DNA from: Sphingomonas sp. SCN 67-18
GTDB taxonomy: Bacteria > Pseudomonadota > Alphaproteobacteria > Sphingomonadales > Sphingomonadaceae
Assembly: GCF_001724715.1 (NCBI RefSeq)
Contig: NZ_MEFG01000018.1
Location: forward strand, 1-64,000
DNA length: 64,000 nucleotides
Direction of reading: 5' to 3'
Shown: positions 1 through 64,000 of the stretch, piece after piece
Layout of the letters: each line of letters opens with the position of its first letter
Position numbering within the stretch: position 1 is the first letter of the stretch
Notes under the pieces: generated by a model
What the model saw: the letters and a program-made list of their open reading frames with translations, nothing else
What the model was told of the DNA's origin: nothing
Databases searched by the model: none
Made by a program: the position numbers and the translations under genes

Positions 1-1336
1 AGCGGCCGTCCGGGCTCCAGCTCGGCTGGAACGCGGGCGTCCCGCCGGTGTCGATGGCGACGGGTGCAGCCGCGCCGTCCAGTCCCATGCGGTACAGCCG
101 GCCGAGCGCCGAGAACAGCAGCGTCCTTCCATCCGGCGCGGCGACCGGGAACTGGATCAGCCGCGCCTTCACCGGCCCGCTTTCCTCCGCCACCTCCATG
201 CGCGCCGACGGCCCCACCGCCAGATCCACAGGCGCGATGAAGGGCAGCGGCGTCGCCGCGCCGCCGGCGATGGCGATGCGCTGGAACCCGCCGTCGCGGG
301 TCAGGATGACGGCCTTGCCGTCCGGCGTGAACGCGTAGCGCGGCACGATGTCCTGCCACATCGACGCCTGCAGCTGGTCCCGCTCGATCGGGAAGGCCAG
401 TCGGCGGTCGAGGCCGGTCGCCAGGTCGCGCAGCCGAAGCTCGGTCCGCCCGTCCAGCCGCGCGGCATAAGCGAGCAGATGCCCGTCCGGCGAAAGCGCG
501 GGGCGGAAGAAGGATCCGGGGTTCAGCGCCTTGCCCGGGCCGTTGACCTCCGCGACGACGATTTTCTCCTCACCGCTCGCCAGATCGCGCCGGACGATGT
601 TCCATTCGTCGACCTCGTCGAAATCCAGCCCGCCGGTGCGCCGCGCGAAATAGAGCGAGCGCCCGTCCGGCGACGCGACCGCGCCAAGGCTGCTGCGCCA
701 GCCGTCGCGCGCCGCGGTGGGCGTATCGCGGATCGGGATGAGCAATGTGCCCACGGCCGGGCCGGAAAGGTCGTGCCGCCACAGCTCATAATTGTTGAGA
801 TCGGGCCGGTAGCGGCTGACATACAGGCTCTTGCCGTCCGCGCTCCATGCCGGTGAGGCGAGCACCGTGTCGTCGTCGCCGAAACTGATCTGCCGGGCCT
901 GCGACCCGTCCGGCCGCGCGATCCACAGATTGTCCGCGCCCGACTGGTCGCTGACGAAGGCGATCCACCTGCCGTCCGGCGAAAAGGCCGGCTGGGTCTC
1001 GAACGCCATGCCGGTGCTGATCGGCCGCGCCCGTCCGCCGGCGGCGTCCATGGCGTAAAGATCGCCCAGCATGTCGAAAACGATTCGCCTGCCGTCCGGC
1101 GAAAGATCGAGCGACATCCACGTCCCCCGATCCGTCTCGAACCGGATGTGGCGCGCCGCCTTCAACGGCAGCGCCTGACCCGGCGGCTGCTGCGGCCGCG
1201 CCTTGTCCGGCGTCGCGCCGGCCAGTTCGGCGGGCGACATCAGGGGCAGCGGCGGCGCGCCCAGCTCGTCCCCGTCATGCGCCGGGGCGATGCTGGCGAC
1301 GGCGGCCAGCAGCAGTGCGGCAAGCGCCAAGCGCAT
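1..1336 (-). CDS. PD40 beta-propeller amidohydrolase, N-terminal part (runs off left edge)
   Basis: The first 445 residues are visible and no stop is reached before the window edge. A signal peptide (about residues 1-19, ending APA) predicts export. TolB/PD40 propeller blades follow, with SPDG or SADG turns near residues 79, 119 and 165 and several more beyond. Family members with this layout carry a metal-dependent amidohydrolase domain after the propeller, which would lie outside the window. The ATG shares one base with the stop of the upstream amidohydrolase (TGATG), so translation is probably coupled. The substrate is unknown; peptide or amide scavenging is inference from the family and the operon. 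Confidence 0.8.
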   Translation of the reverse strand, partial: MRLALAALLLAAVASIAPAHDGDELGAPPLPLMSPAELAGATPDKARPQQPPGQALPLKAARHIRFETDRGTWMSLDLSPDGRRIVFDMLGDLYAMDAAGGRARPISTGMAFETQPAFSPDGRWIAFVSDQSGADNLWIARPDGSQARQISFGDDDTVLASPAWSADGKSLYVSRYRPDLNNYELWRHDLSGPAVGTLLIPIRDTPTAARDGWRSSLGAVASPDGRSLYFARRTGGLDFDEVDEWNIVRRDLASGEEKIVVAEVNGPGKALNPGSFFRPALSPDGHLLAYAARLDGRTELRLRDLATGLDRRLAFPIERDQLQASMWQDIVPRYAFTPDGKAVILTRDGGFQRIAIAGGAATPLPFIAPVDLAVGPSARMEVAEESGPVKARLIQFPVAAPDGRTLLFSALGRLYRMGLDGAAAPVAIDTGGTPAFQPSWSPDGR

Positions 1337-2622
1337 CAGCGATAACCCGGCGGCAGGGCGTCCTCCGCCCGCGCCGGGACGTAGCGGTCCCGCAGCTCGG
1401 TCTGCCGGGTGGTCAGCGACACTTCCCTGCCCTGCACCAGCAGCACGGCGGGCGCGCTCGACGGTTCCAGCGGGTCGCCGTCCCAGATGACGATGTCCGC
1501 ATCCGCGCCCGCCGTCAGCGTGCCGAAACGGTCGCCAATGCCCCATATCGCCGCGGGGTTCAGTGTGATTGCCTTCAACGCCTCGGCATAGGGCAGCCCG
1601 TTGGCGACCGCGATGCCCGCGCCCTCGCGCAGCGCCAGCCCGGCATTGTAGCTGAGGTGCAGCCCGCCGCCCGCCACGCTGAACGCAATCGTCACCCCCG
1701 CCTTGCGCAGCAGGGCCGGATTGTCGAGCCGCGCGCCCAGCTCGTCGAAGCTGTAGGGCAGGTTCGATTCCGGGTCGATCACCACCGGGATGGCAGCGGC
1801 GGCCAGCTCCGGCGCCACGCGTCACGCCTCCGCGCCGCCGACGATGACCACCCGGATGCGGTAATCGGCCGCCAGCCGGATCGCCTGCCGGATGTCGGAT
1901 TCCCGGTTGGTGGCGATGGCCAGCGGCATGGCGCGCGACAGCACGGGGGCAAGCGCCTGGATGTCCAACCGGTTGAGCAGCTGGTCGCGCGGCGCGCTGC
2001 CCTTCGGCGCCGTCGCATAGGTCTTCGCCTCGTCCAGCGCATTGCGGAGCAGCACCCATTGCGCGGCGCGCGATCCCCCCGCCCCGGCCGACGATCCGCC
2101 GCCGATCACGACGAACATCGCCGCCTTGGGCCGGTCGAGAATGGAGGGGCCGGGGACGAGGCGGATCAACGCGCCCTGCCCGGCGAAAGGCTTGGTCGCC
2201 GCGCCGCCGGGAAAGCTCATCGCCCGCACCAGCCCGTCCGCCCGCGCCTGCTGTACCAGCACGGAATTGGCGTTGAGCGCATATTGCACGTCGAAGGCGG
2301 CCCCCAGCGGCCCCGAACCGACCGACTGGTCCATCGTATCCGACGCGGCCGCGACCTCGATCAGTCCGATCTGGGTTGCGGCGCTCATCAGCGCGGGCGT
2401 CACCGGGCGGTTGCCGGCGTCGATCACGCGCGCGCCCGGCGGCACCGCCCCGCCTGCGGTCAGGGAAACGATCCTGCCGTCCGTGATCAGGATGGTCGCA
2501 TCGTCGACCGGCACCGGCGCGGCGATGCTGTGGGCGCGCGCATGGACGATGGCGACCGTCTCCGCCGCGGCGGATGCGGCCGCCAGCGCGGCCAGCGCGG
2601 CGATCAACAGCGGGCGGATCAT
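1336..2622 (-). pseudogene. secreted amidohydrolase interrupted by an in-frame TGA
   Basis: One reading frame encodes an imidazolonepropionase-like amidohydrolase with a signal peptide (MIRPLLIAALAALAAASAAA), but it is split by TGA at 1822-1824. The 266-residue front ends VVIVGGAEA. After the stop the same frame resumes R-V-A-P-E-L and runs 160 residues more to the family's C-terminal pattern (ALKAITLNPAAIWG, ADADIVIWDGDP). Relatives read GGAEAW at this point, so a single TGG-to-TGA change explains the break. It could be a true nonsense mutation, a sequencing error or readthrough. The ATG overlaps the upstream gene by four bases (ATGA). A GTG at 1818 could restart the C-terminal piece, but that would lack most of the barrel. 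Confidence 0.8.
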
Positions 2623-4028
2623 GGCCGCGCCTCCCCGGTGCGACCAAGCTCGAAGTCGGAGCGCGGCTGGCGGGCGGGATCGCGCCGGTCATAGGCGACC
2701 GCACCGTCGATGAAGACGGTGTCGGCGCGGGTGAATATGCTGAACGGATCGCCGGACCAGATCACGATGTCCGCATTGCGGCCGGGCGCGATGGTGCCGA
2801 TGCGGTCGCCCAGCCCCAGCGCACGCGCCGGGTTGCTGGTCAGCCACATGATGACGCGCTCGGGCGGCAGGGCGATGCCCGCGCGGCGGCCGGCGGCGGC
2901 GGCCTTGGCGGCCTCGATGTTCAGGCGCTGGCCCATCAGGGGGGAATCGGAATGCATCATCACGCAATTGCCCGCCGCATCGAGGATCGCCGCATTCTCG
3001 CGGATGCCGTCATTGGCCTCCATCTTGAACCCCCACCAGTCCGCCCACACCGCAACGCATATCCCTTCCTTCTGCAGCAGCGGGGCGATCTTGTAAGCCT
3101 CCGCCGCGTGGTGGAAGGTGGCGATGCGCAGGTTGAACTCGTGCGCCAGGCCGATCATCGTCGCCATCTCGTCGGCGCGGTAGCAATGCCAGTTGATCGC
3201 GATGTCGCCGCGCAGCACCGCCGCCAGCGTGTCGTTCTTCAGGTCGCGCTGCGGCGGCTCCGCGCTCTCGCCGCGGGCATAGCGTTCCCATTGCCGGGCA
3301 TAATCCTGCGCGGACAGGAATGCCTTGCGGATGAAGGCCACCTCGCCCTGCCGGCTGGTCGGTCCCCGCCCGCTTTCCGCGCCCTGGCTCTTGGGGTTTT
3401 CGCCGCACGCCATCTTCATCCCCTGCCGCGCGCCGGGAAATTTCATCGCCGCGACGATGGTGGCCGGCACCGGCTTCAGGATGACCGATCGGCCGCCGAA
3501 GATCGGGCTGGATCCGGGAAGCACCTGCAGCGTCGTCACCCCGCCTTCCAGCGCCCGGTAAAAGGCGGTGTCCTGCGGGTTTATGGCGCTTTCTATCCAG
3601 GTGTCGGCCACATTGGCGTCGGTCAGCTCCGAGATATCGGATGATTTCTCGTCTATCGAGGTGAGCGGCACCACATAGGTGCCGTTATGGCTGTGGATGT
3701 CGATAACCCCCGGCGTCACCCAGCGCCCCCGCGCGTCGATGACGGTCGCATTGCCCCTGTCGCCAATCGCCTTGCCGACCGCGACGATGCGGCCGTCGCG
3801 GATCAGCACGTCGCCATCGTCGATGCGCTGGCCGGCGCCGTCCAGCACCGTCGCATGGGTGATGATCGTGTCGGTGCGGGGCAGCGGCCGATAGCTGCTG
3901 GGATTGGGGTCCACCGCGAACGGCAGCGTCACCTCCGCGCGCGGCGCGCGCTTGCGCGCCATCGCGGCCGGGACGAGCAGCACCGCCAGCGCCAGCATGC
4001 CCGCCCTCACCATCCTGCCGTTCCGCAT
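2619..4028 (-). CDS. secreted metal-dependent amidohydrolase
   Basis: 469 residues with a hydrophobic signal peptide (about 1-24). The amidohydrolase-superfamily fold shows the metal motif H112-S-H114 in GVIDIHSH, further candidate ligands at H281, H306/H307, and H359 with D361 (MMHSDSP), and the C-terminal beta-sandwich signature GRNADIVIWSGDPF. It is the first gene of a three-gene cluster of exported amidohydrolases and overlaps the next by ATGA, so the three are probably co-transcribed. Relatives are annotated imidazolonepropionase-like or PepDB-type dipeptide hydrolases. The sequence does not reveal the substrate. Confidence 0.85.
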   Translation of the reverse strand: MRNGRMVRAGMLALAVLLVPAAMARKRAPRAEVTLPFAVDPNPSSYRPLPRTDTIITHATVLDGAGQRIDDGDVLIRDGRIVAVGKAIGDRGNATVIDARGRWVTPGVIDIHSHNGTYVVPLTSIDEKSSDISELTDANVADTWIESAINPQDTAFYRALEGGVTTLQVLPGSSPIFGGRSVILKPVPATIVAAMKFPGARQGMKMACGENPKSQGAESGRGPTSRQGEVAFIRKAFLSAQDYARQWERYARGESAEPPQRDLKNDTLAAVLRGDIAINWHCYRADEMATMIGLAHEFNLRIATFHHAAEAYKIAPLLQKEGICVAVWADWWGFKMEANDGIRENAAILDAAGNCVMMHSDSPLMGQRLNIEAAKAAAAGRRAGIALPPERVIMWLTSNPARALGLGDRIGTIAPGRNADIVIWSGDPFSIFTRADTVFIDGAVAYDRRDPARQPRSDFELGRTGEARP

Positions 4029-4069
4029 CCGCCCGATCCCCCTTGTTGCCGATCCCGCCTATATGGCGC

Positions 4070-5614
4070 TCAGGCGCGGTCCGCCGCCAGTGCCGATTCA
4101 CCGGCCGCCTGGCGCAGCCGGCTGTGCCGGTAGCTGTAGGTGAAATAGATGACCGCGCCGACCGCCACATAGCTGGGCAGGATGATCGCCGGCAGCCGGT
4201 CGCCATGCTGCATCTTGTAGATCATGTCGCCGATCACCGGCGCGATCATCATCATTGTCAGCAGGATCGCGACCACCGGCACCACGCCCAGCCACGCCCC
4301 ACCGATCCTGATCCCGCCAAACGGCACGCGGAAAGGCCGTTCCAGCTCCGGCTGGGCATTGCGCAGCCAGATGACGCTCAGCGCCACGGTGCAGAACACC
4401 ACCGCCGTGCCCAGGCTGACGAGATCGCCGAGGATGGAGATGGGCAGCAGCGCCGCTCCCACGGCGGCGACGGCGGCGACGCACAGCGTGCCCAGATGCG
4501 GGGTGCGGAAGCGCGGGTGGACCGCGCTGAAGAATCGCGGCAGCAAGCCATCGCACGACATGGAAAAGCACACCCGCGAATGGGCGTAGGTATTGACCAT
4601 CAGCACCGATGACAGGCCCACCAGCGCGCCCAGCTTCACCACCAGCGCCATAGCCGGCGCGCCGATGGCGCCCACTGCGACGGCCACCGGATCGGGCACG
4701 TTCAGCGCGCGATAGGGCACCAGCCCGGTCAGCACCAGCGCGACGGCGACATAGACCAGCGTCGCCACCGCCAGCGCGCCCAATATGCCTATCGGCACGT
4801 CGCGCTGCGGGTTGCGCGCCTCCAGCGCCGTCGTCGCCACCGCCTCGAAACCCAGATAGGCGAAGAACAGGATGGACGCGCCCCTGAACACGCCGATCCA
4901 GCCATAGGCGAAACCGCCCTCATTTTCGGGAATGAAGGGGGACCAGTTGGCCGTGTCGACATGCGGCGCGCCAAGGATGACGAACAGGATCAGCACGCCC
5001 ACCTTGATGACCACCAGCGCCGCATTCACCCGGGCGGATTGCGACACGCCGCGCACCAGGATGAGCGCGAACAGCGCGATCGCCGCGCAGGCGACAAGGT
5101 TGATCCCCCCGCCGGTGACGAAATGAACCCCGGTCGCGTCGGTCGTGGCGTTCACGAACGGGGTGGCGATGGCGGCCGGCACATGCACGCTGAAGTCGGC
5201 GAGCAGGCTGACCAGATAGCCGGATACGCCCGCCGCCAGCGCCGCCCCCGCCAGCGCGAATTCAAAGGACAGCATCCACCCCAATATCCAGGCGAACAGC
5301 TCGCCCATCGAGGCATAGGCATAGCTGTAGGACGCCCCCGCCACCGGCAGGGTGGACGACAGCTCGGCATAGCAGAGCGCGGTGAAGGTGCAGGCGAGCG
5401 CCGCGAGGATGAAGGACAGCGTCACCGCAGGCCCGGCATAGTTGGCGGCGGCCACGCCCGTCATCACATAGACGCCCGCGCCGATGATGCAGCCGATGCC
5501 GATCAGCACCAGCTGCACCGGCCCCAGCGATCGCGCCATGCCGTGCTGCTCCCGGTCCGTGCGGACATCGGCCAGCGGCTTGCGCATGAACAGGTGGCGT
5601 CTGCTTATCGTCAT
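4070..5614 (-). CDS. APC-superfamily amino acid permease
   Basis: 514-residue inner-membrane protein with about 12-13 hydrophobic spans. The N-terminal region GPVQLVLIGIGCIIGAGVYV is the classic first span of the cationic amino acid transporter/APC group, with the GAG helix break that contacts substrate. The start at 5614 is chosen because GGGGAGGA lies just upstream and the family's N-terminus (RSLGPVQL) begins shortly after. It is a proton-coupled amino acid importer by family. Its position beside exported amidohydrolases suggests, by inference only, uptake of their amino acid products. Confidence 0.85.
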   Translation of the reverse strand: MTISRRHLFMRKPLADVRTDREQHGMARSLGPVQLVLIGIGCIIGAGVYVMTGVAAANYAGPAVTLSFILAALACTFTALCYAELSSTLPVAGASYSYAYASMGELFAWILGWMLSFEFALAGAALAAGVSGYLVSLLADFSVHVPAAIATPFVNATTDATGVHFVTGGGINLVACAAIALFALILVRGVSQSARVNAALVVIKVGVLILFVILGAPHVDTANWSPFIPENEGGFAYGWIGVFRGASILFFAYLGFEAVATTALEARNPQRDVPIGILGALAVATLVYVAVALVLTGLVPYRALNVPDPVAVAVGAIGAPAMALVVKLGALVGLSSVLMVNTYAHSRVCFSMSCDGLLPRFFSAVHPRFRTPHLGTLCVAAVAAVGAALLPISILGDLVSLGTAVVFCTVALSVIWLRNAQPELERPFRVPFGGIRIGGAWLGVVPVVAILLTMMMIAPVIGDMIYKMQHGDRLPAIILPSYVAVGAVIYFTYSYRHSRLRQAAGESALAADRA

Positions 5615-5854
5615 CGGCCGGTCCTCCCCCAGTTGCCGGACCCTAACATCCGATCCGCCGACGGTCCCGATGGATCGGGCCAAGCGCCGTCGCCGCCGGG
5701 CCGCGCGGGCGGAGCCGCCCCGCCTGCCCGCGCGATGATTTCGAACAACCGACCCAAAGTACAGGTGCCGGACGCAAAATCGCCTGATAGCCTCGCGCCG
5801 GACGGTCCCGTTCCGGGCGGCAGGCGGGCGGCGGGCGCGCGGTGGAGAGGCAGG

Positions 5855-7300
5855 GTGCGGCATCGACATCCGATAACCATCAAGGCCACGATGGCGCTCA
5901 GCGCCGTCGCGCTGCTGGCGGCGCTCGCGGCGCTGATCGGCGCGCTGGTGTGGAGCCAGGCGATGAGCCAGCGCTTCTTCGCGCGGGCGGACATGGCGCA
6001 CCGTCAGGCGCTGCTCGTCACCCGGCTGGAGGCCGACCTTGCGGCGCGCGGGCTGGCGCAGGGGGCCGAGCGCACCGCGCTGGACACGCAGATCCGCACC
6101 GGCGTGCAGGCCTATCTGGCAACCATCGCGACGGAACGCGGGCTGATCGACGATGACGGCGACAGCCAGGCGCGCCAGCACGAGGAATGGAACGCCGCCC
6201 GGCGGCTGGCATCGCTCACCGCCGCGCCGCAGACGGCCGCCCTGTTCGCCCGGTCCGGCGCGCTCTCCCACGCCATCGCCCTGCGCGAAAAACAGGAAGC
6301 GCAACAGGCCGCCGATGCCATGAACAGGATCCAGCAGCAGATTTGGGCGGTGATCGGCGGTGTCGCGCTGGTCATTGCCGGCTTGTGCCTTGCCATGGGC
6401 CTGCTGCTTTGGCGCGGGATCGTCCGCCCGGTCGGCGCGCTGGTCGACGGCGCGAACCGGCTGGCCGCCGAACAGGGGCCGGTGCGCGTACCTCCGACCG
6501 GGCTTGGTGAGATGCAGAGGCTCATCCACCGCTTCAACGCCATGGCCGATGCGGTCGAGGAACAGGTGCGCCAGCGCACGCGCGAGCTGGAGCGGGCCTA
6601 TCGCGACCTGAAAGCGGTCGACGGCCGCCGCCGGCTGTTCCTTTCAAAGGTCAGCCATGAACTGCGCACGCCGGTAACGGTGATGCGCGGAGAGGCGGAG
6701 GTGGCGTTGCGCGGCCCGGCGGACCGCGAAAGCCTTTCGGAGGCGCTTTCCCACATCCATGACAACGGCATCTTCCTGCAACGGCGGCTGGACGACCTGC
6801 TGGCGCTGGCGCTGGCGGAGGATGGCGCGCTGGGGCTGGCGCAGGAGCCGTTCGACCTTGCCGAGGCGCTGCACGCCGCCCACGCGCTGGCCCGGCCGTT
6901 CGCGCGGTCCAGCGGCATAGACCTGCGGCTCGACGCGGCGGGCGGCGAACTGCCGGTGCTGGGCGACAGGGAGCGCATCCGCCAGGCGCTGGGCGCGGTC
7001 ATCGACAATGGCGTCAAATTCTCGCCCCCGGGCGGCGCGATCACCGTCCATCTGGAACGGCAGCCGGGCAGCGCGCGGATCGAGATCATGGACGAAGGCC
7101 CGGGCGTCGCGGATGGCGATCTGGACCAGATATTCGACCCCTATGTGCAGACCGGCGCGGGGCGCAGCCGGGGCGGGACCGGGCTTGGCCTGTCGCTCGC
7201 CCGCTGGATCGCGGATCGCCACGGCGGGTCCGTCACCGCCAGCAACCGCCACCATGGCGAGGGGTTGTGCGTCGCCTTCACCTTCCCGTTGCTGTCATGA
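5855..7300 (+). CDS. two-component sensor histidine kinase
   Basis: 481 residues. TM1 at about 13-33 and TM2 at about 163-186 bracket a periplasmic sensor of some 125 residues with no recognisable family. A HAMP segment (187-240) leads to the HisKA box FLSKVSHELRTP (phospho-acceptor H268), the N box with N385, DEGPG (413-417) and GGTGLGL (440-446). GTG 5855 is preferred because GGAGAGG sits just upstream; ATG 5891 is an alternative that would shorten the first membrane span. The stop overlaps the response regulator start (ATGA), so the pair is translationally coupled and the regulator is surely its partner. Confidence 0.9.
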   Translation: MRHRHPITIKATMALSAVALLAALAALIGALVWSQAMSQRFFARADMAHRQALLVTRLEADLAARGLAQGAERTALDTQIRTGVQAYLATIATERGLIDDDGDSQARQHEEWNAARRLASLTAAPQTAALFARSGALSHAIALREKQEAQQAADAMNRIQQQIWAVIGGVALVIAGLCLAMGLLLWRGIVRPVGALVDGANRLAAEQGPVRVPPTGLGEMQRLIHRFNAMADAVEEQVRQRTRELERAYRDLKAVDGRRRLFLSKVSHELRTPVTVMRGEAEVALRGPADRESLSEALSHIHDNGIFLQRRLDDLLALALAEDGALGLAQEPFDLAEALHAAHALARPFARSSGIDLRLDAAGGELPVLGDRERIRQALGAVIDNGVKFSPPGGAITVHLERQPGSARIEIMDEGPGVADGDLDQIFDPYVQTGAGRSRGGTGLGLSLARWIADRHGGSVTASNRHHGEGLCVAFTFPLLS

Positions 7301-7977
7301 AGATCCTGCTGGTCGAGGATGATCCGGGCATCGGCCGCTTCGTCCAGCGCGGGCTGACGGCGGAGGGCTATGCCGTGGAATGGCAGACGTCCGGCCGCCG
7401 CGCCCGGCCCCGGCTGGCATCGGGCCAGTTCCACGCCGCCATATTGGACCTCGGCCTGCCCGACATGGACGGCGCCGACCTGTGCCGGGAATTGCGGCAG
7501 GACGGCATCGACCTGCCGATCTGCATGCTCACCGCCCGCGCCAGCCTGGACGAGAAGCTGGAGGGATTCCGCTGCGGCGCGGACGATTATCTCGCCAAGC
7601 CCTTTTCCTTTGAGGAACTGCTGGCCCGCCTGTCCGTCATGGTCCGGCGCGGCGCGGCGGCGGCGGAGGGTCGGCTGGCGGTGGGCGATCTGGTGCTGGA
7701 CGCACGGGGGCGCAGCGCATCGGTCGGCGGCCGGGCGCTTGACCTCAGCCGGCGCGAGTTCGACGTGCTGCTCTGCCTCGCCCGGCAGGCGGGACAGGTG
7801 GTCAGCCGCGACCAGCTGCTCAACGGGGCGTGGGGCAGCGATGCCGACGTCACGGAAAATGCGGTGGACGTCTATATCGGCTATCTGCGCCGCCGCTTCG
7901 CCGCCCTGCCCGGCGCGCCCGGCATCGCCACCGTGCGGGGCGTCGGCTTCGTCCTGCATCATGGGACCAAAGCATGA
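7297..7977 (+). CDS. OmpR-family response regulator
   Basis: 226 residues. The receiver domain (1-115) has the acidic pair E8/D9, phospho-acceptor D51 (ILDLGLPDMDG), the switch threonine near T79 and K101 (YLAKPFSFEEL). A winged-helix output domain (about 125-226) follows, with the recognition-helix region ENAVDVYIGYLRRRF. Its ATG lies in the kinase stop. The next gene on the same strand is a PQQ dehydrogenase 105 bp downstream, and that gap contains direct repeats at 11-bp spacing of the kind OmpR-type dimers bind, so control of the dehydrogenase is likely. Confidence 0.93.
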   Translation: MKILLVEDDPGIGRFVQRGLTAEGYAVEWQTSGRRARPRLASGQFHAAILDLGLPDMDGADLCRELRQDGIDLPICMLTARASLDEKLEGFRCGADDYLAKPFSFEELLARLSVMVRRGAAAAEGRLAVGDLVLDARGRSASVGGRALDLSRREFDVLLCLARQAGQVVSRDQLLNGAWGSDADVTENAVDVYIGYLRRRFAALPGAPGIATVRGVGFVLHHGTKA

Positions 7978-7981
7978 CGAA

Positions 7982-8023
7982 GTCTGAGATGCTTCTCAGA
8001 CGCCCCTCAAGACCCTCTCATAC
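7982..8023 (+). promoter_or_regulatory. candidate OmpR-type operator: dyad plus three direct repeats
   Basis: GTCTGAG and CTCAGAC form a perfect 7-bp inverted repeat (7982-7988 and 7995-8001, 6-bp loop). From its right arm, three related heptamer-like elements follow at 11-bp intervals: CTCAGAC (7995), CTCAAGAC (8006) and CTCATAC (8017). The one-helical-turn spacing suits tandem OmpR-family binding. It lies between the regulator stop and the AGGAGG of the PQQ dehydrogenase. The dyad could instead be a weak terminator, but no T-run follows it. Confidence 0.5.
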
Positions 8024-8082
8024 TTCCCCCGTAGCCTTGCGTGGAAGGCGGCGCGGACGGCCGCTTCCCACAGGAGGATGTG

Positions 8083-9939
8083 ATGAGAGGATTTCGGGGG
8101 CCTTTGGCGATCTTGTGCGCCGCAACCATGTTCACGACGCCGGCGGTCGCGCAGCAGGCCGCGGCGAAGCATGATTTCAAGCTTCCGGGGGTGACCTGGG
8201 AAGACATTCTGAACGACGAGAAGACGACGGACAATGTGCTGATGTACGGGCTGGGCGTGCGCGCCCAGCGTTACAGCACGCTTGACCAGATCAACGCCAC
8301 CAACGCCCGGCGCGTGGTGCCCAAATGGGTCTTCTCCTTCGGCGACGAGCGGCAGCGCGGGCAGGAAAGCCAGGCGCTGTTCTACGACGGCGTCATCTAT
8401 GTGACCGCATCCTACAGCCGCGTCTTCGCGCTCGATGCGGTGACCGGCAAGAAGATCTGGTCCTATGCCGCGCGCCTGCCGGACGATATCCGCCCGTGCT
8501 GCGACGTGGTGAACCGCGGCGCCGCCATTTACGGCGACAAGATCTTCATGGGCACGCTGGACGCCGGCATCGTCGCGCTCGACCGCAAGACCGGCAAGGT
8601 GGTGTGGAACAAGAAGTTCCAGGACCACACCGCCGGCTATACGATGACGGGCGCGCCCACCATCGTGAAGGACAAGAAGACCGGCCGGGTCATGCTGATC
8701 CACGGGTCGTCCGGCGACGAATTCGGCGTGGTGGGCGAGCTTTATGCCCGCGATCCCGATACCGGCGAGGAAATCTGGATGCGGCCGCTGGTCGAGGGGC
8801 ATCGCGGCCGGCTGAACGGCCAGCCGTCCACCTATACCGGCGATCCCAAGGCGCCGAGCTGGCCCAACGACAAGGACGGCAACAAGGTGGAGGCGTGGCA
8901 CCATGGCGGCGGCGCGCCGTGGCAATCCGCCACTTATGACGACGCGACCAACACCATCGTCATCGGCACCGGCAACCCCGCGCCGTGGAACACATGGAAA
9001 CGATCGCCGGGCGACAGCCTCTACACATCCGGCCAGATCTATATCGAGCCGTCGACGGGCGAACCGGTCGGCTTTTTCCAGCACACGCCCAACGACGCCT
9101 GGGATTTCTCCGGCAACAACCCGATCGTGCTGTTCGATTACAAGAAGGACGGCAAGATCATCCGGGCCGGCGCCCATGCGGACCGCAACGGCTATTTCTT
9201 CCTGACCGATCTCGACAAGCTGACCAAGCGCGACGGCAGGATCAGCAAGCAGAAGGGGTCCGCGCTCGGCATCTATCCGTTCGTGCCCAACATCAGCTGG
9301 GCCAGCAAATGGGACGTGGCCAACGGCCGGCCGATCGAAAATCCCGGCCAGCGCCCGCCGCCGCCCGCACCCGGCGAAAGCAAGGGCGCGACCATCGAGG
9401 TGACGCCCAATTTCCTGGGCGGCACCAACTGGATGCCGATGTCGTACAACCCGGACACCAACCTGTTCTACATCCCGTCCAACGACTGGAAGGAAGATTA
9501 CTGGACGGAGAACGTCACCTACAGCAAGGGCGCGGCCTATCTCGGCCAGGGCTTCCGCATCCGCAAGCAGTTCGACACCCACGTCGGCGTGCTCCGCGCG
9601 ATGGACCCGGTGACCGGCAAGATCGCCTGGGAATCGAAGGAACCGCTGCCGCTGTGGGGCGGCAACCTGACCACCCGGGGCAATATCGTGGTGCAGGGCA
9701 CCAGCGACGGCTACGTCAAGCTGTTCAACGCCAAAACCGGCGAGGAATTGTGGAAATTCCAGACCGGATCGGGCGTCGTCTCCGTCCCCATCACCTGGGA
9801 AGCGAACGGCAAGCAATATATCGGCCTGTCCTCCGGCTATGGCGGCGCGGTGCCGCTCTGGGGCGGCGACATGGCCGATCTGACCAAGCCGGTCAGCCAG
9901 GGCGGTTCCTTCTGGGTGTTCGAATTGCCTGAAGACTAG
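8083..9939 (+). CDS. periplasmic PQQ-dependent alcohol dehydrogenase (type I, calcium type)
   Basis: 618 residues with a signal peptide ending AVAQQ (about 23). Propeller tryptophan-docking motifs such as ALDAVTGKKIW and ALDRKTGKVVW identify a methanol/ethanol-type quinoprotein. The vicinal disulfide C139-C140, metal ligands E213 and N298 (GTGNPAPWN) and catalytic D341 (NDAWDFSG) are present. Two residues after D341 lies Ser343, where lanthanide XoxF enzymes have Asp, so calcium is predicted. There is no cytochrome domain, so a separate cytochrome must accept the electrons; none is nearby. AGGAGG at 8072-8077 fixes the start. A kinase/regulator pair lies just upstream. The alcohol substrate is unknown. 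Confidence 0.92.
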   Translation: MRGFRGPLAILCAATMFTTPAVAQQAAAKHDFKLPGVTWEDILNDEKTTDNVLMYGLGVRAQRYSTLDQINATNARRVVPKWVFSFGDERQRGQESQALFYDGVIYVTASYSRVFALDAVTGKKIWSYAARLPDDIRPCCDVVNRGAAIYGDKIFMGTLDAGIVALDRKTGKVVWNKKFQDHTAGYTMTGAPTIVKDKKTGRVMLIHGSSGDEFGVVGELYARDPDTGEEIWMRPLVEGHRGRLNGQPSTYTGDPKAPSWPNDKDGNKVEAWHHGGGAPWQSATYDDATNTIVIGTGNPAPWNTWKRSPGDSLYTSGQIYIEPSTGEPVGFFQHTPNDAWDFSGNNPIVLFDYKKDGKIIRAGAHADRNGYFFLTDLDKLTKRDGRISKQKGSALGIYPFVPNISWASKWDVANGRPIENPGQRPPPPAPGESKGATIEVTPNFLGGTNWMPMSYNPDTNLFYIPSNDWKEDYWTENVTYSKGAAYLGQGFRIRKQFDTHVGVLRAMDPVTGKIAWESKEPLPLWGGNLTTRGNIVVQGTSDGYVKLFNAKTGEELWKFQTGSGVVSVPITWEANGKQYIGLSSGYGGAVPLWGGDMADLTKPVSQGGSFWVFELPED

Positions 9940-10000
9940 GCACCTTCAGGCAGGCGTGCCGGCCCCGGGGGCGGGATCCCCCCTGCCCCCCGGGCCGGTG
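9926..10000 (+). terminator. two hairpins after the PQQ dehydrogenase
   Basis: TGCCTGAAG (9926-9934) pairs perfectly with CTTCAGGCA (9944-9952), placing the TAG stop codon in the loop. A second, GC-rich hairpin spans about 9959-10000 (GGCCCCGGGGGC against GCCCCCCGGGCC). Neither has a T-run, so they may stabilise the message end or attenuate readthrough into the next gene rather than terminate cleanly. Confidence 0.45.
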
Positions 10001-10032
10001 CGTCGCTGCTTTCCATAAGGAGCATCGGCCCG

Positions 10033-10692
10033 ATGCCGAAACATCTTACCGCCAAAACCCTCGCCCTGCTGGCGTTCATTCCCGCCGCGATGGCCGGGGC
10101 GCAGGTGATCACCGTCAATGTCGAGCCCCGGCCCGATCCATGGATCGTAAACGGCTGCGCCATCGGGCCGAACGCCCGTTGCCCGGGCGCCGACCTGCGT
10201 TTCGCGGACCTCGCCAACGCCAATCTCGCCGGGGCGGACCTGACCGGCGCCAAGCTGGCCCGCGCGGACCTGCGCCACGCCAACCTGACCGGCGCGAAGC
10301 TGGCCGATGCCGATCTGGACGGAGCGCGGATGGCCACCGTGTTCATGGGCGGCGCGGACCTGACCGGCGCATCGCTGCGGGGGGCGGACCTCTCCTTCGT
10401 CCGCGCGGCGAAAGCCGTCTTCGACCGCAGCGACATGACCGCCGCCACGCTGGAAAAGGCGCTGTTGAAGGGCGCGACGTTCCACGGCGCGCGGTTCATC
10501 AACACCGACCTGATGGAAGCCAAATTCTACGAAGCCAATCTGGAAGGCGCGACGATGGACGGCGTCAAGCTGCGCTTCGCCGTGTTCCAGGATGCGTGGA
10601 TGAAGGATTGCACCGGCTGCCCGGTCCATTGGCAGAGCGGCGACACGGTGTGGCAGACCGAGGAAAAGGAACGTCGCCGCAACGGCGAATGA
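10033..10692 (+). CDS. exported pentapeptide-repeat protein
   Basis: 219 residues: a signal peptide (LTAKTLALLAFIPAAMAGAQ), then some 25 A(D/N)LxxA pentapeptides from about residue 57 to 185, which fold into a right-handed quadrilateral beta-helix. It has four cysteines, C42 and C49 before the helix and C195 and C198 after it. It follows the PQQ dehydrogenase on the same strand after 93 bp with hairpins between, so co-regulation is possible but not shown. Pentapeptide proteins have varied roles; an exported one is not a gyrase-protecting Qnr protein. Function unknown. Confidence 0.8.
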   Translation: MPKHLTAKTLALLAFIPAAMAGAQVITVNVEPRPDPWIVNGCAIGPNARCPGADLRFADLANANLAGADLTGAKLARADLRHANLTGAKLADADLDGARMATVFMGGADLTGASLRGADLSFVRAAKAVFDRSDMTAATLEKALLKGATFHGARFINTDLMEAKFYEANLEGATMDGVKLRFAVFQDAWMKDCTGCPVHWQSGDTVWQTEEKERRRNGE

Positions 10693-10718
10693 CCGCTCGA
10701 ACCGCCAACGCACCGCGC

Positions 10719-10754
10719 CAAAAAAAGGCGGCGCCGGACCATGCCGGCGCCGCC
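10719..10754 (-). terminator. strong intrinsic terminator on the minus strand
   Basis: GGCGGCGCCGG (10727-10737) and CCGGCGCCGCC (10744-10754) form a perfect 11-bp stem. On the minus strand it is followed by eight T (the A-run 10719-10726). It serves a leftward transcript that must start between here and tRNA-Val, or be tRNA readthrough; the only coding candidate is the 34-codon ORF just upstream. Confidence 0.8.
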
Positions 10755-10767
10755 AAGGTGAAACGAC

Positions 10768-10872
10768 TCACCATGAGCCGTCGGGTCGCCGGACCTCAAT
10801 AGGGCGCGCGGAGGACATGTCCGTGATCTGCGGCACAGCCGGGTAATCCGTCGCGATAGCGCGTCGGAGCAT
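10768..10872 (-). CDS. possible 34-residue small protein
   Basis: A 34-codon ORF (MLRRAIATDYPAV... ending RRPDGSW) whose stop is 13 bases before the minus-strand terminator. The frame stays open upstream through the tRNA terminator, so the start is uncertain and no good ribosome site is visible. The terminator requires some leftward RNA here, which could equally be non-coding. No family recognised. Confidence 0.3.
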   Translation of the reverse strand: MLRRAIATDYPAVPQITDMSSARPIEVRRPDGSW

Positions 10873-10910
10873 CCCCGCACGTGCGGCCGCCGCCCCCTGA
10901 TCCCAAATGC

Positions 10911-10949
10911 ACAAAAGGCCCGCTAACCCATTGGGAAAGCGAGCCTTAA
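10911..10949 (-). terminator. terminator of tRNA-Val
   Basis: AAGGCCCGCT (10915-10924) pairs with AGCGAGCCTT (10938-10947) with one mismatch. On the minus strand the stem is followed by TTTTGTG. It begins directly after the tRNA CCA end. Confidence 0.7.
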
Positions 10950-10951
10950 TA

Positions 10952-11026
10952 TGGTGGGCGTGGCAAGGATTGAACTTGCGACCCCTGCGATGTCAACACA
11001 GTGCTCTACCACTGAGCTACACGCCC
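10952..11026 (-). tRNA. tRNA-Val (anticodon GAC)
   Basis: Read on the minus strand: acceptor GGGCGTG pairs with CACGCCC, the D arm is TAGCTCAGTGGTAGAGCAC, the anticodon loop TTGACAT carries GAC, and the T arm contains GTTCAATC. The CCA end is encoded (10952-10954). The anticodon reads GUC and GUU. No integrase or duplicated 3' end is seen next to it, so it does not look occupied as an attachment site. Confidence 0.97.
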
Positions 11027-11085
11027 AAGAAGCGCGGACCTAGCCGAGCGGATCGCCCGGCGCAAGCCACGTTTATGCAGTTAAT

Positions 11086-11457
11086 TCACCCGGTCGCGCT
11101 GCCCATTTCGAACATGCGGTCCACCTCCGCCACCAGATCGCGCAGGTGGAACGGCTTGGACAGCACCTTGGCCTGCGGCACCGCCTTGCCGGCCCGCAGC
11201 GTCACCGCGGCAAAGCCGGTGATGAACATCACCCGCATCTCCGGCGCGATCGCCCCGGCGCGCTGCGCCAGCTCGATGCCGTCCATCTCCGGCATGACGA
11301 TATCGGTCAGCAGCAGGTCGAACGTTTCCGATTCGAGCAAGGGCAGCGCCGCCGTGCCGCGGTCCACCGCGCTCACGGCATAGCCTGATTTCTCCAGCGC
11401 CCGCGCCAGATACTGACGCATCACGTCGTCATCCTCGGCCAGCAATATGCGGATCAT
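11086..11457 (-). CDS. cpdR: single-domain response regulator CpdR
   Basis: 123 residues forming a stand-alone receiver: ILLAEDDDVMRQYLARALEK, phospho-acceptor D52 (LLTDIVMPEMDG), T80 and K101 (SKPFHLRDL). There is no output domain. The opening and the ITGFAAV/SKPFHL segment match alphaproteobacterial CpdR, which, unphosphorylated, primes ClpXP to degrade cell-cycle substrates and is phosphorylated through CckA-ChpT. ATG 11457 gives the standard N-terminus MIRILLAEDD. It is monocistronic, divergent from the amidohydrolase at 11596. Confidence 0.88.
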   Translation of the reverse strand: MIRILLAEDDDVMRQYLARALEKSGYAVSAVDRGTAALPLLESETFDLLLTDIVMPEMDGIELAQRAGAIAPEMRVMFITGFAAVTLRAGKAVPQAKVLSKPFHLRDLVAEVDRMFEMGSATG

Positions 11458-11595
11458 GCGCGTCCCCGTGCGATAAGCGGGCCCATTCGCCCGTCGCCAG
11501 CGATGACTATGCGACAAGAGCTTAATTTTTTCCAGCCGTGGCGCGGCAATCCATGCGGGAGATTGCAGAGCGCGCATCCCCTGCTAGCAAGGGGC

Positions 11596-12468
11596 ATGGA
11601 CCAGCCGTCCCCCGCGCAAAGCTTTACCCTGCACGTGCCGGACACGCTGTCGACGCCGGTCATCCTCTCCATTCCCCATGCCGGGCGGCATTATCCGCCG
11701 GCCATGGCGCCGCTGCTGCGCCTGCCCATGGCTCGGCTGGCGGCGCTGGAGGACCGCCATGTCGATTCGCTCGCATCCCGCGCCATCGCCGCCGGCGTGC
11801 CCGCGCTGATCGCCACCGCGCCCCGCGCATGGATAGACCTCAACCGGCATGAGGATGAGGTTGATCCCGCCATGGTGACGCCCCCTCCGGTGTCCGGCCG
11901 CACGCAATCGGCCAAGGTGCGCGGCGGGCTGGGGCTGGTGCCGCGCCGCCTGGCCGGTTCCGGCGACATCTGGCGCGGGTGCCTGCCCGCCGCCGCTCTG
12001 GCGGAACGCATCGCGCAGGTGCACCGGCCCTACCACGCCGCGCTCGCCGCGCTGATCGCCGCCGCACGCGCGCGATTCGGAGTCGCTGTGCTGCTCGACC
12101 TCCATTCGATGCCGCCGATTCCCGACAAGGGCTGGGGAATCGCGCCCCGAATCGTGCTGGGCGACCGGTTCGGGCGCAGCGCGTCGAGCCGATTCGTCAT
12201 GCGGCTGGCGGCGGAGGCGCAGGCATCCGGCCTCCCCGTGACGGAGAATGTGCCTTATTCAGGCGGTTACATATTGGAACGCCACGCCAGCCCCGCCCGC
12301 AATATCCACGCGATCCAGCTTGAGATTGATCGGTCGCTCTATCTGGAAAACGACCTGCGTACCCTGAAGCCCTCCGCGCAGGCGGCCATGGCCCGGATGG
12401 TCGCGGCGATGGCGGCCGCGCTTGCCGACGAGGCGCTGGCCGGCCCGCAACCCCTTGCCGCCGAATAA
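11596..12468 (+). CDS. N-formylglutamate amidohydrolase family protein
   Basis: 290 residues of the FGase fold: PVILSIPHAGRHYPP near the N-terminus, DRHVDSLA, WIDLNRHEDEVDP, LLDLHSMPP and the C-terminal HAIQLEIDRSLYLE. These carry the conserved His/Asp/Glu residues of the HutG-type amidohydrolases, which release formate from N-formyl-glutamate in histidine degradation. No other hut genes are nearby, so a broader N-formyl or N-acyl amino acid role is possible. The stop overlaps the antisense 3' end of the sRNA below. ATG 11596 is preceded by AAGGGGC. Confidence 0.85.
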   Translation: MDQPSPAQSFTLHVPDTLSTPVILSIPHAGRHYPPAMAPLLRLPMARLAALEDRHVDSLASRAIAAGVPALIATAPRAWIDLNRHEDEVDPAMVTPPPVSGRTQSAKVRGGLGLVPRRLAGSGDIWRGCLPAAALAERIAQVHRPYHAALAALIAAARARFGVAVLLDLHSMPPIPDKGWGIAPRIVLGDRFGRSASSRFVMRLAAEAQASGLPVTENVPYSGGYILERHASPARNIHAIQLEIDRSLYLENDLRTLKPSAQAAMARMVAAMAAALADEALAGPQPLAAE

Positions 12469-12576
12469 AAAAAGCCACTCCGCGCATATGCCCGGAGTGG
12501 CCAAGGTTCAGGGAGGAAGCACACCCGAGGGTGTGCAACGCTCTGAAACGAAAGGGGGGAACGTTTCGAAGCGTCT
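12467..12576 (-). ncRNA. suhB/MmgR (alpha-r8)-type trans-acting sRNA
   Basis: A leftward RNA of about 110 nt. From 5' to 3' it has a hairpin made by GAAACG/CGTTTC, a perfect hairpin GCACACCC-TC-GGGTGTGC (12536-12519), the single-stranded anti-Shine-Dalgarno tract CUUCCUCCCU (12519-12510) followed by GAACCUUGG, and a terminator with stem GCCACTCCG/CGGAGTGGC (12474-12501) and seven T. This order matches the alphaproteobacterial suhB family (MmgR in Sinorhizobium), whose members base-pair near ribosome sites. A consensus-like promoter lies at the right distance. The U-run overlaps the stop of the gene at 11596-12468 in antisense. Confidence 0.78.
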
Positions 12577-12581
12577 CTTGC

Positions 12582-12610
12582 AAGATAGGACAGGGGCTTT
12601 CCCCTTTCAA
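12582..12610 (-). promoter_or_regulatory. sigma-70-type promoter of the sRNA
   Basis: On the minus strand, -35 TTGAAA (12610-12605), a 17-bp spacer and -10 TATCTT (12587-12582). Initiation is predicted near 12575, giving the sRNA 5' end. Confidence 0.72.
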
Positions 12611-12644
12611 CCCACCTTGTCGCGAATCATTCGCGAAATGGAAA

Positions 12645-13424
12645 TTAAGCCTGCACGGGCTGCGGCATCGGCACCTTGCCCATCGCCATCTGGCGGGCGA
12701 AGACCTCGCGCATCAGCTGCATCGAGAACATATGGGCGTAGATCAGCGGCAACATGCCGTTCTTCGCCATCTTGCGCAGCGTATCGCCGCGCAGCTCGCG
12801 CAGCTTCTCTTCCGACACCATCTGGAAACCGCGGTAGATGAAGGGCTGGTCATTGCCTTCCTGCTGGATGGCCACTTCCCCGTCGATCAGCACCTTGGCG
12901 TCGACCAGTTCCTTCATGAACTGGCCGGTGCGCTGCGCCGCCTGCTCGAACTGCTCGCAAAAACCGAGAATCGCCTGAGTCGTCTCGGAAGGCTTGCCGT
13001 CCACGAACAGCGGGTCACCGTCCCCATTGGGGCCAAGCGCCTCGGATGTCGGGTCGAAGCACAGCGACAGCTCGTCCGTGTCGGGCCTCAGCTTCGCCAG
13101 CATGAAGGGGTAACGGCGGATATAGGCGGGGACATAGGTGTCTTCGCGGATCAGCTTGCCTTCATCGTCGACGATGGTGTTCGCGCCCTCGTTCAGCCCC
13201 ATCAGCGCCAGCGGCACCGGCTGGTCGCCGGAGGTGAAGACGATCGGGAAAAAACGCTGGGCCAGCGCGAACTCGTCGATCGTCACCGGCACGGCATGGT
13301 AATTGGCAAGAAACGGCGCCGTTTCAACGCGGTTGCCCTTCCAGTCGCCATGCTGCTGGCTGGAAAGCGGAACCAGATCATTATAGAGGATCGGGAAATC
13401 GTTAGTCTGCGGCGCACTCGCCAT
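12645..13424 (-). CDS. SapC family protein
   Basis: 259 residues matching SapC-type proteins: a front part with LVPLSSQQHGDWK and ETAPFLANYHAVPVTIDEF, then RRYPFMLA and, in the second half, GFCEQFEQAAQRTGQFMKELVDAK and VDGKPS. The name comes from the Campylobacter S-layer locus, but the family is common in Caulobacter and sphingomonads and its function is not established. No signal peptide is evident. It lies 68 bp downstream of the FAD oxidase on the same strand and may be co-transcribed with it. Confidence 0.82.
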   Translation of the reverse strand: MASAPQTNDFPILYNDLVPLSSQQHGDWKGNRVETAPFLANYHAVPVTIDEFALAQRFFPIVFTSGDQPVPLALMGLNEGANTIVDDEGKLIREDTYVPAYIRRYPFMLAKLRPDTDELSLCFDPTSEALGPNGDGDPLFVDGKPSETTQAILGFCEQFEQAAQRTGQFMKELVDAKVLIDGEVAIQQEGNDQPFIYRGFQMVSEEKLRELRGDTLRKMAKNGMLPLIYAHMFSMQLMREVFARQMAMGKVPMPQPVQA

Positions 13425-13492
13425 CGTTTAATCTCCGGTATTGAGTGTAAGGTGCTTCGGCACGAAGGGCGCCGTTCCGTCCTGAACTGCGT

Positions 13493-14932
13493 CTATGGCG
13501 CGTCGCCGCCGGACGCAAGCGGCACCAGCTTGCCCGGGTTCATGATCCCCGCGGGATCCAGCGACCGCTTGATCGCCCTGAGCGCGCCCAGCCGCCCCGG
13601 CTCGCCCAGCCGGGCGAATTCCGCCAGCTTCATCTGGCCGATGCCATGTTCGGCCGAAATCGATCCGCCGGCCGCCACAACCAGGTCGTGCACCATGTGG
13701 CTGGCCGGTTCCCCCACTTCCGCCATCCACCGCGCCCGGTCGACCCCGGCGGGCGCGCGGACGTGGAAATGGACGTTGCCGTCGCCCAGATGTCCGAAGG
13801 CGGTGGCCGACGTGCCCGGAAAAGCTGCCTCCAGCGTGCGCGCGGCGGACAGCATGAAGCCGGGCATGTCCGCCACGGCGACGGAGATGTCGTGCTGCAC
13901 CGCCGGCCCGGCGGCGCGCTCCGCCTCGGAGATCGATTCGCGGATCCGCCAGAAGGCATCGGCCTGCGCGCCATTGGCGGCAATCACCGCATCCTGCGCC
14001 AGTTCATCGGCAATCGCCTGCCCCAGCGCCTGTTCGAGGAATGCCGGCGCACCCTCGCCCACCGCCTCTATGAGCGCATGCCAGCGGTGCGCGCCGGCCA
14101 GCGGCGCGCGCGTCCCGGCAATATGCTGCAGCACCAGCGCCAGCGAATCCGCCGGGATCAGCTCGAAACTCTCGATCGCCTCGGCACTGCCCGCCTCCAG
14201 CCTGCGGAGTAGGTCCAACGCAAGCGACGGGCTGTCCAGCCCCACCCAGGCCACGGCGCGCTCGCTGACCGCCGGGTAAAGCCGCAGGCCGACGGCGGTG
14301 ATCACGCCCAGCGTCCCTTCCGCGCCGATCAGCAGCTGCTTCAGGTCATAGCCGCGATTGTCCTTGCGCAGCGCCGTCAGCCCGTCGAACCGGCTGCCGT
14401 CCGGCAGCACCGCCTCCAGCCCCGTGACCAGCGACCGCATGGTGCCGAAGCGCAGCACCTGCGTGCCGCCCGCATTGGTGGAGGCCAGCCCGCCCACCGT
14501 CGCTGACCCCTTGGAGCCGAGAGACAGGGGAAAGCGCCGCCCGGCCGCCGCCGCCGCATCGTGCAGGTTGGACAGGATCACCCCCGCCTCGGCCACCGCG
14601 ATATTGTCTTCGGCGGAAAGGCGGCGGATGCGGTTCATCCGCCTGAGCGACAGGATCAGCGCAGATCCGTCCGCCGGCGGCGTCGCCCCGCCCACCATGG
14701 ACGTGTTGCCGCCCTGCGGCACCAGCGCCACTCCGGCGGCGGCGGCCAGCGTCACCACGGCGGCCACCTCGTCGGCATTGGCGGGAGAGACCATGGCGGG
14801 CGACGCGCCCTGGAAACGCCCGCGCCAGTCGGCCAGCCAGGGCGCGATCTCCAGCGGGTCGGTGGTGATCCCCTTCGGCCCGACGATGTCGGCAAGGCGA
14901 TCGATAAGCTTAGGCGCCACTATCTTCCTCAT
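13493..14932 (-). CDS. FAD-linked oxidase, D-2-hydroxyacid dehydrogenase type
   Basis: 479 residues. The PCMH FAD-binding domain shows PQGGNTSMVGGATP (phosphate and flavin contacts) and a second FAD motif GSKGSATVGGLASTNAGG. The C-terminal FAD-oxidase domain has the metal-binding HLGDGNVHFH and SAEHGIGQMK typical of the D-lactate, D-2-hydroxyglutarate and GlcD group. No glcE or glcF is adjacent, so a stand-alone D-2-hydroxyglutarate-type enzyme is most likely. ATG 14932 is chosen over ATG 14986 because AAGGA lies 8 bases upstream and the shorter protein starts at the usual family position. Confidence 0.85.
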   Translation of the reverse strand: MRKIVAPKLIDRLADIVGPKGITTDPLEIAPWLADWRGRFQGASPAMVSPANADEVAAVVTLAAAAGVALVPQGGNTSMVGGATPPADGSALILSLRRMNRIRRLSAEDNIAVAEAGVILSNLHDAAAAAGRRFPLSLGSKGSATVGGLASTNAGGTQVLRFGTMRSLVTGLEAVLPDGSRFDGLTALRKDNRGYDLKQLLIGAEGTLGVITAVGLRLYPAVSERAVAWVGLDSPSLALDLLRRLEAGSAEAIESFELIPADSLALVLQHIAGTRAPLAGAHRWHALIEAVGEGAPAFLEQALGQAIADELAQDAVIAANGAQADAFWRIRESISEAERAAGPAVQHDISVAVADMPGFMLSAARTLEAAFPGTSATAFGHLGDGNVHFHVRAPAGVDRARWMAEVGEPASHMVHDLVVAAGGSISAEHGIGQMKLAEFARLGEPGRLGALRAIKRSLDPAGIMNPGKLVPLASGGDAP

Positions 14933-15029
14933 CGCGCTGTCCTTAAACGCTTCGTGGCGGGAGGGGGAGATTAATCCCATGTTCAACCATGCCGGGCCAT
15001 GCGCGAAGCACGACCATGGATAACCGATC

Positions 15030-15485
15030 GTGACGATAACGGCGCTGGCCGTACTGTTGCTGACCGCAACCGGGGCGGCCGACGGCGCTGAAGAGCCGTT
15101 GCCGCTGGGCGTGATCTATGCCCAGCTGCACATCCGCCAGCGGGTCATCGTCCGCGTGCCCACCCGCCCGGACGAATCGCGCCCCGCGCCCCCGCCCACG
15201 CAGAAGTGGAAGGAACGCAAGGGGCCGGAATGCATCCCGGCGCGCGAACTGGCGGGCGCGGCCGTCAACGATACCGACAGCGTGGACCTGCTGCTGCGCG
15301 GCGGCAAACGGATCCGCGCGCAACTGGCGCAGGACTGCCCGGCGCTGAACTTCTATTCCGGCTTCTACCTGCGCCCCGGCCCGGACGGGCAGATCTGCGA
15401 GGATCGCGATTCGCTCCATGCCCGCTCCGGCGGCCGCTGCCAGATAGACCGGTTCCGCTCGCTCGTCCCCAGCCGCGGGAAATAG
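15030..15485 (+). CDS. small exported hypothetical protein
   Basis: 151 residues from a GTG start: a signal peptide (TITALAVLLLTATGAADGAE) and a basic, Pro-rich middle (TRPDESRPAPPPTQKWKERK). The C-terminal half contains four cysteines at C68, C103, C122 and C136, within PECIPA, AQDCPALNFYSGFYL, GQICEDRD and GRCQIDRF. I know of similar proteins only as uncharacterised sphingomonad sequences. The spaced cysteines suggest two disulfides in the periplasm. An intrinsic terminator follows at 15537. Confidence 0.7.
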   Translation: MTITALAVLLLTATGAADGAEEPLPLGVIYAQLHIRQRVIVRVPTRPDESRPAPPPTQKWKERKGPECIPARELAGAAVNDTDSVDLLLRGGKRIRAQLAQDCPALNFYSGFYLRPGPDGQICEDRDSLHARSGGRCQIDRFRSLVPSRGK

Positions 15486-15536
15486 CCGAAAACTTGACAA
15501 GAGCGTGGCTGTTGCCGCAAGCGCAACCATGAGCGG

Positions 15537-15564
15537 CGTTCCTTTCGGAACGGCCCATTTTTTT
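15537..15564 (+). terminator. intrinsic terminator just upstream of the helicase start
   Basis: CGTTCC-tttc-GGAACG (15537-15552) with seven T at 15558-15564. It ends the small exported gene but lies only 11 bases before the helicase ATG. Any helicase transcript that includes it would have a hairpin where a Shine-Dalgarno should be, so attenuation is conceivable. Confidence 0.6.
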
Positions 15565-15574
15565 CGGATATCCC

Positions 15575-17008
15575 ATGAATTTTGCCGATCTCGGCCTTTC
15601 AGACGAACTTTTGCGCGCAGTCGGCGAAGCCGGCTACTCGGAACCGACGCCTATCCAGCGGCAATCCATCCCGTCCGTGCTGATGGGCAAGGACCTGATC
15701 GGCATCGCGCAGACGGGCACCGGCAAGACCGCCGCCTTCGTGCTGCCGATGATCGACATATTGGGCGAAGGACGCAGCCGGGCGCGGATGCCGCGATCGC
15801 TGATCCTGGAGCCGACCCGCGAACTGGCCGCGCAGGTGGCCGAGAATTTCGACAAATACGGCAAATATCACAAGCTCTCCATGGCGCTGCTGATCGGCGG
15901 CGTCTCGATGGGCGATCAGATGGCGGCGCTGGAAAAGGGCGTCGACGTGCTCATCGCCACGCCGGGGCGGCTGATGGACCTGTTCGGGCGCGGCAAGATT
16001 CTGCTCACCGGCTGCGCGATGCTGGTCATCGACGAAGCGGACCGGATGCTCGACATGGGGTTCATCCCCGATATCGAGGATATCTGCACCAAGCTGCCCA
16101 AAAATCGCCAGACGCTGCTCTTCTCGGCAACCATGCCGCCGCCGATCAAGAAACTGGCGGACAAATTCCTGACCAGCCCGAAATCGGTGGAGGTCGCCCG
16201 CCCGGCGACCACCAACGCGCAGATCGAACAGCGCATCGTCGAGGTGTCGTCGCGCGCCAAGCGGGAGACGCTCGTCGAGCTGCTGCGCGCAGAGGATGTC
16301 ACCAACGCCATCGTCTTTTCCAACCGCAAGACCACGGTGCGCGATCTGGCAACCAGCCTGAAGCGCAGCGGCTTCGCCTCCGGCCAGATCCACGGCGACA
16401 TGGAACAGGCGGAACGCATCAAGGAGCTGGACCGCTTCAAATCCGGCGAGGTGACGATATTGGTCGCCTCCGACGTCGCGGCGCGCGGGCTGGACATCAA
16501 GGGCGTCAGCCATGTGTTCAACTATGACGTGCCCTGGCACCCGGACGATTATGTCCACCGCATCGGCCGCACCGGCCGCGCCGGCGCCACCGGCAAGGCC
16601 TTCACCCTGGCCACCCCGGACGATGCCGAGGCCGTCGCGTCGATCGAGAAGCTGACCGGCGGCGCCATTCAGCGGGCCGGCAAGGCGGAACCCAAAAAGG
16701 CCGCGCCGCGCGCCGCCCGCGACGATGCCGATGTTGCAGCGGAAAAACCGCGCCGTGGCCGCCGGACGCGCACGGAAGCCGCCACCCCCACGCCGGAAGC
16801 CGAGGCCCCCGTCGCGGCCGCCGCAAAAGAGGAAGCGCCAAAGCCCCGCCGCGCCCGCAAGGCGCCGGCCGCAGCCGCAACCGCCGAGGTGGTGCAAACG
16901 CCGCAGCCTGCCCCCGCCCCCCGGCCCGCCGCCGCGCCGGACGATGCGGATAGCGGCTGGAACGGGCCGGTGCCGTCCTTTCTTGATTTCAGGATCAGCG
17001 CGGACTGA
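15575..17008 (+). CDS. DEAD-box ATP-dependent RNA helicase, RhlE type
   Basis: 477 residues. The Q motif lies in GYSEPTPIQRQSIP (Q28), motif I is AQTGTGKT (45-52), followed by PTRELA, DEAD in VIDEADRMLDMGF, SAT (FSATMPPP), HGDMEQ, DVAARGLDIKGV and HRIGRTGRAG. The C-terminal 110 residues are low-complexity Lys/Arg/Ala/Pro (RRGRRTRTEA, PKPRRARKAP), typical of an RNA-binding tail. It unwinds RNA in ribosome assembly or mRNA turnover, often at low temperature. No clear Shine-Dalgarno precedes the ATG; an intrinsic terminator hairpin sits there instead. Confidence 0.92.
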   Translation: MNFADLGLSDELLRAVGEAGYSEPTPIQRQSIPSVLMGKDLIGIAQTGTGKTAAFVLPMIDILGEGRSRARMPRSLILEPTRELAAQVAENFDKYGKYHKLSMALLIGGVSMGDQMAALEKGVDVLIATPGRLMDLFGRGKILLTGCAMLVIDEADRMLDMGFIPDIEDICTKLPKNRQTLLFSATMPPPIKKLADKFLTSPKSVEVARPATTNAQIEQRIVEVSSRAKRETLVELLRAEDVTNAIVFSNRKTTVRDLATSLKRSGFASGQIHGDMEQAERIKELDRFKSGEVTILVASDVAARGLDIKGVSHVFNYDVPWHPDDYVHRIGRTGRAGATGKAFTLATPDDAEAVASIEKLTGGAIQRAGKAEPKKAAPRAARDDADVAAEKPRRGRRTRTEAATPTPEAEAPVAAAAKEEAPKPRRARKAPAAAATAEVVQTPQPAPAPRPAAAPDDADSGWNGPVPSFLDFRISAD

Positions 17009-17043
17009 ACGGCCCGCGCGGTCGCTTCAGCGGCCGACGCCCC

Positions 17044-17229
17044 TCAATTCTTGCGGCGGGCGTGGTTGGCGTAAAGCAGGGCGGCGATGATCGCGGCCGA
17101 ACCGATGCCGACGCCCACGCCGATCTCCTTCGGCGAAAGCCCGGCGATCTTCTTGGCCCGCTTGCGCGCCTTGCGGTCGCTCAGCACCTCGGCGCCGTCC
17201 AGCCCGTCCTCATCCTCTGTGCCCGACAT
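17044..17229 (-). CDS. small single-span membrane protein
   Basis: 61 residues: an acidic N-terminus (TEDEDGLDGAE), a basic stretch (DRKARKRAKK), then one hydrophobic span (GVGVGIGSAAIIAALLYA) ending HARRKN. It looks like a genuine conserved sphingomonad small protein rather than a chance ORF, because it has a clean start, good codon use and no competing frame. It lies 42 bp downstream of tgt on the same strand. Function unknown. Confidence 0.65.
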   Translation of the reverse strand: MSGTEDEDGLDGAEVLSDRKARKRAKKIAGLSPKEIGVGVGIGSAAIIAALLYANHARRKN

Positions 17230-17271
17230 TCCAACTCCACTCCATAAAAGCCGTCCGCGGCGCCGCCCGTC

Positions 17272-18468
<1,197 letters not shown>

Positions 18469-19299
18469 TCACTCGTCTCGCGGCGCGTCTCCGGAAAACA
18501 GGCGACGCCCATAACGGGTCCATAGCCACATCAGCAGGGCAAAGGCCGCCACCCATGGCAGGACGGATATGAATGCCGTCAGGATGATCGCAATGCCGGC
18601 CACGATGTTGGACCAGCCATCCTTGATCGCGCCAAGAATCGGGCCGTCGCGCAACCCGGGGTCGACGGCGCCCGATTCGTAGAAGAACTGCATGGGGGTG
18701 CTGGCCAGCTCCCGCACCGCATCCGCCCGCTCGGCCTGCGCCGCCCTGCGGTTATCCGTGACAGCCGCCAGCCTCGCCTGCAACTGCGTCCGTTCGCCCG
18801 CGGACAAGCCGGGCTTCGCCAATTGCTCGGTTATGCCCCGCGCCTCATCGGCCGATTCCGCCATATTGCGGTCGGCGGAATCGATAACCGCGCCGGATTC
18901 CTCGCTCTCCATGCTCGCATTGGAGAGCATGCCGCCGCGCTGGACGACGGTGGAAACGCCCTGTCGCCCGAAGGCTCTCGCCGCTTCGGGGGCCAGCCTG
19001 AACTGGAGCGAGGCCATGATCGTGCGGTCCCGGCTCACCTCATAGGTCATCCCCACGATCCTGCAGCGCTCCGGCTTCAATGCCTCGCACTGGGCCGCAT
19101 GTTCTTCCTGCACGCCCGCAATGCGCTCAGCGGGCAAGCGGAAGCCATAGCGGTAGAACAGCGCCAGATCCCCGGTCTGCGTGGCGCCGACATCGGGGCC
19201 GCTCTTGCCGCTGTCAGGGCCGCCTTCGTGCTTGGTATCGGGGTTTGGTGCGCTACAGGCCGCCAGCAGCAAGGCGACCGTCAATATGGCTCGACGCAT
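18469..19299 (-). CDS. lipoprotein with C-terminal membrane anchor, DUF4349-like layout
   Basis: 276 residues with a lipoprotein signal (MRRAILTVALLLAACS, lipidated C15). A DLALFYRYGFRLP strand opens a small domain, and GMTYEVSRDRTIMASLQFRL resembles the beta segment of DUF4349. A helical stretch (ITEQLAKPGLSAGERTQLQARLAAV) follows, and a C-terminal hydrophobic segment (IVAGIAIILTAFISVLPW) is followed by basic residues. A protein with both lipid and membrane anchors would span the periplasm side of the inner membrane. It lies between tgt and the MarR-GNAT gene. Function unknown; the DUF4349 link is from layout only. Confidence 0.6.
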   Translation of the reverse strand: MRRAILTVALLLAACSAPNPDTKHEGGPDSGKSGPDVGATQTGDLALFYRYGFRLPAERIAGVQEEHAAQCEALKPERCRIVGMTYEVSRDRTIMASLQFRLAPEAARAFGRQGVSTVVQRGGMLSNASMESEESGAVIDSADRNMAESADEARGITEQLAKPGLSAGERTQLQARLAAVTDNRRAAQAERADAVRELASTPMQFFYESGAVDPGLRDGPILGAIKDGWSNIVAGIAIILTAFISVLPWVAAFALLMWLWTRYGRRLFSGDAPRDE

Positions 19300-19383
19300 T
19301 CACCGCTCCCTCATCATTTCCCAAGCCATCAGCCTTTCAGCTTTTCGATTCCCGGGCAATGAATTTTTCGGTAACTCAGATCG

Positions 19384-20292
19384 TTAAAGCACCAACTCCC
19401 ACGTCTCGCCCTGTTCCGGTTCGCCGAAGGTGCTGTGCATTTCGACGGCCGTGATGGCGAGGCCCGCCGCCGCGTAGATCCGCCGGGCGCTGCCCAGCAC
19501 CGTGTGGGTCCACAGCATCAGCTTTTGATAGCCGGCCTCGCGCGCGAAGGCGAGGCAGCCGTCCACCAGCGCACGGCCCACGCCAAGGCCCCGCGCGCTC
19601 GGCTCGACATAGAGCAGGCGCAACTGCGCCACCCCGTCGCCCGCATCGACGACGAAGACCGATCCGATCATCTGCCCGGCCCGCTCCGCGATCCAGCATT
19701 GCTCGCGGCCCGGCTTGAATTCGCGCAGGAAGCGGCTGGTCACCTCGGCGATATAGGCCTCCATCAGCGGCCCGCCCCAGCCATGATGCTCGGCATAGAG
19801 GATCGCCTGCCGCGCGGTGACCATGCCCATGTCGCCGGGGCGGAAGGTCCGCATCCGCCACGCGGCGGTTCCGCCCTGCCCCAGCAGCGCCTCCACCGTG
19901 CCCAGCGCATCGACAAGGGCGCGCTGGTCGGTCTCGCCCAGCCGGTCCACCGTTCCGGCCACCTCGGCCCGGGTGCGGTCGTCGATCAGCGTGTAGAGCG
20001 CCGCCCCCTGCTCGGTGAGCGCGATCGGCCTCTGCCGGGCGTCCGTCCCCCGGCTGCGGCGGATCAGCCCGCGCCGCTGCAGGCCGCCCACCATGCGGCT
20101 GACATAACCCGCGTCCAGCCCCAGCGCGGCCTGGATATCGCGCGCGGTCGCCTGCTCGCGGTTGACCACCTCATAGAGGATGCGCGCCTCCGGCAGGGAA
20201 AGTTCGCTGCCCATATAATGGGGGCCGAGCGCATCCACGAAGCGCGTGTAGAATCGGTTGAATGCCCTCAGGGCGACGACGGTGCTGTCCAT
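19384..20292 (-). CDS. MarR-type HTH / GNAT acetyltransferase fusion
   Basis: 302 residues. The N-terminal half (about 1-140) is a MarR winged helix (LPEARILYEVVNREQATARD, then GLDAGYVSRMVGGLQRRGLI, followed by the charged wing). The C-terminal half (about 148-302) is a GNAT fold, with the acetyl-CoA loop ARGLGVGRALVDG and the closing beta strand METHIONINE-rich AVEMHSTFGEPEQGETWELVL shortened to its end ETWELVL. Such fusions are known as a distinct family, possibly coupling small-molecule acetylation to repression, but the ligand is unknown. It sits within the queA-tgt stretch, 31 bp downstream of queA. Confidence 0.88.
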   Translation of the reverse strand: MDSTVVALRAFNRFYTRFVDALGPHYMGSELSLPEARILYEVVNREQATARDIQAALGLDAGYVSRMVGGLQRRGLIRRSRGTDARQRPIALTEQGAALYTLIDDRTRAEVAGTVDRLGETDQRALVDALGTVEALLGQGGTAAWRMRTFRPGDMGMVTARQAILYAEHHGWGGPLMEAYIAEVTSRFLREFKPGREQCWIAERAGQMIGSVFVVDAGDGVAQLRLLYVEPSARGLGVGRALVDGCLAFAREAGYQKLMLWTHTVLGSARRIYAAAGLAITAVEMHSTFGEPEQGETWELVL

Positions 20293-20323
20293 CGCCGCGC
20301 CTTCGCGCCATTAGTTGCTTTTG

Positions 20324-21358
20324 TCAACTATCAGGCAGCAACAGGCTCGAATCGCCATAGGAGTAGAAGCGATAACCGGCGGCGATGGCATGGGCATAGG
20401 CAGCCTGCATCCGCTCCCGCCCCATCAGCGCGCTGACCAGCATGAACAGGGTCGAGCGCGGCAGGTGGAAATTGGTCATCAACCCGTCGATCGCGCGGAA
20501 CCGATAGCCGGGGGTGATGAAGATCGCGGTGTCGCCCTCAAAGGGGTGGATCACCCCCGCCTCGTCCGCCGCGCTTTCGAGCAGCCTCAGGCTGGTGGTG
20601 CCGACGGCGATCAGCCGCCCGCCATTGGCGCGTACCGCGTTCAGCCGCGCCGCCGTCGCCGCGTCGATCACCCCCCATTCGGCGTGCATGGCATGGTCGT
20701 CGGTGTCGTCCGCCTTGACCGGCAGGAAAGTCCCGGCGCCGACATGCAGGGTCAGCGTCTCGCTGGCGATGCCCGCCGCCGCCAGCCCCGCCATCAGCGC
20801 GGGCGTGAAGTGCAGCGCCGCCGTCGGCGCCGCCACCGCGCCGGGCGCGCGCGCGAACATGGTCTGATAATCTTCGGCGTCCCGGGCGTCGGTTTCCCGC
20901 TTGCCGGCGATATAGGGGGGCAGCGGCATCCTGCCCGCCCGCTCCAGCAGCAGCTCCACCGGCTCGTCCCCGGCAAAGCTCAGGCGAAAACTGCCGTCCG
21001 CCGCGCGCGCATCGGCGGTGGCGCTCACCCCCGCGCCGAAATCGACGACATCGCCCTCGTGCAGCCGCTTGGCATTGCGGATGAAGGCCCGCCACGCGCG
21101 CAACCCCTCGCGCTTGTGCAGCGTCGCGCCGATCCGCGCATCGCCGCGCCGCCCCTCCAGCTGCGCCGGGATGACGCGGGTGTCGTTGAAGATCAGGCAA
21201 TCGCCCGCGCGCAGCAGGGACGGCAGGTCGCTCACCGAGACAGCGTCGGTCCGCGCATCCCCGGCCAGCACCAGCATCTTCGCGGAATCGCGCGGCCGCG
21301 CGGGGCGCAGCGCAATCGATTCAGGCGGCAGATCGAAATCGAAAAGGTCGACGCGCAT
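20324..21358 (-). CDS. queA: S-adenosylmethionine:tRNA ribosyltransferase-isomerase (QueA)
   Basis: 344 residues. [20 protein letters not shown] is the standard opening. [37 protein letters not shown] and the C-terminal [17 protein letters not shown] with [12 protein letters not shown] are family signatures. It transfers ribosyl from SAM to preQ1-34 in tRNA to make epoxyqueuosine in the cytoplasm. It follows the cyclophilin gene by only 5 bp and belongs to the coaD-cyclophilin-queA run. The substrate is made by Tgt, encoded about 2 kb downstream. Confidence 0.95.
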
Positions 21359-21363
21359 CGCGC

Positions 21364-22056
21364 TTATTTCGGCTCGGCCGGCTCCGTCGCGGCGGGCGGG
21401 GGCGGCGCGTCCGCTGCCTGTGCGGGCATCGCCGCCGGCGGGGGCGGCTGGATCGCATTGGGGCCGTCCGCCTCTATCCAGGCGCGGACGACGCGCGACG
21501 GATTGGCCGGCGGCTCGCCCCGCTCGATGGCGTCGACATATTGCATGCCGCTCACCACCCGGCCGAACACGGTATATTTGGTGTCCAGCCGCAGCATCGG
21601 CATGAACATGATGAAGAACTGGCTGTTGGCCGAATTATCATCCTGCGTGCGCGCAGCGGACACGGCGCCGCGCACATGGGGCAGCGTGTTGAACTCCGCC
21701 TTCAGGTCCGGCAGCGGGGAGCCGTGCTCGCCCGTGCCGCTGGGGTCGCCGCCCTGCGCCATGAACCCGTCGATGACGCGGTGGAACACCAGCCCGTTAT
21801 AGAAGCCCTGCCGGGTCAGCGTCTTGATCCGCTCGACATGGTTGGGCGCAGCATCCGGGCGCAGCTGGATCTTCACCTGCCCGCCGGTGGAAAGCTCAAG
21901 CACCCAGATATTGTCCGGCTGGGCGGCGGGCGGCACGGAGAGCACCGCCTTGATGGGCGCGGCCGGCGGCGAATCGTCGGCCGGTTCGCTCTGCGCGATG
22001 GCGACGGATGAGAACGCCAATGTGATCAGGGCCAGAAGGCTGGCGAGAATACGCAT
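21364..22056 (-). CDS. periplasmic cyclophilin-type peptidyl-prolyl isomerase
   Basis: 230 residues from ATG 22056, which places the signal peptide ([22 protein letters not shown]) at the N-terminus; ATG 22086 would add ten residues in front. The cyclophilin core has [20 protein letters not shown] (catalytic Arg in FHRV), NSQFFIMF and [10 protein letters not shown] Pro/Ala-rich tail follows ([20 protein letters not shown]). It catalyses cis-trans isomerisation of prolyl bonds in exported proteins. It sits between coaD and queA, 5 bp from the latter. Confidence 0.92.
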
Positions 22057-22138
22057 CGAACCGGGGTCTCCAAATATGCGCCGCATCGGCGCGTGTGGCG
22101 TTAAATTGTGGCGGCTTAGCGGCGGCTGAACATCGGCA

Positions 22139-22648
22139 TCAACCGTCCCCGCGCCGGCCCAGCCTGTCGACCCGGGCCGTCACCTCTTCCTTCACGGCCG
22201 GCGTCACGAACTTGCGGATATCCCCGCCGAACAAGGCAATTTCCTTCACCAGCCGCGATGCGATGGGCTGCAGCGACACATCCGCCATCAGGAAGACCGT
22301 CTCGATGCTGGCGTTCAGCTGCTGGTTCATCCCCGCCATCTGATATTCATATTCGAAATCCGCCACCGCGCGCAGCCCCCGGATGATGACGCTGGCGCCC
22401 TCCCGCTCGGCGAATTTCATCAGCAGCGCGTCGAAGCTGACGACATGCACCTCGCTTTCGATGCAGCTGGTTTCGCGGCGCACCATCTCCATGCGCTCGG
22501 CAACGGTGAACATCGGCGATTTCGACGGGTTGGTCGTCACGCCGATCACCAGCCGGTCGACCAGCTTGGCTCCGCGCCGGATGATGTCCATATGGCCCAG
22601 CGTGATCGGATCGAACGTGCCGGGATAGATGCCGGTGCGAATCGTCAT
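22139..22648 (-). CDS. coaD: pantetheine-phosphate adenylyltransferase (CoaD)
   Basis: 169 residues, normal length. The nucleotidyltransferase motif GIYPGTFDPITLGHMDII contains the T/HxGH-type catalytic residues. VIGVTTNPSKSPMF, IIRGLRAVADFEYEYQMAGMN (substrate and ATP contacts) and ISSRLV-like VSLQPIASRLVKEIA are conserved. It transfers AMP to 4'-phosphopantetheine, the penultimate step of CoA synthesis. It lies 27 bp downstream of ispA and heads towards the cyclophilin and queA. Confidence 0.95.
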   Translation of the reverse strand: MTIRTGIYPGTFDPITLGHMDIIRRGAKLVDRLVIGVTTNPSKSPMFTVAERMEMVRRETSCIESEVHVVSFDALLMKFAEREGASVIIRGLRAVADFEYEYQMAGMNQQLNASIETVFLMADVSLQPIASRLVKEIALFGGDIRKFVTPAVKEEVTARVDRLGRRGDG

Positions 22649-22675
22649 TGCCCTGCTTTCCTTCCGTCCATCGGA

Positions 22676-23575
22676 TCAATGGTCCCGCTCTATGGCATAG
22701 CGGGCAATGGCGCGCAGCAGGTCCGCTTCCGGGCCATGGCCATGCAGATGCGCGATCGCCTGGTCGACCAGCGCCTGCGCCTGCGCGCGGGCGCGCTCGA
22801 TGCCCAGCAGGGAAAGGAACGTCGCCTTGCCCGCCGCGGCATCCTTGCCCACCGCCTTGCCGGCGGCGGCGGCGCTGCCTTCGGCATCCAGCATGTCGTC
22901 GGCAATCTGGAAGGCCAGTCCCAGGTCGCGCGCATAGCCGCGCAGCCCGGTCCGCCCCTCCGGCGGCACCCGGCCCATGATCGCCCCCGCCTCCAGGCAG
23001 AAGCCGATCAGCGCGCCGGTCTTCAACTGCTGCAGTCGGGTGACGGTGGGCAGGTCGAACGTCTCATGCTCGGCGGCAAGGTCCATCATCTGGCCGCCCG
23101 CCATGCCCGCCGGCCCGGCCGCCCGCGCCAGTTCCAGCACCAGCTCCGCCCGCACGAACGGGTCGCTGTGCGTATCCTCGCCGGCCAGCAGCTCAAACGC
23201 CATGGCGTGCAGCGAATCGCCCGCCAAAATCGCCGCCGCCTCGCTGAACGCCTTGTGCACGGTGGGCTTGCCGCGCCGCATGTCGTCATCGTCCATCGCC
23301 GGCAGGTCGTCGTGGATCAGCGAATAGACATGCATGCATTCGATCGCCGTCGCCACCCGCAGCGCCGCCGCCTTGTCGACATGAAACAGGTCGCACGTCG
23401 CCACCACCAGCAGCGGGCGCAACCGCTTGCCGCCGCCGATCGCGGCATGGCGCATGGCGTGGTAGAGCACGCGCCGGGGGTCGTCCGGCACCGCCAGCAG
23501 CAGGTCGAACCGATGGTCGATATCTGCGGCGATCCGCTCCAGCGCGGCCGCGATGCCGGGCGTCGCTTCCCCCAC
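22676..23575 (-). CDS. ispA: polyprenyl synthetase, farnesyl diphosphate synthase type
   Basis: 299 residues. The first aspartate-rich motif is LIHDDLPAMDDDDMRRG and the second FQIADDMLD; GGKRLRP near the N-terminus binds IPP. They identify a short-chain (C15) synthase of isoprenoid metabolism. The start is the GTG at 23575, 8 bp after the xseB stop; the open frame extends further up but would overlap xseB and adds a basic tail foreign to the family. The ribosome site is weak, so coupling to xseB is likely. The xseB-ispA order is standard, but dxs, often next, is replaced by coaD. Confidence 0.9.
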   Translation of the reverse strand: MGEATPGIAAALERIAADIDHRFDLLLAVPDDPRRVLYHAMRHAAIGGGKRLRPLLVVATCDLFHVDKAAALRVATAIECMHVYSLIHDDLPAMDDDDMRRGKPTVHKAFSEAAAILAGDSLHAMAFELLAGEDTHSDPFVRAELVLELARAAGPAGMAGGQMMDLAAEHETFDLPTVTRLQQLKTGALIGFCLEAGAIMGRVPPEGRTGLRGYARDLGLAFQIADDMLDAEGSAAAAGKAVGKDAAAGKATFLSLLGIERARAQAQALVDQAIAHLHGHGPEADLLRAIARYAIERDH

Positions 23576-23583
23576 GGCGCTGG

Positions 23584-23835
23584 TCAGCCGGCGTCGAACG
23601 GCTGCACGCCCTGGGGCCTGCCGTCGCTGCCCAGGCTGATCTTTTCGATCCGGGCCTGGGCGGACTTCAGCCGCTCCTCGCACTGGGCGCGCAACGCATC
23701 GCCCTGCGCATAAAGCTCGATGGATTTCTCCAGCGGCACGTCGCCGCTCTCCAGCTGCGCGACGATCGCCTCGAGGCGCTTCAGCGCGTCCTCGAACGAC
23801 AGGGCCGCAACATCTTCTCTCGCCTCCTGGGTCAT
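23584..23835 (-). CDS. xseB: exodeoxyribonuclease VII small subunit
   Basis: 83 residues. [20 protein letters not shown] and [21 protein letters not shown] are the hallmark of XseB, a helical hairpin that wraps the XseA catalytic subunit to form the single-strand exonuclease. The ATG 23835 start ([10 protein letters not shown]) gives the usual length. It is the first gene of the minus-strand run xseB-ispA-coaD and is divergent from the aldehyde dehydrogenase. xseA is not in the window. Confidence 0.93.
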
Positions 23836-23926
23836 TGGCACGCTATGGGCGAGGCAGCGCTTTGCGGTCAAGCAAGCATGGACCGTCCAACGGGTCGCCG
23901 GGACGGCCGGTACAGGAGAAATAGCG

Positions 23927-25288
23927 ATGTTCGTTTCGAAAAATCCCGCCACGGGCGAAAGCGGCGCCAGCTTCGAGGAATTGAGCGCGTCCGATGTCGA
24001 CGCCCGCCTGGACAAGGCCGTGGCGGCCTTTCGCCGCTGGCGCACGACGCCGATGGCGGAGCGCACCGCGCTGCTCGAACGGATCGCCGACCAGTATGAA
24101 GCCAACAGGGACCGGCTGGCCCGCACCATCACCTTCGAAATGGGCAAGACGCTCGCCTCCGCCACGGCCGAGGTGCAGAAATGCGCGGACGGCTTCCGCT
24201 TCTACGCCGCCCACGGCCCGGCGATGCTGGCCGATGTGGAGACGGATCTGGGCGGTGGCAGGCGGGCCATCGCGCTCTGGCTGCCGCAAGGCCCGGTGCT
24301 GGCGGTGATGCCGTGGAACTACCCCTTCTGGCAGGTGGTCCGCTTTCTCGCCCCCACCATCCTCGCCGGCAATGTCGGCCTGCTGAAGCACGCCAGCAAC
24401 GTGCCCGGCTGCGCCGCCGCGCTTGAGGAGATGGCGACGGCCGCCGGCGCGCCGGACGGGCTGTTCCAGAACCTGCACATCAAATCCGGCGCGGTCGCCG
24501 CGATCATCGCAGACGACCGCGTCGTCGCCGTCACCCTGACCGGCAGCGAGGGCGCGGGCGTCCAGGTGGCGGAGCAGGCCGGCCGCGCGCTGAAGAAGGT
24601 GGTGCTGGAACTGGGCGGGTCGGACCCGTTCATCGTCATGCCCAGCGCCGATCTCGACAAGGCGGCGGAGATCGCGGTCAAGGCCCGTATCCAGAATACG
24701 GGCCAGTCCTGCATCTGCGCCAAGCGGATGATCGTGCACGCCGATGTCTATGACGCGTTCATGGACAGGTTCGTCGCCGGCATGAAGGCGGTGAAGACCG
24801 GCGACCCGCTCGACCCGGCGACCGACATGGGGCCGATGTCCAGCCACGCCGCGCGCGACGAGATCGCCGCCCAGCTGGCCGGCGCGGTCAAGGCGGGCGC
24901 GACGAAATTGTTCGGCGGCGACATCCCCGAAGGCCCCGGCGCCTATTTCACCCCCGCCATATTGGTCGACATCCCCCGCGACGCCTCCGTCGCCCGCGAG
25001 GAATTTTTCGGCCCCGTCGCCATGGTGTTCAAGGTGAAGGACATCGACGAGGCGGTCACGGTGGCCAACGACATCCCCTTCGGCCTCGGCTCCAGCATCT
25101 GGACCCGGGACGAGGCGGAACAGCAACGCCTGATCCGCGATATCGAAGCCGGTATGACGGCGGTCAACCAGATGCTCGCGTCAGACCCCAACGCCCCCTT
25201 CGGCGGCATCAAACGCTCCGGCCACGGCCGCGAACTCTCCCGCCACGGCCTGCACGAATTCATGAACCTGAAGACGGTGATGGTGTAA
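23927..25288 (+). CDS. NAD(P)-dependent succinate-semialdehyde dehydrogenase family
   Basis: 453 residues of the aldehyde dehydrogenase fold. Visible are the NAD-binding [20 protein letters not shown], general base Glu in [11 protein letters not shown], catalytic Cys in [12 protein letters not shown] and the C-terminal [15 protein letters not shown]. The opening SKNPATGES and the lack of an N-terminal extension place it with the short GabD/Sad-type enzymes that oxidise succinic semialdehyde to succinate; the exact aldehyde is inferred. AGGAGA at 23914-23919 supports the ATG. It stands alone on the plus strand. Confidence 0.9.
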
Positions 25289-25410
25289 CCGGCAGAACGT
25301 CTCCGCGCCGGAAAGGTGGGAGCATCAGCGCCCCGCTGAGCTCCCCCTGCCGCTCTCGCAATATGCGAGTTTTGCAGCAGAGTGTGCCATCGGTTGATTT
25401 AAGTGCAATT

Positions 25411-25439
25411 TTGTTTCGATCATGCAATCACTCTATGAT
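25411..25439 (+). promoter_or_regulatory. sigma-70-type promoter in an AT-rich gap
   Basis: -35 TTGTTT (25411-25416), a 17-bp spacer and -10 TATGAT (25434-25439). The surrounding 25370-25470 is notably AT-rich for this genome. The expected transcript would start near 25446, about 30 nt before the small zinc-ribbon ORF. Confidence 0.55.
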
Positions 25440-25474
25440 GTTGATATAGCGAAGTTTTAACATAGACTTCGGTC

Positions 25475-25663
25475 ATGGGGCGGCCTGTCATCATTTTTGT
25501 TGTGGCGATGGTGTTTCTTGCGCTGATGCTGCGATCCGCCGGAAGAAAATCGTCTCTGTGCGACAGTCGGCGCGAGAAGGGTCTGTGTGCCGGCTGTGGT
25601 GAATCTCCACCCAGGCATGGCGGTGATCTGTGCTGGGATTGCTGGGATCACCGGCAATATTAG
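25475..25663 (+). CDS. small membrane protein with a double CxxC zinc ribbon
   Basis: 62 residues: an N-terminal hydrophobic span (PVIIFVVAMVFLALML, about 4-19), then a cytoplasmic tail with five cysteines (C29, C38, C41, C53, C56) forming CAGC and CWDC pairs, a likely zinc knuckle or ribbon. Base composition is lower in GC than in its neighbours, and a plausible promoter lies 30-60 bp upstream, suggesting a recently acquired or fast-evolving gene. No strong Shine-Dalgarno is seen. I do not recognise a family. Confidence 0.5.
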   Translation: MGRPVIIFVVAMVFLALMLRSAGRKSSLCDSRREKGLCAGCGESPPRHGGDLCWDCWDHRQY

Positions 25664-25796
25664 TTTCGCCGCCGAGGCGCGCATGAGACCATGACCTCGC
25701 AACGCCCGCGAAAATAGTTCTTCGCATTGCAGCATTCCGCGGATAGGGGAGCCGGCGGCCCGTGGGCAGTGCGGGCGCGTTGGCGGGAGCGGCGGT

Positions 25797-26987
25797 GTGA
25801 AGCGACCCTGGACAGTCATCCTGTGCGGCGCGGCGGTGGTCACGCTCGCCATGGGCGTGCGCCAGGCATTCGGCCTGTTCCTCCCGCAGATGAGTGCCGC
25901 GCTGGACATCAGCCGGGGCAGCTTCGGCCTGGCGCTCGCCCTGCAGAACCTGCTGTTCGGCCTGGCCCAGCCGGTGGTCGGCGCCATCGCCGACAAGCAT
26001 GGCGCGGGCCGGGTCATCTTCTTCGGCGCGCTGCTCTACATCGCCGGGCTGGTCGCGGCGGCGATGGCGACCAGCGCCATAGGGCTGCACCTCTCCTTCG
26101 GCGTGGCGATCGGCATGGCCCTGTCGGCGACCACATTCGTCGTCGTGCTGGGCGCGGTAGGCCGCGTCGTCGCGCCGGAACAGCGCAGTCTCAGCTTCGG
26201 CATCATCACCGCGGGCGGGTCGCTGGGCCAGTTCCTGGTCGTGCCGGCGGGCCAGATGCTGCTGGCGGAACTGGGCTACCGCCTTGCGCTGATCGCCCTC
26301 GCCGGCCTGATCGCCCTGTGCTGCGCGCTGGCTGTCGGCCTTGCCGGAAAACCCGTCGCCGTCGCGCAGGAGCAATCCTCGCAACGCCTGTCGGACGCGC
26401 TGGGCGAGGCTTCGCGCCACAGCGGCTACCTGCTGCTCAACGCTGGCTTCTTCGTCTGCGGCTTCCACGTCGCCTTCATCGCCACCCACTTCCCCGCCTA
26501 CCTCAACGATCGCGGGCTTGGCCTGCAGATCGGGGCGAGTGCGTTGGCGTTAATCGGGCTGTTCAATATCTTCGGGTCCTATGTCTTCGGCATGGCGGGG
26601 GATCGGTTTCGGATGAAGTGGCTGCTGAGCGCCATATACGGCCTGCGCGCCGTCATCATCGCGCTGTTCCTGCTGCTGCCGCTGACCAGCACCAGCGCGC
26701 TCGTCTTCGCGGCGGCCATGGGCTTTCTGTGGCTGGGCACGGTGCCGCTGACCAGCGGGCTGGTGGGGCGCATCTTCGGGATGCGTTATCTGTCCACCCT
26801 CTATGGCGTGGTGTTCCTCAGCCACCAGATCGGCAGCTTCTTCGGCGCGTGGGCGGCGGGCCAGGTCTATGACATGTTCGGCAGCTACGACATCGCGTGG
26901 ACGGCGTCGATCATCCTCGGCGTGGTGGCGATGCTGCTTCACCTGCCGATCCGCGACACCCCCGTGGCGCGGCTGCAGCCGGCATGA
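25797..26987 (+). CDS. MFS transporter
   Basis: 396 residues from GTG with GGGAG upstream. About 12 hydrophobic spans lie in two halves; GVRQAFGLFLPQMSAALDIS marks TM1 and the loop after it, and AIADKHGAGRVIF matches the conserved MFS loop between TM2 and TM3. The family resembles oxalate/formate-type or monocarboxylate MFS carriers, which also begin VRQAFGLF, but the substrate cannot be read from sequence. The stop overlaps the next small ORF (ATGA), implying co-translation of the two. Confidence 0.88.
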   Translation: MKRPWTVILCGAAVVTLAMGVRQAFGLFLPQMSAALDISRGSFGLALALQNLLFGLAQPVVGAIADKHGAGRVIFFGALLYIAGLVAAAMATSAIGLHLSFGVAIGMALSATTFVVVLGAVGRVVAPEQRSLSFGIITAGGSLGQFLVVPAGQMLLAELGYRLALIALAGLIALCCALAVGLAGKPVAVAQEQSSQRLSDALGEASRHSGYLLLNAGFFVCGFHVAFIATHFPAYLNDRGLGLQIGASALALIGLFNIFGSYVFGMAGDRFRMKWLLSAIYGLRAVIIALFLLLPLTSTSALVFAAAMGFLWLGTVPLTSGLVGRIFGMRYLSTLYGVVFLSHQIGSFFGAWAAGQVYDMFGSYDIAWTASIILGVVAMLLHLPIRDTPVARLQPA

Positions 26988-27109
26988 ACCGCCGCGCGCA
27001 CCTGCTGTTCCTTGCTGCGACGGGGGTCGGCATCATCGCGGGCGCCCTGCTGTGGGGGCGGTGGGGCGGCGTCATCTGGGTCGCCGACATCATCCGCTGG
27101 TGCAGCTGA
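26984..27109 (+). CDS. 41-residue membrane peptide coupled to the MFS gene
   Basis: Begins inside the MFS stop (ATGA) and encodes MNRRAHLLFLAATGVGIIAG followed by ALLWGRWGGVIWVADIIRWCS. It has one hydrophobic span, Trp-rich after it, and a terminal Cys. The overlap and clean composition support translation. It may be a small accessory subunit of the transporter, but that is inference; I know no family. Confidence 0.5.
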   Translation: MNRRAHLLFLAATGVGIIAGALLWGRWGGVIWVADIIRWCS

Positions 27110-27140
27110 GCCGCGCATTCCCGCGCCTGCCGGGGCGGCG

Positions 27141-28838
27141 CTAGGCCTGCTGCGCCGCCAGCTTCGCCCGCTCCTCCGCCACCAGTTCCTTGCGGCTCAG
27201 CTTGCCGATCATCGTCTTGGGCAGGTTCAGCCGCACTTCCACGGCGGACACCCGCTCATGCTTGCCGAGCTGGGGGTTGAGCCAGGCCATCAGCGCCGGG
27301 CCGTCAACCTCCGCATCCGGGTTCAGCGTCACGAATGCCTTGGGGCTTTCGCCGCGATAGGGGTCGGGAATGCCGATCACCAGCGCCTCCTTCACCGCCG
27401 GATGGCGATAGAGCACGGCCTCGATCTGGCTTGGAAACACCTTGAACCCGCTGGCGGCGATCATGTCCTTCAGCCGGTCGACGATGCGGATATAGCCGTC
27501 CTCGTCGATCTGCCCGACATCGCCGGTGCGCAGGCACCCGTCGACGAACACTTCCGCATCGGCATCCAGCCGCTTCCAATAGCCCTTCATCACCTGCGGG
27601 CCGGAAAAGACGATCTCGCCCGGCTCGCCCGGCGGCACGGCCTTGTGGGGGTCTTCCTTGTCGACCAGGCGGACGATGGTGCCGGGAATGGGCTGGCCGA
27701 TCGTGCCGGTCTTGCTCAGCCCCTGATAGGGGTTGGTGCTGACCACGCCCGCGCTCTCCGTCAGCCCATAGCCCTCGACCAGGCTGGCCCCGGTCTTGGC
27801 CTCGAACTTCGCCTTCACCTCGGCCGGCATCGGCGCGCCGCCGGAAATGCAGACGCGCAGCGACGAAAGGTCCGCCGTCTCGATATGGGGGTGGTCGAGC
27901 AGCGCCTGATACATGGTCGGCACGCCGGGCAGCGAAGTCGCCCGCGTCCGCGCCACGGCGGCCAGCGTCTGCGCGGCGTCGAAGCGCGGCAGCATGACGA
28001 TCTCACCCCCGCGCAGCACGGTGCGGTTCAACACGCAGGTGTTGGCGAACACATGGAACAGCGGCAACACGCCCATGATCCGGTCCTCCGCATCCGGCTC
28101 GGGGTCGATCACATTCACCTGCCGGGCGTTGGCGGACAGGTTCTGGTGGGTCAGCATCGCGCCCTTGGGCGTGCCGGTGGTGCCGCCGGTATATTGGATC
28201 AGCGCCACATCCCCCACCGGGTCGATCTCTGCCGGGGTGAAGGCCCCGTCATTGGCGATCAGCGCCGAAAAAGCGGTGATGCGGGGATCGTCCGGCCGCT
28301 TCGCCACCTCGGCGCGCTTGAACAGGCGGTAGAGGATGGATTTTGTCGGCGGCAGCGCCCCGGCGACGGAGCCGACCACCAGCCGCTCCAGCATGCTGTT
28401 GTCCAGCACCTTCAGCGCGGTCGGCAGCAATGCGGCGGCGGACAGGGTGAAAAGGATGCGCGTGCCGGAATCCGTCACCTGATCCGCCAGTTCGGCGGCG
28501 GTGTAGAGCGGCGAGAAATTGACCACCGTCGCGCCGATCGTCAGCGCGCCATAATAGGCCGCGATATAATGCGGCACATTGGGCAGGTGCAGCCCCACCC
28601 GGTCGCCGCGCCCGATGCCCATCGCCTGCAACCCGCACGCCACCCGGTGCGCGCCGTCCAGCGTCTCAGCATAGCTGTATTTTCGGCCCATGAAGTCGAT
28701 CAACGCCGCATCGCCCCGCGCGGCCGCGCTGACGGCGAACATCGCGGGCAGCGACAATGGCGGAAATGGCTGGTCCCAGGCGGTGGGGTGGCGATAGGCG
28801 TCGCTGCGCCAGATGCTCTCGGGGGTACGCATTGACAT
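27141..28838 (-). CDS. long-chain fatty acid-CoA ligase (FadD-like)
   Basis: 565 residues. The adenylate-forming P-loop is YTGGTTGTPKGAMLTHQN. VEGYGLTES (motif A5), GWLRTGD-equivalent GCLRTGDVGQIDEDGYI and DRLKDMIAASGFKVFPSQIE (hinge and A8) are followed by the catalytic Lys region KTMIGKLSRKEL. It activates fatty acids to acyl-CoA for beta-oxidation. ATG 28838 is preferred over TTG 28850 further up; the AAGG is somewhat distant from either. The MBL hydrolase gene lies 42 bp or so upstream on the same strand. Confidence 0.9.
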   Translation of the reverse strand: MSMRTPESIWRSDAYRHPTAWDQPFPPLSLPAMFAVSAAARGDAALIDFMGRKYSYAETLDGAHRVACGLQAMGIGRGDRVGLHLPNVPHYIAAYYGALTIGATVVNFSPLYTAAELADQVTDSGTRILFTLSAAALLPTALKVLDNSMLERLVVGSVAGALPPTKSILYRLFKRAEVAKRPDDPRITAFSALIANDGAFTPAEIDPVGDVALIQYTGGTTGTPKGAMLTHQNLSANARQVNVIDPEPDAEDRIMGVLPLFHVFANTCVLNRTVLRGGEIVMLPRFDAAQTLAAVARTRATSLPGVPTMYQALLDHPHIETADLSSLRVCISGGAPMPAEVKAKFEAKTGASLVEGYGLTESAGVVSTNPYQGLSKTGTIGQPIPGTIVRLVDKEDPHKAVPPGEPGEIVFSGPQVMKGYWKRLDADAEVFVDGCLRTGDVGQIDEDGYIRIVDRLKDMIAASGFKVFPSQIEAVLYRHPAVKEALVIGIPDPYRGESPKAFVTLNPDAEVDGPALMAWLNPQLGKHERVSAVEVRLNLPKTMIGKLSRKELVAEERAKLAAQQA

Positions 28839-28892
28839 CAGTGTAAACAAACCTTCCCGCCGGAGTAAAGCCGGCGGGGCGGAGTGTGGACG

Positions 28893-29984
28893 CTAGGCGG
28901 CGGAATACCAATAGACGCCGTCACGTTCGGCGCGGACTGCCCGTCCCTCGCGCTCCAGCCGCCGCAAATGGGCCAGCGCCTCGCCGCTGGCCAGCCCATA
29001 AAGGGAATCGTCGATCGCCCGGCCGAACAGCAGGCCGAAACAGTCGCTCACCCGGCGCGGTTCGGCGCGGATATGATCGGCCAGCATGTCCAGCTGCTTG
29101 CGGTGCCCCTCCGCCAGCCGGTCCAGCCGGGCGTGCAGGCCGGTGAACGGCTCGCCATGCGCGGGCAGAACGAGCAGATCGTCCGGCAAGGTCTTGCGGA
29201 AATGCGCGATGGAGGCCAGCCACTCGCCCAGCGGATCGCCCTCCGGCTCGGTCAGCATCACCGACACGTTGGATGTGATGCGGGGCAGCACCTGGTCCCC
29301 CGCGATCATCAGCCCGCCCGCCTCGTCCACCAGACAGGCATGTTCGGGCGTATGGCCGCTGCCGGTCCGCACCGTCCAAATCCGGTCGCCGATGGCGAGC
29401 GCGTCGCCCTCCGCCAGCCGGACATGACCCAGCGGCAGCGGGCTGACCATTTTGGCAAAGCGCCCCCAGCCCTTGCCCCGCTCCGCATCGATCAGCCGGT
29501 CCGGCCAGCCGCAGGCCCGGAAATGCGCCAGCGCCGCATCCGGCGGCGCATCGCGCACGTCGGACGTCAACAGCCGCGCCATCAGAAATTCGGTGCGGTT
29601 CATCCACAGCGCCACGTCGAAACGCGCGCACAGCCAGCCGGCCAGGCCGATATGGTCGGGGTGGAAATGGGTGACGATCACCCGGCTCACCCGGCGCCCC
29701 GCCAGCGGCCCGGCGAACAGCGCCTCCCATGCCTCGCGCGCGGCGGGCATGTTCAGGCCGGTATCGACGATGGCCACGCCGTCGCCGTCGTCCAGCGCCC
29801 AGACGTTGATGTGCTTCAGCGATCCCGGCACCGGCAGCCGCGCCCAGCCCACGCCGGGCGCGATGCCGTGCAGATCACCGGGGCCGGGGCCGAAACTGCC
29901 CAGCGGATAGGTCAGCCCCTTGGCCGATGTCGGTGCGAACCGATGGTCGGTCAGCGAGGCGTCAAAGGCCGGAGCCTTGCCCAC
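28893..29984 (-). CDS. MBL-fold metallo-hydrolase with C-terminal winged helix
   Basis: 363 residues. The metallo-beta-lactamase motif is THFHPDHIG, with further ligands GHTPEH, AGDQVL and PAHGEPF. The C-terminal 60 residues (SLYGLASGEALAHLRRLEREG) form the BLACT-type winged helix seen in LACTB2-like hydrolases. Soluble and cytosolic; substrate unknown (thioester, ester or RNA in relatives). It abuts the TrcR gene upstream with no gap and precedes fadD, suggesting a trcR-MBL-fadD transcript. Confidence 0.85.
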   Translation of the reverse strand: MGKAPAFDASLTDHRFAPTSAKGLTYPLGSFGPGPGDLHGIAPGVGWARLPVPGSLKHINVWALDDGDGVAIVDTGLNMPAAREAWEALFAGPLAGRRVSRVIVTHFHPDHIGLAGWLCARFDVALWMNRTEFLMARLLTSDVRDAPPDAALAHFRACGWPDRLIDAERGKGWGRFAKMVSPLPLGHVRLAEGDALAIGDRIWTVRTGSGHTPEHACLVDEAGGLMIAGDQVLPRITSNVSVMLTEPEGDPLGEWLASIAHFRKTLPDDLLVLPAHGEPFTGLHARLDRLAEGHRKQLDMLADHIRAEPRRVSDCFGLLFGRAIDDSLYGLASGEALAHLRRLEREGRAVRAERDGVYWYSAA

Positions 29985-30662
29985 CTATTTCTTGAACGGG
30001 TCGATGAAGGCCGGCTTTTCGTCGTCGCTGGTCGGGTTGAGCGCGGCCTCCGCGTCGCGGGCGGACTGGTCGCGCTGGTCGCGCAGTTCCTGGATCAGCG
30101 CGGCGCGATCCCCATCCAGCCGGTCGTCGGTGCGCGCTTCCAGCCCGGCGGCCTTGGCGGCCTTGGCCACCACGGCGTCCAGCTCACGCTGCGAGCACAG
30201 GCCCAGCGTCACCGGATCCTTGGGCACGATGTTGGCGATGTTCCAGTGCGTCCGGTCGCGGATCGCCGCAATGGTGGTGCGGGTGGTCCCGATCAGCTTG
30301 CCGATCTGCCCGTCCGTCACCTCCGGGTGGTTGCGGATGATCCAGGCGATGCCGTCCGGCTTGTCCTGCCGCTTGGAAACCGGCGTGTAGCGCGGCCCCT
30401 TGGTGCGGCGCACCTGTTCCGGCCCCTTGGTCATCACCAGCCGGTAATCGGGGTCGTTCTGGCCCTTTTCGATTTCGGCGAGGGTGAGTTCCTGCGCACG
30501 CACGGGGTCGCGCCCGGTCAGCTTGGTGGCGGCCATATCGTCGGCGATGGCCTGGACTTCCAATATGTGGAGGCCGCAGAATTCCGCGATCTGCTCAAAA
30601 CTGAGCGCGGTGTTGTCGACCAGCCATGAAGCGGTCGCATGGGGCATGAGCGGCTGGGCCAT
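29985..30662 (-). CDS. trcR: DUF1013 cell-cycle transcriptional regulator TrcR
   Basis: 225 residues. MAQPLMPHATASWLVDNTAL and the LSFEQIAEFCGLHILEVQAIAD helices match the alphaproteobacteria-specific DUF1013 family, named TrcR for its association with RNA polymerase and cell-cycle genes. A central helix-turn-helix lies in NHPEVTDGQIGKLIGTTRTT, with a charged helical C-terminus. ATG 30662 has GGAGGA 5 bases upstream, so longer frames can be dismissed. It is separated from the MBL gene by zero bases. Confidence 0.88.
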   Translation of the reverse strand: MAQPLMPHATASWLVDNTALSFEQIAEFCGLHILEVQAIADDMAATKLTGRDPVRAQELTLAEIEKGQNDPDYRLVMTKGPEQVRRTKGPRYTPVSKRQDKPDGIAWIIRNHPEVTDGQIGKLIGTTRTTIAAIRDRTHWNIANIVPKDPVTLGLCSQRELDAVVAKAAKAAGLEARTDDRLDGDRAALIQELRDQRDQSARDAEAALNPTSDDEKPAFIDPFKK

Positions 30663-30768
30663 GATGTCCTCCGAAAACAAATAGGGCCGCCCCTTGCGGA
30701 GCGGCCGGTGCACGATGGGGACTTAGTGGCGGATGACGCGAAGGGCAAGCGGCTTGCGCCAACAGCCT

Positions 30769-31770
30769 TTATCCGACGGTCAGCACGATCTTGCCGACAT
30801 GGTCCCCCGATTCCATGTGCGCGTGCGCGGCGGCGGCCTCCGCCAGCGGAAAGGTGCGGTCGATCACCGGCTTCAGCTTGCCCTCGATGACGAAGGGCCA
30901 GACCATCCGTTCCAGCTCGTCTGCCACCAGCCCCTTGAATTCGGTGGATCGCGGCCTCAGCGTCGCGCCGGTCAGCGTCAGCCGGCGGCGCATCACGTCG
31001 ACAAGGCTGATCTCGGCGCTCAGGCCGCGCTGCACGGCGATGGTGACGTGCCGCCCGTCCTCCGCCAGGCATTGCAGGTTGCGCGGCACATAATCGCCGC
31101 CCACCATGTCGATCACCGCGTGCACGCCCCGCCCGCCGGTGATCTGCGCCACCGCCTGCACGAAATCATCCTCGCTGTAGTTGATCGCGTAATCCGCGCC
31201 GATCTGCCGGGCGCGGGCGCATTTTTCCTCCGACCCGCAGGTGACGATCATGGTCAGGCCGAACAGCTTGCCCAGCATGATCGCCATCGTGCCGATGCCG
31301 CTGGTGCCGCCGTGGACCAGCACGCTGTCCCCCTCCACCGCAAAGGCGCGTTCGAACATGTTGGTCCACACGGTGAACAGCGTTTCGGGCATCGCCGCCG
31401 CCTCCACCATGGAAAGCGCGGCCGGAACCGTCAGGCACTGTCCGGCCGGGGCGACCGCATATTCGGCATAGCCCCCGCCGCCGATCAGCGCGCACACCCG
31501 CTCGCCCAGCAGCGCCTGCCCGCGCCCTTCGCCCGCCGCCACGACGGTGCCGGAAACCTCCAGCCCCAGGATGGAGGATTCGCCCGCGGGCGGCGGATAG
31601 AGGCCGCGCCGCTGCACCACATCGGGCCGGTTGACGCCGGCGGCGGCCACGCGGATCAGCACCTCGCCCGGCCCGGGGCGCGGCACCGGGCGGGTGACCG
31701 GCACCAATATCTCCGGCCCGCCGGCTCCCGCCGGATCGATCGCCATCATCGTTTCAGGCAACGCAACCAT
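30769..31770 (-). CDS. NAD(P)H quinone oxidoreductase, PIG3 type (MDR family)
   Basis: 333 residues. The N-terminal GroES-like domain has AAAGVNRPDVVQRRGLYPPP, and the Rossmann part VLVHGGTSGIGTMAIMLGKLFG, which binds NADPH. There is no catalytic or structural zinc site. AHAHMESGDHVGKIVL closes the domain as in human PIG3 and bacterial QOR-like enzymes, which reduce quinones. It is monocistronic and divergent from the DUF1192 gene. Confidence 0.88.
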   Translation of the reverse strand: MVALPETMMAIDPAGAGGPEILVPVTRPVPRPGPGEVLIRVAAAGVNRPDVVQRRGLYPPPAGESSILGLEVSGTVVAAGEGRGQALLGERVCALIGGGGYAEYAVAPAGQCLTVPAALSMVEAAAMPETLFTVWTNMFERAFAVEGDSVLVHGGTSGIGTMAIMLGKLFGLTMIVTCGSEEKCARARQIGADYAINYSEDDFVQAVAQITGGRGVHAVIDMVGGDYVPRNLQCLAEDGRHVTIAVQRGLSAEISLVDVMRRRLTLTGATLRPRSTEFKGLVADELERMVWPFVIEGKLKPVIDRTFPLAEAAAAHAHMESGDHVGKIVLTVG

Positions 31771-31844
31771 AAGACCCCCGAAATTCGCCGCACAAGCGCA
31801 GGCGGTTTATTGACAGCGCGAGGATTCCCGTCAACGCTCATCCC

Positions 31845-32042
31845 ATGGACCTGGATGAACTATTTGCGAAGACCCCCGGCGATCCGCTGACCCTGCTCGT
31901 CCGGCAGGATCTCGATCCGCTGTCCGTGGAGGAGCTGGAGGCCCGCATCGCCGCGCTGGAGGGGGAGATCGGCCGGGTGAAGGCCAGGCTGGCCGGGGCC
32001 GCCAGCCACCGGGCCAGCGCAGAGGCTATCTTCAAGCGATGA
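31845..32042 (+). CDS. DUF1192 small coiled-coil protein
   Basis: 65 residues. DLDPLSVEELEARIAALEGE is the signature of DUF1192, followed by an amphipathic helix with heptads and the typical ending ASAEAIFKR. The family is alphaproteobacterial, cytosolic and uncharacterised. It lies 120 bp upstream of clpA on the same strand, in a place where some genomes have clpS, but it is unrelated to ClpS. Confidence 0.82.
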   Translation: MDLDELFAKTPGDPLTLLVRQDLDPLSVEELEARIAALEGEIGRVKARLAGAASHRASAEAIFKR

Positions 32043-32162
32043 GCAAGGACGAACCGGCACGCAAGCAAATCGCCAGTCCGGTCGTTCTTGATGATTGCAT
32101 GTCGAATGCCGACATGGGGGGAGTAAGGGATCCGATGGTCCGGGTCCGCAGGAGTAGACCGA

Positions 32163-34481
32163 ATGCCGTCATTTGCGCCCGCACTTGAAACGACGCTTCA
32201 CAATGCGCTGACCCATGCGTCCAGCCGCCGCCACGAATATGCGACGCTGGAGCATCTGCTGCTCGCGCTGGTGGACGATGAAGACGCGTCCAAGGTGATG
32301 ATCGCCTGCGGCGTGGAGATGGGCGACCTCAAGGACGCGGTCACCCATTATCTGGATACCGAGCTGGAAGCGCTCCGGGTGGAAGGCGAGACCGATCCCT
32401 CCCCCACTTCCGGCTTCCAGCGCGTCGTGCAGCGCGCCATCCTGCACGTGCAATCCTCCGGCCGCGACGACGTGACCGGCGCCAACGTGCTCGTCGCCCT
32501 GTTTTCCGAGCGCGAGAGCTATGCCGTCTATTTCCTGCAACAGCAGGATATGAGCCGGCTGGACGCGGTCAGCTTCATCAGCCACGGCGTCGGCAAGGGC
32601 GGCACCCCGCCCGAACCGCGCGAGGTGAAGGGCGCGGAAGAGGAAAAGACGCAAAAGACCGACGGCAAGCAAAAGAGCGAGAGCGCGCTCAAGCAGTTCA
32701 CCGTCGATCTCAACGAGAAGGCGAAGGCCGGCAAGGTCGATCCGCTCATCGGCCGCGGCCCGGAAGTGGACCGCACCGTGCAGATCCTCTGCCGCCGTTC
32801 CAAGAACAACCCGCTCTATGTGGGCGATCCGGGCGTGGGCAAGACCGCCATCGCCGAAGGTCTGGCCCGCAAGATCGTGGAAGGCGACGTGCCCGACGTG
32901 CTGGCGCAGGCGGTGATCTATTCGCTGGACATGGGGGCGCTGCTGGCCGGCACCCGCTATCGCGGCGATTTCGAGGAACGACTGAAGGCGGTGGTGACGG
33001 AGCTGGAAAAGCTGCCCCACGCCATCCTGTTCATCGACGAGATCCATACGGTGATCGGCGCGGGCGCGACGTCCGGCGGCGCCATGGATGCGTCCAACCT
33101 GTTGAAGCCGGCGCTGTCCAGCGGCGCCATCCGCTGCATCGGGTCGACCACCTACAAGGAATTCCGCAACCATTTCGAAAAGGACCGCGCCCTGCTGCGC
33201 CGGTTCCAGAAGATCGACGTCAACGAGCCGACCGTCGAGGATACGATCAAGATCCTCGCCGGCCTGCGCAGCGCGTTCGAGGGGCATCACAATGTCCGCT
33301 ACACGCCGGACGCCATCAAATCGGCGGTCGAGCTGTCGGCGCGATACATCAACGATCGCAAGCTGCCGGACAAGGCCATCGACGTTATCGACGAAGTCGG
33401 CGCCATGCAGATGCTGGTCGCCCCGTCCCGGCGCAAGAAGGTGATCACCGCCAAGGAGATCGAGGCGGTCATCGCCACCATGGCGCGCATCCCGCCGAAA
33501 TCCGTCTCGGCCGACGACACAAAGTCGCTGGCGACGCTGGAAACGGACCTGAAGCGCGTCGTGTTCGGCCAGAATGCGGCAATCGAGCGGCTCGCCTCGG
33601 CGATCAAGCTGTCCCGCGCGGGCCTGCGCGATCCGGACAAGCCGATCGGCAACTATCTGTTCACCGGCCCCACCGGCGTCGGCAAGACGGAGGTCGCGCG
33701 CCAGCTCGCGGCCATCCTCGGCATCCCGCTCCAGCGGTTCGACATGTCGGAATATATGGAACGGCACAGCGTCTCGCGGCTGATCGGCGCGCCGCCGGGC
33801 TATGTCGGCTATGATCAGGGCGGCCTGCTCACCGATGCGGTGGACCAGCAACCGCACAGCGTGCTGCTGCTCGACGAGATCGAAAAAGCCCACCCGGACC
33901 TGTTCAACATCCTGCTGCAGGTGATGGACAACGGCAAGCTGACCGATCACCACGGCAAGACCGTCGATTTCCGCAACATCATCCTCATCATGACCACCAA
34001 TGCCGGCGCGTCGGACATGGCGCGCGAGGCGGTGGGCTTCGGCAACGTCACCCGCGAGGGCGAGGATGAGGAAGCGGTGAGGAAGATGTTCACGCCGGAA
34101 TTCCGCAACCGGCTCGATGCGGTGGTGCCCTTCGGCTATCTGCCGCCGGACGTCGTCGCCCGCGTGGTGGAAAAATTCATCCTCCAGCTCGAACTGCAGC
34201 TGGCCGATCGCGACGTCCACATCACGCTGGACGACGAGGCGAAGGCATGGCTCACCGCGCGCGGCTATGACAAGCTCTATGGCGCCCGGCCGATGAGCCG
34301 GCTGATCCAGGAAAAGGTCAAGCAGCCGCTGGCGGAGGAACTGCTGTTCGGCAAGCTCGTTCACGGCGGCGAGGTGAAGGTGCATATGAAGGACGACGCC
34401 CTCGGCTTCGAGATCGTCGCCGCCCCGCCCAAAAAGCCGCGCAAGAAGGGCAATACCGGCAAGGCGAAGGTGAAGGCATAA
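32163..34481 (+). CDS. clpA: ATP-dependent Clp protease ATP-binding subunit ClpA
   Basis: 772 residues. The Clp-N double repeat (about 1-145) is followed by two AAA+ modules: Walker A GDPGVGKTAIAEG with Walker B AILFIDEIHTVIGAG, then Walker A GPTGVGKTEVARQ with Walker B VLLLDEIEKAHPD. DMSEYMERHSVSRLIGAPPGYVG and the C-terminal Clp D2-small domain follow. It unfolds substrates for ClpP. AGGAG lies 8 bases before the ATG. clpS, the usual neighbour, is not in the window, so the N-end adaptor must be elsewhere if present; aat, which makes N-end substrates, is at 56.8 kb. Confidence 0.96.
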   Translation: MPSFAPALETTLHNALTHASSRRHEYATLEHLLLALVDDEDASKVMIACGVEMGDLKDAVTHYLDTELEALRVEGETDPSPTSGFQRVVQRAILHVQSSGRDDVTGANVLVALFSERESYAVYFLQQQDMSRLDAVSFISHGVGKGGTPPEPREVKGAEEEKTQKTDGKQKSESALKQFTVDLNEKAKAGKVDPLIGRGPEVDRTVQILCRRSKNNPLYVGDPGVGKTAIAEGLARKIVEGDVPDVLAQAVIYSLDMGALLAGTRYRGDFEERLKAVVTELEKLPHAILFIDEIHTVIGAGATSGGAMDASNLLKPALSSGAIRCIGSTTYKEFRNHFEKDRALLRRFQKIDVNEPTVEDTIKILAGLRSAFEGHHNVRYTPDAIKSAVELSARYINDRKLPDKAIDVIDEVGAMQMLVAPSRRKKVITAKEIEAVIATMARIPPKSVSADDTKSLATLETDLKRVVFGQNAAIERLASAIKLSRAGLRDPDKPIGNYLFTGPTGVGKTEVARQLAAILGIPLQRFDMSEYMERHSVSRLIGAPPGYVGYDQGGLLTDAVDQQPHSVLLLDEIEKAHPDLFNILLQVMDNGKLTDHHGKTVDFRNIILIMTTNAGASDMAREAVGFGNVTREGEDEEAVRKMFTPEFRNRLDAVVPFGYLPPDVVARVVEKFILQLELQLADRDVHITLDDEAKAWLTARGYDKLYGARPMSRLIQEKVKQPLAEELLFGKLVHGGEVKVHMKDDALGFEIVAAPPKKPRKKGNTGKAKVKA

Positions 34482-34488
34482 GACGGCG

Positions 34489-34512
34489 CGCCCCGGCCCG
34501 CGCGCCGGGGCG
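34489..34512 (+). terminator. GC-rich hairpin after clpA
   Basis: CGCCCCGGC (34489-34497) pairs perfectly with GCCGGGGCG (34504-34512), starting 7 bases after the clpA stop. No T-run follows, so termination would be weak or Rho-assisted. Confidence 0.45.
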
Positions 34513-34631
34513 GACGCCCGCCGCCGCCCACCCGTTCTCGGCGCGGGGTGGATGGCGGTTGCCTGCGCTTTGTCGCACCTATGCCTCGTGATACCGTCTC
34601 GCTCCCGACAACGACTGTGAGGAGCCTGACC

Positions 34632-35288
34632 ATGCGTATCGTCACCACAGCCTGCTGCCTGGGCGCAGCCTTGACGCTCACCGCCGTAGCCGCCCCTGCC
34701 ATGCAGGGATCCGGCGCGAGCAAACTCAGCTTTTTCATCACCAGCGCCGGATCAGGCGAGGGCGCCAACCTCGGCGGCCTGGCCGGGGCGGACAAGATCT
34801 GCCAGGCCCGCGCCGAAGCCGCCGGGGCCGGCGGCAAGACCTGGCGGGCCTATCTGAGCACCAACGGCCAGGGCGGCGTCAACGCCCGCGACCGCATCGG
34901 CGCAGGCCCGTGGTTCAACGCCAAGGGCGTGCAGGTGGCGAGCAGCGTCGCAGACCTGCACAGCGCCGACAACAAGCTTAGCAAGGAAAATTCGCTCACC
35001 GAAACCGGGGCCGTGGTGCTGGGCCGGGGCGACACCCCCAACATGCACGACATCCTCACCGGATCGCAGACGGACGGCACCGCCTTCACGGACGGCGCGG
35101 ACCACACCTGCTCCAACTGGACCTCCAGCGCCGAAACCGGCAGCGCGCAGGTCGGCCATCACGACCGGCAGGGCGGCGGCGCCGATCCCACCTCGTGGAA
35201 CGCGGCGCACGGGTCGCGCGGCTGCGGGCAGGCGCAACTGCAAGCCACGGGCGGCAATGGATATTTTTATTGCTTCGCGGCGAACTGA
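34632..35288 (+). CDS. exported lectin-like protein
   Basis: 218 residues with a signal peptide (MRIVTTACCLGAALTLTAVA). The rest resembles the DUF1554/endostatin-like C-type lectin fold: FFITSAGSGEGANLGGLAGA, DKICQARAEAAGAGGKTWRAYLS, RDRIGAGPWFNAKGVQVA, TCSNWTSS and RGCGQAQL...YFYCFAAN. The cysteine pattern (C61, C179, C203, C215) fits two disulfides. A GAGGAG site supports ATG 34632. It is probably periplasmic or secreted; the ligand is unknown. Confidence 0.65.
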   Translation: MRIVTTACCLGAALTLTAVAAPAMQGSGASKLSFFITSAGSGEGANLGGLAGADKICQARAEAAGAGGKTWRAYLSTNGQGGVNARDRIGAGPWFNAKGVQVASSVADLHSADNKLSKENSLTETGAVVLGRGDTPNMHDILTGSQTDGTAFTDGADHTCSNWTSSAETGSAQVGHHDRQGGGADPTSWNAAHGSRGCGQAQLQATGGNGYFYCFAAN

Positions 35289-35295
35289 CATCCAG

Positions 35296-35372
35296 AACCC
35301 CGGCCGCGTCCTGACAGGACGCGGCTGAAAGGCCAAAACCCCGCCGCGTCCTCACCGGGCGCGGCCGAAAGG
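35296..35372 (+). repeat. two tandem hairpin repeats before the dienelactone hydrolase
   Basis: Two copies of a 36-37 bp element at a 40-bp period (35296-35332 and 35337-35372). Each contains a hairpin built on CCGCGTCC and its complement and ends G-AAAGG. Only the second copy continues into GAGCAGCGATG and so provides the ribosome site (AAAGGAG) of the hydrolase. The duplicated structure sits directly in the 5' leader and could modulate initiation. Confidence 0.7.
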
Positions 35373-35379
35373 AGCAGCG

Positions 35380-36264
35380 ATGACCCAATCCGATCTGCGG
35401 GCAAGGGCGATCGCGCTCTACGACCGCTTCACCCATGAAGGGCGGGACCGCCGCGCCTTCATGCGGCAACTCACCCTGCTGGCGGGAAGCGCCGCCGCCG
35501 CCAACGCGCTGCTCGCGGGCATCGCCGCCGATCCCGCGGCGGCAGCCATCGTCGCGCCCGACGACAAGCGGGTGAAGGCGGAAACAACAATCCTCGGCAC
35601 CAGCGGCGCGGGCCGCCCGCTGAACGGCTACCGGGCCACCCCCGCAAAGGGCAGGCCCGGCAAGGCGCTGGTCGTCGTCATCCACGAGAATCGCGGCCTG
35701 AACGACCATATTCGCGACGTCGCCCGGCGCTTCGCGCTGGCCGGATTCACCGCCGTCGCGCCCGATTTCCTCACCCCCGCCGGCGGCACCCCCGCCGACG
35801 AGGATCAGGCCCGCGACATGATCGGCAAGCTGGTGCTGGCGGACACGGTGGCAGACGGGGTCGGGCTGGTCCGCTGGCTGGCCGGCGCGGAAGGCGGCAG
35901 CCACGCGGTCGGCGTCGTCGGCTTCTGCTGGGGCGGCGGCATGGTCAACCGGCTGGCCGTGGCCTCCGGCGATGCGCTGAAAGGCGCGGTGTCCTATTAC
36001 GGCCCCGCGCCCGATCCGGCCGAGGCCGCCCGCGTCGAGACGCCGCTGATACTCCAGCTCGCCGGGCTGGACCAGCGGGTCAACGCCACCGCCTATCCAT
36101 GGGCGCAGGCGCTGGCCGGTGCCGGCAAGCGCGTCACCGTGCATAATTATCCGGGGGCCAACCACGCCTTCAACAACGACACTTCGGCGGAACGCTATGA
36201 CAAGGCGGCGGCAACGCTCGCCTGGGACAGGACGGTCGCCTTCTTCCGGGAGACGCTGAAATGA
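35380..36264 (+). CDS. dienelactone hydrolase family protein, exported
   Basis: 294 residues. A twin-arginine-like or lipid-free leader with DRRAFMRQLTLLAGSAAAANALLAG suggests a Tat signal. The alpha/beta hydrolase has the DLH cysteine nucleophile in VGFCWGGGMV, the Asp in AGLDQRV and the His in NHAFNND. VVVIHENRGLNDHIRD is the oxyanion region. DLH proteins open enol-lactones; exported relatives have unknown substrates. The stop overlaps the GST start (ATGA). Its leader contains duplicated hairpins. Confidence 0.88.
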   Translation: MTQSDLRARAIALYDRFTHEGRDRRAFMRQLTLLAGSAAAANALLAGIAADPAAAAIVAPDDKRVKAETTILGTSGAGRPLNGYRATPAKGRPGKALVVVIHENRGLNDHIRDVARRFALAGFTAVAPDFLTPAGGTPADEDQARDMIGKLVLADTVADGVGLVRWLAGAEGGSHAVGVVGFCWGGGMVNRLAVASGDALKGAVSYYGPAPDPAEAARVETPLILQLAGLDQRVNATAYPWAQALAGAGKRVTVHNYPGANHAFNNDTSAERYDKAAATLAWDRTVAFFRETLK

Positions 36265-36881
36265 GCGGCGCGCTCACCTTCTACACCAATCCCATGTCGC
36301 GCGGGCGGATCGCCCGGTGGATGCTGGAGGAAATCGGCCAGCCTTATCAAACCGTGCTGCTGGATTACGGCACGACCATGAAGGCGCCGGACTATCTGGC
36401 CGTCAACCCGATGGGCAAGGTGCCCGCCATCCGCCACGGCGATGTCGTCGTCACTGAATGCGCGGCGATCTGCGCCTATCTGGCGGATGCCTTTCCAGGG
36501 GCCGGCCTGGCCCCCGCCCCGGCCGATCGCGGCGACTATTATCGCTGGCTGTTCTTCGCCGCAGGGCCGGTGGAAGCGGCCGTCACCAACACCTCGCTGG
36601 GCGTCGAGACCCCGGCCGAAAAACAGGCGATGCTCGGCTATGGCAGCCTCACCGCCGTGCTCGACGCGCTGGAAGGCGCGGTCGCGGGCCGGGATTATGT
36701 CGCCGGGGATCGGTTCAGCGCGGCGGACGTCTATGTCGGCGCGCAGATCGGCTGGGGCATGATGTTCGGCACCGTGGAAAGGCGCCCGGCCTTTTCCGCC
36801 TATGTGGACCGGCTCCAGGCCCGCCCCGCCTTCGCCCGCGCCCGCGCGCTGGATGACGCGACGATGCCCCGGCAGGACTGA
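36261..36881 (+). CDS. glutathione S-transferase family protein
   Basis: 206 residues: a thioredoxin-fold N-terminal domain (LTFYTNPMSRGRIARWMLEE, cis-Pro region GKVPAIRHGDVVVTECAAIC) and a helical C-terminal domain (FSAADVYVGAQIGWGMMFG). Serine or threonine rather than cysteine lies at the expected catalytic position. Coupled to the dienelactone hydrolase by ATGA. The last 155 bp of coding sequence, with the stop and 16 further bases, are duplicated immediately downstream. Confidence 0.9.
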   Translation: MSGALTFYTNPMSRGRIARWMLEEIGQPYQTVLLDYGTTMKAPDYLAVNPMGKVPAIRHGDVVVTECAAICAYLADAFPGAGLAPAPADRGDYYRWLFFAAGPVEAAVTNTSLGVETPAEKQAMLGYGSLTAVLDALEGAVAGRDYVAGDRFSAADVYVGAQIGWGMMFGTVERRPAFSAYVDRLQARPAFARARALDDATMPRQD

Positions 36882-37070
36882 TCCCGCCCCCGCGGGCCGC
36901 CGTCTATGTCGGCGCGCAGATCGGCTGGGGCATGATGTTCGGCACCATGGAAAGGCGCCCGGCCTTTTCCGCCTATGTGGACCGGCTCCAGGCCCGTCCC
37001 GCCTTCGCCCGCGCCCGCGCGCTGGACGACGCGGCGATGCCCCGGCAGGACTGATCCCGCCCCCGCGGCC
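36725..37070 (+). repeat. 173-bp tandem duplication of the GST gene 3' end
   Basis: Positions 36725-36897 (GST tail, stop and 16 bases) recur at 36898-37070. By eye only about four substitutions separate the copies over the GST coding part, for example ACCGTGG against ACCATGG. The stop TGA at 36879-36881 recurs at 37052-37054. The copy has no start of its own and is a dead gene tail. The differences show two real copies rather than a single mis-assembled read. Confidence 0.92.
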
Positions 37071-37100
37071 CGCCAGCCCGAAACCATCCGGCAAAAGGAA

Positions 37101-37135
37101 AAGGCCCGGCGGATCGCTCCGCCGGGCCTTCCCGT
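37101..37135. terminator. bidirectional terminator between GST and the Bax-inhibitor gene
   Basis: AAGGCCCGGCGG (37101-37112) pairs with CCGCCGGGCCTT (37119-37130), a perfect 12-bp stem with a 6-base loop, followed by CCCGTTTTTC on the plus strand and preceded by an A-rich run for the minus strand. It lies in the convergent junction. Confidence 0.82.
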
Positions 37136-37158
37136 TTTTCAGTCCGCTGTCGCGCGGA

Positions 37159-37908
37159 TCAGCGGCGGTCGCCGATGAAGCGCAGCAGGAACAGGAACAG
37201 GTTGATGAAGTCGAGGTAGAGCGTCAGCGCGCCCATCACCACGGACTTGCCCATGAAGTCCGTGCCCTGCACGTGGAAATACATGCTCTTGATCTTCTGC
37301 GTGTCATAGGCGGTCAGGCCGGCGAACAGCAGCACGCCGATGGCCGAGATCGCCAGGTCCATCGCGGTCGATTTCATGAACATGTTGATGACCATCGCCA
37401 CCAGCAGGCCCACCACGCCCATGATCAGGAAGGTGCCCATGCCGGACAGGTCCTTCTTGGTCGTGTAACCCCACAGGCTCAGGCCGGCAAAGGCCGCGGC
37501 GGTGGCGAAAAAGGCCTGCGCGACCGATCCGCCGGTATAGACCAGCAGCACGGTGGACAGCGACGCGCCCATCAGCGCGGCATAGACCCAGAACAGCGCC
37601 TTGGCCGTGGTTTCCGAGATGCGGTTGATGCCGAAGCTCAGCCACATCACGATGCCCAGCGGCGCCAGCATGACGATCCACGGCACGATGCCGCCCTGCA
37701 TGAACAGCTGGCCGGCGATCGACTGCGCCGGCGTTTCGCCGCGCGAGAAGAGCAGCGCAATAATACCGGTCAACAACACGCCGGACGCCATGTAATTGTA
37801 AACCGAGAGCATGTAGGAACGCAGGCCGGCGTCGAACGCCGCGTCGCGCGTGCCGACCGACGACGGGCTCGCCGCAGCGGTCGTCCGGGGGTCAGTCCAG
37901 TTTGCCAT
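37159..37908 (-). CDS. Bax inhibitor-1 / YccA family membrane protein
   Basis: 249 residues with seven hydrophobic spans. FDAGLRSYMLSVYNYMASGV is the conserved opening, and the C-terminal ALTLYLDFINLFLFLLRF is the signature of the BI-1 family. Aspartates in TAYDTQKIK may form the calcium/proton pore seen in the bacterial homologue BsYetJ. ATG 37908 has AAGGAG 9 bases upstream. It is convergent with the GST gene across a strong terminator and the duplicated GST tail. Confidence 0.92.
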   Translation of the reverse strand: MANWTDPRTTAAASPSSVGTRDAAFDAGLRSYMLSVYNYMASGVLLTGIIALLFSRGETPAQSIAGQLFMQGGIVPWIVMLAPLGIVMWLSFGINRISETTAKALFWVYAALMGASLSTVLLVYTGGSVAQAFFATAAAFAGLSLWGYTTKKDLSGMGTFLIMGVVGLLVAMVINMFMKSTAMDLAISAIGVLLFAGLTAYDTQKIKSMYFHVQGTDFMGKSVVMGALTLYLDFINLFLFLLRFIGDRR

Positions 37909-38033
37909 CGTAATTTCGCTCCTTTGTCCCGACCATCGGGGCCGGATAGGCACAATATCGTGCGATCCACTGCATCTTTCAAGCAAAAGCGGTTGGCCTC
38001 GTCCGGCGGAATGCGGTTAAGCATGGCGGCACC

Positions 38034-38567
38034 ATGCACCGCCTCTTCGTCGCCATCGTTCCGCCCGCCCCGATCCGCCTGCTGCTGGCCCGGCACATGG
38101 GCGGCATCGTCGGCGCGCGCTGGCAGGATGATTCCCAGCTTCACATCACCTTGCGCTTCATCGGCGAGGTGGATCGCCACCGCGCCCGCGACGCGGCGGC
38201 GGGGCTGGGCGCGATCCACCACCCGCCCTTCCGGGTCGCGCTATCCGGGCTGGGGCAGTTCGATCGCAAGGGCCATATCGACACGCTCTGGGTCGGCATC
38301 GCCCCGCATGACGAGCTGGCCCGGCTGCACAACAAGGTGGATCAGGCGCTGGTCCGCATCGGCCTCGATCCGGAAACGCGGGCCTATCTGCCGCACATCA
38401 CCATCGCCCGCTTCGGCCGCGGCGTCGGCTCGCTGGCCGGGTTCATGGACCATATCGGCCCGGTCGAAAGCCCGGCCTTCGATGTCAGCCATTTCTGCCT
38501 GTTCGAAAGCCATCTCGGCCGCGACGGGCCGGTCTATGAAGTGATCGATCGCTACCCCCTCGCCTGA
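38034..38567 (+). CDS. thpR: RNA 2',3'-cyclic phosphodiesterase (ThpR, 2H family)
   Basis: 177 residues. Two catalytic HxT/S motifs are visible, LHITLRFIGEV and LPHITIARFG, as in 2'-5' RNA ligase-type 2H phosphoesterases that open 2',3'-cyclic RNA ends. The opening MHRLFVAIVPP is typical. The 3' end overlaps the convergent LMW phosphatase gene by 16 bp. Cytosolic; physiological substrate unknown. Confidence 0.9.
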   Translation: MHRLFVAIVPPAPIRLLLARHMGGIVGARWQDDSQLHITLRFIGEVDRHRARDAAAGLGAIHHPPFRVALSGLGQFDRKGHIDTLWVGIAPHDELARLHNKVDQALVRIGLDPETRAYLPHITIARFGRGVGSLAGFMDHIGPVESPAFDVSHFCLFESHLGRDGPVYEVIDRYPLA

Positions 38568-39022
38568 CCGATCCTCCGCGCCAGCCCCTCTGCACCGGCC
38601 GTCACCTCCGCCCATGTGACGTCGAATCCGGCCTCGTCGCCATAATAGGGATCCGCCACCGCCTGCCCCTCACGCCCCTCGACATGGTCGAGCAGCAGCG
38701 ACAAGGCGGCGCGGCTGCCCTCGGGTTGCATCGCCTTCAGGTCGGCCAGGTTCTTTGCGTCCAGCGCGATGATATGGTCGAAACGCCGGAAATCCTCGGC
38801 GCTCACCTGCCGGGCGCGATAGGTGGAGATATCCAGCCCGTTGCGGCTGGCGGTGGCCTGCGCGCGCACGTCTGGCGCGTGGCCCAGATGCCAGTCCCCC
38901 GTGCCGGCCGAATCGATCTCCACGTCCAGGCCGGTCCGCCCCGCCTCCTGCCGGAACGCGGCCTCGGCCAGCGGCGAACGGCAGATATTGCCCAGGCACA
39001 CGAACAGCACGGATAGGGTCAT
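38552..39022 (-). CDS. low-molecular-weight protein tyrosine phosphatase
   Basis: 156 residues. The CX5R loop VCLGNICRSPLAEA (C9, R15) and the general acid in VADPYYGDE are intact, defining the LMW-PTP family. AAGGAG lies 7 bases before ATG 39022; the frame continues upstream into an unrelated antisense stretch. Such enzymes often act on tyrosine kinases of exopolysaccharide export, but no such kinase is nearby; WecB and UDP-glucose dehydrogenase are a few kb away. Overlaps thpR tail to tail. Confidence 0.9.
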   Translation of the reverse strand: MTLSVLFVCLGNICRSPLAEAAFRQEAGRTGLDVEIDSAGTGDWHLGHAPDVRAQATASRNGLDISTYRARQVSAEDFRRFDHIIALDAKNLADLKAMQPEGSRAALSLLLDHVEGREGQAVADPYYGDEAGFDVTWAEVTAGAEGLARRIGQARG

Positions 39023-39091
39023 CACGAAACTCCTTTGCCTGTCCGATGAACGCTGTAGTGTCCAAGGGCAAGCTTCAGGGGAGCCGGGCGG

Positions 39092-40687
39092 GTGAAAGAC
39101 AGAGCCTATCGATATTATGTGCTTGGCCTGCTGATGGTCATCTACGCCTTCAACTTCCTGGACCGGCAGGTCATCACCATCCTCGCGCCCTCGCTGAAGG
39201 CCGATCTCGGCCTCACCGACGCGCAGCTCGGCCTGCTGTTCGGCACCGCATTCGCCCTGTTCTACGCCCTGTTCGGCATCCCCCTCGCCAAGCTGGCGGA
39301 CGGATGGAATCGGGTGAAGACCATCTCCATCGGCCTCAGCGTCTGGTCGGCGATGACTGCGGTCAGCGGATTCGCCACCAATTTCGCGCAACTGGGCGGC
39401 GCGCGCATCGGCGTCGGCGTGGGAGAAGCCAGCGCCTCGCCCGCCGCCTACTCCCTGCTGCAGGATTATTTCCCCAAGGAGAAGCGCGCCACCGCGCTCG
39501 CCTTCTATTCCAGCGGCATCTACATCGGGGTCGGCGCATCGCTGATCTTCGGCGGCGCGGTGATCGCCTATTGGGACACGCATTTCACGCCCGCCACCCA
39601 ACCCTTCGGCATCGCCGGATGGCAGGCCACCTTCCTCGCCTTCGGCATTCCCGGCCTGCTGCTCGCGCTGCTGATGTGGCTGACGGTGCGGGAGCCCGCG
39701 CGCGGTGCGGTAGACGGGCTCACCAGCCCCGGCGATCCCCATCCCTTCCGTTCGGTCGCGCGGGAATTCGCCGCCATGTTCCCGCCCTTCTCCATGATCG
39801 CGCTGGCCCGCGCGCCGCTCAAGACGCCATTTGTCCGCAATCTCGCCGCCTTTGCGCTGATCGCGGTCGTGACGGTGCTGGTCATCGGCTGGACGGACAG
39901 CCTGCTCCCCCCTGCCCGCCGCTCACCCATCGCCACGCTGGGCGGCCTCGTCATCACCAGCAACGTCATCCAGTGGACCGCCATCGGGATCGGCGCCTAT
40001 TGCAGCTACAGCTGGCTGCAATCCATCCGGATGAGGGACCGGCCAACGGTGACGCTGATCGGCACCGGAACCTTTGCGGCGCTCTCCGTCGCGGGCGGGC
40101 TGATGTCCTTCGCCAGCTACGGCCTGTCGCCCTTCGTCTATCTTTATGCCGTCAACACCTTCGGCGTCGGACCGGAAGCGGGCTACACGCTGGGCTGGAT
40201 CCTCGCCATCGCGGGCGGCCTCGGCACGGTCGCCGGCGGCATGGTGTCGGATCGGGTGAAGCTCATCCACCCCGCCGGGCGGCTCTATGTCGTCATCGCC
40301 GCCGCCGCGGTCAGCGGCGTGCTGCTCTATATCCAGCTGCACACGCCCAGCCTCACCCTGTTCTACGCGCTGCTCGGCCTGTCCAACTTCCTGCAGATCA
40401 TGTGGCTCGGCCCGGTCGCCGCCAGCTGCCAGGATCTCGTCCTGCCGCGGATGCGCGGCGCGGCGACGGCGGTTTTCTTCCTCGGTGTCAACATCATCGG
40501 CCTTGGCCTTGGCCCCTATATCGTCGGCCTGGTCAGCGACGTGACGCAGGACCTGCGCTTCGCGATGCTGTCGGTGCTGTTCGTGCTGCCGGTCACGCTC
40601 ACCCTGTTCGCGCTGGCCAGCCGCAAGCTGCCCGCCCTCGAAGCGAGCGTCACGGAACGCGCCCGCGCGGCGGGAGAACCGATCTAG
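39092..40687 (+). CDS. MFS transporter, spinster-like
   Basis: 531 residues from GTG with GGGGAG upstream. There are about 12 spans; YAFNFLDRQVITILAPSLKADLGLTDAQLG is the hallmark first span and loop of the spinster-like group, here quoted only in part as FNFLDRQVITILAPSLKADL. GIPLAKLADGWNR is the MFS loop and RIGVGVGEASASPAAYSLL the TM4-5 motif. There is a long central insert (about 215-300). Substrate unknown. Monocistronic, divergent from the phosphatase. Confidence 0.88.
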   Translation: MKDRAYRYYVLGLLMVIYAFNFLDRQVITILAPSLKADLGLTDAQLGLLFGTAFALFYALFGIPLAKLADGWNRVKTISIGLSVWSAMTAVSGFATNFAQLGGARIGVGVGEASASPAAYSLLQDYFPKEKRATALAFYSSGIYIGVGASLIFGGAVIAYWDTHFTPATQPFGIAGWQATFLAFGIPGLLLALLMWLTVREPARGAVDGLTSPGDPHPFRSVAREFAAMFPPFSMIALARAPLKTPFVRNLAAFALIAVVTVLVIGWTDSLLPPARRSPIATLGGLVITSNVIQWTAIGIGAYCSYSWLQSIRMRDRPTVTLIGTGTFAALSVAGGLMSFASYGLSPFVYLYAVNTFGVGPEAGYTLGWILAIAGGLGTVAGGMVSDRVKLIHPAGRLYVVIAAAAVSGVLLYIQLHTPSLTLFYALLGLSNFLQIMWLGPVAASCQDLVLPRMRGAATAVFFLGVNIIGLGLGPYIVGLVSDVTQDLRFAMLSVLFVLPVTLTLFALASRKLPALEASVTERARAAGEPI

Positions 40688-40704
40688 CGCAGGCGGTCCC
40701 GGCT

Positions 40705-41298
40705 TCAGGCGGCGCTGAACACCCCGCAGGCGATCCGGTCGCCGCTGGCGCCGGTCGGGTCGGTTTTCAGGTCATCCGGCTTGTCGTGGATCACCATCGC
40801 CGCCCCGTCGCCGTCCAGCAGCGCCTCCGCTCCGCCGGAAAGGGCGGCGTTCGGGATGGTAAAGGTCAGCGTGCCCGCGCCATTTGCCGCGACGACCAGA
40901 TTGGGCAGGTCGCCCGCATGCTGGCCGTCCGGGCTCTCGCTGCCATGCTTGCGGCCCGCCGGGTTCCAGTGCGCGCCCGCACTCTCGAATTTCGGCCCTT
41001 CGCACTTGCCGGTCATGTGGATGTGGATGCCGTGCGTGCCCGCCGGCAGGGCGATGCCGTTGACGGCGATCAGCAACCCGTCAGGCGTCTCCGTGGCGGT
41101 CGCGTCGCCCACCGACTTGCCGTCCGCCATGCTCAGCGCGGCTCGCGCCATCGCCGGCGCCGCGCCGTCCAGACTATCGGTCACGCCGGCATTGTTCTGC
41201 GCGACCTCGGTCGTGGGGGGCGCGGTTTCCGCCTTCTGGTTGCAGGCGGCCAGGGCGATGAGCGGCAGGGCCAGCGCAGCGGACGAGCAAAAACGCAT
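40705..41298 (-). CDS. sodC: Cu/Zn superoxide dismutase (SodC), lipoprotein
   Basis: 197 residues with a lipoprotein signal (ALALPLIALAAC, lipidated C19). The copper/zinc ligands are visible: GIHIHMTGKC, AHWNP, KHGSESPDGQHAGDLPN and VIHDKPDD; the disulfide partner is in RIACGVFSAA. The middle linker is Ala-rich. It dismutates superoxide in the periplasm, tethered to a membrane. AGGAGA 8 bases before ATG 41298 sets the start. Divergent from wecB, convergent with the MFS gene. Confidence 0.92.
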   Translation of the reverse strand: MRFCSSAALALPLIALAACNQKAETAPPTTEVAQNNAGVTDSLDGAAPAMARAALSMADGKSVGDATATETPDGLLIAVNGIALPAGTHGIHIHMTGKCEGPKFESAGAHWNPAGRKHGSESPDGQHAGDLPNLVVAANGAGTLTFTIPNAALSGGAEALLDGDGAAMVIHDKPDDLKTDPTGASGDRIACGVFSAA

Positions 41299-41442
41299 CG
41301 GACGTCTCCTGTGAAATGACGCGATACCAACGCCCGCCGGGCCGCTGGGTTCAATCCACGCGCAATTCGGCAGAAGAATTGCATCCAATCGCTTGATAAA
41401 GCTTATTTATTGTGACCGATTGGTTTCCGGGGAGCACGGGAC

Positions 41443-42579
41443 ATGGCGGCGGCAAAATTGCTCGCAATATTCGGCACGCGGCCGGAAGCGATCAAGCTGC
41501 TTCCAGTCGTCACCGCCCTCCGCGCGCATCCGGGCATCGAAACCCGCCTGTGCGCCACCGCCCAGCACCGCGCCCTGCTGGATCAGGTACTGGCGATGGG
41601 CGGCATCAGGCCGGATATCGATCTGGACCTGATGCGCCCCGGCCAGCCGCTCGGCACCCTCGCCGCACGGCTTGCGCTGGAACTGGACAAGGTTCTGGAG
41701 CGGGAGCAGCCGGACCGGGTGATGGTGCAGGGCGATACCGCCACCGCCATGGCCGCCGCGCTGTGCGCCTATCACCGCCGCATCCCGGTGTCGCATGTCG
41801 AGGCCGGCCTGCGCAGCGGCAACCTTCACCAACCCTGGCCGGAAGAGGGCAATCGCCGGATCATCTCGATCGTCGCCGATCAGCATTTCGCGCCGACCCC
41901 AAAGGCCGCGGAAACGCTGCTTGGCGAAGGGGTCGATCCGTCCGCCGTCCACATCACCGGCAATACGGTGGTGGACGCGCTCCACGCCATGCAGGCCCGC
42001 CTCGCCGTCGATCCCGCCATGGCCCAGGGGCTCGACGCGCTCGCCGCCCGCTTCTCCGACAGGCGGATTATCCTCGTCACCGCCCATCGCCGCGAGAATC
42101 TCGACGCCATGGGCCGGATCGCAGACGCCCTCCGCGCACTGGCGGCGCGGCGCGACAGCGCCCTCGTCCTGCCCGCCCATCCCAATCCGCGCGCCGGCGC
42201 CGTGTTGAAGGCGCGGCTCGCCGGCCTGTCTAACGTCGCGCTGGTCGAGCCGCTCGATTACCCCCATTTCGTCCGCCTGCTCGCGCTCTCCCACCTCGTC
42301 CTCACCGATAGCGGCGGCATCCAGGAAGAAGCCCCCGCACTGGGCAAGCCGGTGCTGATCATGCGCGAAACGACGGAGCGACCGGAAGGGGTGGAGGCCG
42401 GCACCGCCCGGCTGGTCGGCACGAACCCGCACAGCATCGTCGCCGAAACCGCCCGCCTGCTGGACGATCCCCATGCCCATGCGGCGATGGCGCAGGCGCA
42501 CAGCCCCTTTGGCGACGGCCACGCCGCACCGCGCATCGCCGCGCTCGTCGCCCGCGCGATGAGCGCCGCGCTGGTTTAG
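41443..42579 (+). CDS. wecB: UDP-N-acetylglucosamine 2-epimerase (non-hydrolysing)
   Basis: 378 residues. AIFGTRPEAIKLLPVVTAL, VQGDTATAMAAAL, SHVEAGLRSGNLHQPWPEEGNRR and TAHRRENLDAMGRI are WecB signatures with the catalytic Asp/Glu/His residues, and LTDSGGIQEEAPALGKPVL completes the UDP site. It makes UDP-ManNAc for surface polysaccharide. ugd lies 0.8 kb downstream on the opposite strand, so surface-sugar genes cluster loosely. GGGGAGCA precedes ATG 41443. Confidence 0.93.
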   Translation: MAAAKLLAIFGTRPEAIKLLPVVTALRAHPGIETRLCATAQHRALLDQVLAMGGIRPDIDLDLMRPGQPLGTLAARLALELDKVLEREQPDRVMVQGDTATAMAAALCAYHRRIPVSHVEAGLRSGNLHQPWPEEGNRRIISIVADQHFAPTPKAAETLLGEGVDPSAVHITGNTVVDALHAMQARLAVDPAMAQGLDALAARFSDRRIILVTAHRRENLDAMGRIADALRALAARRDSALVLPAHPNPRAGAVLKARLAGLSNVALVEPLDYPHFVRLLALSHLVLTDSGGIQEEAPALGKPVLIMRETTERPEGVEAGTARLVGTNPHSIVAETARLLDDPHAHAAMAQAHSPFGDGHAAPRIAALVARAMSAALV

Positions 42580-42671
42580 CGGGAATTAAGGAATTTACGC
42601 CAATGACGCAGGCTTGAGGCGTTTCGGTCGACGGGCAGTTCCGGCGCGCTGTCATGACCGGGAGAGATTGA

Positions 42672-43115
42672 TTGAGCCGAACTGCCAACCTGCGCCGCCA
42701 GCATGACGCCGCCATCCAATTGTCGGACGAGATCCTGTCGCTCTCGAACGCGGCGGACGGCCCGGCCAATGCCGCGCGGATCGCCATGACGCTGGCGAAG
42801 CTCACCGGCGTGCTGCGCATCCACTTCGCGCAGGAAGACCGGGTCATCTATCCCTATATGCTGCAATCCGCGGATCGCGCGGCGGCGCGGGTCGCGCTCG
42901 CCTTCCAGTCGGAAATGGGCGCGCTCAGCCCGCGCTTTCAGGATTATGCGCAACGCTGGTCGACGGCACGGGCGATCGCCGCCGGCTTCATCGATTTCCG
43001 CAGCGAGAGCAAATGGCTACTCAGCGCGCTGGTCCACCGCATCCGGCGCGAGGATGCAGAACTCTACCCGCTGGCCGACGCGATGCAGCCGGCGGACGTT
43101 CGCCGCGCCGGCTGA
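42672..43115 (+). CDS. hemerythrin HHE-domain protein
   Basis: 147 residues from a TTG start with GGGAGAG upstream. Helical bundle with iron-ligand candidates in LRRQHDAAIQLSDEI (first His), VLRIHFAQEDRVIYPYML (His/Glu) and, weaker, LVHRIRREDAELYPLAD near the C-terminus. HHE proteins bind a di-iron centre and sense or carry O2 or NO. Its last 21 bases (encoding DVRRAG plus stop) are repeated twice more downstream as part of the amplified junction with ugd. Confidence 0.8.
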   Translation: MSRTANLRRQHDAAIQLSDEILSLSNAADGPANAARIAMTLAKLTGVLRIHFAQEDRVIYPYMLQSADRAAARVALAFQSEMGALSPRFQDYAQRWSTARAIAAGFIDFRSESKWLLSALVHRIRREDAELYPLADAMQPADVRRAG

Positions 43116-43464
43116 ACGCGCGAACGCAAGCGGCATCCAGCACCGGCGGGCACGCACCGACCAATATCAAGACAGATCAGGCCAACCCGCCCCACCTCAA
43201 CGGAATTACAGACGTGGCGCAGGTGGACACCCGTCATGCCGGCTGAAAGCAGCTTCAGGCGCCGGCGGGCGCGCCCCGGCCAATACCGTGATAGATCAGG
43301 CCGGATCGCTCCACCTCAGCGGACTTACAGACGTTGCGCACACGGACATCCGCCGCGCCGGTTGAAAGCGGCTTCAGGCGCCGGCGGGCGCGCCCCGGCC
43401 AATGCCATGATAGATCAGGCCCGCCCGCTCCACCTCGACCGGGTTGTAGACGTTGCGCAGGTCG
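43095..43464. repeat. amplified convergent-gene junction, three units of 119-131 bp
   Basis: Three head-to-tail units: 43095-43225, 43226-43344 and 43345-43464. Each begins with a version of the hemerythrin tail (GAC...GCCGG.TGA, stops at 43113, 43244 and 43363) and continues with a version of the ugd 3' end in antisense. The rightmost unit runs into the real ugd gene. The middle copy, read on the minus strand, still gives EVERSGLIYHGIGRGAPAGA and a stop, almost the ugd tail. Identity between neighbours is about 85% by eye; the first unit has a 12-bp insertion. Confidence 0.9.
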
Positions 43465-44693
43465 ATCAGCAGCTTGCCGCGCATGGCGGCGGCCAGCTTG
43501 CGCGGGTCAAGCGCGCGAAACACATCCCATTCCGTCACCAGCACCACTGCATCCGCGCCCTCGACGGCCGCCTGCGCGCTGGCGCGGTAATCGATGCCGT
43601 CCAGCATCGCCTTCGCCGTTTCCATCCCTTCCGGGTCGAACGCACGGATGTCCGCCCCGGCCTCGGCCAGCACGGGCACGATCGACAGCGAGGGCGCATC
43701 GCGCATGTCATCGGTATTGGGCTTGAAGGTCAGCCCCAGCAGCGCGATCCGCTTGCCCTTCACGTCACCGCCCATCGCGGCGATGATCTTGTGCCCCATC
43801 GCCACCTTGCGCCGGTCATTGGCGTCCACGGTCGCGCTGACGATGCTCAGCGGGCTGTCATGCTCCTCCGCCGTGCGCAACAGCGCCAGCGTATCCTTGG
43901 GAAAACAGGATCCGCCATAGCCCGGCCCGGCGTGCAGGAATTTGCTGCCGATCCGGTTGTCCAGCCCGATCCCGCGCGACACGTCCTTCACGTCGGCGCC
44001 CACCTTCTCGCTCAGGTCGGCCAGCTCGTTGATGAAGGTGATTTTCGCCGCCAGGAACGCATTGGCGGCATATTTGATCAGCTCGGCCGTCCGCCGCCCG
44101 GTGAACAGGATCGGTGAATTGTTGAGGTAGAGCGGACGGTAAATCTCCCGCATCACATCCTGCGCTGCGCTGTCGTCCGTGCCGATGACGATGCGGTCCG
44201 GCCGCTTGAAATCGCCGATGGCCGCGCCTTCGCGCAGGAATTCGGGGTTCGAGACGACGGCGAACTCGGCGTTCGCATTGGTCTCGCGCAAGATCGCTTC
44301 CACCTTGTCGCCCGTGCCCACCGGCACGGTCGATTTGGTGACGACCACCGTCTTGCCGGTCGCGGCGGCGGCAATTTCGCGCGACGCATCGAAGACGAAG
44401 GTCAGGTCGGCATGGCCGTCACCCCGGCGCGAAGGCGTGCCGACGGCAATGAACACCGCATCGGCGCCCGCCACGCCCGCAGCCAGATCTGTGGTGAAGG
44501 ACAGTCGCCCCGCCTCGACATTGGCCGCGACCAGATCAGCCAGGCCCGGCTCGTAGATCGGCATCCGCCCGGCCTCGAGCGCGGCGATCTTCGCCGCATC
44601 CTTGTCCACGCACACCACATCATGGCCGAAATCGGCGAAACAGGCACCAGACACCAGGCCAACATAGCCCGATCCGATCATCGTAATCTTCAT
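43374..44693 (-). CDS. ugd: UDP-glucose 6-dehydrogenase
   Basis: 439 residues. The NAD-binding MKITMIGSGYVGLVSGACFA, KSTVPVGT, the catalytic-cysteine loop GPGYGGSCFPKDT, AANAFLAAKITFINE and GLTFKPNTDDMRDAPS are all present. It oxidises UDP-glucose to UDP-glucuronate for capsule or exopolysaccharide. Its 3' end ran within 8 bp of the hemerythrin gene's stop before amplification of the junction. It is preceded by an OmpA gene whose terminator separates the two. Confidence 0.95.
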   Translation of the reverse strand: MKITMIGSGYVGLVSGACFADFGHDVVCVDKDAAKIAALEAGRMPIYEPGLADLVAANVEAGRLSFTTDLAAGVAGADAVFIAVGTPSRRGDGHADLTFVFDASREIAAAATGKTVVVTKSTVPVGTGDKVEAILRETNANAEFAVVSNPEFLREGAAIGDFKRPDRIVIGTDDSAAQDVMREIYRPLYLNNSPILFTGRRTAELIKYAANAFLAAKITFINELADLSEKVGADVKDVSRGIGLDNRIGSKFLHAGPGYGGSCFPKDTLALLRTAEEHDSPLSIVSATVDANDRRKVAMGHKIIAAMGGDVKGKRIALLGLTFKPNTDDMRDAPSLSIVPVLAEAGADIRAFDPEGMETAKAMLDGIDYRASAQAAVEGADAVVLVTEWDVFRALDPRKLAAAMRGKLLIDLRNVYNPVEVERAGLIYHGIGRGAPAGA

Positions 44694-44790
44694 GGATCAT
44701 CCTTCGTCCGCTGCGTCGTCGTTAGCGGCGGCGGCCAGTCAATGCCACAGCAAAGCATGGTTAGATGACGAACCGATGTCGTCGAGAGAC

Positions 44791-44823
44791 AAAAAAGGGA
44801 GCCGGCCATGAAGACCGGCTCCC
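44791..44823 (-). terminator. terminator of the OmpA gene
   Basis: GGGAGCCGG (44797-44805) pairs with CCGGCTCCC (44815-44823); on the minus strand six T follow (44796-44791). It lies 24 bp after the OmpA stop. Confidence 0.88.
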
Positions 44824-44846
44824 GATTTCTTCGACAAAGTTCGCGC

Positions 44847-45971
<1,125 letters not shown>

Positions 45972-46128
45972 AACAAATCCCCTTTCTACAATGTCACCAA
46001 GGACAGCGCTAACTCCCTAACTGTCGGTTGGTTTCCGCGCAAGCTTGCAATTCGCCTAACTGTTGCCAATTTGCCGCACTTCACCGCCCTTTATTCATCC
46101 ATTTCAGTTTGGATGGTTAAGCATATGC

Positions 46129-46632
46129 TTAAGCTTCGATTAACCCATGCTCCCGCAGCCGCGCCAGCACTGCATCAATCGCCGCCCGCGCTTCCGCGTC
46201 GATAACACTGCCGCCGGCCGGCGTCGGCACGGCGGCCAGCCTTTCCCCCACCACCTGGACACCGCCGATCCGAATCGTCCCGGCATCCACAATGCCGATC
46301 CGCCACGCACCATCGCTGTAAACGCCCCAAAGCCGCCGATCCGCCACCCAGGCGCGCAGCCCCTCGCGCGGCCGGACGAAACGCCAGCCATTGGCGCTCC
46401 ACCCGGCGATCGCTCCGGCCGCCCCCTCCCATGCGCCCACCGGCGCCGCGCCGACGATCCAGCACTGCCCCGACAGCGGGTTCGCCGGTGGCACGTCCAC
46501 ATCGGCGGCCTCCACGCCCGCCTGCACCGCCAGGTCGATCATCGCCAGCGCCTCATTATGCGCCAGCTCCTTTTGCGCCTGCCCAGCCTCCACAAAGGGC
46601 AGGCCAAGCCGCACACTGGTTTCCGCCGTCAT
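46129..46632 (-). CDS. DUF2793 phage/GTA-tail-associated protein
   Basis: 167 residues. MTAETSVRLGLPFVEAGQAQ, KELAHNEALAMIDLAVQAGV and SGQCWIVG followed by AIAGWSANGWRFVRPREG are typical of DUF2793, found at the 3' ends of gene-transfer-agent and prophage tail clusters in Rhodobacterales and sphingomonads. GGAAGG precedes ATG 46632. It lies 16 bp downstream of the tail-protein remnant. A perfect 16-bp palindrome TTAAGCATATGCTTAA (46117-46132) covers its stop codon. Confidence 0.82.
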   Translation of the reverse strand: MTAETSVRLGLPFVEAGQAQKELAHNEALAMIDLAVQAGVEAADVDVPPANPLSGQCWIVGAAPVGAWEGAAGAIAGWSANGWRFVRPREGLRAWVADRRLWGVYSDGAWRIGIVDAGTIRIGGVQVVGERLAAVPTPAGGSVIDAEARAAIDAVLARLREHGLIEA

Positions 46633-46648
46633 CTGCGTTTCCTTCCGT

Positions 46649-47998
46649 TCAGTCCAAAATGAGGGTCGCGGCGCGCGAAACCGCCGATGTGCCGCGCTGG
46701 ACGACGCTGATCGACAGCGCCCCGCCATAGCCGTCGAGCGGATGGACCAGTGCCGGCCCGGCCACGTCAACGGTCGCGGAAGCGCCGTCGCCGCGCGCTA
46801 TCGTCACGCGATAGGCCTCGCTCTCCTCGCCGATCGGCGCATCGACATGATCGCTCCAGCGCCAGCCGACGCGGCTGCGCCGGGTCCAGCGCAGGTGGAG
46901 CGCGCCATCCGCCCGCGCGGCCGCCAGCTTCACCGGCGCGGGCGGCCGCAGCGCCTCGCCAATCCCCTCCGCCAGTGCCTCCACAGGCTCGGCGATGTCG
47001 CCAACGCCCACCGCCATCACCCGCGCCCGCCCGCCAACGGCGGAAAGCGGCGGATCGTATGCGAGCAGCGTCTCCGGCTCGATCAGGATGAAGCGTTCGC
47101 CCGCCACGTGCCCGGCAATCGCCCATTCGGTTCCCCGCCGCCCGCGCGTCAGCCGCTCCAGCCGCCAGCGGTTGCCGCCCAGCGGCCGGGCCTGCCCGAA
47201 CTGGATCAGCTCGTCCCCCACCAATGCCAGATTGGCGCCGTCGATCAGCCCGGCCTCATCGGCATCGCCCAGCATCATCGCGTCATTGAGCAACGCCACC
47301 TCAACCGCCCCTGCGCGGTCGAACAGGGCCGCGCCCGCCACGCCCAGCGGCGCCGTCACCACGCCCATCGTCGCCGCCGGGGCCGTCGCGCCGATCGGCT
47401 CCCAGCGCGCGCCATCGTCCAGGCTGACGAGCAGGCTGGCCCGCCGCCACCCGGCGGAAGGCCCCGCCGCCGCCACGAACAGCCGGGGCGTCCGCGCCGG
47501 CTCGTCGGTCAGCGAAGGCAGGTCCAGCAGATGCGCCACCGTCGGCCCATGGATCAGGTCGACGCCGCCCGTGCCCCGCCCCGGTTCGGCCGCCGGGGCC
47601 GGCAAGGCGCCGGTCGCCCGCGCACGGACGAGGGACAGTTCCACCATCATCCGGTCCAGCGTCACGCCGGCAATCCGCCACACGCCGGCCTCGCCTGCAA
47701 TCGTCACCCGCTCGCCCGCGCGCAGCGCCAGCCGCCGCCACCCGGCCCGCACAGTGCGCCGCGCCCGCTCCGTCCACAGGCTGGCCAGCTTCGCCTCGGC
47801 AATCGCCTTGGCCTCCGCCGCGCTCATCACCGCGGGCAGGTCGATGCGGTCGCCCCGCCGCCCCGGCCCCGGCCCCGGCCCCGGCCGCCGCGCCCGCTGC
47901 AACCCGGTCTGGTAATCCCGCGACGGCTCATAATAAGCGACGCCCATCTCGGCCGGAACCGCCAGCGCCGACTGGAACTGCGCCCCGGCCCGACTCAC
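46649..47998 (-). pseudogene. C-terminal remnant of a GTA gp15-like tail/host-specificity protein
   Basis: 449 residues from a GTG. VPAEMGVAYYEPSRDYQTGL, LPAVMSAAEAKAIAEAKLAS, LVGDELIQFGQARPLGG and WRLERLTRGRRGTEWAIAGH match the C-terminal part of gene-transfer-agent gp15/phage tail proteins, which are normally about 1200-1300 residues. The N-terminal 60% and all upstream GTA structural genes are absent; a TGA lies seven codons before the GTG in an abruptly AT-rich stretch. With DUF2793 it is the stump of a deleted GTA cluster. Expression of a truncated product cannot be excluded. Confidence 0.72.
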
Positions 47999-48051
47999 AT
48001 TTTTCCAGCGTGCTCACCATGTGCCATATCAGCGTGACGATGTCAATCAGT

Positions 48052-48070
48052 TTTTACCTATCTGGTAAAA
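48052..48070. promoter_or_regulatory. perfect 7-bp dyad, operator candidate
   Basis: TTTTACC (48052-48058) and GGTAAAA (48064-48070) are separated by TATCT in the AT-rich gap between the GTA remnant (minus) and the lipoprotein pair (plus). The size and symmetry fit a dimeric repressor. It may belong to the lost GTA/phage locus or to the lipoprotein operon, whose first ATG lies 75 bp away. Confidence 0.4.
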
Positions 48071-48145
48071 TCAGGTTGAAATCCTACACCGCTTCTTAAC
48101 GCACCGCCGCTAAACGCATGGGCGGACAAGCCACTGGATCGCCCT

Positions 48146-48736
48146 ATGAAATCGCGAATATCGGCATATCTCCCGCTCGCCGCCCTCTGCCTTTCCGCCT
48201 GCGGGCAACAGCCTGGCACGTTCGATCTTTCTCCGGCGGACGCTTATCAGCGCCTCGTCGCCAGCGATCTGCCCGATCTCGTCTCCACCCGCCAATGCGG
48301 CATCCTCATCCATGTCCGGTCGGAAGGCGTGCGCGTGGGTGAACAGATCAGCTGGGCGGTCTACAGCAGCGGCCGGAAAATGGTGGATTTCACCGCCACC
48401 CTCACCCCTGTCGACGGCAACCGCACCCATGTCGCCATCACCATCCCGCCGGGGCCAAAGGGCGGCGAGGCTTATGACGGGGCGCAATTCTACCCCCGCC
48501 CCGCCTTCAACCAGCCGCTCCGCCCGGCGGTCGAGGAACAGGTCGCCGCCCTGCTGGAGGGCCGCCCCTATGATGTCGCCCGCGTCCCCCGCGGCACGGA
48601 CCGGCTGTGCGACGTCCAGCGCGCCGGGCTGGAGGCGGGCCACCGCTTCCGCGTCGACGACCAGCCCGGCATGGACACCCGACAGAGCGACGCCGCCTGC
48701 GCGGAAAAACGCCGCCAGGGCTGGGGCTGCCCATGA
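48146..48736 (+). CDS. lipoprotein of unknown function, first of a related pair
   Basis: 196 residues with a lipobox (LAALCLSAC, C19). LSPADAYQRLVASDLPD opens the mature domain, and SWAVYSSGRKMVDFTATLTP recurs in the next gene as AWIVKRNGGELFRYTATLDT. The C-terminus has two cysteines (CDVQR..., GWGCP). The stop overlaps the next start (ATGA). The two look like diverged tandem duplicates (about 30% alike by eye). No family recognised. Confidence 0.7.
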   Translation: MKSRISAYLPLAALCLSACGQQPGTFDLSPADAYQRLVASDLPDLVSTRQCGILIHVRSEGVRVGEQISWAVYSSGRKMVDFTATLTPVDGNRTHVAITIPPGPKGGEAYDGAQFYPRPAFNQPLRPAVEEQVAALLEGRPYDVARVPRGTDRLCDVQRAGLEAGHRFRVDDQPGMDTRQSDAACAEKRRQGWGCP

Positions 48737-49311
48737 TCCGCCCCCTCCTCATCGCGGCCGCCGCAGCATCGATGCTGCTGGTCGCCGCCTGCACGCGTGA
48801 AAAGGGCATCGTCTATGCGCTGCCCTATGACGAGGCCCGCCAGCTGCTCCTCGCCACCGGCCTGCCGCCCATGGTGTTCGGCACCGCCGAGCCGGACTGG
48901 ACCGTCCGCACCGGCCCGCCCAACGAGATCGCCTGGATCGTCAAGCGCAACGGCGGGGAATTGTTCCGCTACACCGCGACGCTGGACACGGTGGACAATG
49001 CCCACACCCGCGTCGCCGTCGCCCTCACCGGCGCGGCCAGCGGCCCCGGCGGCGATGTCGCGCAAAAACTCGCCGACAATCCCAGCATCCGCGCGCTCTA
49101 CGAGGTAGCGGTGGAAGAACGCGTCGCCTCCGCGCTCGAACGCCGCCCGTTCGACATTCAGCGCATCGCCCCGGCCATGGCCACCGCCACGGTCGCCAAT
49201 CTCGACGCCATCAACCGCCAGTTCGACGAAGCCTCGGCCGAATTCCACCGCCGCGATCGCGCCAATATCGAAAAAGCCTATCGCGACGAAGCCGCCGGCC
49301 GCCGCTACTGA
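48733..49311 (+). CDS. lipoprotein of unknown function, second of the pair
   Basis: 192 residues with a lipobox (ASMLLVAAC, C20). LPYDEARQLLLATGLPPMVF parallels the first gene's AYQRLVASDLPD, and FRYTATLDTVDNAHTRVAVAL parallels DFTATLTPVDGNRTHVAITI. The C-terminal helix is charged and lacks the cysteines of its partner. Starts inside the stop of the first gene. Function unknown; likely an envelope pair with similar fold. Confidence 0.7.
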   Translation: MIRPLLIAAAAASMLLVAACTREKGIVYALPYDEARQLLLATGLPPMVFGTAEPDWTVRTGPPNEIAWIVKRNGGELFRYTATLDTVDNAHTRVAVALTGAASGPGGDVAQKLADNPSIRALYEVAVEERVASALERRPFDIQRIAPAMATATVANLDAINRQFDEASAEFHRRDRANIEKAYRDEAAGRRY

Positions 49312-49314
49312 AAC

Positions 49315-49340
49315 GCCGGGCCGCCCCATCGCGGCCCGGC
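49315..49340. terminator. 10-bp hairpin in the convergent junction
   Basis: GCCGGGCCGC (49315-49324) pairs perfectly with GCGGCCCGGC (49331-49340), between the lipoprotein stop and the TonB receptor stop. No T-run on either side. Probably slows both transcripts. Confidence 0.5.
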
Positions 49341-49350
49341 GCCTTCAGGG

Positions 49351-51495
49351 TCAGTAACGGGCGCGCACGCTCGCGAACAACGACCGCCCCGGCTCGGGGA
49401 ACCCGTCGGTCAGCGTGTAAGAGCTGTCGAACAGGTTGCGCCCGCCAATGCCGAGGTCGATCTGCTCGCTCACCGCATAGTCGATGCGCAGCCCCACCGT
49501 CGCATAGCCGCCGGTGCGGTAATAGACCTGCGGCTGCCCCGTCGGGGTGGCGGTGAACAGCGTCCACCGCTTGCCGGCCAGGTCGACGCTGGGGATGATG
49601 TGCAGCCCCCCGGCCGGCGCCCAGTCCAGCCATGCGAAGCCCTTGTGGTTGGGCACGCCGGTCGGCCGGAAGGCGGGGTTGGCGGCATAGCTCAGGTCGC
49701 GCTTGATGCCGGTATAGTTGAACCCGGCGTCCAGCCCCGGCAGGATCGTCGCCGAGGCGGAGATTTCCACGCCATAATATTCGCCGCTGCCGACATTGCG
49801 GCTCTGCGTCATGTTGCGCAGCGCGCATCCCGGCGTGGCCACGGCGGGCGGCGTGGTCGATGCGGTGCACGGATAAGCGGGAATGGCGACGCCGAATATC
49901 GCATCCTCCACCCAGCTATAGAAAAGCGCACCCTCCAGCCGCGCCCGCCCGTTGCTCCACAGCGCGCCGATCTCGGCATTGGTGGCCCGCTCGCTCTTCA
50001 GCTCGGGGTTGGGGATCGCCTGGTTGAACCGCTGGCTGAACCGCTCGAAAATGGTCGGGAAGCGCGCGCGCGAAGACAGGCTGGCGTGCACACTCAGCCC
50101 CCCGCCCGCATCCCAATCCAGCCGCCCCTGCAGGTTCCACGTCTCCGCGTCGCGGCGGGGATATTGGTAGATCACGGCCGGCGTGCCGGACGTGCCGAGC
50201 GGCGATCCATATTCCTCCGCCTTCTTCAGGTCGCGCCAGTCGAAGCTCCCGCCCAGCGTCAGCCTCAGCGCCGCGCTCAACGCCAGCTCATTCTCCAGCG
50301 CCAGCGAGAAGCTGTTCTCGGTCTGCGTCTGCCGCGGCTCCACGGATGGCACGCCCGTGTTCGAAAAGCTGGTCTGCGCCTCGACATGCTTGTCATGGCG
50401 GTAATGGGCGGCCAGCCGCACGGTGTTGGCGGCGCTGGTCCGCACGTCCAGCTGGGCCGATCCACCCCACGCCTCGTCGAAATAGGGGCTGTCGAACGCA
50501 TATTGGCGGCTCTGCTCGGTCTGCGTCCGGTCGTTGAAGGACCGCAGCATCGAATCGAAGCGGTAATAATATGCCCGGGTCTTCAGCGTCCCCAGCTCGC
50601 CCAGCGCCGTCGTCGAGAGGAAATAGACGCTGTCTATGTCCCAGAAGGGCCAGTTCCAGAAACGCGGCGTCGTCACCGTGTCGCTGATGTGCAGCGGCGC
50701 GTTCTTCGCGCCCGCCTGCTTGGTATAGCTCAGCGCATATTCGTCGGTCGCATTGGGCGTGAAGCCAATCTTGGCATTCATCCGCCAGTCCCGCGTGCGG
50801 GAGAAATCGCGCGCCCCGCCATCCTCCATCGCGGGCAGCACGGGCGTGAAACCATTGGGCAGGTCCCAATGGTCGGTGAAGCTGCGGGCATAGCTCGCCT
50901 GCGCATACCAGCGGTCGTGCCGGGTGCCGATCATGGCGGAGGTCGAATAGCCGGCATAATCGGTGTCATTGTCGAAATTCACCGTGCCGCGCACGTCGAT
51001 GTCCAGCGCCTTGGTGGGCTTGCGCGTCACCAGGTTGATCGCCCCGCCCATCGCGCCGGGGCCGTCCAGCACGGATGCATAGCCCTTGGCCACCTGCACC
51101 TCGGCAATGTCGGTGGTCAGGAACCGGCCATAGTCCAGCCGGTTGTCGGCGGGCAGGTAGACGCGGATGCCGTCGATGGAAAGCGGCACCTGAAACCGGT
51201 CGAACCCGCGCACGAACACCAGCCGCTCGTTGCGGGTGCCGCCGCTGTTGCCCGCCACCACGCCCGGCATCAGGTTGACCGCATCGTCCAGCGCGGTGCG
51301 GCCGAACGTGTAGATCGCCTCGGAAGACAATGTGCCGCTGTCGATGCCCACGCCCTCGGCGCGCGGCGCCGTGACGACGATCAGCCCCAGCGAGAAGCGG
51401 TCGTCGGCCGCGCCGGCCGGCGGCGCGTCCTCGGCCTGCGCCGCGGACGCGACGATACATCCCGCACCAAGCAGGAAAGCAGAAATAGCACGCAT
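49351..51495 (-). CDS. TonB-dependent outer membrane receptor
   Basis: 714 residues: signal peptide (FLLGAGCIVASAAQA), plug domain (ALDDAVNLMPGVVAGNSGGT, VFVRGFDRFQVPLSIDGIRV, KGYASVLDGPGAMGGAINLV) and a 22-strand barrel ending in an aromatic-type SLFASVRARY. There is no N-terminal sigma-regulatory extension. It imports a scarce ligand with TonB energy. It is transcribed away from a small exported protein and an MbnH-like diheme protein; the shared promoter contains a ModE-box-like dyad and a ModE-type regulator lies beyond, pointing to molybdate, tungstate or a metal complex. GAGGGAAA precedes ATG 51495. Confidence 0.92.
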   Translation of the reverse strand: MRAISAFLLGAGCIVASAAQAEDAPPAGAADDRFSLGLIVVTAPRAEGVGIDSGTLSSEAIYTFGRTALDDAVNLMPGVVAGNSGGTRNERLVFVRGFDRFQVPLSIDGIRVYLPADNRLDYGRFLTTDIAEVQVAKGYASVLDGPGAMGGAINLVTRKPTKALDIDVRGTVNFDNDTDYAGYSTSAMIGTRHDRWYAQASYARSFTDHWDLPNGFTPVLPAMEDGGARDFSRTRDWRMNAKIGFTPNATDEYALSYTKQAGAKNAPLHISDTVTTPRFWNWPFWDIDSVYFLSTTALGELGTLKTRAYYYRFDSMLRSFNDRTQTEQSRQYAFDSPYFDEAWGGSAQLDVRTSAANTVRLAAHYRHDKHVEAQTSFSNTGVPSVEPRQTQTENSFSLALENELALSAALRLTLGGSFDWRDLKKAEEYGSPLGTSGTPAVIYQYPRRDAETWNLQGRLDWDAGGGLSVHASLSSRARFPTIFERFSQRFNQAIPNPELKSERATNAEIGALWSNGRARLEGALFYSWVEDAIFGVAIPAYPCTASTTPPAVATPGCALRNMTQSRNVGSGEYYGVEISASATILPGLDAGFNYTGIKRDLSYAANPAFRPTGVPNHKGFAWLDWAPAGGLHIIPSVDLAGKRWTLFTATPTGQPQVYYRTGGYATVGLRIDYAVSEQIDLGIGGRNLFDSSYTLTDGFPEPGRSLFASVRARY

Positions 51496-51526
51496 GGATT
51501 TTCCCTCTTTTTTAGCCCATCGAATC

Positions 51527-51548
51527 GCTATATTCGGCGATATATAGC
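51527..51548. promoter_or_regulatory. ModE-box-like operator in the divergent promoter
   Basis: GCTATAT (51527-51533), 8-bp spacer, ATATAGC (51542-51548): a perfect dyad. The E. coli modA operator has half-sites CGTTATAT and ACATAACG with the same 8-bp spacer. The site is 32 bp upstream of the receptor ATG and 24 bp upstream of the exported-protein ATG, where it would block both promoters. The ModE-type protein at 53526-53921 is the obvious candidate. Confidence 0.72.
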
Positions 51549-51571
51549 TTTCCAGCCCGGAGCAAAGCCCT

Positions 51572-52111
51572 ATGTCAGCCGCCCGCTTCCTCGTCATTCT
51601 GTGCACAGGCGCGCTCGCGGCGGCGGCCGCGCCCGCATCGGCGCAGGGCCAGATGGCGGATGCGGCGGCCACCTGCGCGGCCCCGGCCGATCTGCCTGCC
51701 CCCCTCGCCTCGTGGCGCGCGCCGGTGCCGCTCCGCGCCGCCACTGCCGCGCGCGGGCTGAAGGCCGCCACCCTCACGCCGGGGCAAAGCGTCACCCTCG
51801 CCCTCGCCCGCACGCCGGACGTCGCCTACCCGCTGCGCCCTGCAAAACCGGGCGGCAGCGTCAGCTATGGCGGGCTCACCCGCTTCACGGTGGACAAGCC
51901 GGGCACATGGCGCGTCGCGCTCAGCACCGCCGCCTGGGTGGACGTGGTGCGCGACGGCGCGGCGCTCCAGTCGATCGCCCATGGCCACGGGCCGGATTGC
52001 ACCGGAGTCCGCAAGATGGTGGATTTCACCCTGTCGCCCGGCGAATACACCATCCAGGTCGCGGCCAACGGCGCGGACAGCATCACGCTGCTGGTGACGC
52101 CGCTGCCGTGA
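51572..52111 (+). CDS. exported protein of the TonB/ModE locus
   Basis: 179 residues with a signal peptide (FLVILCTGALAAAAAPASAQ). The mature part starts with PADLPAPLASWRAPVPL and has beta-rich segments (GGSVSYGGLTRFTVDKPGTW, VDFTLSPGEYTIQVAANGAD) resembling a small jelly-roll or Ig-like domain, with cysteines at C34 and C142. The stop overlaps the start of the MbnH-like gene (GTGA). It occupies the place of MbnP in metallo-mystery-pair systems, but lacks the four-Cys motif. I do not recognise the family; a periplasmic ligand binder is inference. Confidence 0.7.
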   Translation: MSAARFLVILCTGALAAAAAPASAQGQMADAAATCAAPADLPAPLASWRAPVPLRAATAARGLKAATLTPGQSVTLALARTPDVAYPLRPAKPGGSVSYGGLTRFTVDKPGTWRVALSTAAWVDVVRDGAALQSIAHGHGPDCTGVRKMVDFTLSPGEYTIQVAANGADSITLLVTPLP

Positions 52112-53094
52112 AGCGCCTGCTCTGCGCGCTGGCGCTGCTCGTCCTCACCGCGGCCGCGCCGGGCTGGCGCTGGTCGCTGCCGGACGGCATGGCCCCGCCG
52201 CCGGTCCCCGCCGCCAACCCGATGAGCGCCGCGCGGGTCGAGCTTGGCCGCCGCCTGTTCTACGATGCGGATCTGTCGCTGGACGGCACCCTCGCCTGCT
52301 CCAGCTGCCATGAACAGCGCCACGGCTTCGCCGACAGCGTCTCGGCCCGCCCCGGCGTCCATGGCGATCCCGGCCGCCGCAACGCCTCCGGCCTCGCCAA
52401 TGTCGGCTGGCTCAGCCCGCTCACCTATGCCGATCCCACCCTCGCCACGCTGGAGGCGCAGGCGCTGGTCCCGCTGGTCGGCGAAACGCCGGTCGAAATG
52501 GGCATGAAAGGCATGGATGCCGAACTCGCCCGCCGCCTCTCGGCGGATCGCTGCTACCGCACCCAGTTCGCCCGCGCCTTTCCGGGGAGCAAGGGCCGGA
52601 TCGATCTCGCCTCGGTCGTCGCAGCGCTCGCCGCCTTCCAGCGGACGATGGTGTCCGCCGCCAGCCCATGGGACGATTTCCGCCGGGGCGATGCCGCCGC
52701 CCTCACCCCGCTCGCCCAACAGGGGGTCGCGCTGTTCGAAAGCCGGGGCTGCGCCGCCTGCCATGCCGGGCCGCAACTGACGGACCTGCGCTTCCACGGC
52801 TTCGCCCCGCCGCAGGCGCGCGATCCCGGCCTCGTCGAACGGACCGGCCGGGCAGAGGATGCCGGCCGCTTCCGCACCCCTTCGCTGCGCAACGTCGCGG
52901 TCGGCGGCCCCTGGTGGCATGACGGGTCGGCGAAAACGCTGGACGCCGCCATCCGCCGCCACGCAGCAGCGGTCGCCGTCACCGATACGGACATGCCCGC
53001 CCTGCTCGCCCTGCTGGAAAGCTTCACCGATCCGCATTTCATCACGGACCCCCGCCTCTCCCGCCCCGACCGCGCCTGCGGCAAAAAACTCTGA
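52108..53094 (+). CDS. MbnH-like diheme cytochrome c peroxidase-family protein
   Basis: 328 residues from a GTG overlapping the previous stop. The signal peptide runs to about A17. Heme sites are C64-S-S-C67-H68 and C215-A-A-C218-H219. LGRRLFYDADLSLDGTLACS, NASGLANVGWLSPLTYADP and LEAQALVPLVGETPVEMG match the MXAN_0977/MbnH branch of the MauG superfamily, which oxidises tryptophan in its copper-binding partner MbnP. No classical MbnP is present; the 179-residue upstream protein may be the substrate. The last 65 bases are part of the amplified junction that follows. Confidence 0.88.
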   Translation: MKRLLCALALLVLTAAAPGWRWSLPDGMAPPPVPAANPMSAARVELGRRLFYDADLSLDGTLACSSCHEQRHGFADSVSARPGVHGDPGRRNASGLANVGWLSPLTYADPTLATLEAQALVPLVGETPVEMGMKGMDAELARRLSADRCYRTQFARAFPGSKGRIDLASVVAALAAFQRTMVSAASPWDDFRRGDAAALTPLAQQGVALFESRGCAACHAGPQLTDLRFHGFAPPQARDPGLVERTGRAEDAGRFRTPSLRNVAVGGPWWHDGSAKTLDAAIRRHAAAVAVTDTDMPALLALLESFTDPHFITDPRLSRPDRACGKKL

Positions 53095-53575
53095 CCGCCC
53101 CGTCCCGCGCCGGGCGTCAACGACGCATCAACGCTCCACCAATCCGCGTGTCACCCCGGACCCACACCGCTCCCGACCGGACCGCACCTGCGGCAAAAGG
53201 CCATGATCGCCTTCTGTCCGTGCCGGGCGTCAAAGCTTCACCGATCCACTTTGATCCTTAATGCCCGCCGCTCCCGGCCGGACTGCGCCCGCAGCAAAAA
53301 ACCATGATCGCCCGCTGCCCATGCCGCGCGTCAACATCGCAACAAATTGCACCGATCCACATATCATCCCGGACCCACACCGCTCCCGGCAGCACCGCAT
53401 CCACCGCAAAGACCATGATCGCCCGCGTCCCGCGCCGGGCGTCAAAGGCGCATCAACGCTTGACCGATCCGCATTTATCGCGGACCCGCGCCGCTCCCGG
53501 CAGCACCGCGCCTGCGGCAAAAAAGCTATGATCGCCTGCTGCCGGTGCCGGGCGTCAGCGGCGCATCGCGCATCA
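53027..53575. repeat. amplified convergent junction: five tandem units of 102-112 bp
   Basis: Units start at CCGATCC or CCAATCC: 53027, 53139, 53241, 53352 and 53464. Each carries a degraded copy of the diheme gene's 3' end (GATCC..., CACCGCTCCC, CCTGCGGCAAAA-like), the core ATGATCGCC and a copy of the ModE gene's 3' end in antisense (GTGCCGGGCGTCA). Unit 1 still contains the diheme stop (53092-53094) and unit 5 the ModE stop (53526-53528). In unit 5 the aligned stops abut as CTATGA, so the ancestral convergent genes probably met stop to stop. The 431-bp gap between genes holds nothing else. Confidence 0.9.
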
Positions 53576-53921
53576 GCACGGTCAGGCTGCTGCCGTTGAG
53601 CAGCGGCGCCGCTCCGGTCTCCGCGCCCTGCTGCAGCGCGCGATAGGCCGTCAGCACCGCCTTGCCCGCCGCGCTCACCCGCGCGCCCTTCTCGTGGCTG
53701 CCGCCGGATACCGTCTCCACCAGCCGCTCGCCCCAGCAGCGGTTCATCGTGTCGACCAGCAGCCAGGCGCGGCGATAACTCATCCCCAGCGCGCGCCCGG
53801 CCCCGGAGATCGATCCCTCCGCCTCGATCGCGTCGAGCAGATCGGCCTTGCCCGGCCCCATGGCGATCTCGTCGCCGCAATATAGCCGGATCTTGATCTC
53901 CAATTGCCCTGGACGCGTCAT
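53526..53921 (-). CDS. ModE-type winged-helix regulator without a molybdate domain
   Basis: 131 residues. LEIKIRLYCGDEIAMGPGKA and DLLDAIEAEGSISGAGRALG, followed by MSYRRAWLLVDTMN and ERLVETVSGGSHEKGARVS, match the N-terminal DNA-binding domain of ModE. The TOBE molybdate-binding repeats are absent, as in many short ModE-like proteins, so ligand sensing must differ. A ModE-box-like dyad lies in the receptor promoter 2 kb away. Its last 15 codons lie in the fifth unit of the amplified junction and may have been altered by it. Confidence 0.87.
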   Translation of the reverse strand: MTRPGQLEIKIRLYCGDEIAMGPGKADLLDAIEAEGSISGAGRALGMSYRRAWLLVDTMNRCWGERLVETVSGGSHEKGARVSAAGKAVLTAYRALQQGAETGAAPLLNGSSLTVLMRDAPLTPGTGSRRS

Positions 53922-53995
53922 AAGCCCCTCTTACGCCACGGATAAATCCCTGCCTATCCCTCGGCAGCGGACGCAGGCGCGGGCGCTTGCCGCCC

Positions 53996-55627
53996 TCAAA
54001 CCAGCCGGCTCTGCGCCAGCGCGGCCTTGATGAAGCTCGCGAACAGCGGGTGCGGATCGAACGGCTTTGATTTCAGCTCCGGGTGGAACTGCACGCCGAC
54101 GAACCAGGGGTGATCCGGCCGCTCGACGATCTCGGGCAGCGTGCCGTCCGGCGACATGCCGGAAAAGAGCAGCCCACCCTTTTCCAGCGGCTCGCGATAA
54201 TGGGCGTTCACCTCATAACGGTGCCGGTGCCGCTCGCTGATCTCGGTCGCGCCATAGATGGAGCCGACCACGCTGTTGCCGTCCAGCCGCGCGGGATAGG
54301 CGCCCAGCCGCATGGTGCCGCCCATGTCGCCGCCCGCCTCGCGGGTCTGCAACCCCTCGGCGGACATCCATTCGGTGATCAGGCCGACGACCGGCTCGTC
54401 GGTCGGCCCGAATTCGGTGGTCGATGCGTTGGCGATGCCGGCGACGTTGCGCGCACCCTCGATGCAGGCCATCTGCATCCCCAGGCAGATGCCGAAAAAG
54501 GGCACGCCGCGTTCCCGCGCAAAGCGCACGCTGGCGATCTTGCCCTCGCTGCCCCGCTCGCCGAAGCCGCCCGGCACCAGCACGCCGTGCATCGGCTCCA
54601 GCTGCGCGGCGATCGACGCATCGGATTCGAACAGCTCGGCGTCCAGCCAGTTGATGTTCACCTTCACCCGGTTGGCCAGCCCGCCATGGACCAGCGCCTC
54701 GTGCAGCGATTTATAGGCGTCCTGCAGGCCGACATATTTGCCGACCACGCCGATCGTCACCTCGCCCTCGGGGTTCTCCACCCGATCGACGATGTCGTCC
54801 CAGCGGCTCAGGTCCGGCGCATCGGCCGTGTCGATGCGGAACGCCGCCAGCACCGCCCGGTCCAGCCCCTCGGCATGATATTGCAGCGGCACCCGGTAGA
54901 TGCTGGACGCGTCCAGCGCCGGGATGACCGCGTCGGGCCGCACGTTGCAGAACAGCGCAATCTTGGCGCGGTCGCTGTCGGGCAGCGGCCGTTCGCACCG
55001 GCACACCAGCACGTCCGGCTGGATGCCGAGCGCGGTCAGGTCGCGCACGCTGTGCTGGGTCGGTTTGGTCTTCAGCTCGCCGGCCGCGGCGATATAGGGC
55101 ACCAGCGTCAGGTGGACGAAACAGCTGTTGTCGCGGCCCAGGTCGTTCCGCAGCTGGCGAATCGCCTCCATGAAGGGCAGCGACTCGATGTCGCCCACCG
55201 TGCCGCCGATCTCGCAGAGCACGAAATCCACATCGTCCGTCTCGGCCCGCGCGAAATCCTTGATCGCGTCGGTGACGTGCGGAATCACCTGCACCGTCGC
55301 GCCCAGATAGTCGCCGCGCCGCTCGCGCGCGATGATGTTGGAATAGATCCGCCCGGACGTCACATTGTCCGATTGGCGGCTGGAAACGCCGGTAAAGCGT
55401 TCATAATGGCCCAGGTCCAGGTCGGTCTCCGCGCCGTCGTCGGTCACATAGACCTCGCCGTGTTGATAGGGAGACATCGTCCCCGGATCGACGTTCAGAT
55501 AGGGATCGAACTTGCGAATGCGGACGGAATAGCCCCGCGCCTGCAACAAGGCCGCAAGGCTTGCCGCCATAAGACCTTTGCCAAGCGAGGAGACCACGCC
55601 GCCGGTGATGAAAATGTACCGCGCCAT
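53996..55627 (-). CDS. pyrG: CTP synthase
   Basis: 543 residues. The amidoligase domain begins [20 protein letters not shown] and contains [20 protein letters not shown]-type residues [20 protein letters not shown]. The glutaminase domain has the nucleophile in [12 protein letters not shown] and the His/Glu pair in [12 protein letters not shown]. It converts UTP to CTP with glutamine. secG lies upstream on the same strand (110 bp), a common alphaproteobacterial order. Confidence 0.97.
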
Positions 55628-55737
55628 GGGAGAAAATGCCTATCCCCGCTTGGGGCCAATAGACAAGCGCCCGAATCCCCCAGGGTGTAAATAATCCGGT
55701 CAAGCCCCTTGTCGGGACAAAATTATTCCACTGCTGC

Positions 55738-56142
55738 TTATTTGGCGGCCGGGGTCGGCGTGGCGGTGGGGGCGGGCGTCGCGGCGGCCGTCGGGGCTGG
55801 TTCGCCGACCTGCGCGGCGGCGGCAGCCAGCGGGTCGTCGCCGGCGGGCGCGGGGGCCTGCTGCTGGCTGACCGGCTGGCGGGCCAGCGAGGTGTCGATG
55901 TCGGTGCCGCGATGGCGCAGCGAGGCGATTGTCGCCAGCGCGATGCTGAGCAGGATGAACACCGTCGCCAGAATCTTGGTCGCCCGGGTCAGGAAATCCG
56001 CCGCCCCGCGCGCGGACATCAGGCCGGATGGGCTGCCGCCCATGCCCAGCCCGCCGCCTTCCGACCGCTGCATCAGGATCACGCCGACCAGCGACGCGGC
56101 GACGACCGCTTGAACGACGAGCAGGAACTTGAACAGGAACAT
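55738..56142 (-). CDS. secG: preprotein translocase subunit SecG
   Basis: 134 residues. Two hydrophobic spans ([19 protein letters not shown] and [17 protein letters not shown]) flank the conserved [20 protein letters not shown] loop. A Pro/Ala/Thr-rich tail of about 50 residues ([20 protein letters not shown]) is a common alphaproteobacterial extension. It is part of the SecYEG channel. pyrG follows 110 bp downstream. Confidence 0.93.
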
Positions 56143-56265
56143 AGGGTCAGGATCCGGACATTGCAGGCCAATGGGACAAGCGCCGCGCCTTACCCGGTTC
56201 CTGCCTCCGGTTCAACCGCGCGGGGAAAGGACTCCGCTTGCGCCCGTCCTTCCCCCGCCGCGCGC

Positions 56266-56694
56266 TTATTGCGCGACGATCTGCCCGCGAATCTCGCCGC
56301 CCGGATTATCCTTGGTGTGGACGTTGAAATACCATCTGCCGGCCTTCAGGTCCTCCACCTGCGCGGCGGTCAGCACGGCACTGCCGCTGATCGGGCTGGC
56401 GGTGTCCTTCATGCCGATCACCGGCGGCGCATTGGCGTCCGCCGCGGCGGGGCCGTGGAAATGCGCCGCCACCGCCGGGCCGGTCAGGCCGGAATAGGTG
56501 ATGGTGTAGGTGAAGGCGTTGGTCTCGCTGTCCAGCGTCGCCTCGACCGTGCCGGTGCCCGCGCCCTCGTTCGGCGGCACCTGGGCGAATCCGCTCAGCG
56601 TCGCGCCATAGCGCACCGTCTCCGCCGCCAGCGGCCCGGCCGCCGCCACGCTCAAGCCGGCCATCGCGGCGAGCGCGAAAAAGCGCAGTGTCAT
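56266..56694 (-). CDS. exported CHRD-domain protein
   Basis: 142 residues with a signal peptide ([20 protein letters not shown]). A single CHRD domain has [40 protein letters not shown] and [24 protein letters not shown] is a beta-sandwich first seen in chordin; bacterial forms are periplasmic and uncharacterised. GAGGAGA lies 6 bases before ATG 56694. Divergent from aat. Confidence 0.88.
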
Positions 56695-56820
56695 GGATCG
56701 TCTCCTCGTCAGCCGCCGAATCGGCGGCATGGCCAGCAAGCACCCGATGCGCCAGCCACGCAAGTTGCGTGTCGGCGTTCGTCCCGCGCAACGACCGGGA
56801 CAGCGCGTTCGCCACCCGCT

Positions 56821-57558
56821 ATGCTCGGCGGCGTGAAGCTGCTCGACACCCATTTGCTGCTGCGCGCCTATGCGGCCGGCATCTTTCCCATGGCCGACAG
56901 CCGCAACGCCGGCAGCATCTACTGGGTAGAGCCGGAAAAACGCGGCATCCTGCCGCTGGACGGATTCCACCTGTCGCGCTCGCTCGCCAAGACGCTGCGG
57001 TCGGACTCCTTCACCGTCACGGTGGACCGCGCCTTTGGCCGGGTGATCGCCGCCTGCGCGGAGGCTGCGCCGGACCGGCCGAACACGTGGATCAACGCCC
57101 AGATCGAAACCGCCTGCGCCACCCTGCACCTCCAGGGGCACGCCCATTCGGTGGAGTGCTGGCGCGGCGAAACCCTCGTCGGCGGCCTGTACGGGATCAG
57201 CCTGGGCGGCGCCTTTTTCGGTGAGAGCATGTTCAGCCGGGAACGTGACGCCTCAAAGGTCGCGCTGGCGCACCTCGTCGCGCGGCTGAAATATGGGCGT
57301 TACCGGCTGCTCGACTGCCAGTTCATCACCGGCCACCTCGCCTCGCTGGGGGCAATAGAGGTGTCGCGCAACGCCTATGTCGGGTTGCTGGGCGAGGCGC
57401 TGGCCGCCGGCGAAGGGGTTGGCGTGGGCGTCGGCGAAGCCGTGGATTTCGGCGCGCTCGATGCGCTGGGCGGCCGCGCCGCGCCGGACGACATGGCGAC
57501 CGTATCCGCGCCGATATCGGGATGCGTCATCGTGCAGCTCTTGACCCAGACATCATAG
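56821..57558 (+). CDS. aat: leucyl/phenylalanyl-tRNA-protein transferase (Aat)
   Basis: 245 residues. [61 protein letters not shown] and [20 protein letters not shown] are Aat signatures; [20 protein letters not shown] completes the fold. It adds Leu or Phe to proteins with N-terminal Lys or Arg, marking them for ClpS-ClpAP; clpA is at 32-34 kb. ATG 56821 is chosen; GTG 56833 is possible. The 3' 184 bp overlap the DUF2155 gene on the other strand, and the end LLTQTS is family-like, so the overlap seems real. Confidence 0.92.
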
Positions 57559-58040
57559 ACGGGGTGCTCGACGACATTCAGCGACGGCGATTCCTTGTAC
57601 AGCCAGCCGGAGAATATCCGCCGCCAGCGCTGGTCCACGCCCTCCACGTCCACCTGCACGAACGCCCCGGTAAAGGCCTGCTGCTCCCACGGCGCGGTGG
57701 TCTCGCAGGCGCGCAGCCGGACGATCACGTCGTCGGCGCGCAGCGCCTGCCCCGGCTTCATGGTCAGGTCGCGCCACAATCCGTTCCGCTTGTTGAGCAG
57801 GCCGATCACCGCCACCCGCTCCGCCATCGGCGTCTCGCCCTTCAGCGCGGGGCGCTCGTGCGGCGCGGCCGGCGTGGCCACGTCCGTCACCGCGGCCTCG
57901 GCCGGCTCGGCGCTGGTCTCGGCCGGCGCCTCGGTGGAAACCGGGTCCGGCGCGCTTTCATTCTGCAATGCCTCGGCGGCCTGCCAACCGGCGATGACCA
58001 GCAACGCGGCCAGCGCCGTGCCCGCCAAAGCACGGTTCAT
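57375..58040 (-). CDS. DUF2155 exported protein
   Basis: 221 residues with a signal peptide ([19 protein letters not shown]). A Glu/Pro/Ala-rich linker leads to the DUF2155 core: [40 protein letters not shown] and [20 protein letters not shown] with YDVWVKSC. Two conserved cysteines (in RACE and VKSC) may pair. The Ser/Thr/Pro tail is encoded opposite the aat 3' end. The gene is next to NDUFA12 (ATGA overlap), a conserved alphaproteobacterial pairing; function unknown. Confidence 0.85.
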
Positions 58041-58435
58041 GACTGGTCGGGGCTCCAGGCTTCATAGTCGCCTGTGGCCAGCGCGCGCCGTCCGCCCGCC
58101 TCCAGCGCCCCGGCGGGGCGATAGGCATCGGCGGTCCCGGTCAGGTTCGGCGTCGCCGGCTTTTCCCATGCGCGCGCGGGCGGCAGCCCTTCGTCCGGCA
58201 CCGAATCGATCGTGTTGTGCAGCCAGCCATGCCATTCCGGCGGCACCCGGCTGGCGTCGTTGGCGCCCTTGTACATCACCCAGCGGCGGCGGCGGCCGTC
58301 CCGCTCCCGCTTCGCCTGGTAATAGACATTGCCCAGCGCGTCGCTGCCGACCCGCTCGCCGCCCGCCCATGTGCCCATCGCGGTGCCGAAGGTGGCGCCT
58401 TCCCACCAGGTGAAGATATTCTTGAATATACCCAT
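58037..58435 (-). CDS. NDUFA12-type NADH:ubiquinone oxidoreductase accessory subunit
   Basis: 132 residues. IFTWWEGATFGTAMGTWAGG, ERVGSDALGNVYYQAKR, RRWVMYKGANDASRVPPEWH and GWLHNTIDSVP define the NDUFA12/B17.2 family, an accessory subunit of alphaproteobacterial and mitochondrial complex I. It is cytosolic at the membrane arm junction. The stop overlaps the DUF2155 start. nuo genes are not in the window. Confidence 0.94.
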   Translation of the reverse strand: MGIFKNIFTWWEGATFGTAMGTWAGGERVGSDALGNVYYQAKRERDGRRRRWVMYKGANDASRVPPEWHGWLHNTIDSVPDEGLPPARAWEKPATPNLTGTADAYRPAGALEAGGRRALATGDYEAWSPDQS

Positions 58436-58516
58436 GGCAGCGCGTTTAGCCGCCTTCCCGGGCCAAGGGCAACAGTGCTGAACGGCAATTGCGGGCAGAT
58501 CCGGCGGATTATCGCC

Positions 58517-59029
58517 TCAGCGGACCGGATCCGGCCCGCCCGCCCAGCTCACATGGTCGCCCGCCTTGATGCCCAGCGCCGCCGCCTTGCCGCCGGCCAG
58601 CTCAAGCACCGCCGTCACCGGCTCGCCGGACACGATCGGGTCCAGCGAATAGGGCACCGCATCCGCCGCGATCCGCGCGATCGATCCGTCCGCGCGGATG
58701 AACAGCAGGTCCAGCGATATCACCGTGTTCTTCATCCAGAAGCTGGCGGGCCTGACGACGTCGAAGGGAAACAGCATCCCGCCGTCTTCGGGCAGGGAGG
58801 TGCGGAACATCAGCCCCTGCGCCTGCTCGTCCATCGTCCGCGCCACCTCGACGCGGAAGGCGCGGATGCCGGCCACCGTGCGGATGGTCAGCGGCAGCAG
58901 CTTCACCTGCGCCTGCTGCCCCTCGGCCGTTTCGGCAGGGGCAGGCGCCGCGGCGCTTTCGGATCCGTTCAATTGCGCGTGGCAGCCGCCGACGAGCAGC
59001 ACCGCCGCCAACAGGGACTGGAATTTCAT
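58517..59029 (-). CDS. DUF192 lipoprotein
   Basis: 170 residues with a lipobox (LLAAVLLVGGC, C16). The DUF192 core is FRVEVARTMDEQAQGLMFRT, then PFDVVRPASFWMKNTVISLD and LLFIRADGSIARI, a small beta-barrel typical of envelope proteins of unknown role. The ATG overlaps the stop of the upstream cold-shock gene (ATGA), so the two are coupled despite unrelated functions. Confidence 0.88.
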   Translation of the reverse strand: MKFQSLLAAVLLVGGCHAQLNGSESAAAPAPAETAEGQQAQVKLLPLTIRTVAGIRAFRVEVARTMDEQAQGLMFRTSLPEDGGMLFPFDVVRPASFWMKNTVISLDLLFIRADGSIARIAADAVPYSLDPIVSGEPVTAVLELAGGKAAALGIKAGDHVSWAGGPDPVR

Positions 59030-59622
59030 GGAGCCGGCTCGACCACCACGGCCAGCGGCCCTTTGCGCCCCTCGGCAATCCGCGCGATCAGCGGCTGATC
59101 GGGCTCGACCTCGACGATATTGGCGCGGCGCAGCGTTTCCATGTGCACGAATATATCAGGCGATCCGTCGTCGCGCATCAAAAAGCCATAGCCCTTCAGC
59201 CGGTTGAACCACTTCACCCGCACCGACTCCGGCGGCCCCGCCTGTTCGGCCAGCGCCACCGGGTCCACCCGGTCGCGCGCCATGCTGATCAGGTCGTGGT
59301 CCGGCCCGGTCGCCGTCTCCAGGTCGAACGACAATATCTCGCGCGCCTGCAACCCCCGGTCGCGCCGGAACGCCAGGCATTCGACTCGCGCGCCCTCGGG
59401 CAGGCTGCGGCGGCCATGGTCGCGCAGGATCGAAAAATGGACGAGAATGTCCCCCGCCCCGTCGTCGTCGATCAGAAAACCGAACCCACGAGTCGCGTCG
59501 AACCATTTGATGGTCCCGCAATAACGCTGCAAATCGTCATCGCCGCCGCCAACGGCGTCGGTCGCCGCATCCTGCAACGAATCCGGTTCAATCAACGAAG
59601 CAACGGCCTGATCTGCACCCAC
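59026..59622 (-). CDS. double cold-shock-domain protein
   Basis: 198 residues from GTG. CSD1 (about 36-100) has GTIKWFDATRGFGFLIDD and ILVHFSIL; CSD2 (about 135-195) has VRVKWFNRLKGYGFLMRD and IFVHMETLRRAN. RNP-1-like (GFGF, GYGF) and RNP-2-like (ILVHF, IFVHM) motifs bind single-stranded RNA or DNA. Two-domain CSD proteins are typical of Alphaproteobacteria and act in cold or stationary-phase adaptation. Coupled to the DUF192 gene. Confidence 0.9.
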   Translation of the reverse strand: MGADQAVASLIEPDSLQDAATDAVGGGDDDLQRYCGTIKWFDATRGFGFLIDDDGAGDILVHFSILRDHGRRSLPEGARVECLAFRRDRGLQAREILSFDLETATGPDHDLISMARDRVDPVALAEQAGPPESVRVKWFNRLKGYGFLMRDDGSPDIFVHMETLRRANIVEVEPDQPLIARIAEGRKGPLAVVVEPAP

Positions 59623-59700
59623 GCGGCCTTATCCCCCAAGTCCGTGCCCACCTTATCATGCGATCGTCTCGAAAATGAAACATCCTTTTCGCATCATTCA

Positions 59701-60264
59701 TCAACCGTCCCGTTCGGGGATAGTCCCGGGCGGAGCGGAGACGATGCGGCGGGCATCCGCCAGGCTGTGCCCGGCCCGCATCAGCGCGCCCAGCGCCCTG
59801 CGCCGCTGGTCCGGGTCGGCGGGCGCGGCGGCGAAGGGGCCGATCCGCCTGCGCCGCGCAAAGGCGATGGCGGCGTCCCACCCTCCCTCGGAAATCCCGT
59901 CCTGCGCGGCGGCGGCATCCTCCTCGTCGATTCCCGCCCCGCGCAGCGCCTGGCCTATCCGCCGCGCGCCATAGCCGCGCCGCTGCAGCCCCGCCGCCCG
60001 CGCCGCCGCGAACGACGCGTCGTCGACATAACCCAGCGCCGCCATGCGGCTTACTATGGCGTCCACGTCCGGCGGCGGCGCGCCCGCGCCCCGCTCGCGC
60101 AATTTGCGGTGCAGATAGTCGCGCAGCCGGGCGCGAGTCGTCGCGTAACGGCCGACATAGAACAGCGCCAGCCGCTCCGCCGCGGCCGAATCCAGCGGCG
60201 GCCGGGCGCTTGCCGCCCGCCCCGAAGAAGATCGATAGCCTGTCACGCGCCACGTTTGTGCCAC
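59701..60264 (-). CDS. recX: RecX-family regulator
   Basis: 187 residues from GTG. ALFYVGRYATTRARLRDYLH, AIVSRMAALGYVDDASFAAA and AARAAGLQRRGYGARRIGQA form the tandem three-helix repeats of RecX, which caps RecA filaments. The N-terminal 25 residues are basic and of uncertain start; GTG at residue 8 is an alternative. recA is not in the window. Divergent from the acyl-AMP ligase. Confidence 0.88.
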   Translation of the reverse strand: MAQTWRVTGYRSSSGRAASARPPLDSAAAERLALFYVGRYATTRARLRDYLHRKLRERGAGAPPPDVDAIVSRMAALGYVDDASFAAARAAGLQRRGYGARRIGQALRGAGIDEEDAAAAQDGISEGGWDAAIAFARRRRIGPFAAAPADPDQRRRALGALMRAGHSLADARRIVSAPPGTIPERDG

Positions 60265-60375
60265 AGTCGCGTCGGAATTTGAACGCGCATCCTGCGCTAG
60301 GGGTCTTGGCTGGATGACATTTTTGGGTCACATCAGCGTCCCGCCCGGACGTTGATCAGGGAAAGGAAGCCAGCG

Positions 60376-62157
60376 GTGCTCGATGCGCTTGCGGCCGACA
60401 TGACGGCAGGAACGACAACGACAACCATGAACACACTGGCCCCGACCGCCACTGACGACGCCCTGCCGCGCCGCTATTCCGACTTCGCGACGCTGGGCGA
60501 GGCGCTGGATTATGCCGCGCGCGGCGAACGCGGGCTGAATTTCCACGATCCGCGCGGCACCCTCGTCAAGCCCTATCCCTATGCCATGCTGCGCCACGAT
60601 GCGCGCGTCGCCGCCTTCCGGCTGATCGCGCACGGCGTTAAGCCGGGCGATCGCATCGCGCTCATCGCGGAAACGGGCGCGGATTTCGCCACCCTGTTCT
60701 TCGGCGCGGTCTATGCCGGCGCCTGGCCGGTGCCGCTGCCGCTGCCCACCTCCTTCGGCGGCTCCGCCGCCTATGTCGACCAGTTGAAGGTGCAGTTGAG
60801 CAGCAGCGATCCCTCCCTGCTCTTCTATCCCGCCGAACTGGCGGCGATGGCCGGCGAAGCGGCGGCGCAATCCGGCGTGGAAGGCATCGCCTGGGAAGAT
60901 TTCGCCGGCCGCGAAGCGCCGGAAGCGCCGCTGCACGAGGCCGCGCCGGACGATATCGCCTATCTGCAATATTCCAGCGGCTCGACCCGCTTCCCGCACG
61001 GCGTCGCCGTCACCCACCGCGCGCTGCTCAACAATCTCGCCGCCCATTCCCACGGCATGCAGGTGCGCGACGGGGATCGCTGCGTGTCCTGGCTGCCCTG
61101 GTATCATGACATGGGGCTGGTCGGCTGCTTCCTCTCGCCGGTCGCCAACCAGGTGTCGACGGACTATCTCAAGACTGAGGATTTCGCCCGCCGCCCGCTG
61201 GCCTGGCTCGATCTCATCAGCCGCAACCCCGGCACCACGCTCAGCTATTCGCCCACCTTCGGCTACGATATCTGCGCCCGCCGCATGTCCAGCCAGACGA
61301 AAGCGTCGGATCGTTTCGATCTGTCGCGCTGGCGCGTGGCCGGCAACGGCGCGGACATGATCCGCCCGGACGTGATGCAGGCTTTTGTCGACGCCTTCGC
61401 AGACGCCGGTTTCCAGGCCTCCGCCTTCCTGCCCAGCTATGGCCTGGCGGAAGCGACGCTGGCCGTGGCGATCATGCCGCCCGGTGAAGGCATCGTCGTT
61501 GAACTGGTCGAGGAAACCCAGCTCTCCGGCGCATCTGCCGGCGGCGCGGGGCGGCCGCAGCGGTTCCGCGCCATCGTCAATTGCGGCAAGCCGGTCAGGG
61601 ACATGGCGGTCGAGATCCGCGACGAGGACGGCACCGTCCTGCCTGAAAAGGCCATCGGCAAGCTGTGGGCCAAGGGTCCGTCGATCATGACCGGCTATTT
61701 CCGCGACCCGGAAGCCACCGCCGCCTGCATGGCGGACGGCTGGCTGGACACGGGCGACATGGCCTATCTGTCTGGCGGCTATGTCTACATCGTCGGCCGG
61801 GCGAAGGACATGATCATCATCAACGGCAAGAACCACTGGCCGCAGGACATCGAATGGGCGGTGGAACAGCTGCCGGGCTTCAAGGCGGGCGATATCGCCG
61901 CCTTCGCCATCACCACGCCGGGCGGAGAGGAAACCCCGGCGGTGCTCGTCCAGTGCCGCACCTCCGACCTGGCCGAGCGCACCCGCCTGCGTGACGAGAT
62001 TCGCGAGCGCGTCCGCTCGATTACCGGCATGAACTGCCTGGTCGAGCTGGTCCCGCCGCGCACCCTGCCGCGCACCAGCTCCGGCAAGCTCAGCCGGGCC
62101 AAGGCGCGCAACCTCTATCTGTCGGGCGAAATCCAGCCCTATGATCTCGCCGCCTGA
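60376..62157 (+). CDS. fatty acyl-AMP ligase
   Basis: 593 residues from GTG with AAAGGAAG upstream; TTG 60352 and ATG 60427 are less likely. The FAAL group is marked by LQYSSGSTRFPHGVAVTHRA (P-loop), SWLPWYHDMGLVGCFLSPV, PSYGLAEATLAVA and the hinge GRAKDMIIINGKNHWPQDIE. FAALs activate fatty acids to acyl-AMP for transfer to an acyl-carrier protein rather than CoA; the C-terminal Lys is in TSSGKLSRAKARNLYL. No polyketide or NRPS gene is in the window, so it may feed lipid or sphingolipid synthesis. Confidence 0.9.
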   Translation: MLDALAADMTAGTTTTTMNTLAPTATDDALPRRYSDFATLGEALDYAARGERGLNFHDPRGTLVKPYPYAMLRHDARVAAFRLIAHGVKPGDRIALIAETGADFATLFFGAVYAGAWPVPLPLPTSFGGSAAYVDQLKVQLSSSDPSLLFYPAELAAMAGEAAAQSGVEGIAWEDFAGREAPEAPLHEAAPDDIAYLQYSSGSTRFPHGVAVTHRALLNNLAAHSHGMQVRDGDRCVSWLPWYHDMGLVGCFLSPVANQVSTDYLKTEDFARRPLAWLDLISRNPGTTLSYSPTFGYDICARRMSSQTKASDRFDLSRWRVAGNGADMIRPDVMQAFVDAFADAGFQASAFLPSYGLAEATLAVAIMPPGEGIVVELVEETQLSGASAGGAGRPQRFRAIVNCGKPVRDMAVEIRDEDGTVLPEKAIGKLWAKGPSIMTGYFRDPEATAACMADGWLDTGDMAYLSGGYVYIVGRAKDMIIINGKNHWPQDIEWAVEQLPGFKAGDIAAFAITTPGGEETPAVLVQCRTSDLAERTRLRDEIRERVRSITGMNCLVELVPPRTLPRTSSGKLSRAKARNLYLSGEIQPYDLAA

Positions 62158-62317
62158 ACGCCGGACGGCCGGTCATTTCATCATCGTTCCAAATTCGGCA
62201 AGACGACGGCGCGAAAAGACATTTTTATTCCAGTGACTTGCTGAATAGTTCGATCGCCTTCAAATAAAAGCGCGGTCGCTTACCGAACGCTAACCAAAAT
62301 GAACTAATCCCGGTGGC

Positions 62318-64000
62318 GTGACGAAGCCCGCCCCCGAATCCCCCGCCGGCGAGACGATCGACTGGCGCACGCTGCTTGGCCTTTCCGAACCGCAAAATGC
62401 GGACTGGAGCCAGGTCCGCGCCGCGCAAATCGAAAAAGTCCAGCAATTCATGATGACCCGCTTCATCGCCGAAGTGATGGGGGCGATCCTGATCGTCATC
62501 CTGCTCGGCGGTTTCGCGCCCACCCCGCTGCTGGCGGGCTGGTTCGGCGTCGCCATGCTCTCCGCCATCGGCCTGGTGCTCAGCCGGATGCGCGCGCGCG
62601 ACTGGCGGGCCGGCACCGCGTCCCGCCGCGAACTGCACCGCGAGACGCTGCAATCCATGTGGTCCGGGGTCGTCTGGGGGGCGCCGCCCATCCTCTTCGC
62701 CGGGGTCGGCGGGCTTGAACAGCAACTGGCGCTGTGGACCACATCGGTCTCGCTGATGGCGGGCGCGGCGCTGCTGCTCTCCGCCATTCCGCTCGGCACG
62801 GTCGGTTTCCTCGCGCTGGTCGGCGCGGGCGTCTCGGCGATGATGTTCAAGCTGCACATGCCGCTGCTCGGCGTCGCGGGCATCACCCTCACCTTCATGC
62901 TCATCAACAACTGCATCGCCAGCGCGCGCTCCTTCCTGCTCCACAAGGCCGCATCGCTGGCGCTGGTGGAAAAGGGCGAGGTCGTCAGCCTGCTGCTGCG
63001 CGAGTTCGAGGAAGGCGACGCCGACTGGCTGTGGCAGATCGACGCCGCCAAGAGCCTCACCCATGTCTCGAAACGACTGGCCTATTCGCTGGGCGAGGAC
63101 GCGCTGGCGCTGGAAGGCCGGCCCTTCCTGCAGATGCTGGCGGGCGACAGCTGGGAATCGGGCAATTTCTCCGCGCCGCTGCGCGAACTGGCCGAAAAGC
63201 TGAAGCACCGCGAAAGCTTCAGCGATCTCATCCTGCCGGTCACGGTCAAGGGCGAAACCCGCTGGTGGGAATTGTCCGCCTCGCCGCGCCTCGACGAACG
63301 CGGCGCGTTCCTGGGCTTCCGCGGCGTCGGCTCTGACGTGACGGCCGAACGCCATTCCGCGGACAAGATCAACCGCATGGCCCGTTTCGACACGCTGACC
63401 GGCCTGCCCAACCGCCTGCAGGTCACCGAAGCGCTCGGCCAGGCGATGGCGGATGCGGAACGCTGGCGCGGCCGCTGCGCCTTCATGATGATCGATCTGG
63501 ATCGCTTCAAGGCGGTCAACGACACGCTCGGCCACCCGATCGGCGACCGGCTGCTCGGCCGCGTCTCGGAACGGCTGCGCCAGGTGATGACCGAAAACGA
63601 GATGTGCGGCCGGCTCGGCGGCGACGAATTCGCCGTGGTCGTGCGCGATGCGTCGGACGGCGTCCGGCTGGAAAAGCTGGCCCGCACCATCATCGAGGAA
63701 CTGTCGCGCCCCTATGAGGTGGACCAGCATACCCTCTATATCGGCGCCAGCGTCGGCACCGCCATCGGCCCGCGCGACGGCCGCTCGGTGGAAATGCTGA
63801 TCCGCTCTGCCGATCTCGCGCTCTACCGCTCAAAGGATGCGGGCGGCGGCGCCTATCACGCCTATGAGCCGCAACTCCACGTCCATGCGGAGGAACGGCG
63901 CGTACTGGAAATCGCGCTCCGCAAGGCGCTGGAAAAGGGTGAGCTGCACATCCACTACCAGCCGGTCGTCTCCGCCGACGATGCGGTGATCGAGGGGTTC
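62318..64000 (+). CDS. membrane GGDEF/EAL cyclic-di-GMP protein, N-terminal part
   Basis: 561 residues are visible from GTG 62318; the right edge cuts the EAL domain. About five hydrophobic spans (residues about 45-215), a PAS domain (DADWLWQIDAAKSLTHVSKR), then a GGDEF domain with the intact active site RLGGDEFAVVV and FMMIDLDRFKAVNDTLGH. The inhibitory site RxxD before it reads T-E-N-E, so product feedback is probably lost. EAL begins HIHYQPVVSADDAVIEGF at the edge. Whether it makes or degrades c-di-GMP depends on residues beyond the window. No strong ribosome site is seen. Confidence 0.9.
   Translation, partial: MTKPAPESPAGETIDWRTLLGLSEPQNADWSQVRAAQIEKVQQFMMTRFIAEVMGAILIVILLGGFAPTPLLAGWFGVAMLSAIGLVLSRMRARDWRAGTASRRELHRETLQSMWSGVVWGAPPILFAGVGGLEQQLALWTTSVSLMAGAALLLSAIPLGTVGFLALVGAGVSAMMFKLHMPLLGVAGITLTFMLINNCIASARSFLLHKAASLALVEKGEVVSLLLREFEEGDADWLWQIDAAKSLTHVSKRLAYSLGEDALALEGRPFLQMLAGDSWESGNFSAPLRELAEKLKHRESFSDLILPVTVKGETRWWELSASPRLDERGAFLGFRGVGSDVTAERHSADKINRMARFDTLTGLPNRLQVTEALGQAMADAERWRGRCAFMMIDLDRFKAVNDTLGHPIGDRLLGRVSERLRQVMTENEMCGRLGGDEFAVVVRDASDGVRLEKLARTIIEELSRPYEVDQHTLYIGASVGTAIGPRDGRSVEMLIRSADLALYRSKDAGGGAYHAYEPQLHVHAEERRVLEIALRKALEKGELHIHYQPVVSADDAVIEGF

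Follow-up and report, generated by a model that had tools for sequence, protein, structure and literature searches.

A five-unit tandem array at a tail-to-tail gene junction in Sphingomonas sp. SCN 67-18, with similar duplications at other convergent junctions of the genome

Anatomy of the junction between the di-heme and ModE-like genes

In the window, by which we mean the whole stretch of 64,000 nucleotides that was analysed, a di-heme peroxidase gene on the plus strand and a small regulator gene on the minus strand converge, with a stop-to-stop distance of 431 bp. The region 53018-53568 between and across their ends consists of five degenerate head-to-tail units, and repeat finding, TRF, unit alignment and self-BLAST agree on a single array. 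The genes and units are as follows:

52108-53094, plus strand: di-heme cytochrome c peroxidase / MauG-type (CCP_MauG) gene; PF03150, E 3e-42; its TGA (53092-53094) lies inside unit 1
53018-53130: unit 1 (u1), 113 bp; real di-heme 3' end, with the ModE-like 3' end as a dead copy
53131-53231: unit 2 (u2), 101 bp; both gene ends, dead; right end about 11 bp shorter
53232-53342: unit 3 (u3), 111 bp; both gene ends, dead; least identical to the other units (72-74%)
53343-53455: unit 4 (u4), 113 bp; both gene ends, dead copy
53456-53568: unit 5 (u5), 113 bp; dead di-heme end and real ModE-like 3' end; CTATGA at 53526-53531
53526-53921, minus strand: ModE-like N-terminal winged-helix regulator gene; open reading frame with a sub-threshold match to PF00126 (HTH_1), E 1.9e-4

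The last 77 bp of the di-heme gene form the left half of u1, and the encoded protein ends in a C-terminus (...TDPHFITDPRLSRPDRACGKKL, followed by the stop) that is similar to the C-termini of its relatives. At the opposite edge, the last 43 bp of the ModE-like gene form the right half of u5. We take this small winged-helix regulator (53526-53921) to be of the ModE type, a label that comes from an earlier note on this DNA, with the Pfam match staying below threshold. Upstream, at 49351-53094 of the window, a TonB-receptor-like gene (identified by eye) is divergent from the gene of a small secreted protein, which in turn has a 4-bp overlap with the di-heme peroxidase gene; we take this region to be reminiscent of metal-uptake loci of the MbnP/MbnH kind. 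Coding across the array was considered and rejected: long open reading frames do overlap it, but no support for them was found.

Gene order is identical in all five units, each of which holds the ends of both genes, the di-heme end to the left and the ModE-like end to the right. Pairwise identity among the units is 72-80%, in an alignment whose borders were shifted by 6-7 bp. In a self-BLAST of 52900-53700, the best off-diagonal match scores 253 bits, whereas 200 dinucleotide-preserving shuffles had a median of 22.6 bits and never exceeded 39.7. The earlier note had described five units of 102-112 bp at 53027-53575, each with the 3' ends of both convergent genes, reaching into both coding sequences and ending in a unit in which the two stops abut as CTATGA. 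The number of units, their content, the reach into both genes and the abutting stops all agree with our alignment; the sizes have to be corrected to 101-113 bp, and the span holds to about 10 bp, its start lying some 9 bp and its end some 7 bp earlier. The divergence of 20-28% between units also speaks against an assembly error, as the note had argued from the differences between the copies.

Decay is distributed unevenly along the array. The di-heme tail can be followed in frame to its stop in the left halves of u1 and u2; in the left halves of u3, u4, and u5, a stop or a shift of frame interrupts it. Read on the other strand, the right halves of u1, u4, and u5 give the tail of the ModE-like protein, D-A-(S/P)-L-T-P-G..., and those of u2 and u3 give weaker versions of it. 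Within the CTATGA of u5, CTA (53526-53528) is the ModE-like stop on the minus strand and TGA is the copy of the di-heme stop. The two outermost units differ at this point: u1 reads CTC-TGA, with the leucine kept and the ModE stop lost, and u5 reads G-CTA-TGA, with the ModE stop kept and the di-heme frame lost. The 12 two-state informative columns among the five units yield six conflicting groupings, and hence we drew no tree of duplication order.

Single-copy junctions in relatives and the origin of the array

A di-heme relative at E <= 1e-60 is present in 23 of the 397 family genomes searched, the window's own counted, and the regulator faces it in eight of those genomes besides the window's own. 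For the junction itself, we compared 13 rows of the convergent pair from other genomes, all outside the window's genus, of which two (L061 and L155) apparently come from one species, leaving 12 distinct. Stop-to-stop distances in these rows are -40, -28 (twice), -6 (twice), -4, +2, +3, +5, +6 (twice), +8, and +66 bp. The array does not fit into such spacings, and the junction is therefore single-copy in all 13 rows, which is how the comparison of syntenic junctions proposed in the earlier note turned out; no intermediate copy numbers were seen among these genomes. A repeat finder run on five of the 13 junctions detected no repeat there.

The relatives also illustrate how the two genes can share their ends. 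The junction reads CTATGA in Sphingobium scionense (L059) and TTATGA in a further relative (L140), and in both of them the last leucine codon of the di-heme gene doubles as the reversed stop of its neighbor, an arrangement that u5 still shows. The di-heme 3' ends of the 13 relative rows align with the left halves of all five units, with mean identities of 0.604 for u1, 0.582 for u5, 0.521 for u2, 0.518 for u3, and 0.466 for u4. Against some of these rows, the left half of u5 equals or slightly exceeds that of u1. Plain decay since one early event does not explain this nearness of u5 to u1.

Intergenic tandem units of 101-113 bp resemble MIRU/VNTR loci, and the array could be an insertion at the junction of some dispersed or mobile sequence of the REP/BIME, MIRU, or MITE kind. 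We consider this highly improbable, given that the ends of the units are the two genes' own coding sequence and that a 226-bp piece of the array (u4-u5), compared with its own 3.22-Mb genome, gave three matches that all lie within the array (40 of 117 first-look candidates scored). Because this piece matches only the array locus, the array does not represent a REP-like family scattered through the genome; dispersal of the MIRU, REP, or BIME type requires many genomic copies, and for the 226-bp piece these were not found in its own genome. A longer query of 1221 bp has three short matches elsewhere, one of which touches the array, pairing 30 bp of u1 at 93% with a site in C21; this match amounts to a short G+C-rich stretch and nothing more. 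The palindromic hairpin of REP and BIME elements is likewise absent from the array, whose folds on both strands stay within those of shuffled sequences (z -1.7 to +0.9). The strongest fold, on the minus strand of u5, is matched by 11 of 200 shuffles, and repeat finding returned no inverted pair of at least 12 nt with both arms inside the array. Nor does the array have the identical short repeats and unique spacers of a CRISPR array, its whole units being alike and diverged.

The array could instead have been selected as a spacer, terminator, or insulator that separates once-overlapping genes or damps antisense read-through. It does remove the stop-codon overlap and place 431 bp between the convergent genes, all five units have been kept, and the left half of u5 is less decayed than the inner units. 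Selection of this kind nevertheless appears unlikely to us, as there is no terminator-like site, the folds are those expected of shuffled sequence, the units carry frame breaks and have decayed unequally, and relatives live with stops that are -40 to +66 bp apart. The search for bidirectional intrinsic terminators, recognized by a G+C-rich hairpin with a T run behind it, returned none in 52900-53700, where shuffles lead one to expect 0.7; a promoter pattern scan of the same region gave no match, and Rfam has no family at the array. With Rfam, the promoter and terminator scans, and folding all empty, we rejected a reading of the array as an RNA element.

What the array does display are the hallmarks of tandem duplication, namely head-to-tail copies of local sequence in one order, with a single copy in the relatives (13 of 13 rows, 12 of them distinct). 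We interpret it as a tandem duplication of the tail-to-tail junction that went from one copy to five, left both genes intact, and was followed by drift, and we assign this reading a probability of roughly 0.88. The proposal in the earlier note that the junction itself was duplicated, and not a mobile repeat, is supported by the gene-end alignment, by the single-copy relatives, and by the finding of no second genomic site for the 226-bp piece.

Short tandem duplications can arise by RecA-independent slippage or template switching, and the young 173-bp and 135-bp cases described below resemble such events in being head-to-tail, two-copy, and 100-200 bp in size. In the ancestor of the array, the two stops would have abutted, with CTA serving both as the last (Leu) codon of the di-heme gene and as the reversed stop of the ModE-like gene. 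One of these RecA-independent routes may then have duplicated roughly 112 bp, made up of about 77 bp from the one gene end and about 43 bp from the other, after which further slippage or unequal exchange between the copies could have produced five units. Since u1 supplies the end of the left gene and u5 that of the right gene, neither protein is damaged, and the duplication would have been retained because both genes stay intact. The inner copies would be free to drift, presumably neutrally, and the two once-overlapping gene ends would have become uncoupled. In this old array, the breakpoints are too decayed for microhomology to show. To our knowledge, neither a clustering of short duplications at tail-to-tail junctions nor their growth to five units has been described.

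In the literature searched, we came across no published account of bacterial tandem duplications clustering where genes converge. Of the published cases found, the spacer between the rnc and fpg1 genes in the Mycobacterium tuberculosis complex (ETR-F, VNTR3239) comes nearest; lineage-specific direct repeats bring it to 279-358 bp, as against 1-54 bp in the species shown from outside the complex (PMC2734929). As in our array, a spacer that is short in outside species has been filled by lineage-specific direct repeats. The rnc and fpg1 genes, however, are co-directional, and between them lie exact repeats that set in 40 bp beyond the stop and vary in length from strain to strain, whereas the genes flanking the array converge and its units are the gene ends themselves, in diverged form. 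MIRUs are units of 40-100 bp at gene junctions whose neighbors stay functional, and they are scattered at 41 places and appear mobile (PMC2734929; PMC12548453). The array is like them in that its short units at a gene junction leave the neighbors functional, but it was found at one place only and is made of the ends of local genes.

Duplications at other convergent junctions of the same genome

Counting the array, the genome carries at least six such duplications, and the window holds three of them, a circumstance that the earlier note had missed. Besides the five-unit array, these are:

Window, 43128-43459: second array, 2.7-2.8 units of 119 bp, 81%; convergent spacer between a hemerythrin-domain gene and a UDP-glucose dehydrogenase gene
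Window, 36722-37074: third duplication, young, two copies of 173 bp, 96-97%; carries the 3' end and stop of a glutathione S-transferase (GST) gene and lies in the convergent spacer between this gene and one of the Bax1-I family
Locus L227, 10732-11014: 135 bp x 2, 89%; one gene end copied
Locus L274, about 18700-19014: two units, offset 154 bp, 128/161 positions identical; ends of a DUF1611 gene and a Beta-lactamase-family gene, both copied
Locus L302, 5598-5928: two units, 68%; z 9.9 for the right gene end and 3.3 for the left

Both gene ends are clearly copied (z >= 4 on each side) in two of the six, the five-unit array and L274, and probably also in L302. In the second array, the hemerythrin-domain gene (plus strand) ends at 43115 and the UDP-glucose dehydrogenase gene (minus strand) at 43374; the copied dehydrogenase end is clear (z 16), and a copy of about 20 bp of the hemerythrin gene end was recognized by eye (z about 2). 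The remaining two do not have both ends copied, the duplication at 36722-37074 containing only the GST end. These two young cases (96% and 89%) are plain two-copy duplications, consistent with the account of junction duplication given above, and inspection of their breakpoints by eye revealed a 7-bp direct repeat (GCCCGCG) in L227 and at most 2 bp of homology in the 173-bp case. Convergent spacers are short in this genome (median 16 bp), and a duplication of 110-175 bp would hence often take in both ends. The successive steps can be read from extant sequences. In relatives the overlapping junction is present once, the young duplications have two copies, and the old array has five, the outermost of which carry the real gene ends. 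This bears on the origin of new intergenic DNA in compact bacterial genomes and on the separation of overlapping genes, which are usually only inferred.

Junctions were surveyed in 1.99 Mb of the 3.22-Mb genome (62%), composed of the window and further stretches, with a home-made gene caller and self-BLAST across each junction. Copies had to be adjacent (<= 15 bp apart), a rule that was set after the first scans had been seen, and junctions too long for the scan were skipped (19 in the own genome, 7 in the control). Adjacent tandem duplication was present at 6 of 260 convergent junctions, as against three weak, unconfirmed co-directional hits (>= 45 bits) among 1411 others (Fisher p = 7e-4 with all three hits; p = 3e-4 at >= 60 bits, 6 versus 2). 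This contrast is weakened because half of the six cases lie in a window chosen for its array; without the window, the counts are 3/249 and 3/1364 (the second denominator being approximate), with p about 0.05. The three co-directional hits are L270, L221 (61%), and L230 (65%). We rejected L270 as a junction duplication, its translation revealing, by eye, a missed open reading frame with Sel1-like repeats. L221 and L230 are doubtful and stay below z 4 in the gene-end test described below, for which the L270 spacer is too long.

As a control, we used 1.16 Mb, mostly from sphingomonads, made up of 80 loci around ModE-like genes and 20 stretches of five genomes; a few of the loci come from outside the sphingomonads, and loci and stretches were not de-duplicated against each other. 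Under the adjacency rule, none of the 156 convergent control junctions, and none of the 988 control junctions in all, reaches 40 bits. The difference between own and control convergent junctions is modest (6/260 versus 0/156, p = 0.058) and becomes 6/260 versus 0/186 (p = 0.038) when 67 further short loci with 30 further convergent junctions are added. Before adjacency was demanded, the first scans had returned six convergent, two divergent (L207, L243), and four co-directional hits (L230 twice, L270, L288) in the own genome, and two co-directional hits (L114, 276 bits; L260, 78 bits) and no convergent one in the control; the rule removes L207, L243, one L230 row, L288, L114, and L260. TRF with lax settings reported many weak arrays in all samples, which were left out of the counts. 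With stricter settings and a period of at least 50, it found four arrays in the first 438 kb of the own genome, three of them in the window, and one in 761 kb of control.

In the gene-end test, spacers of 80-800 bp were aligned to the adjoining 150 bp of their own genes and to those of other junctions. Six of 48 convergent spacers in the own genome match their own gene ends, with best z values of 9.9-37, whereas z 4 is reached by none of 364 co-directional and none of 235 divergent spacers (6/48 versus 0/599, p = 1e-7; without the window 3/41 versus 0/571, p = 3e-4). L240 (z 5.6) would have been a seventh convergent hit but was left out, as a tRNA-Asp gene lies in its spacer. No match was found among the 40 convergent control spacers (own 6/48 versus 0/40, p = 0.023). 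At z >= 4, the control did return 4 of 244 co-directional spacers (L114, L260, L066, L250) and 1 of 127 divergent spacers (L137), and gene-end-like matches thus do occur at other junction types in the controls.

These counts raise the question of whether convergent junctions are mutational hot spots, at which duplications arise more often instead of merely surviving there. Opposing RNA polymerases, read-through, supercoiling, or fork stalling might conceivably trigger local re-replication at such sites. All six accepted cases in the 62% sample are at convergent junctions, and the copies of own gene ends show the same one-sided distribution. A survival bias alone would predict that copies of a gene's 3' end also persist in long co-directional spacers, so that the 0/364 found there leaves room for a hot spot. 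Convergent junctions are, however, also the cheapest place for a duplication, with no promoter and no ribosome site to disturb; the control has its gene-end-like matches at co-directional and divergent junctions, and half of the cases fall within one chosen 64-kb window. Moreover, with 0/156 convergent junctions affected in the control, a hot spot would have to be lineage-specific. We therefore regard it as a tentative and rather doubtful suggestion that in this lineage tail-to-tail gene ends are duplication hot spots, the probable cause then being opposing transcription, and that such duplications are a main source of convergent spacers and of the uncoupling of overlaps. If it were true, about 1 in 8 convergent spacers of 80-800 bp (6/48 in the sampled genome) would still contain a recognizable copied gene end. 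Given this apparent excess where genes converge, one can test whether duplications are caused by opposing transcription or simply tolerated under it.

Two further repeats came to light in the course of the scans. At L288, removed above by the adjacency rule, a 99-bp repeat occurs in two 100% identical copies (14084-14182 and 14604-14702) that are 520 bp apart, one in a gene labeled by eye as beta-lactamase-like and the other in one labeled by eye as an acyl-CoA dehydrogenase gene. The first of these genes looks frame-shifted just past the copy, and a recent local conversion or an assembly fault is possible. In the window, at 35292-35372, a 40-bp unit with a G+C-rich hairpin-like stretch is tandemly doubled just upstream of a dienelactone-hydrolase-like gene (by eye), and looks like a doubled putative terminator.
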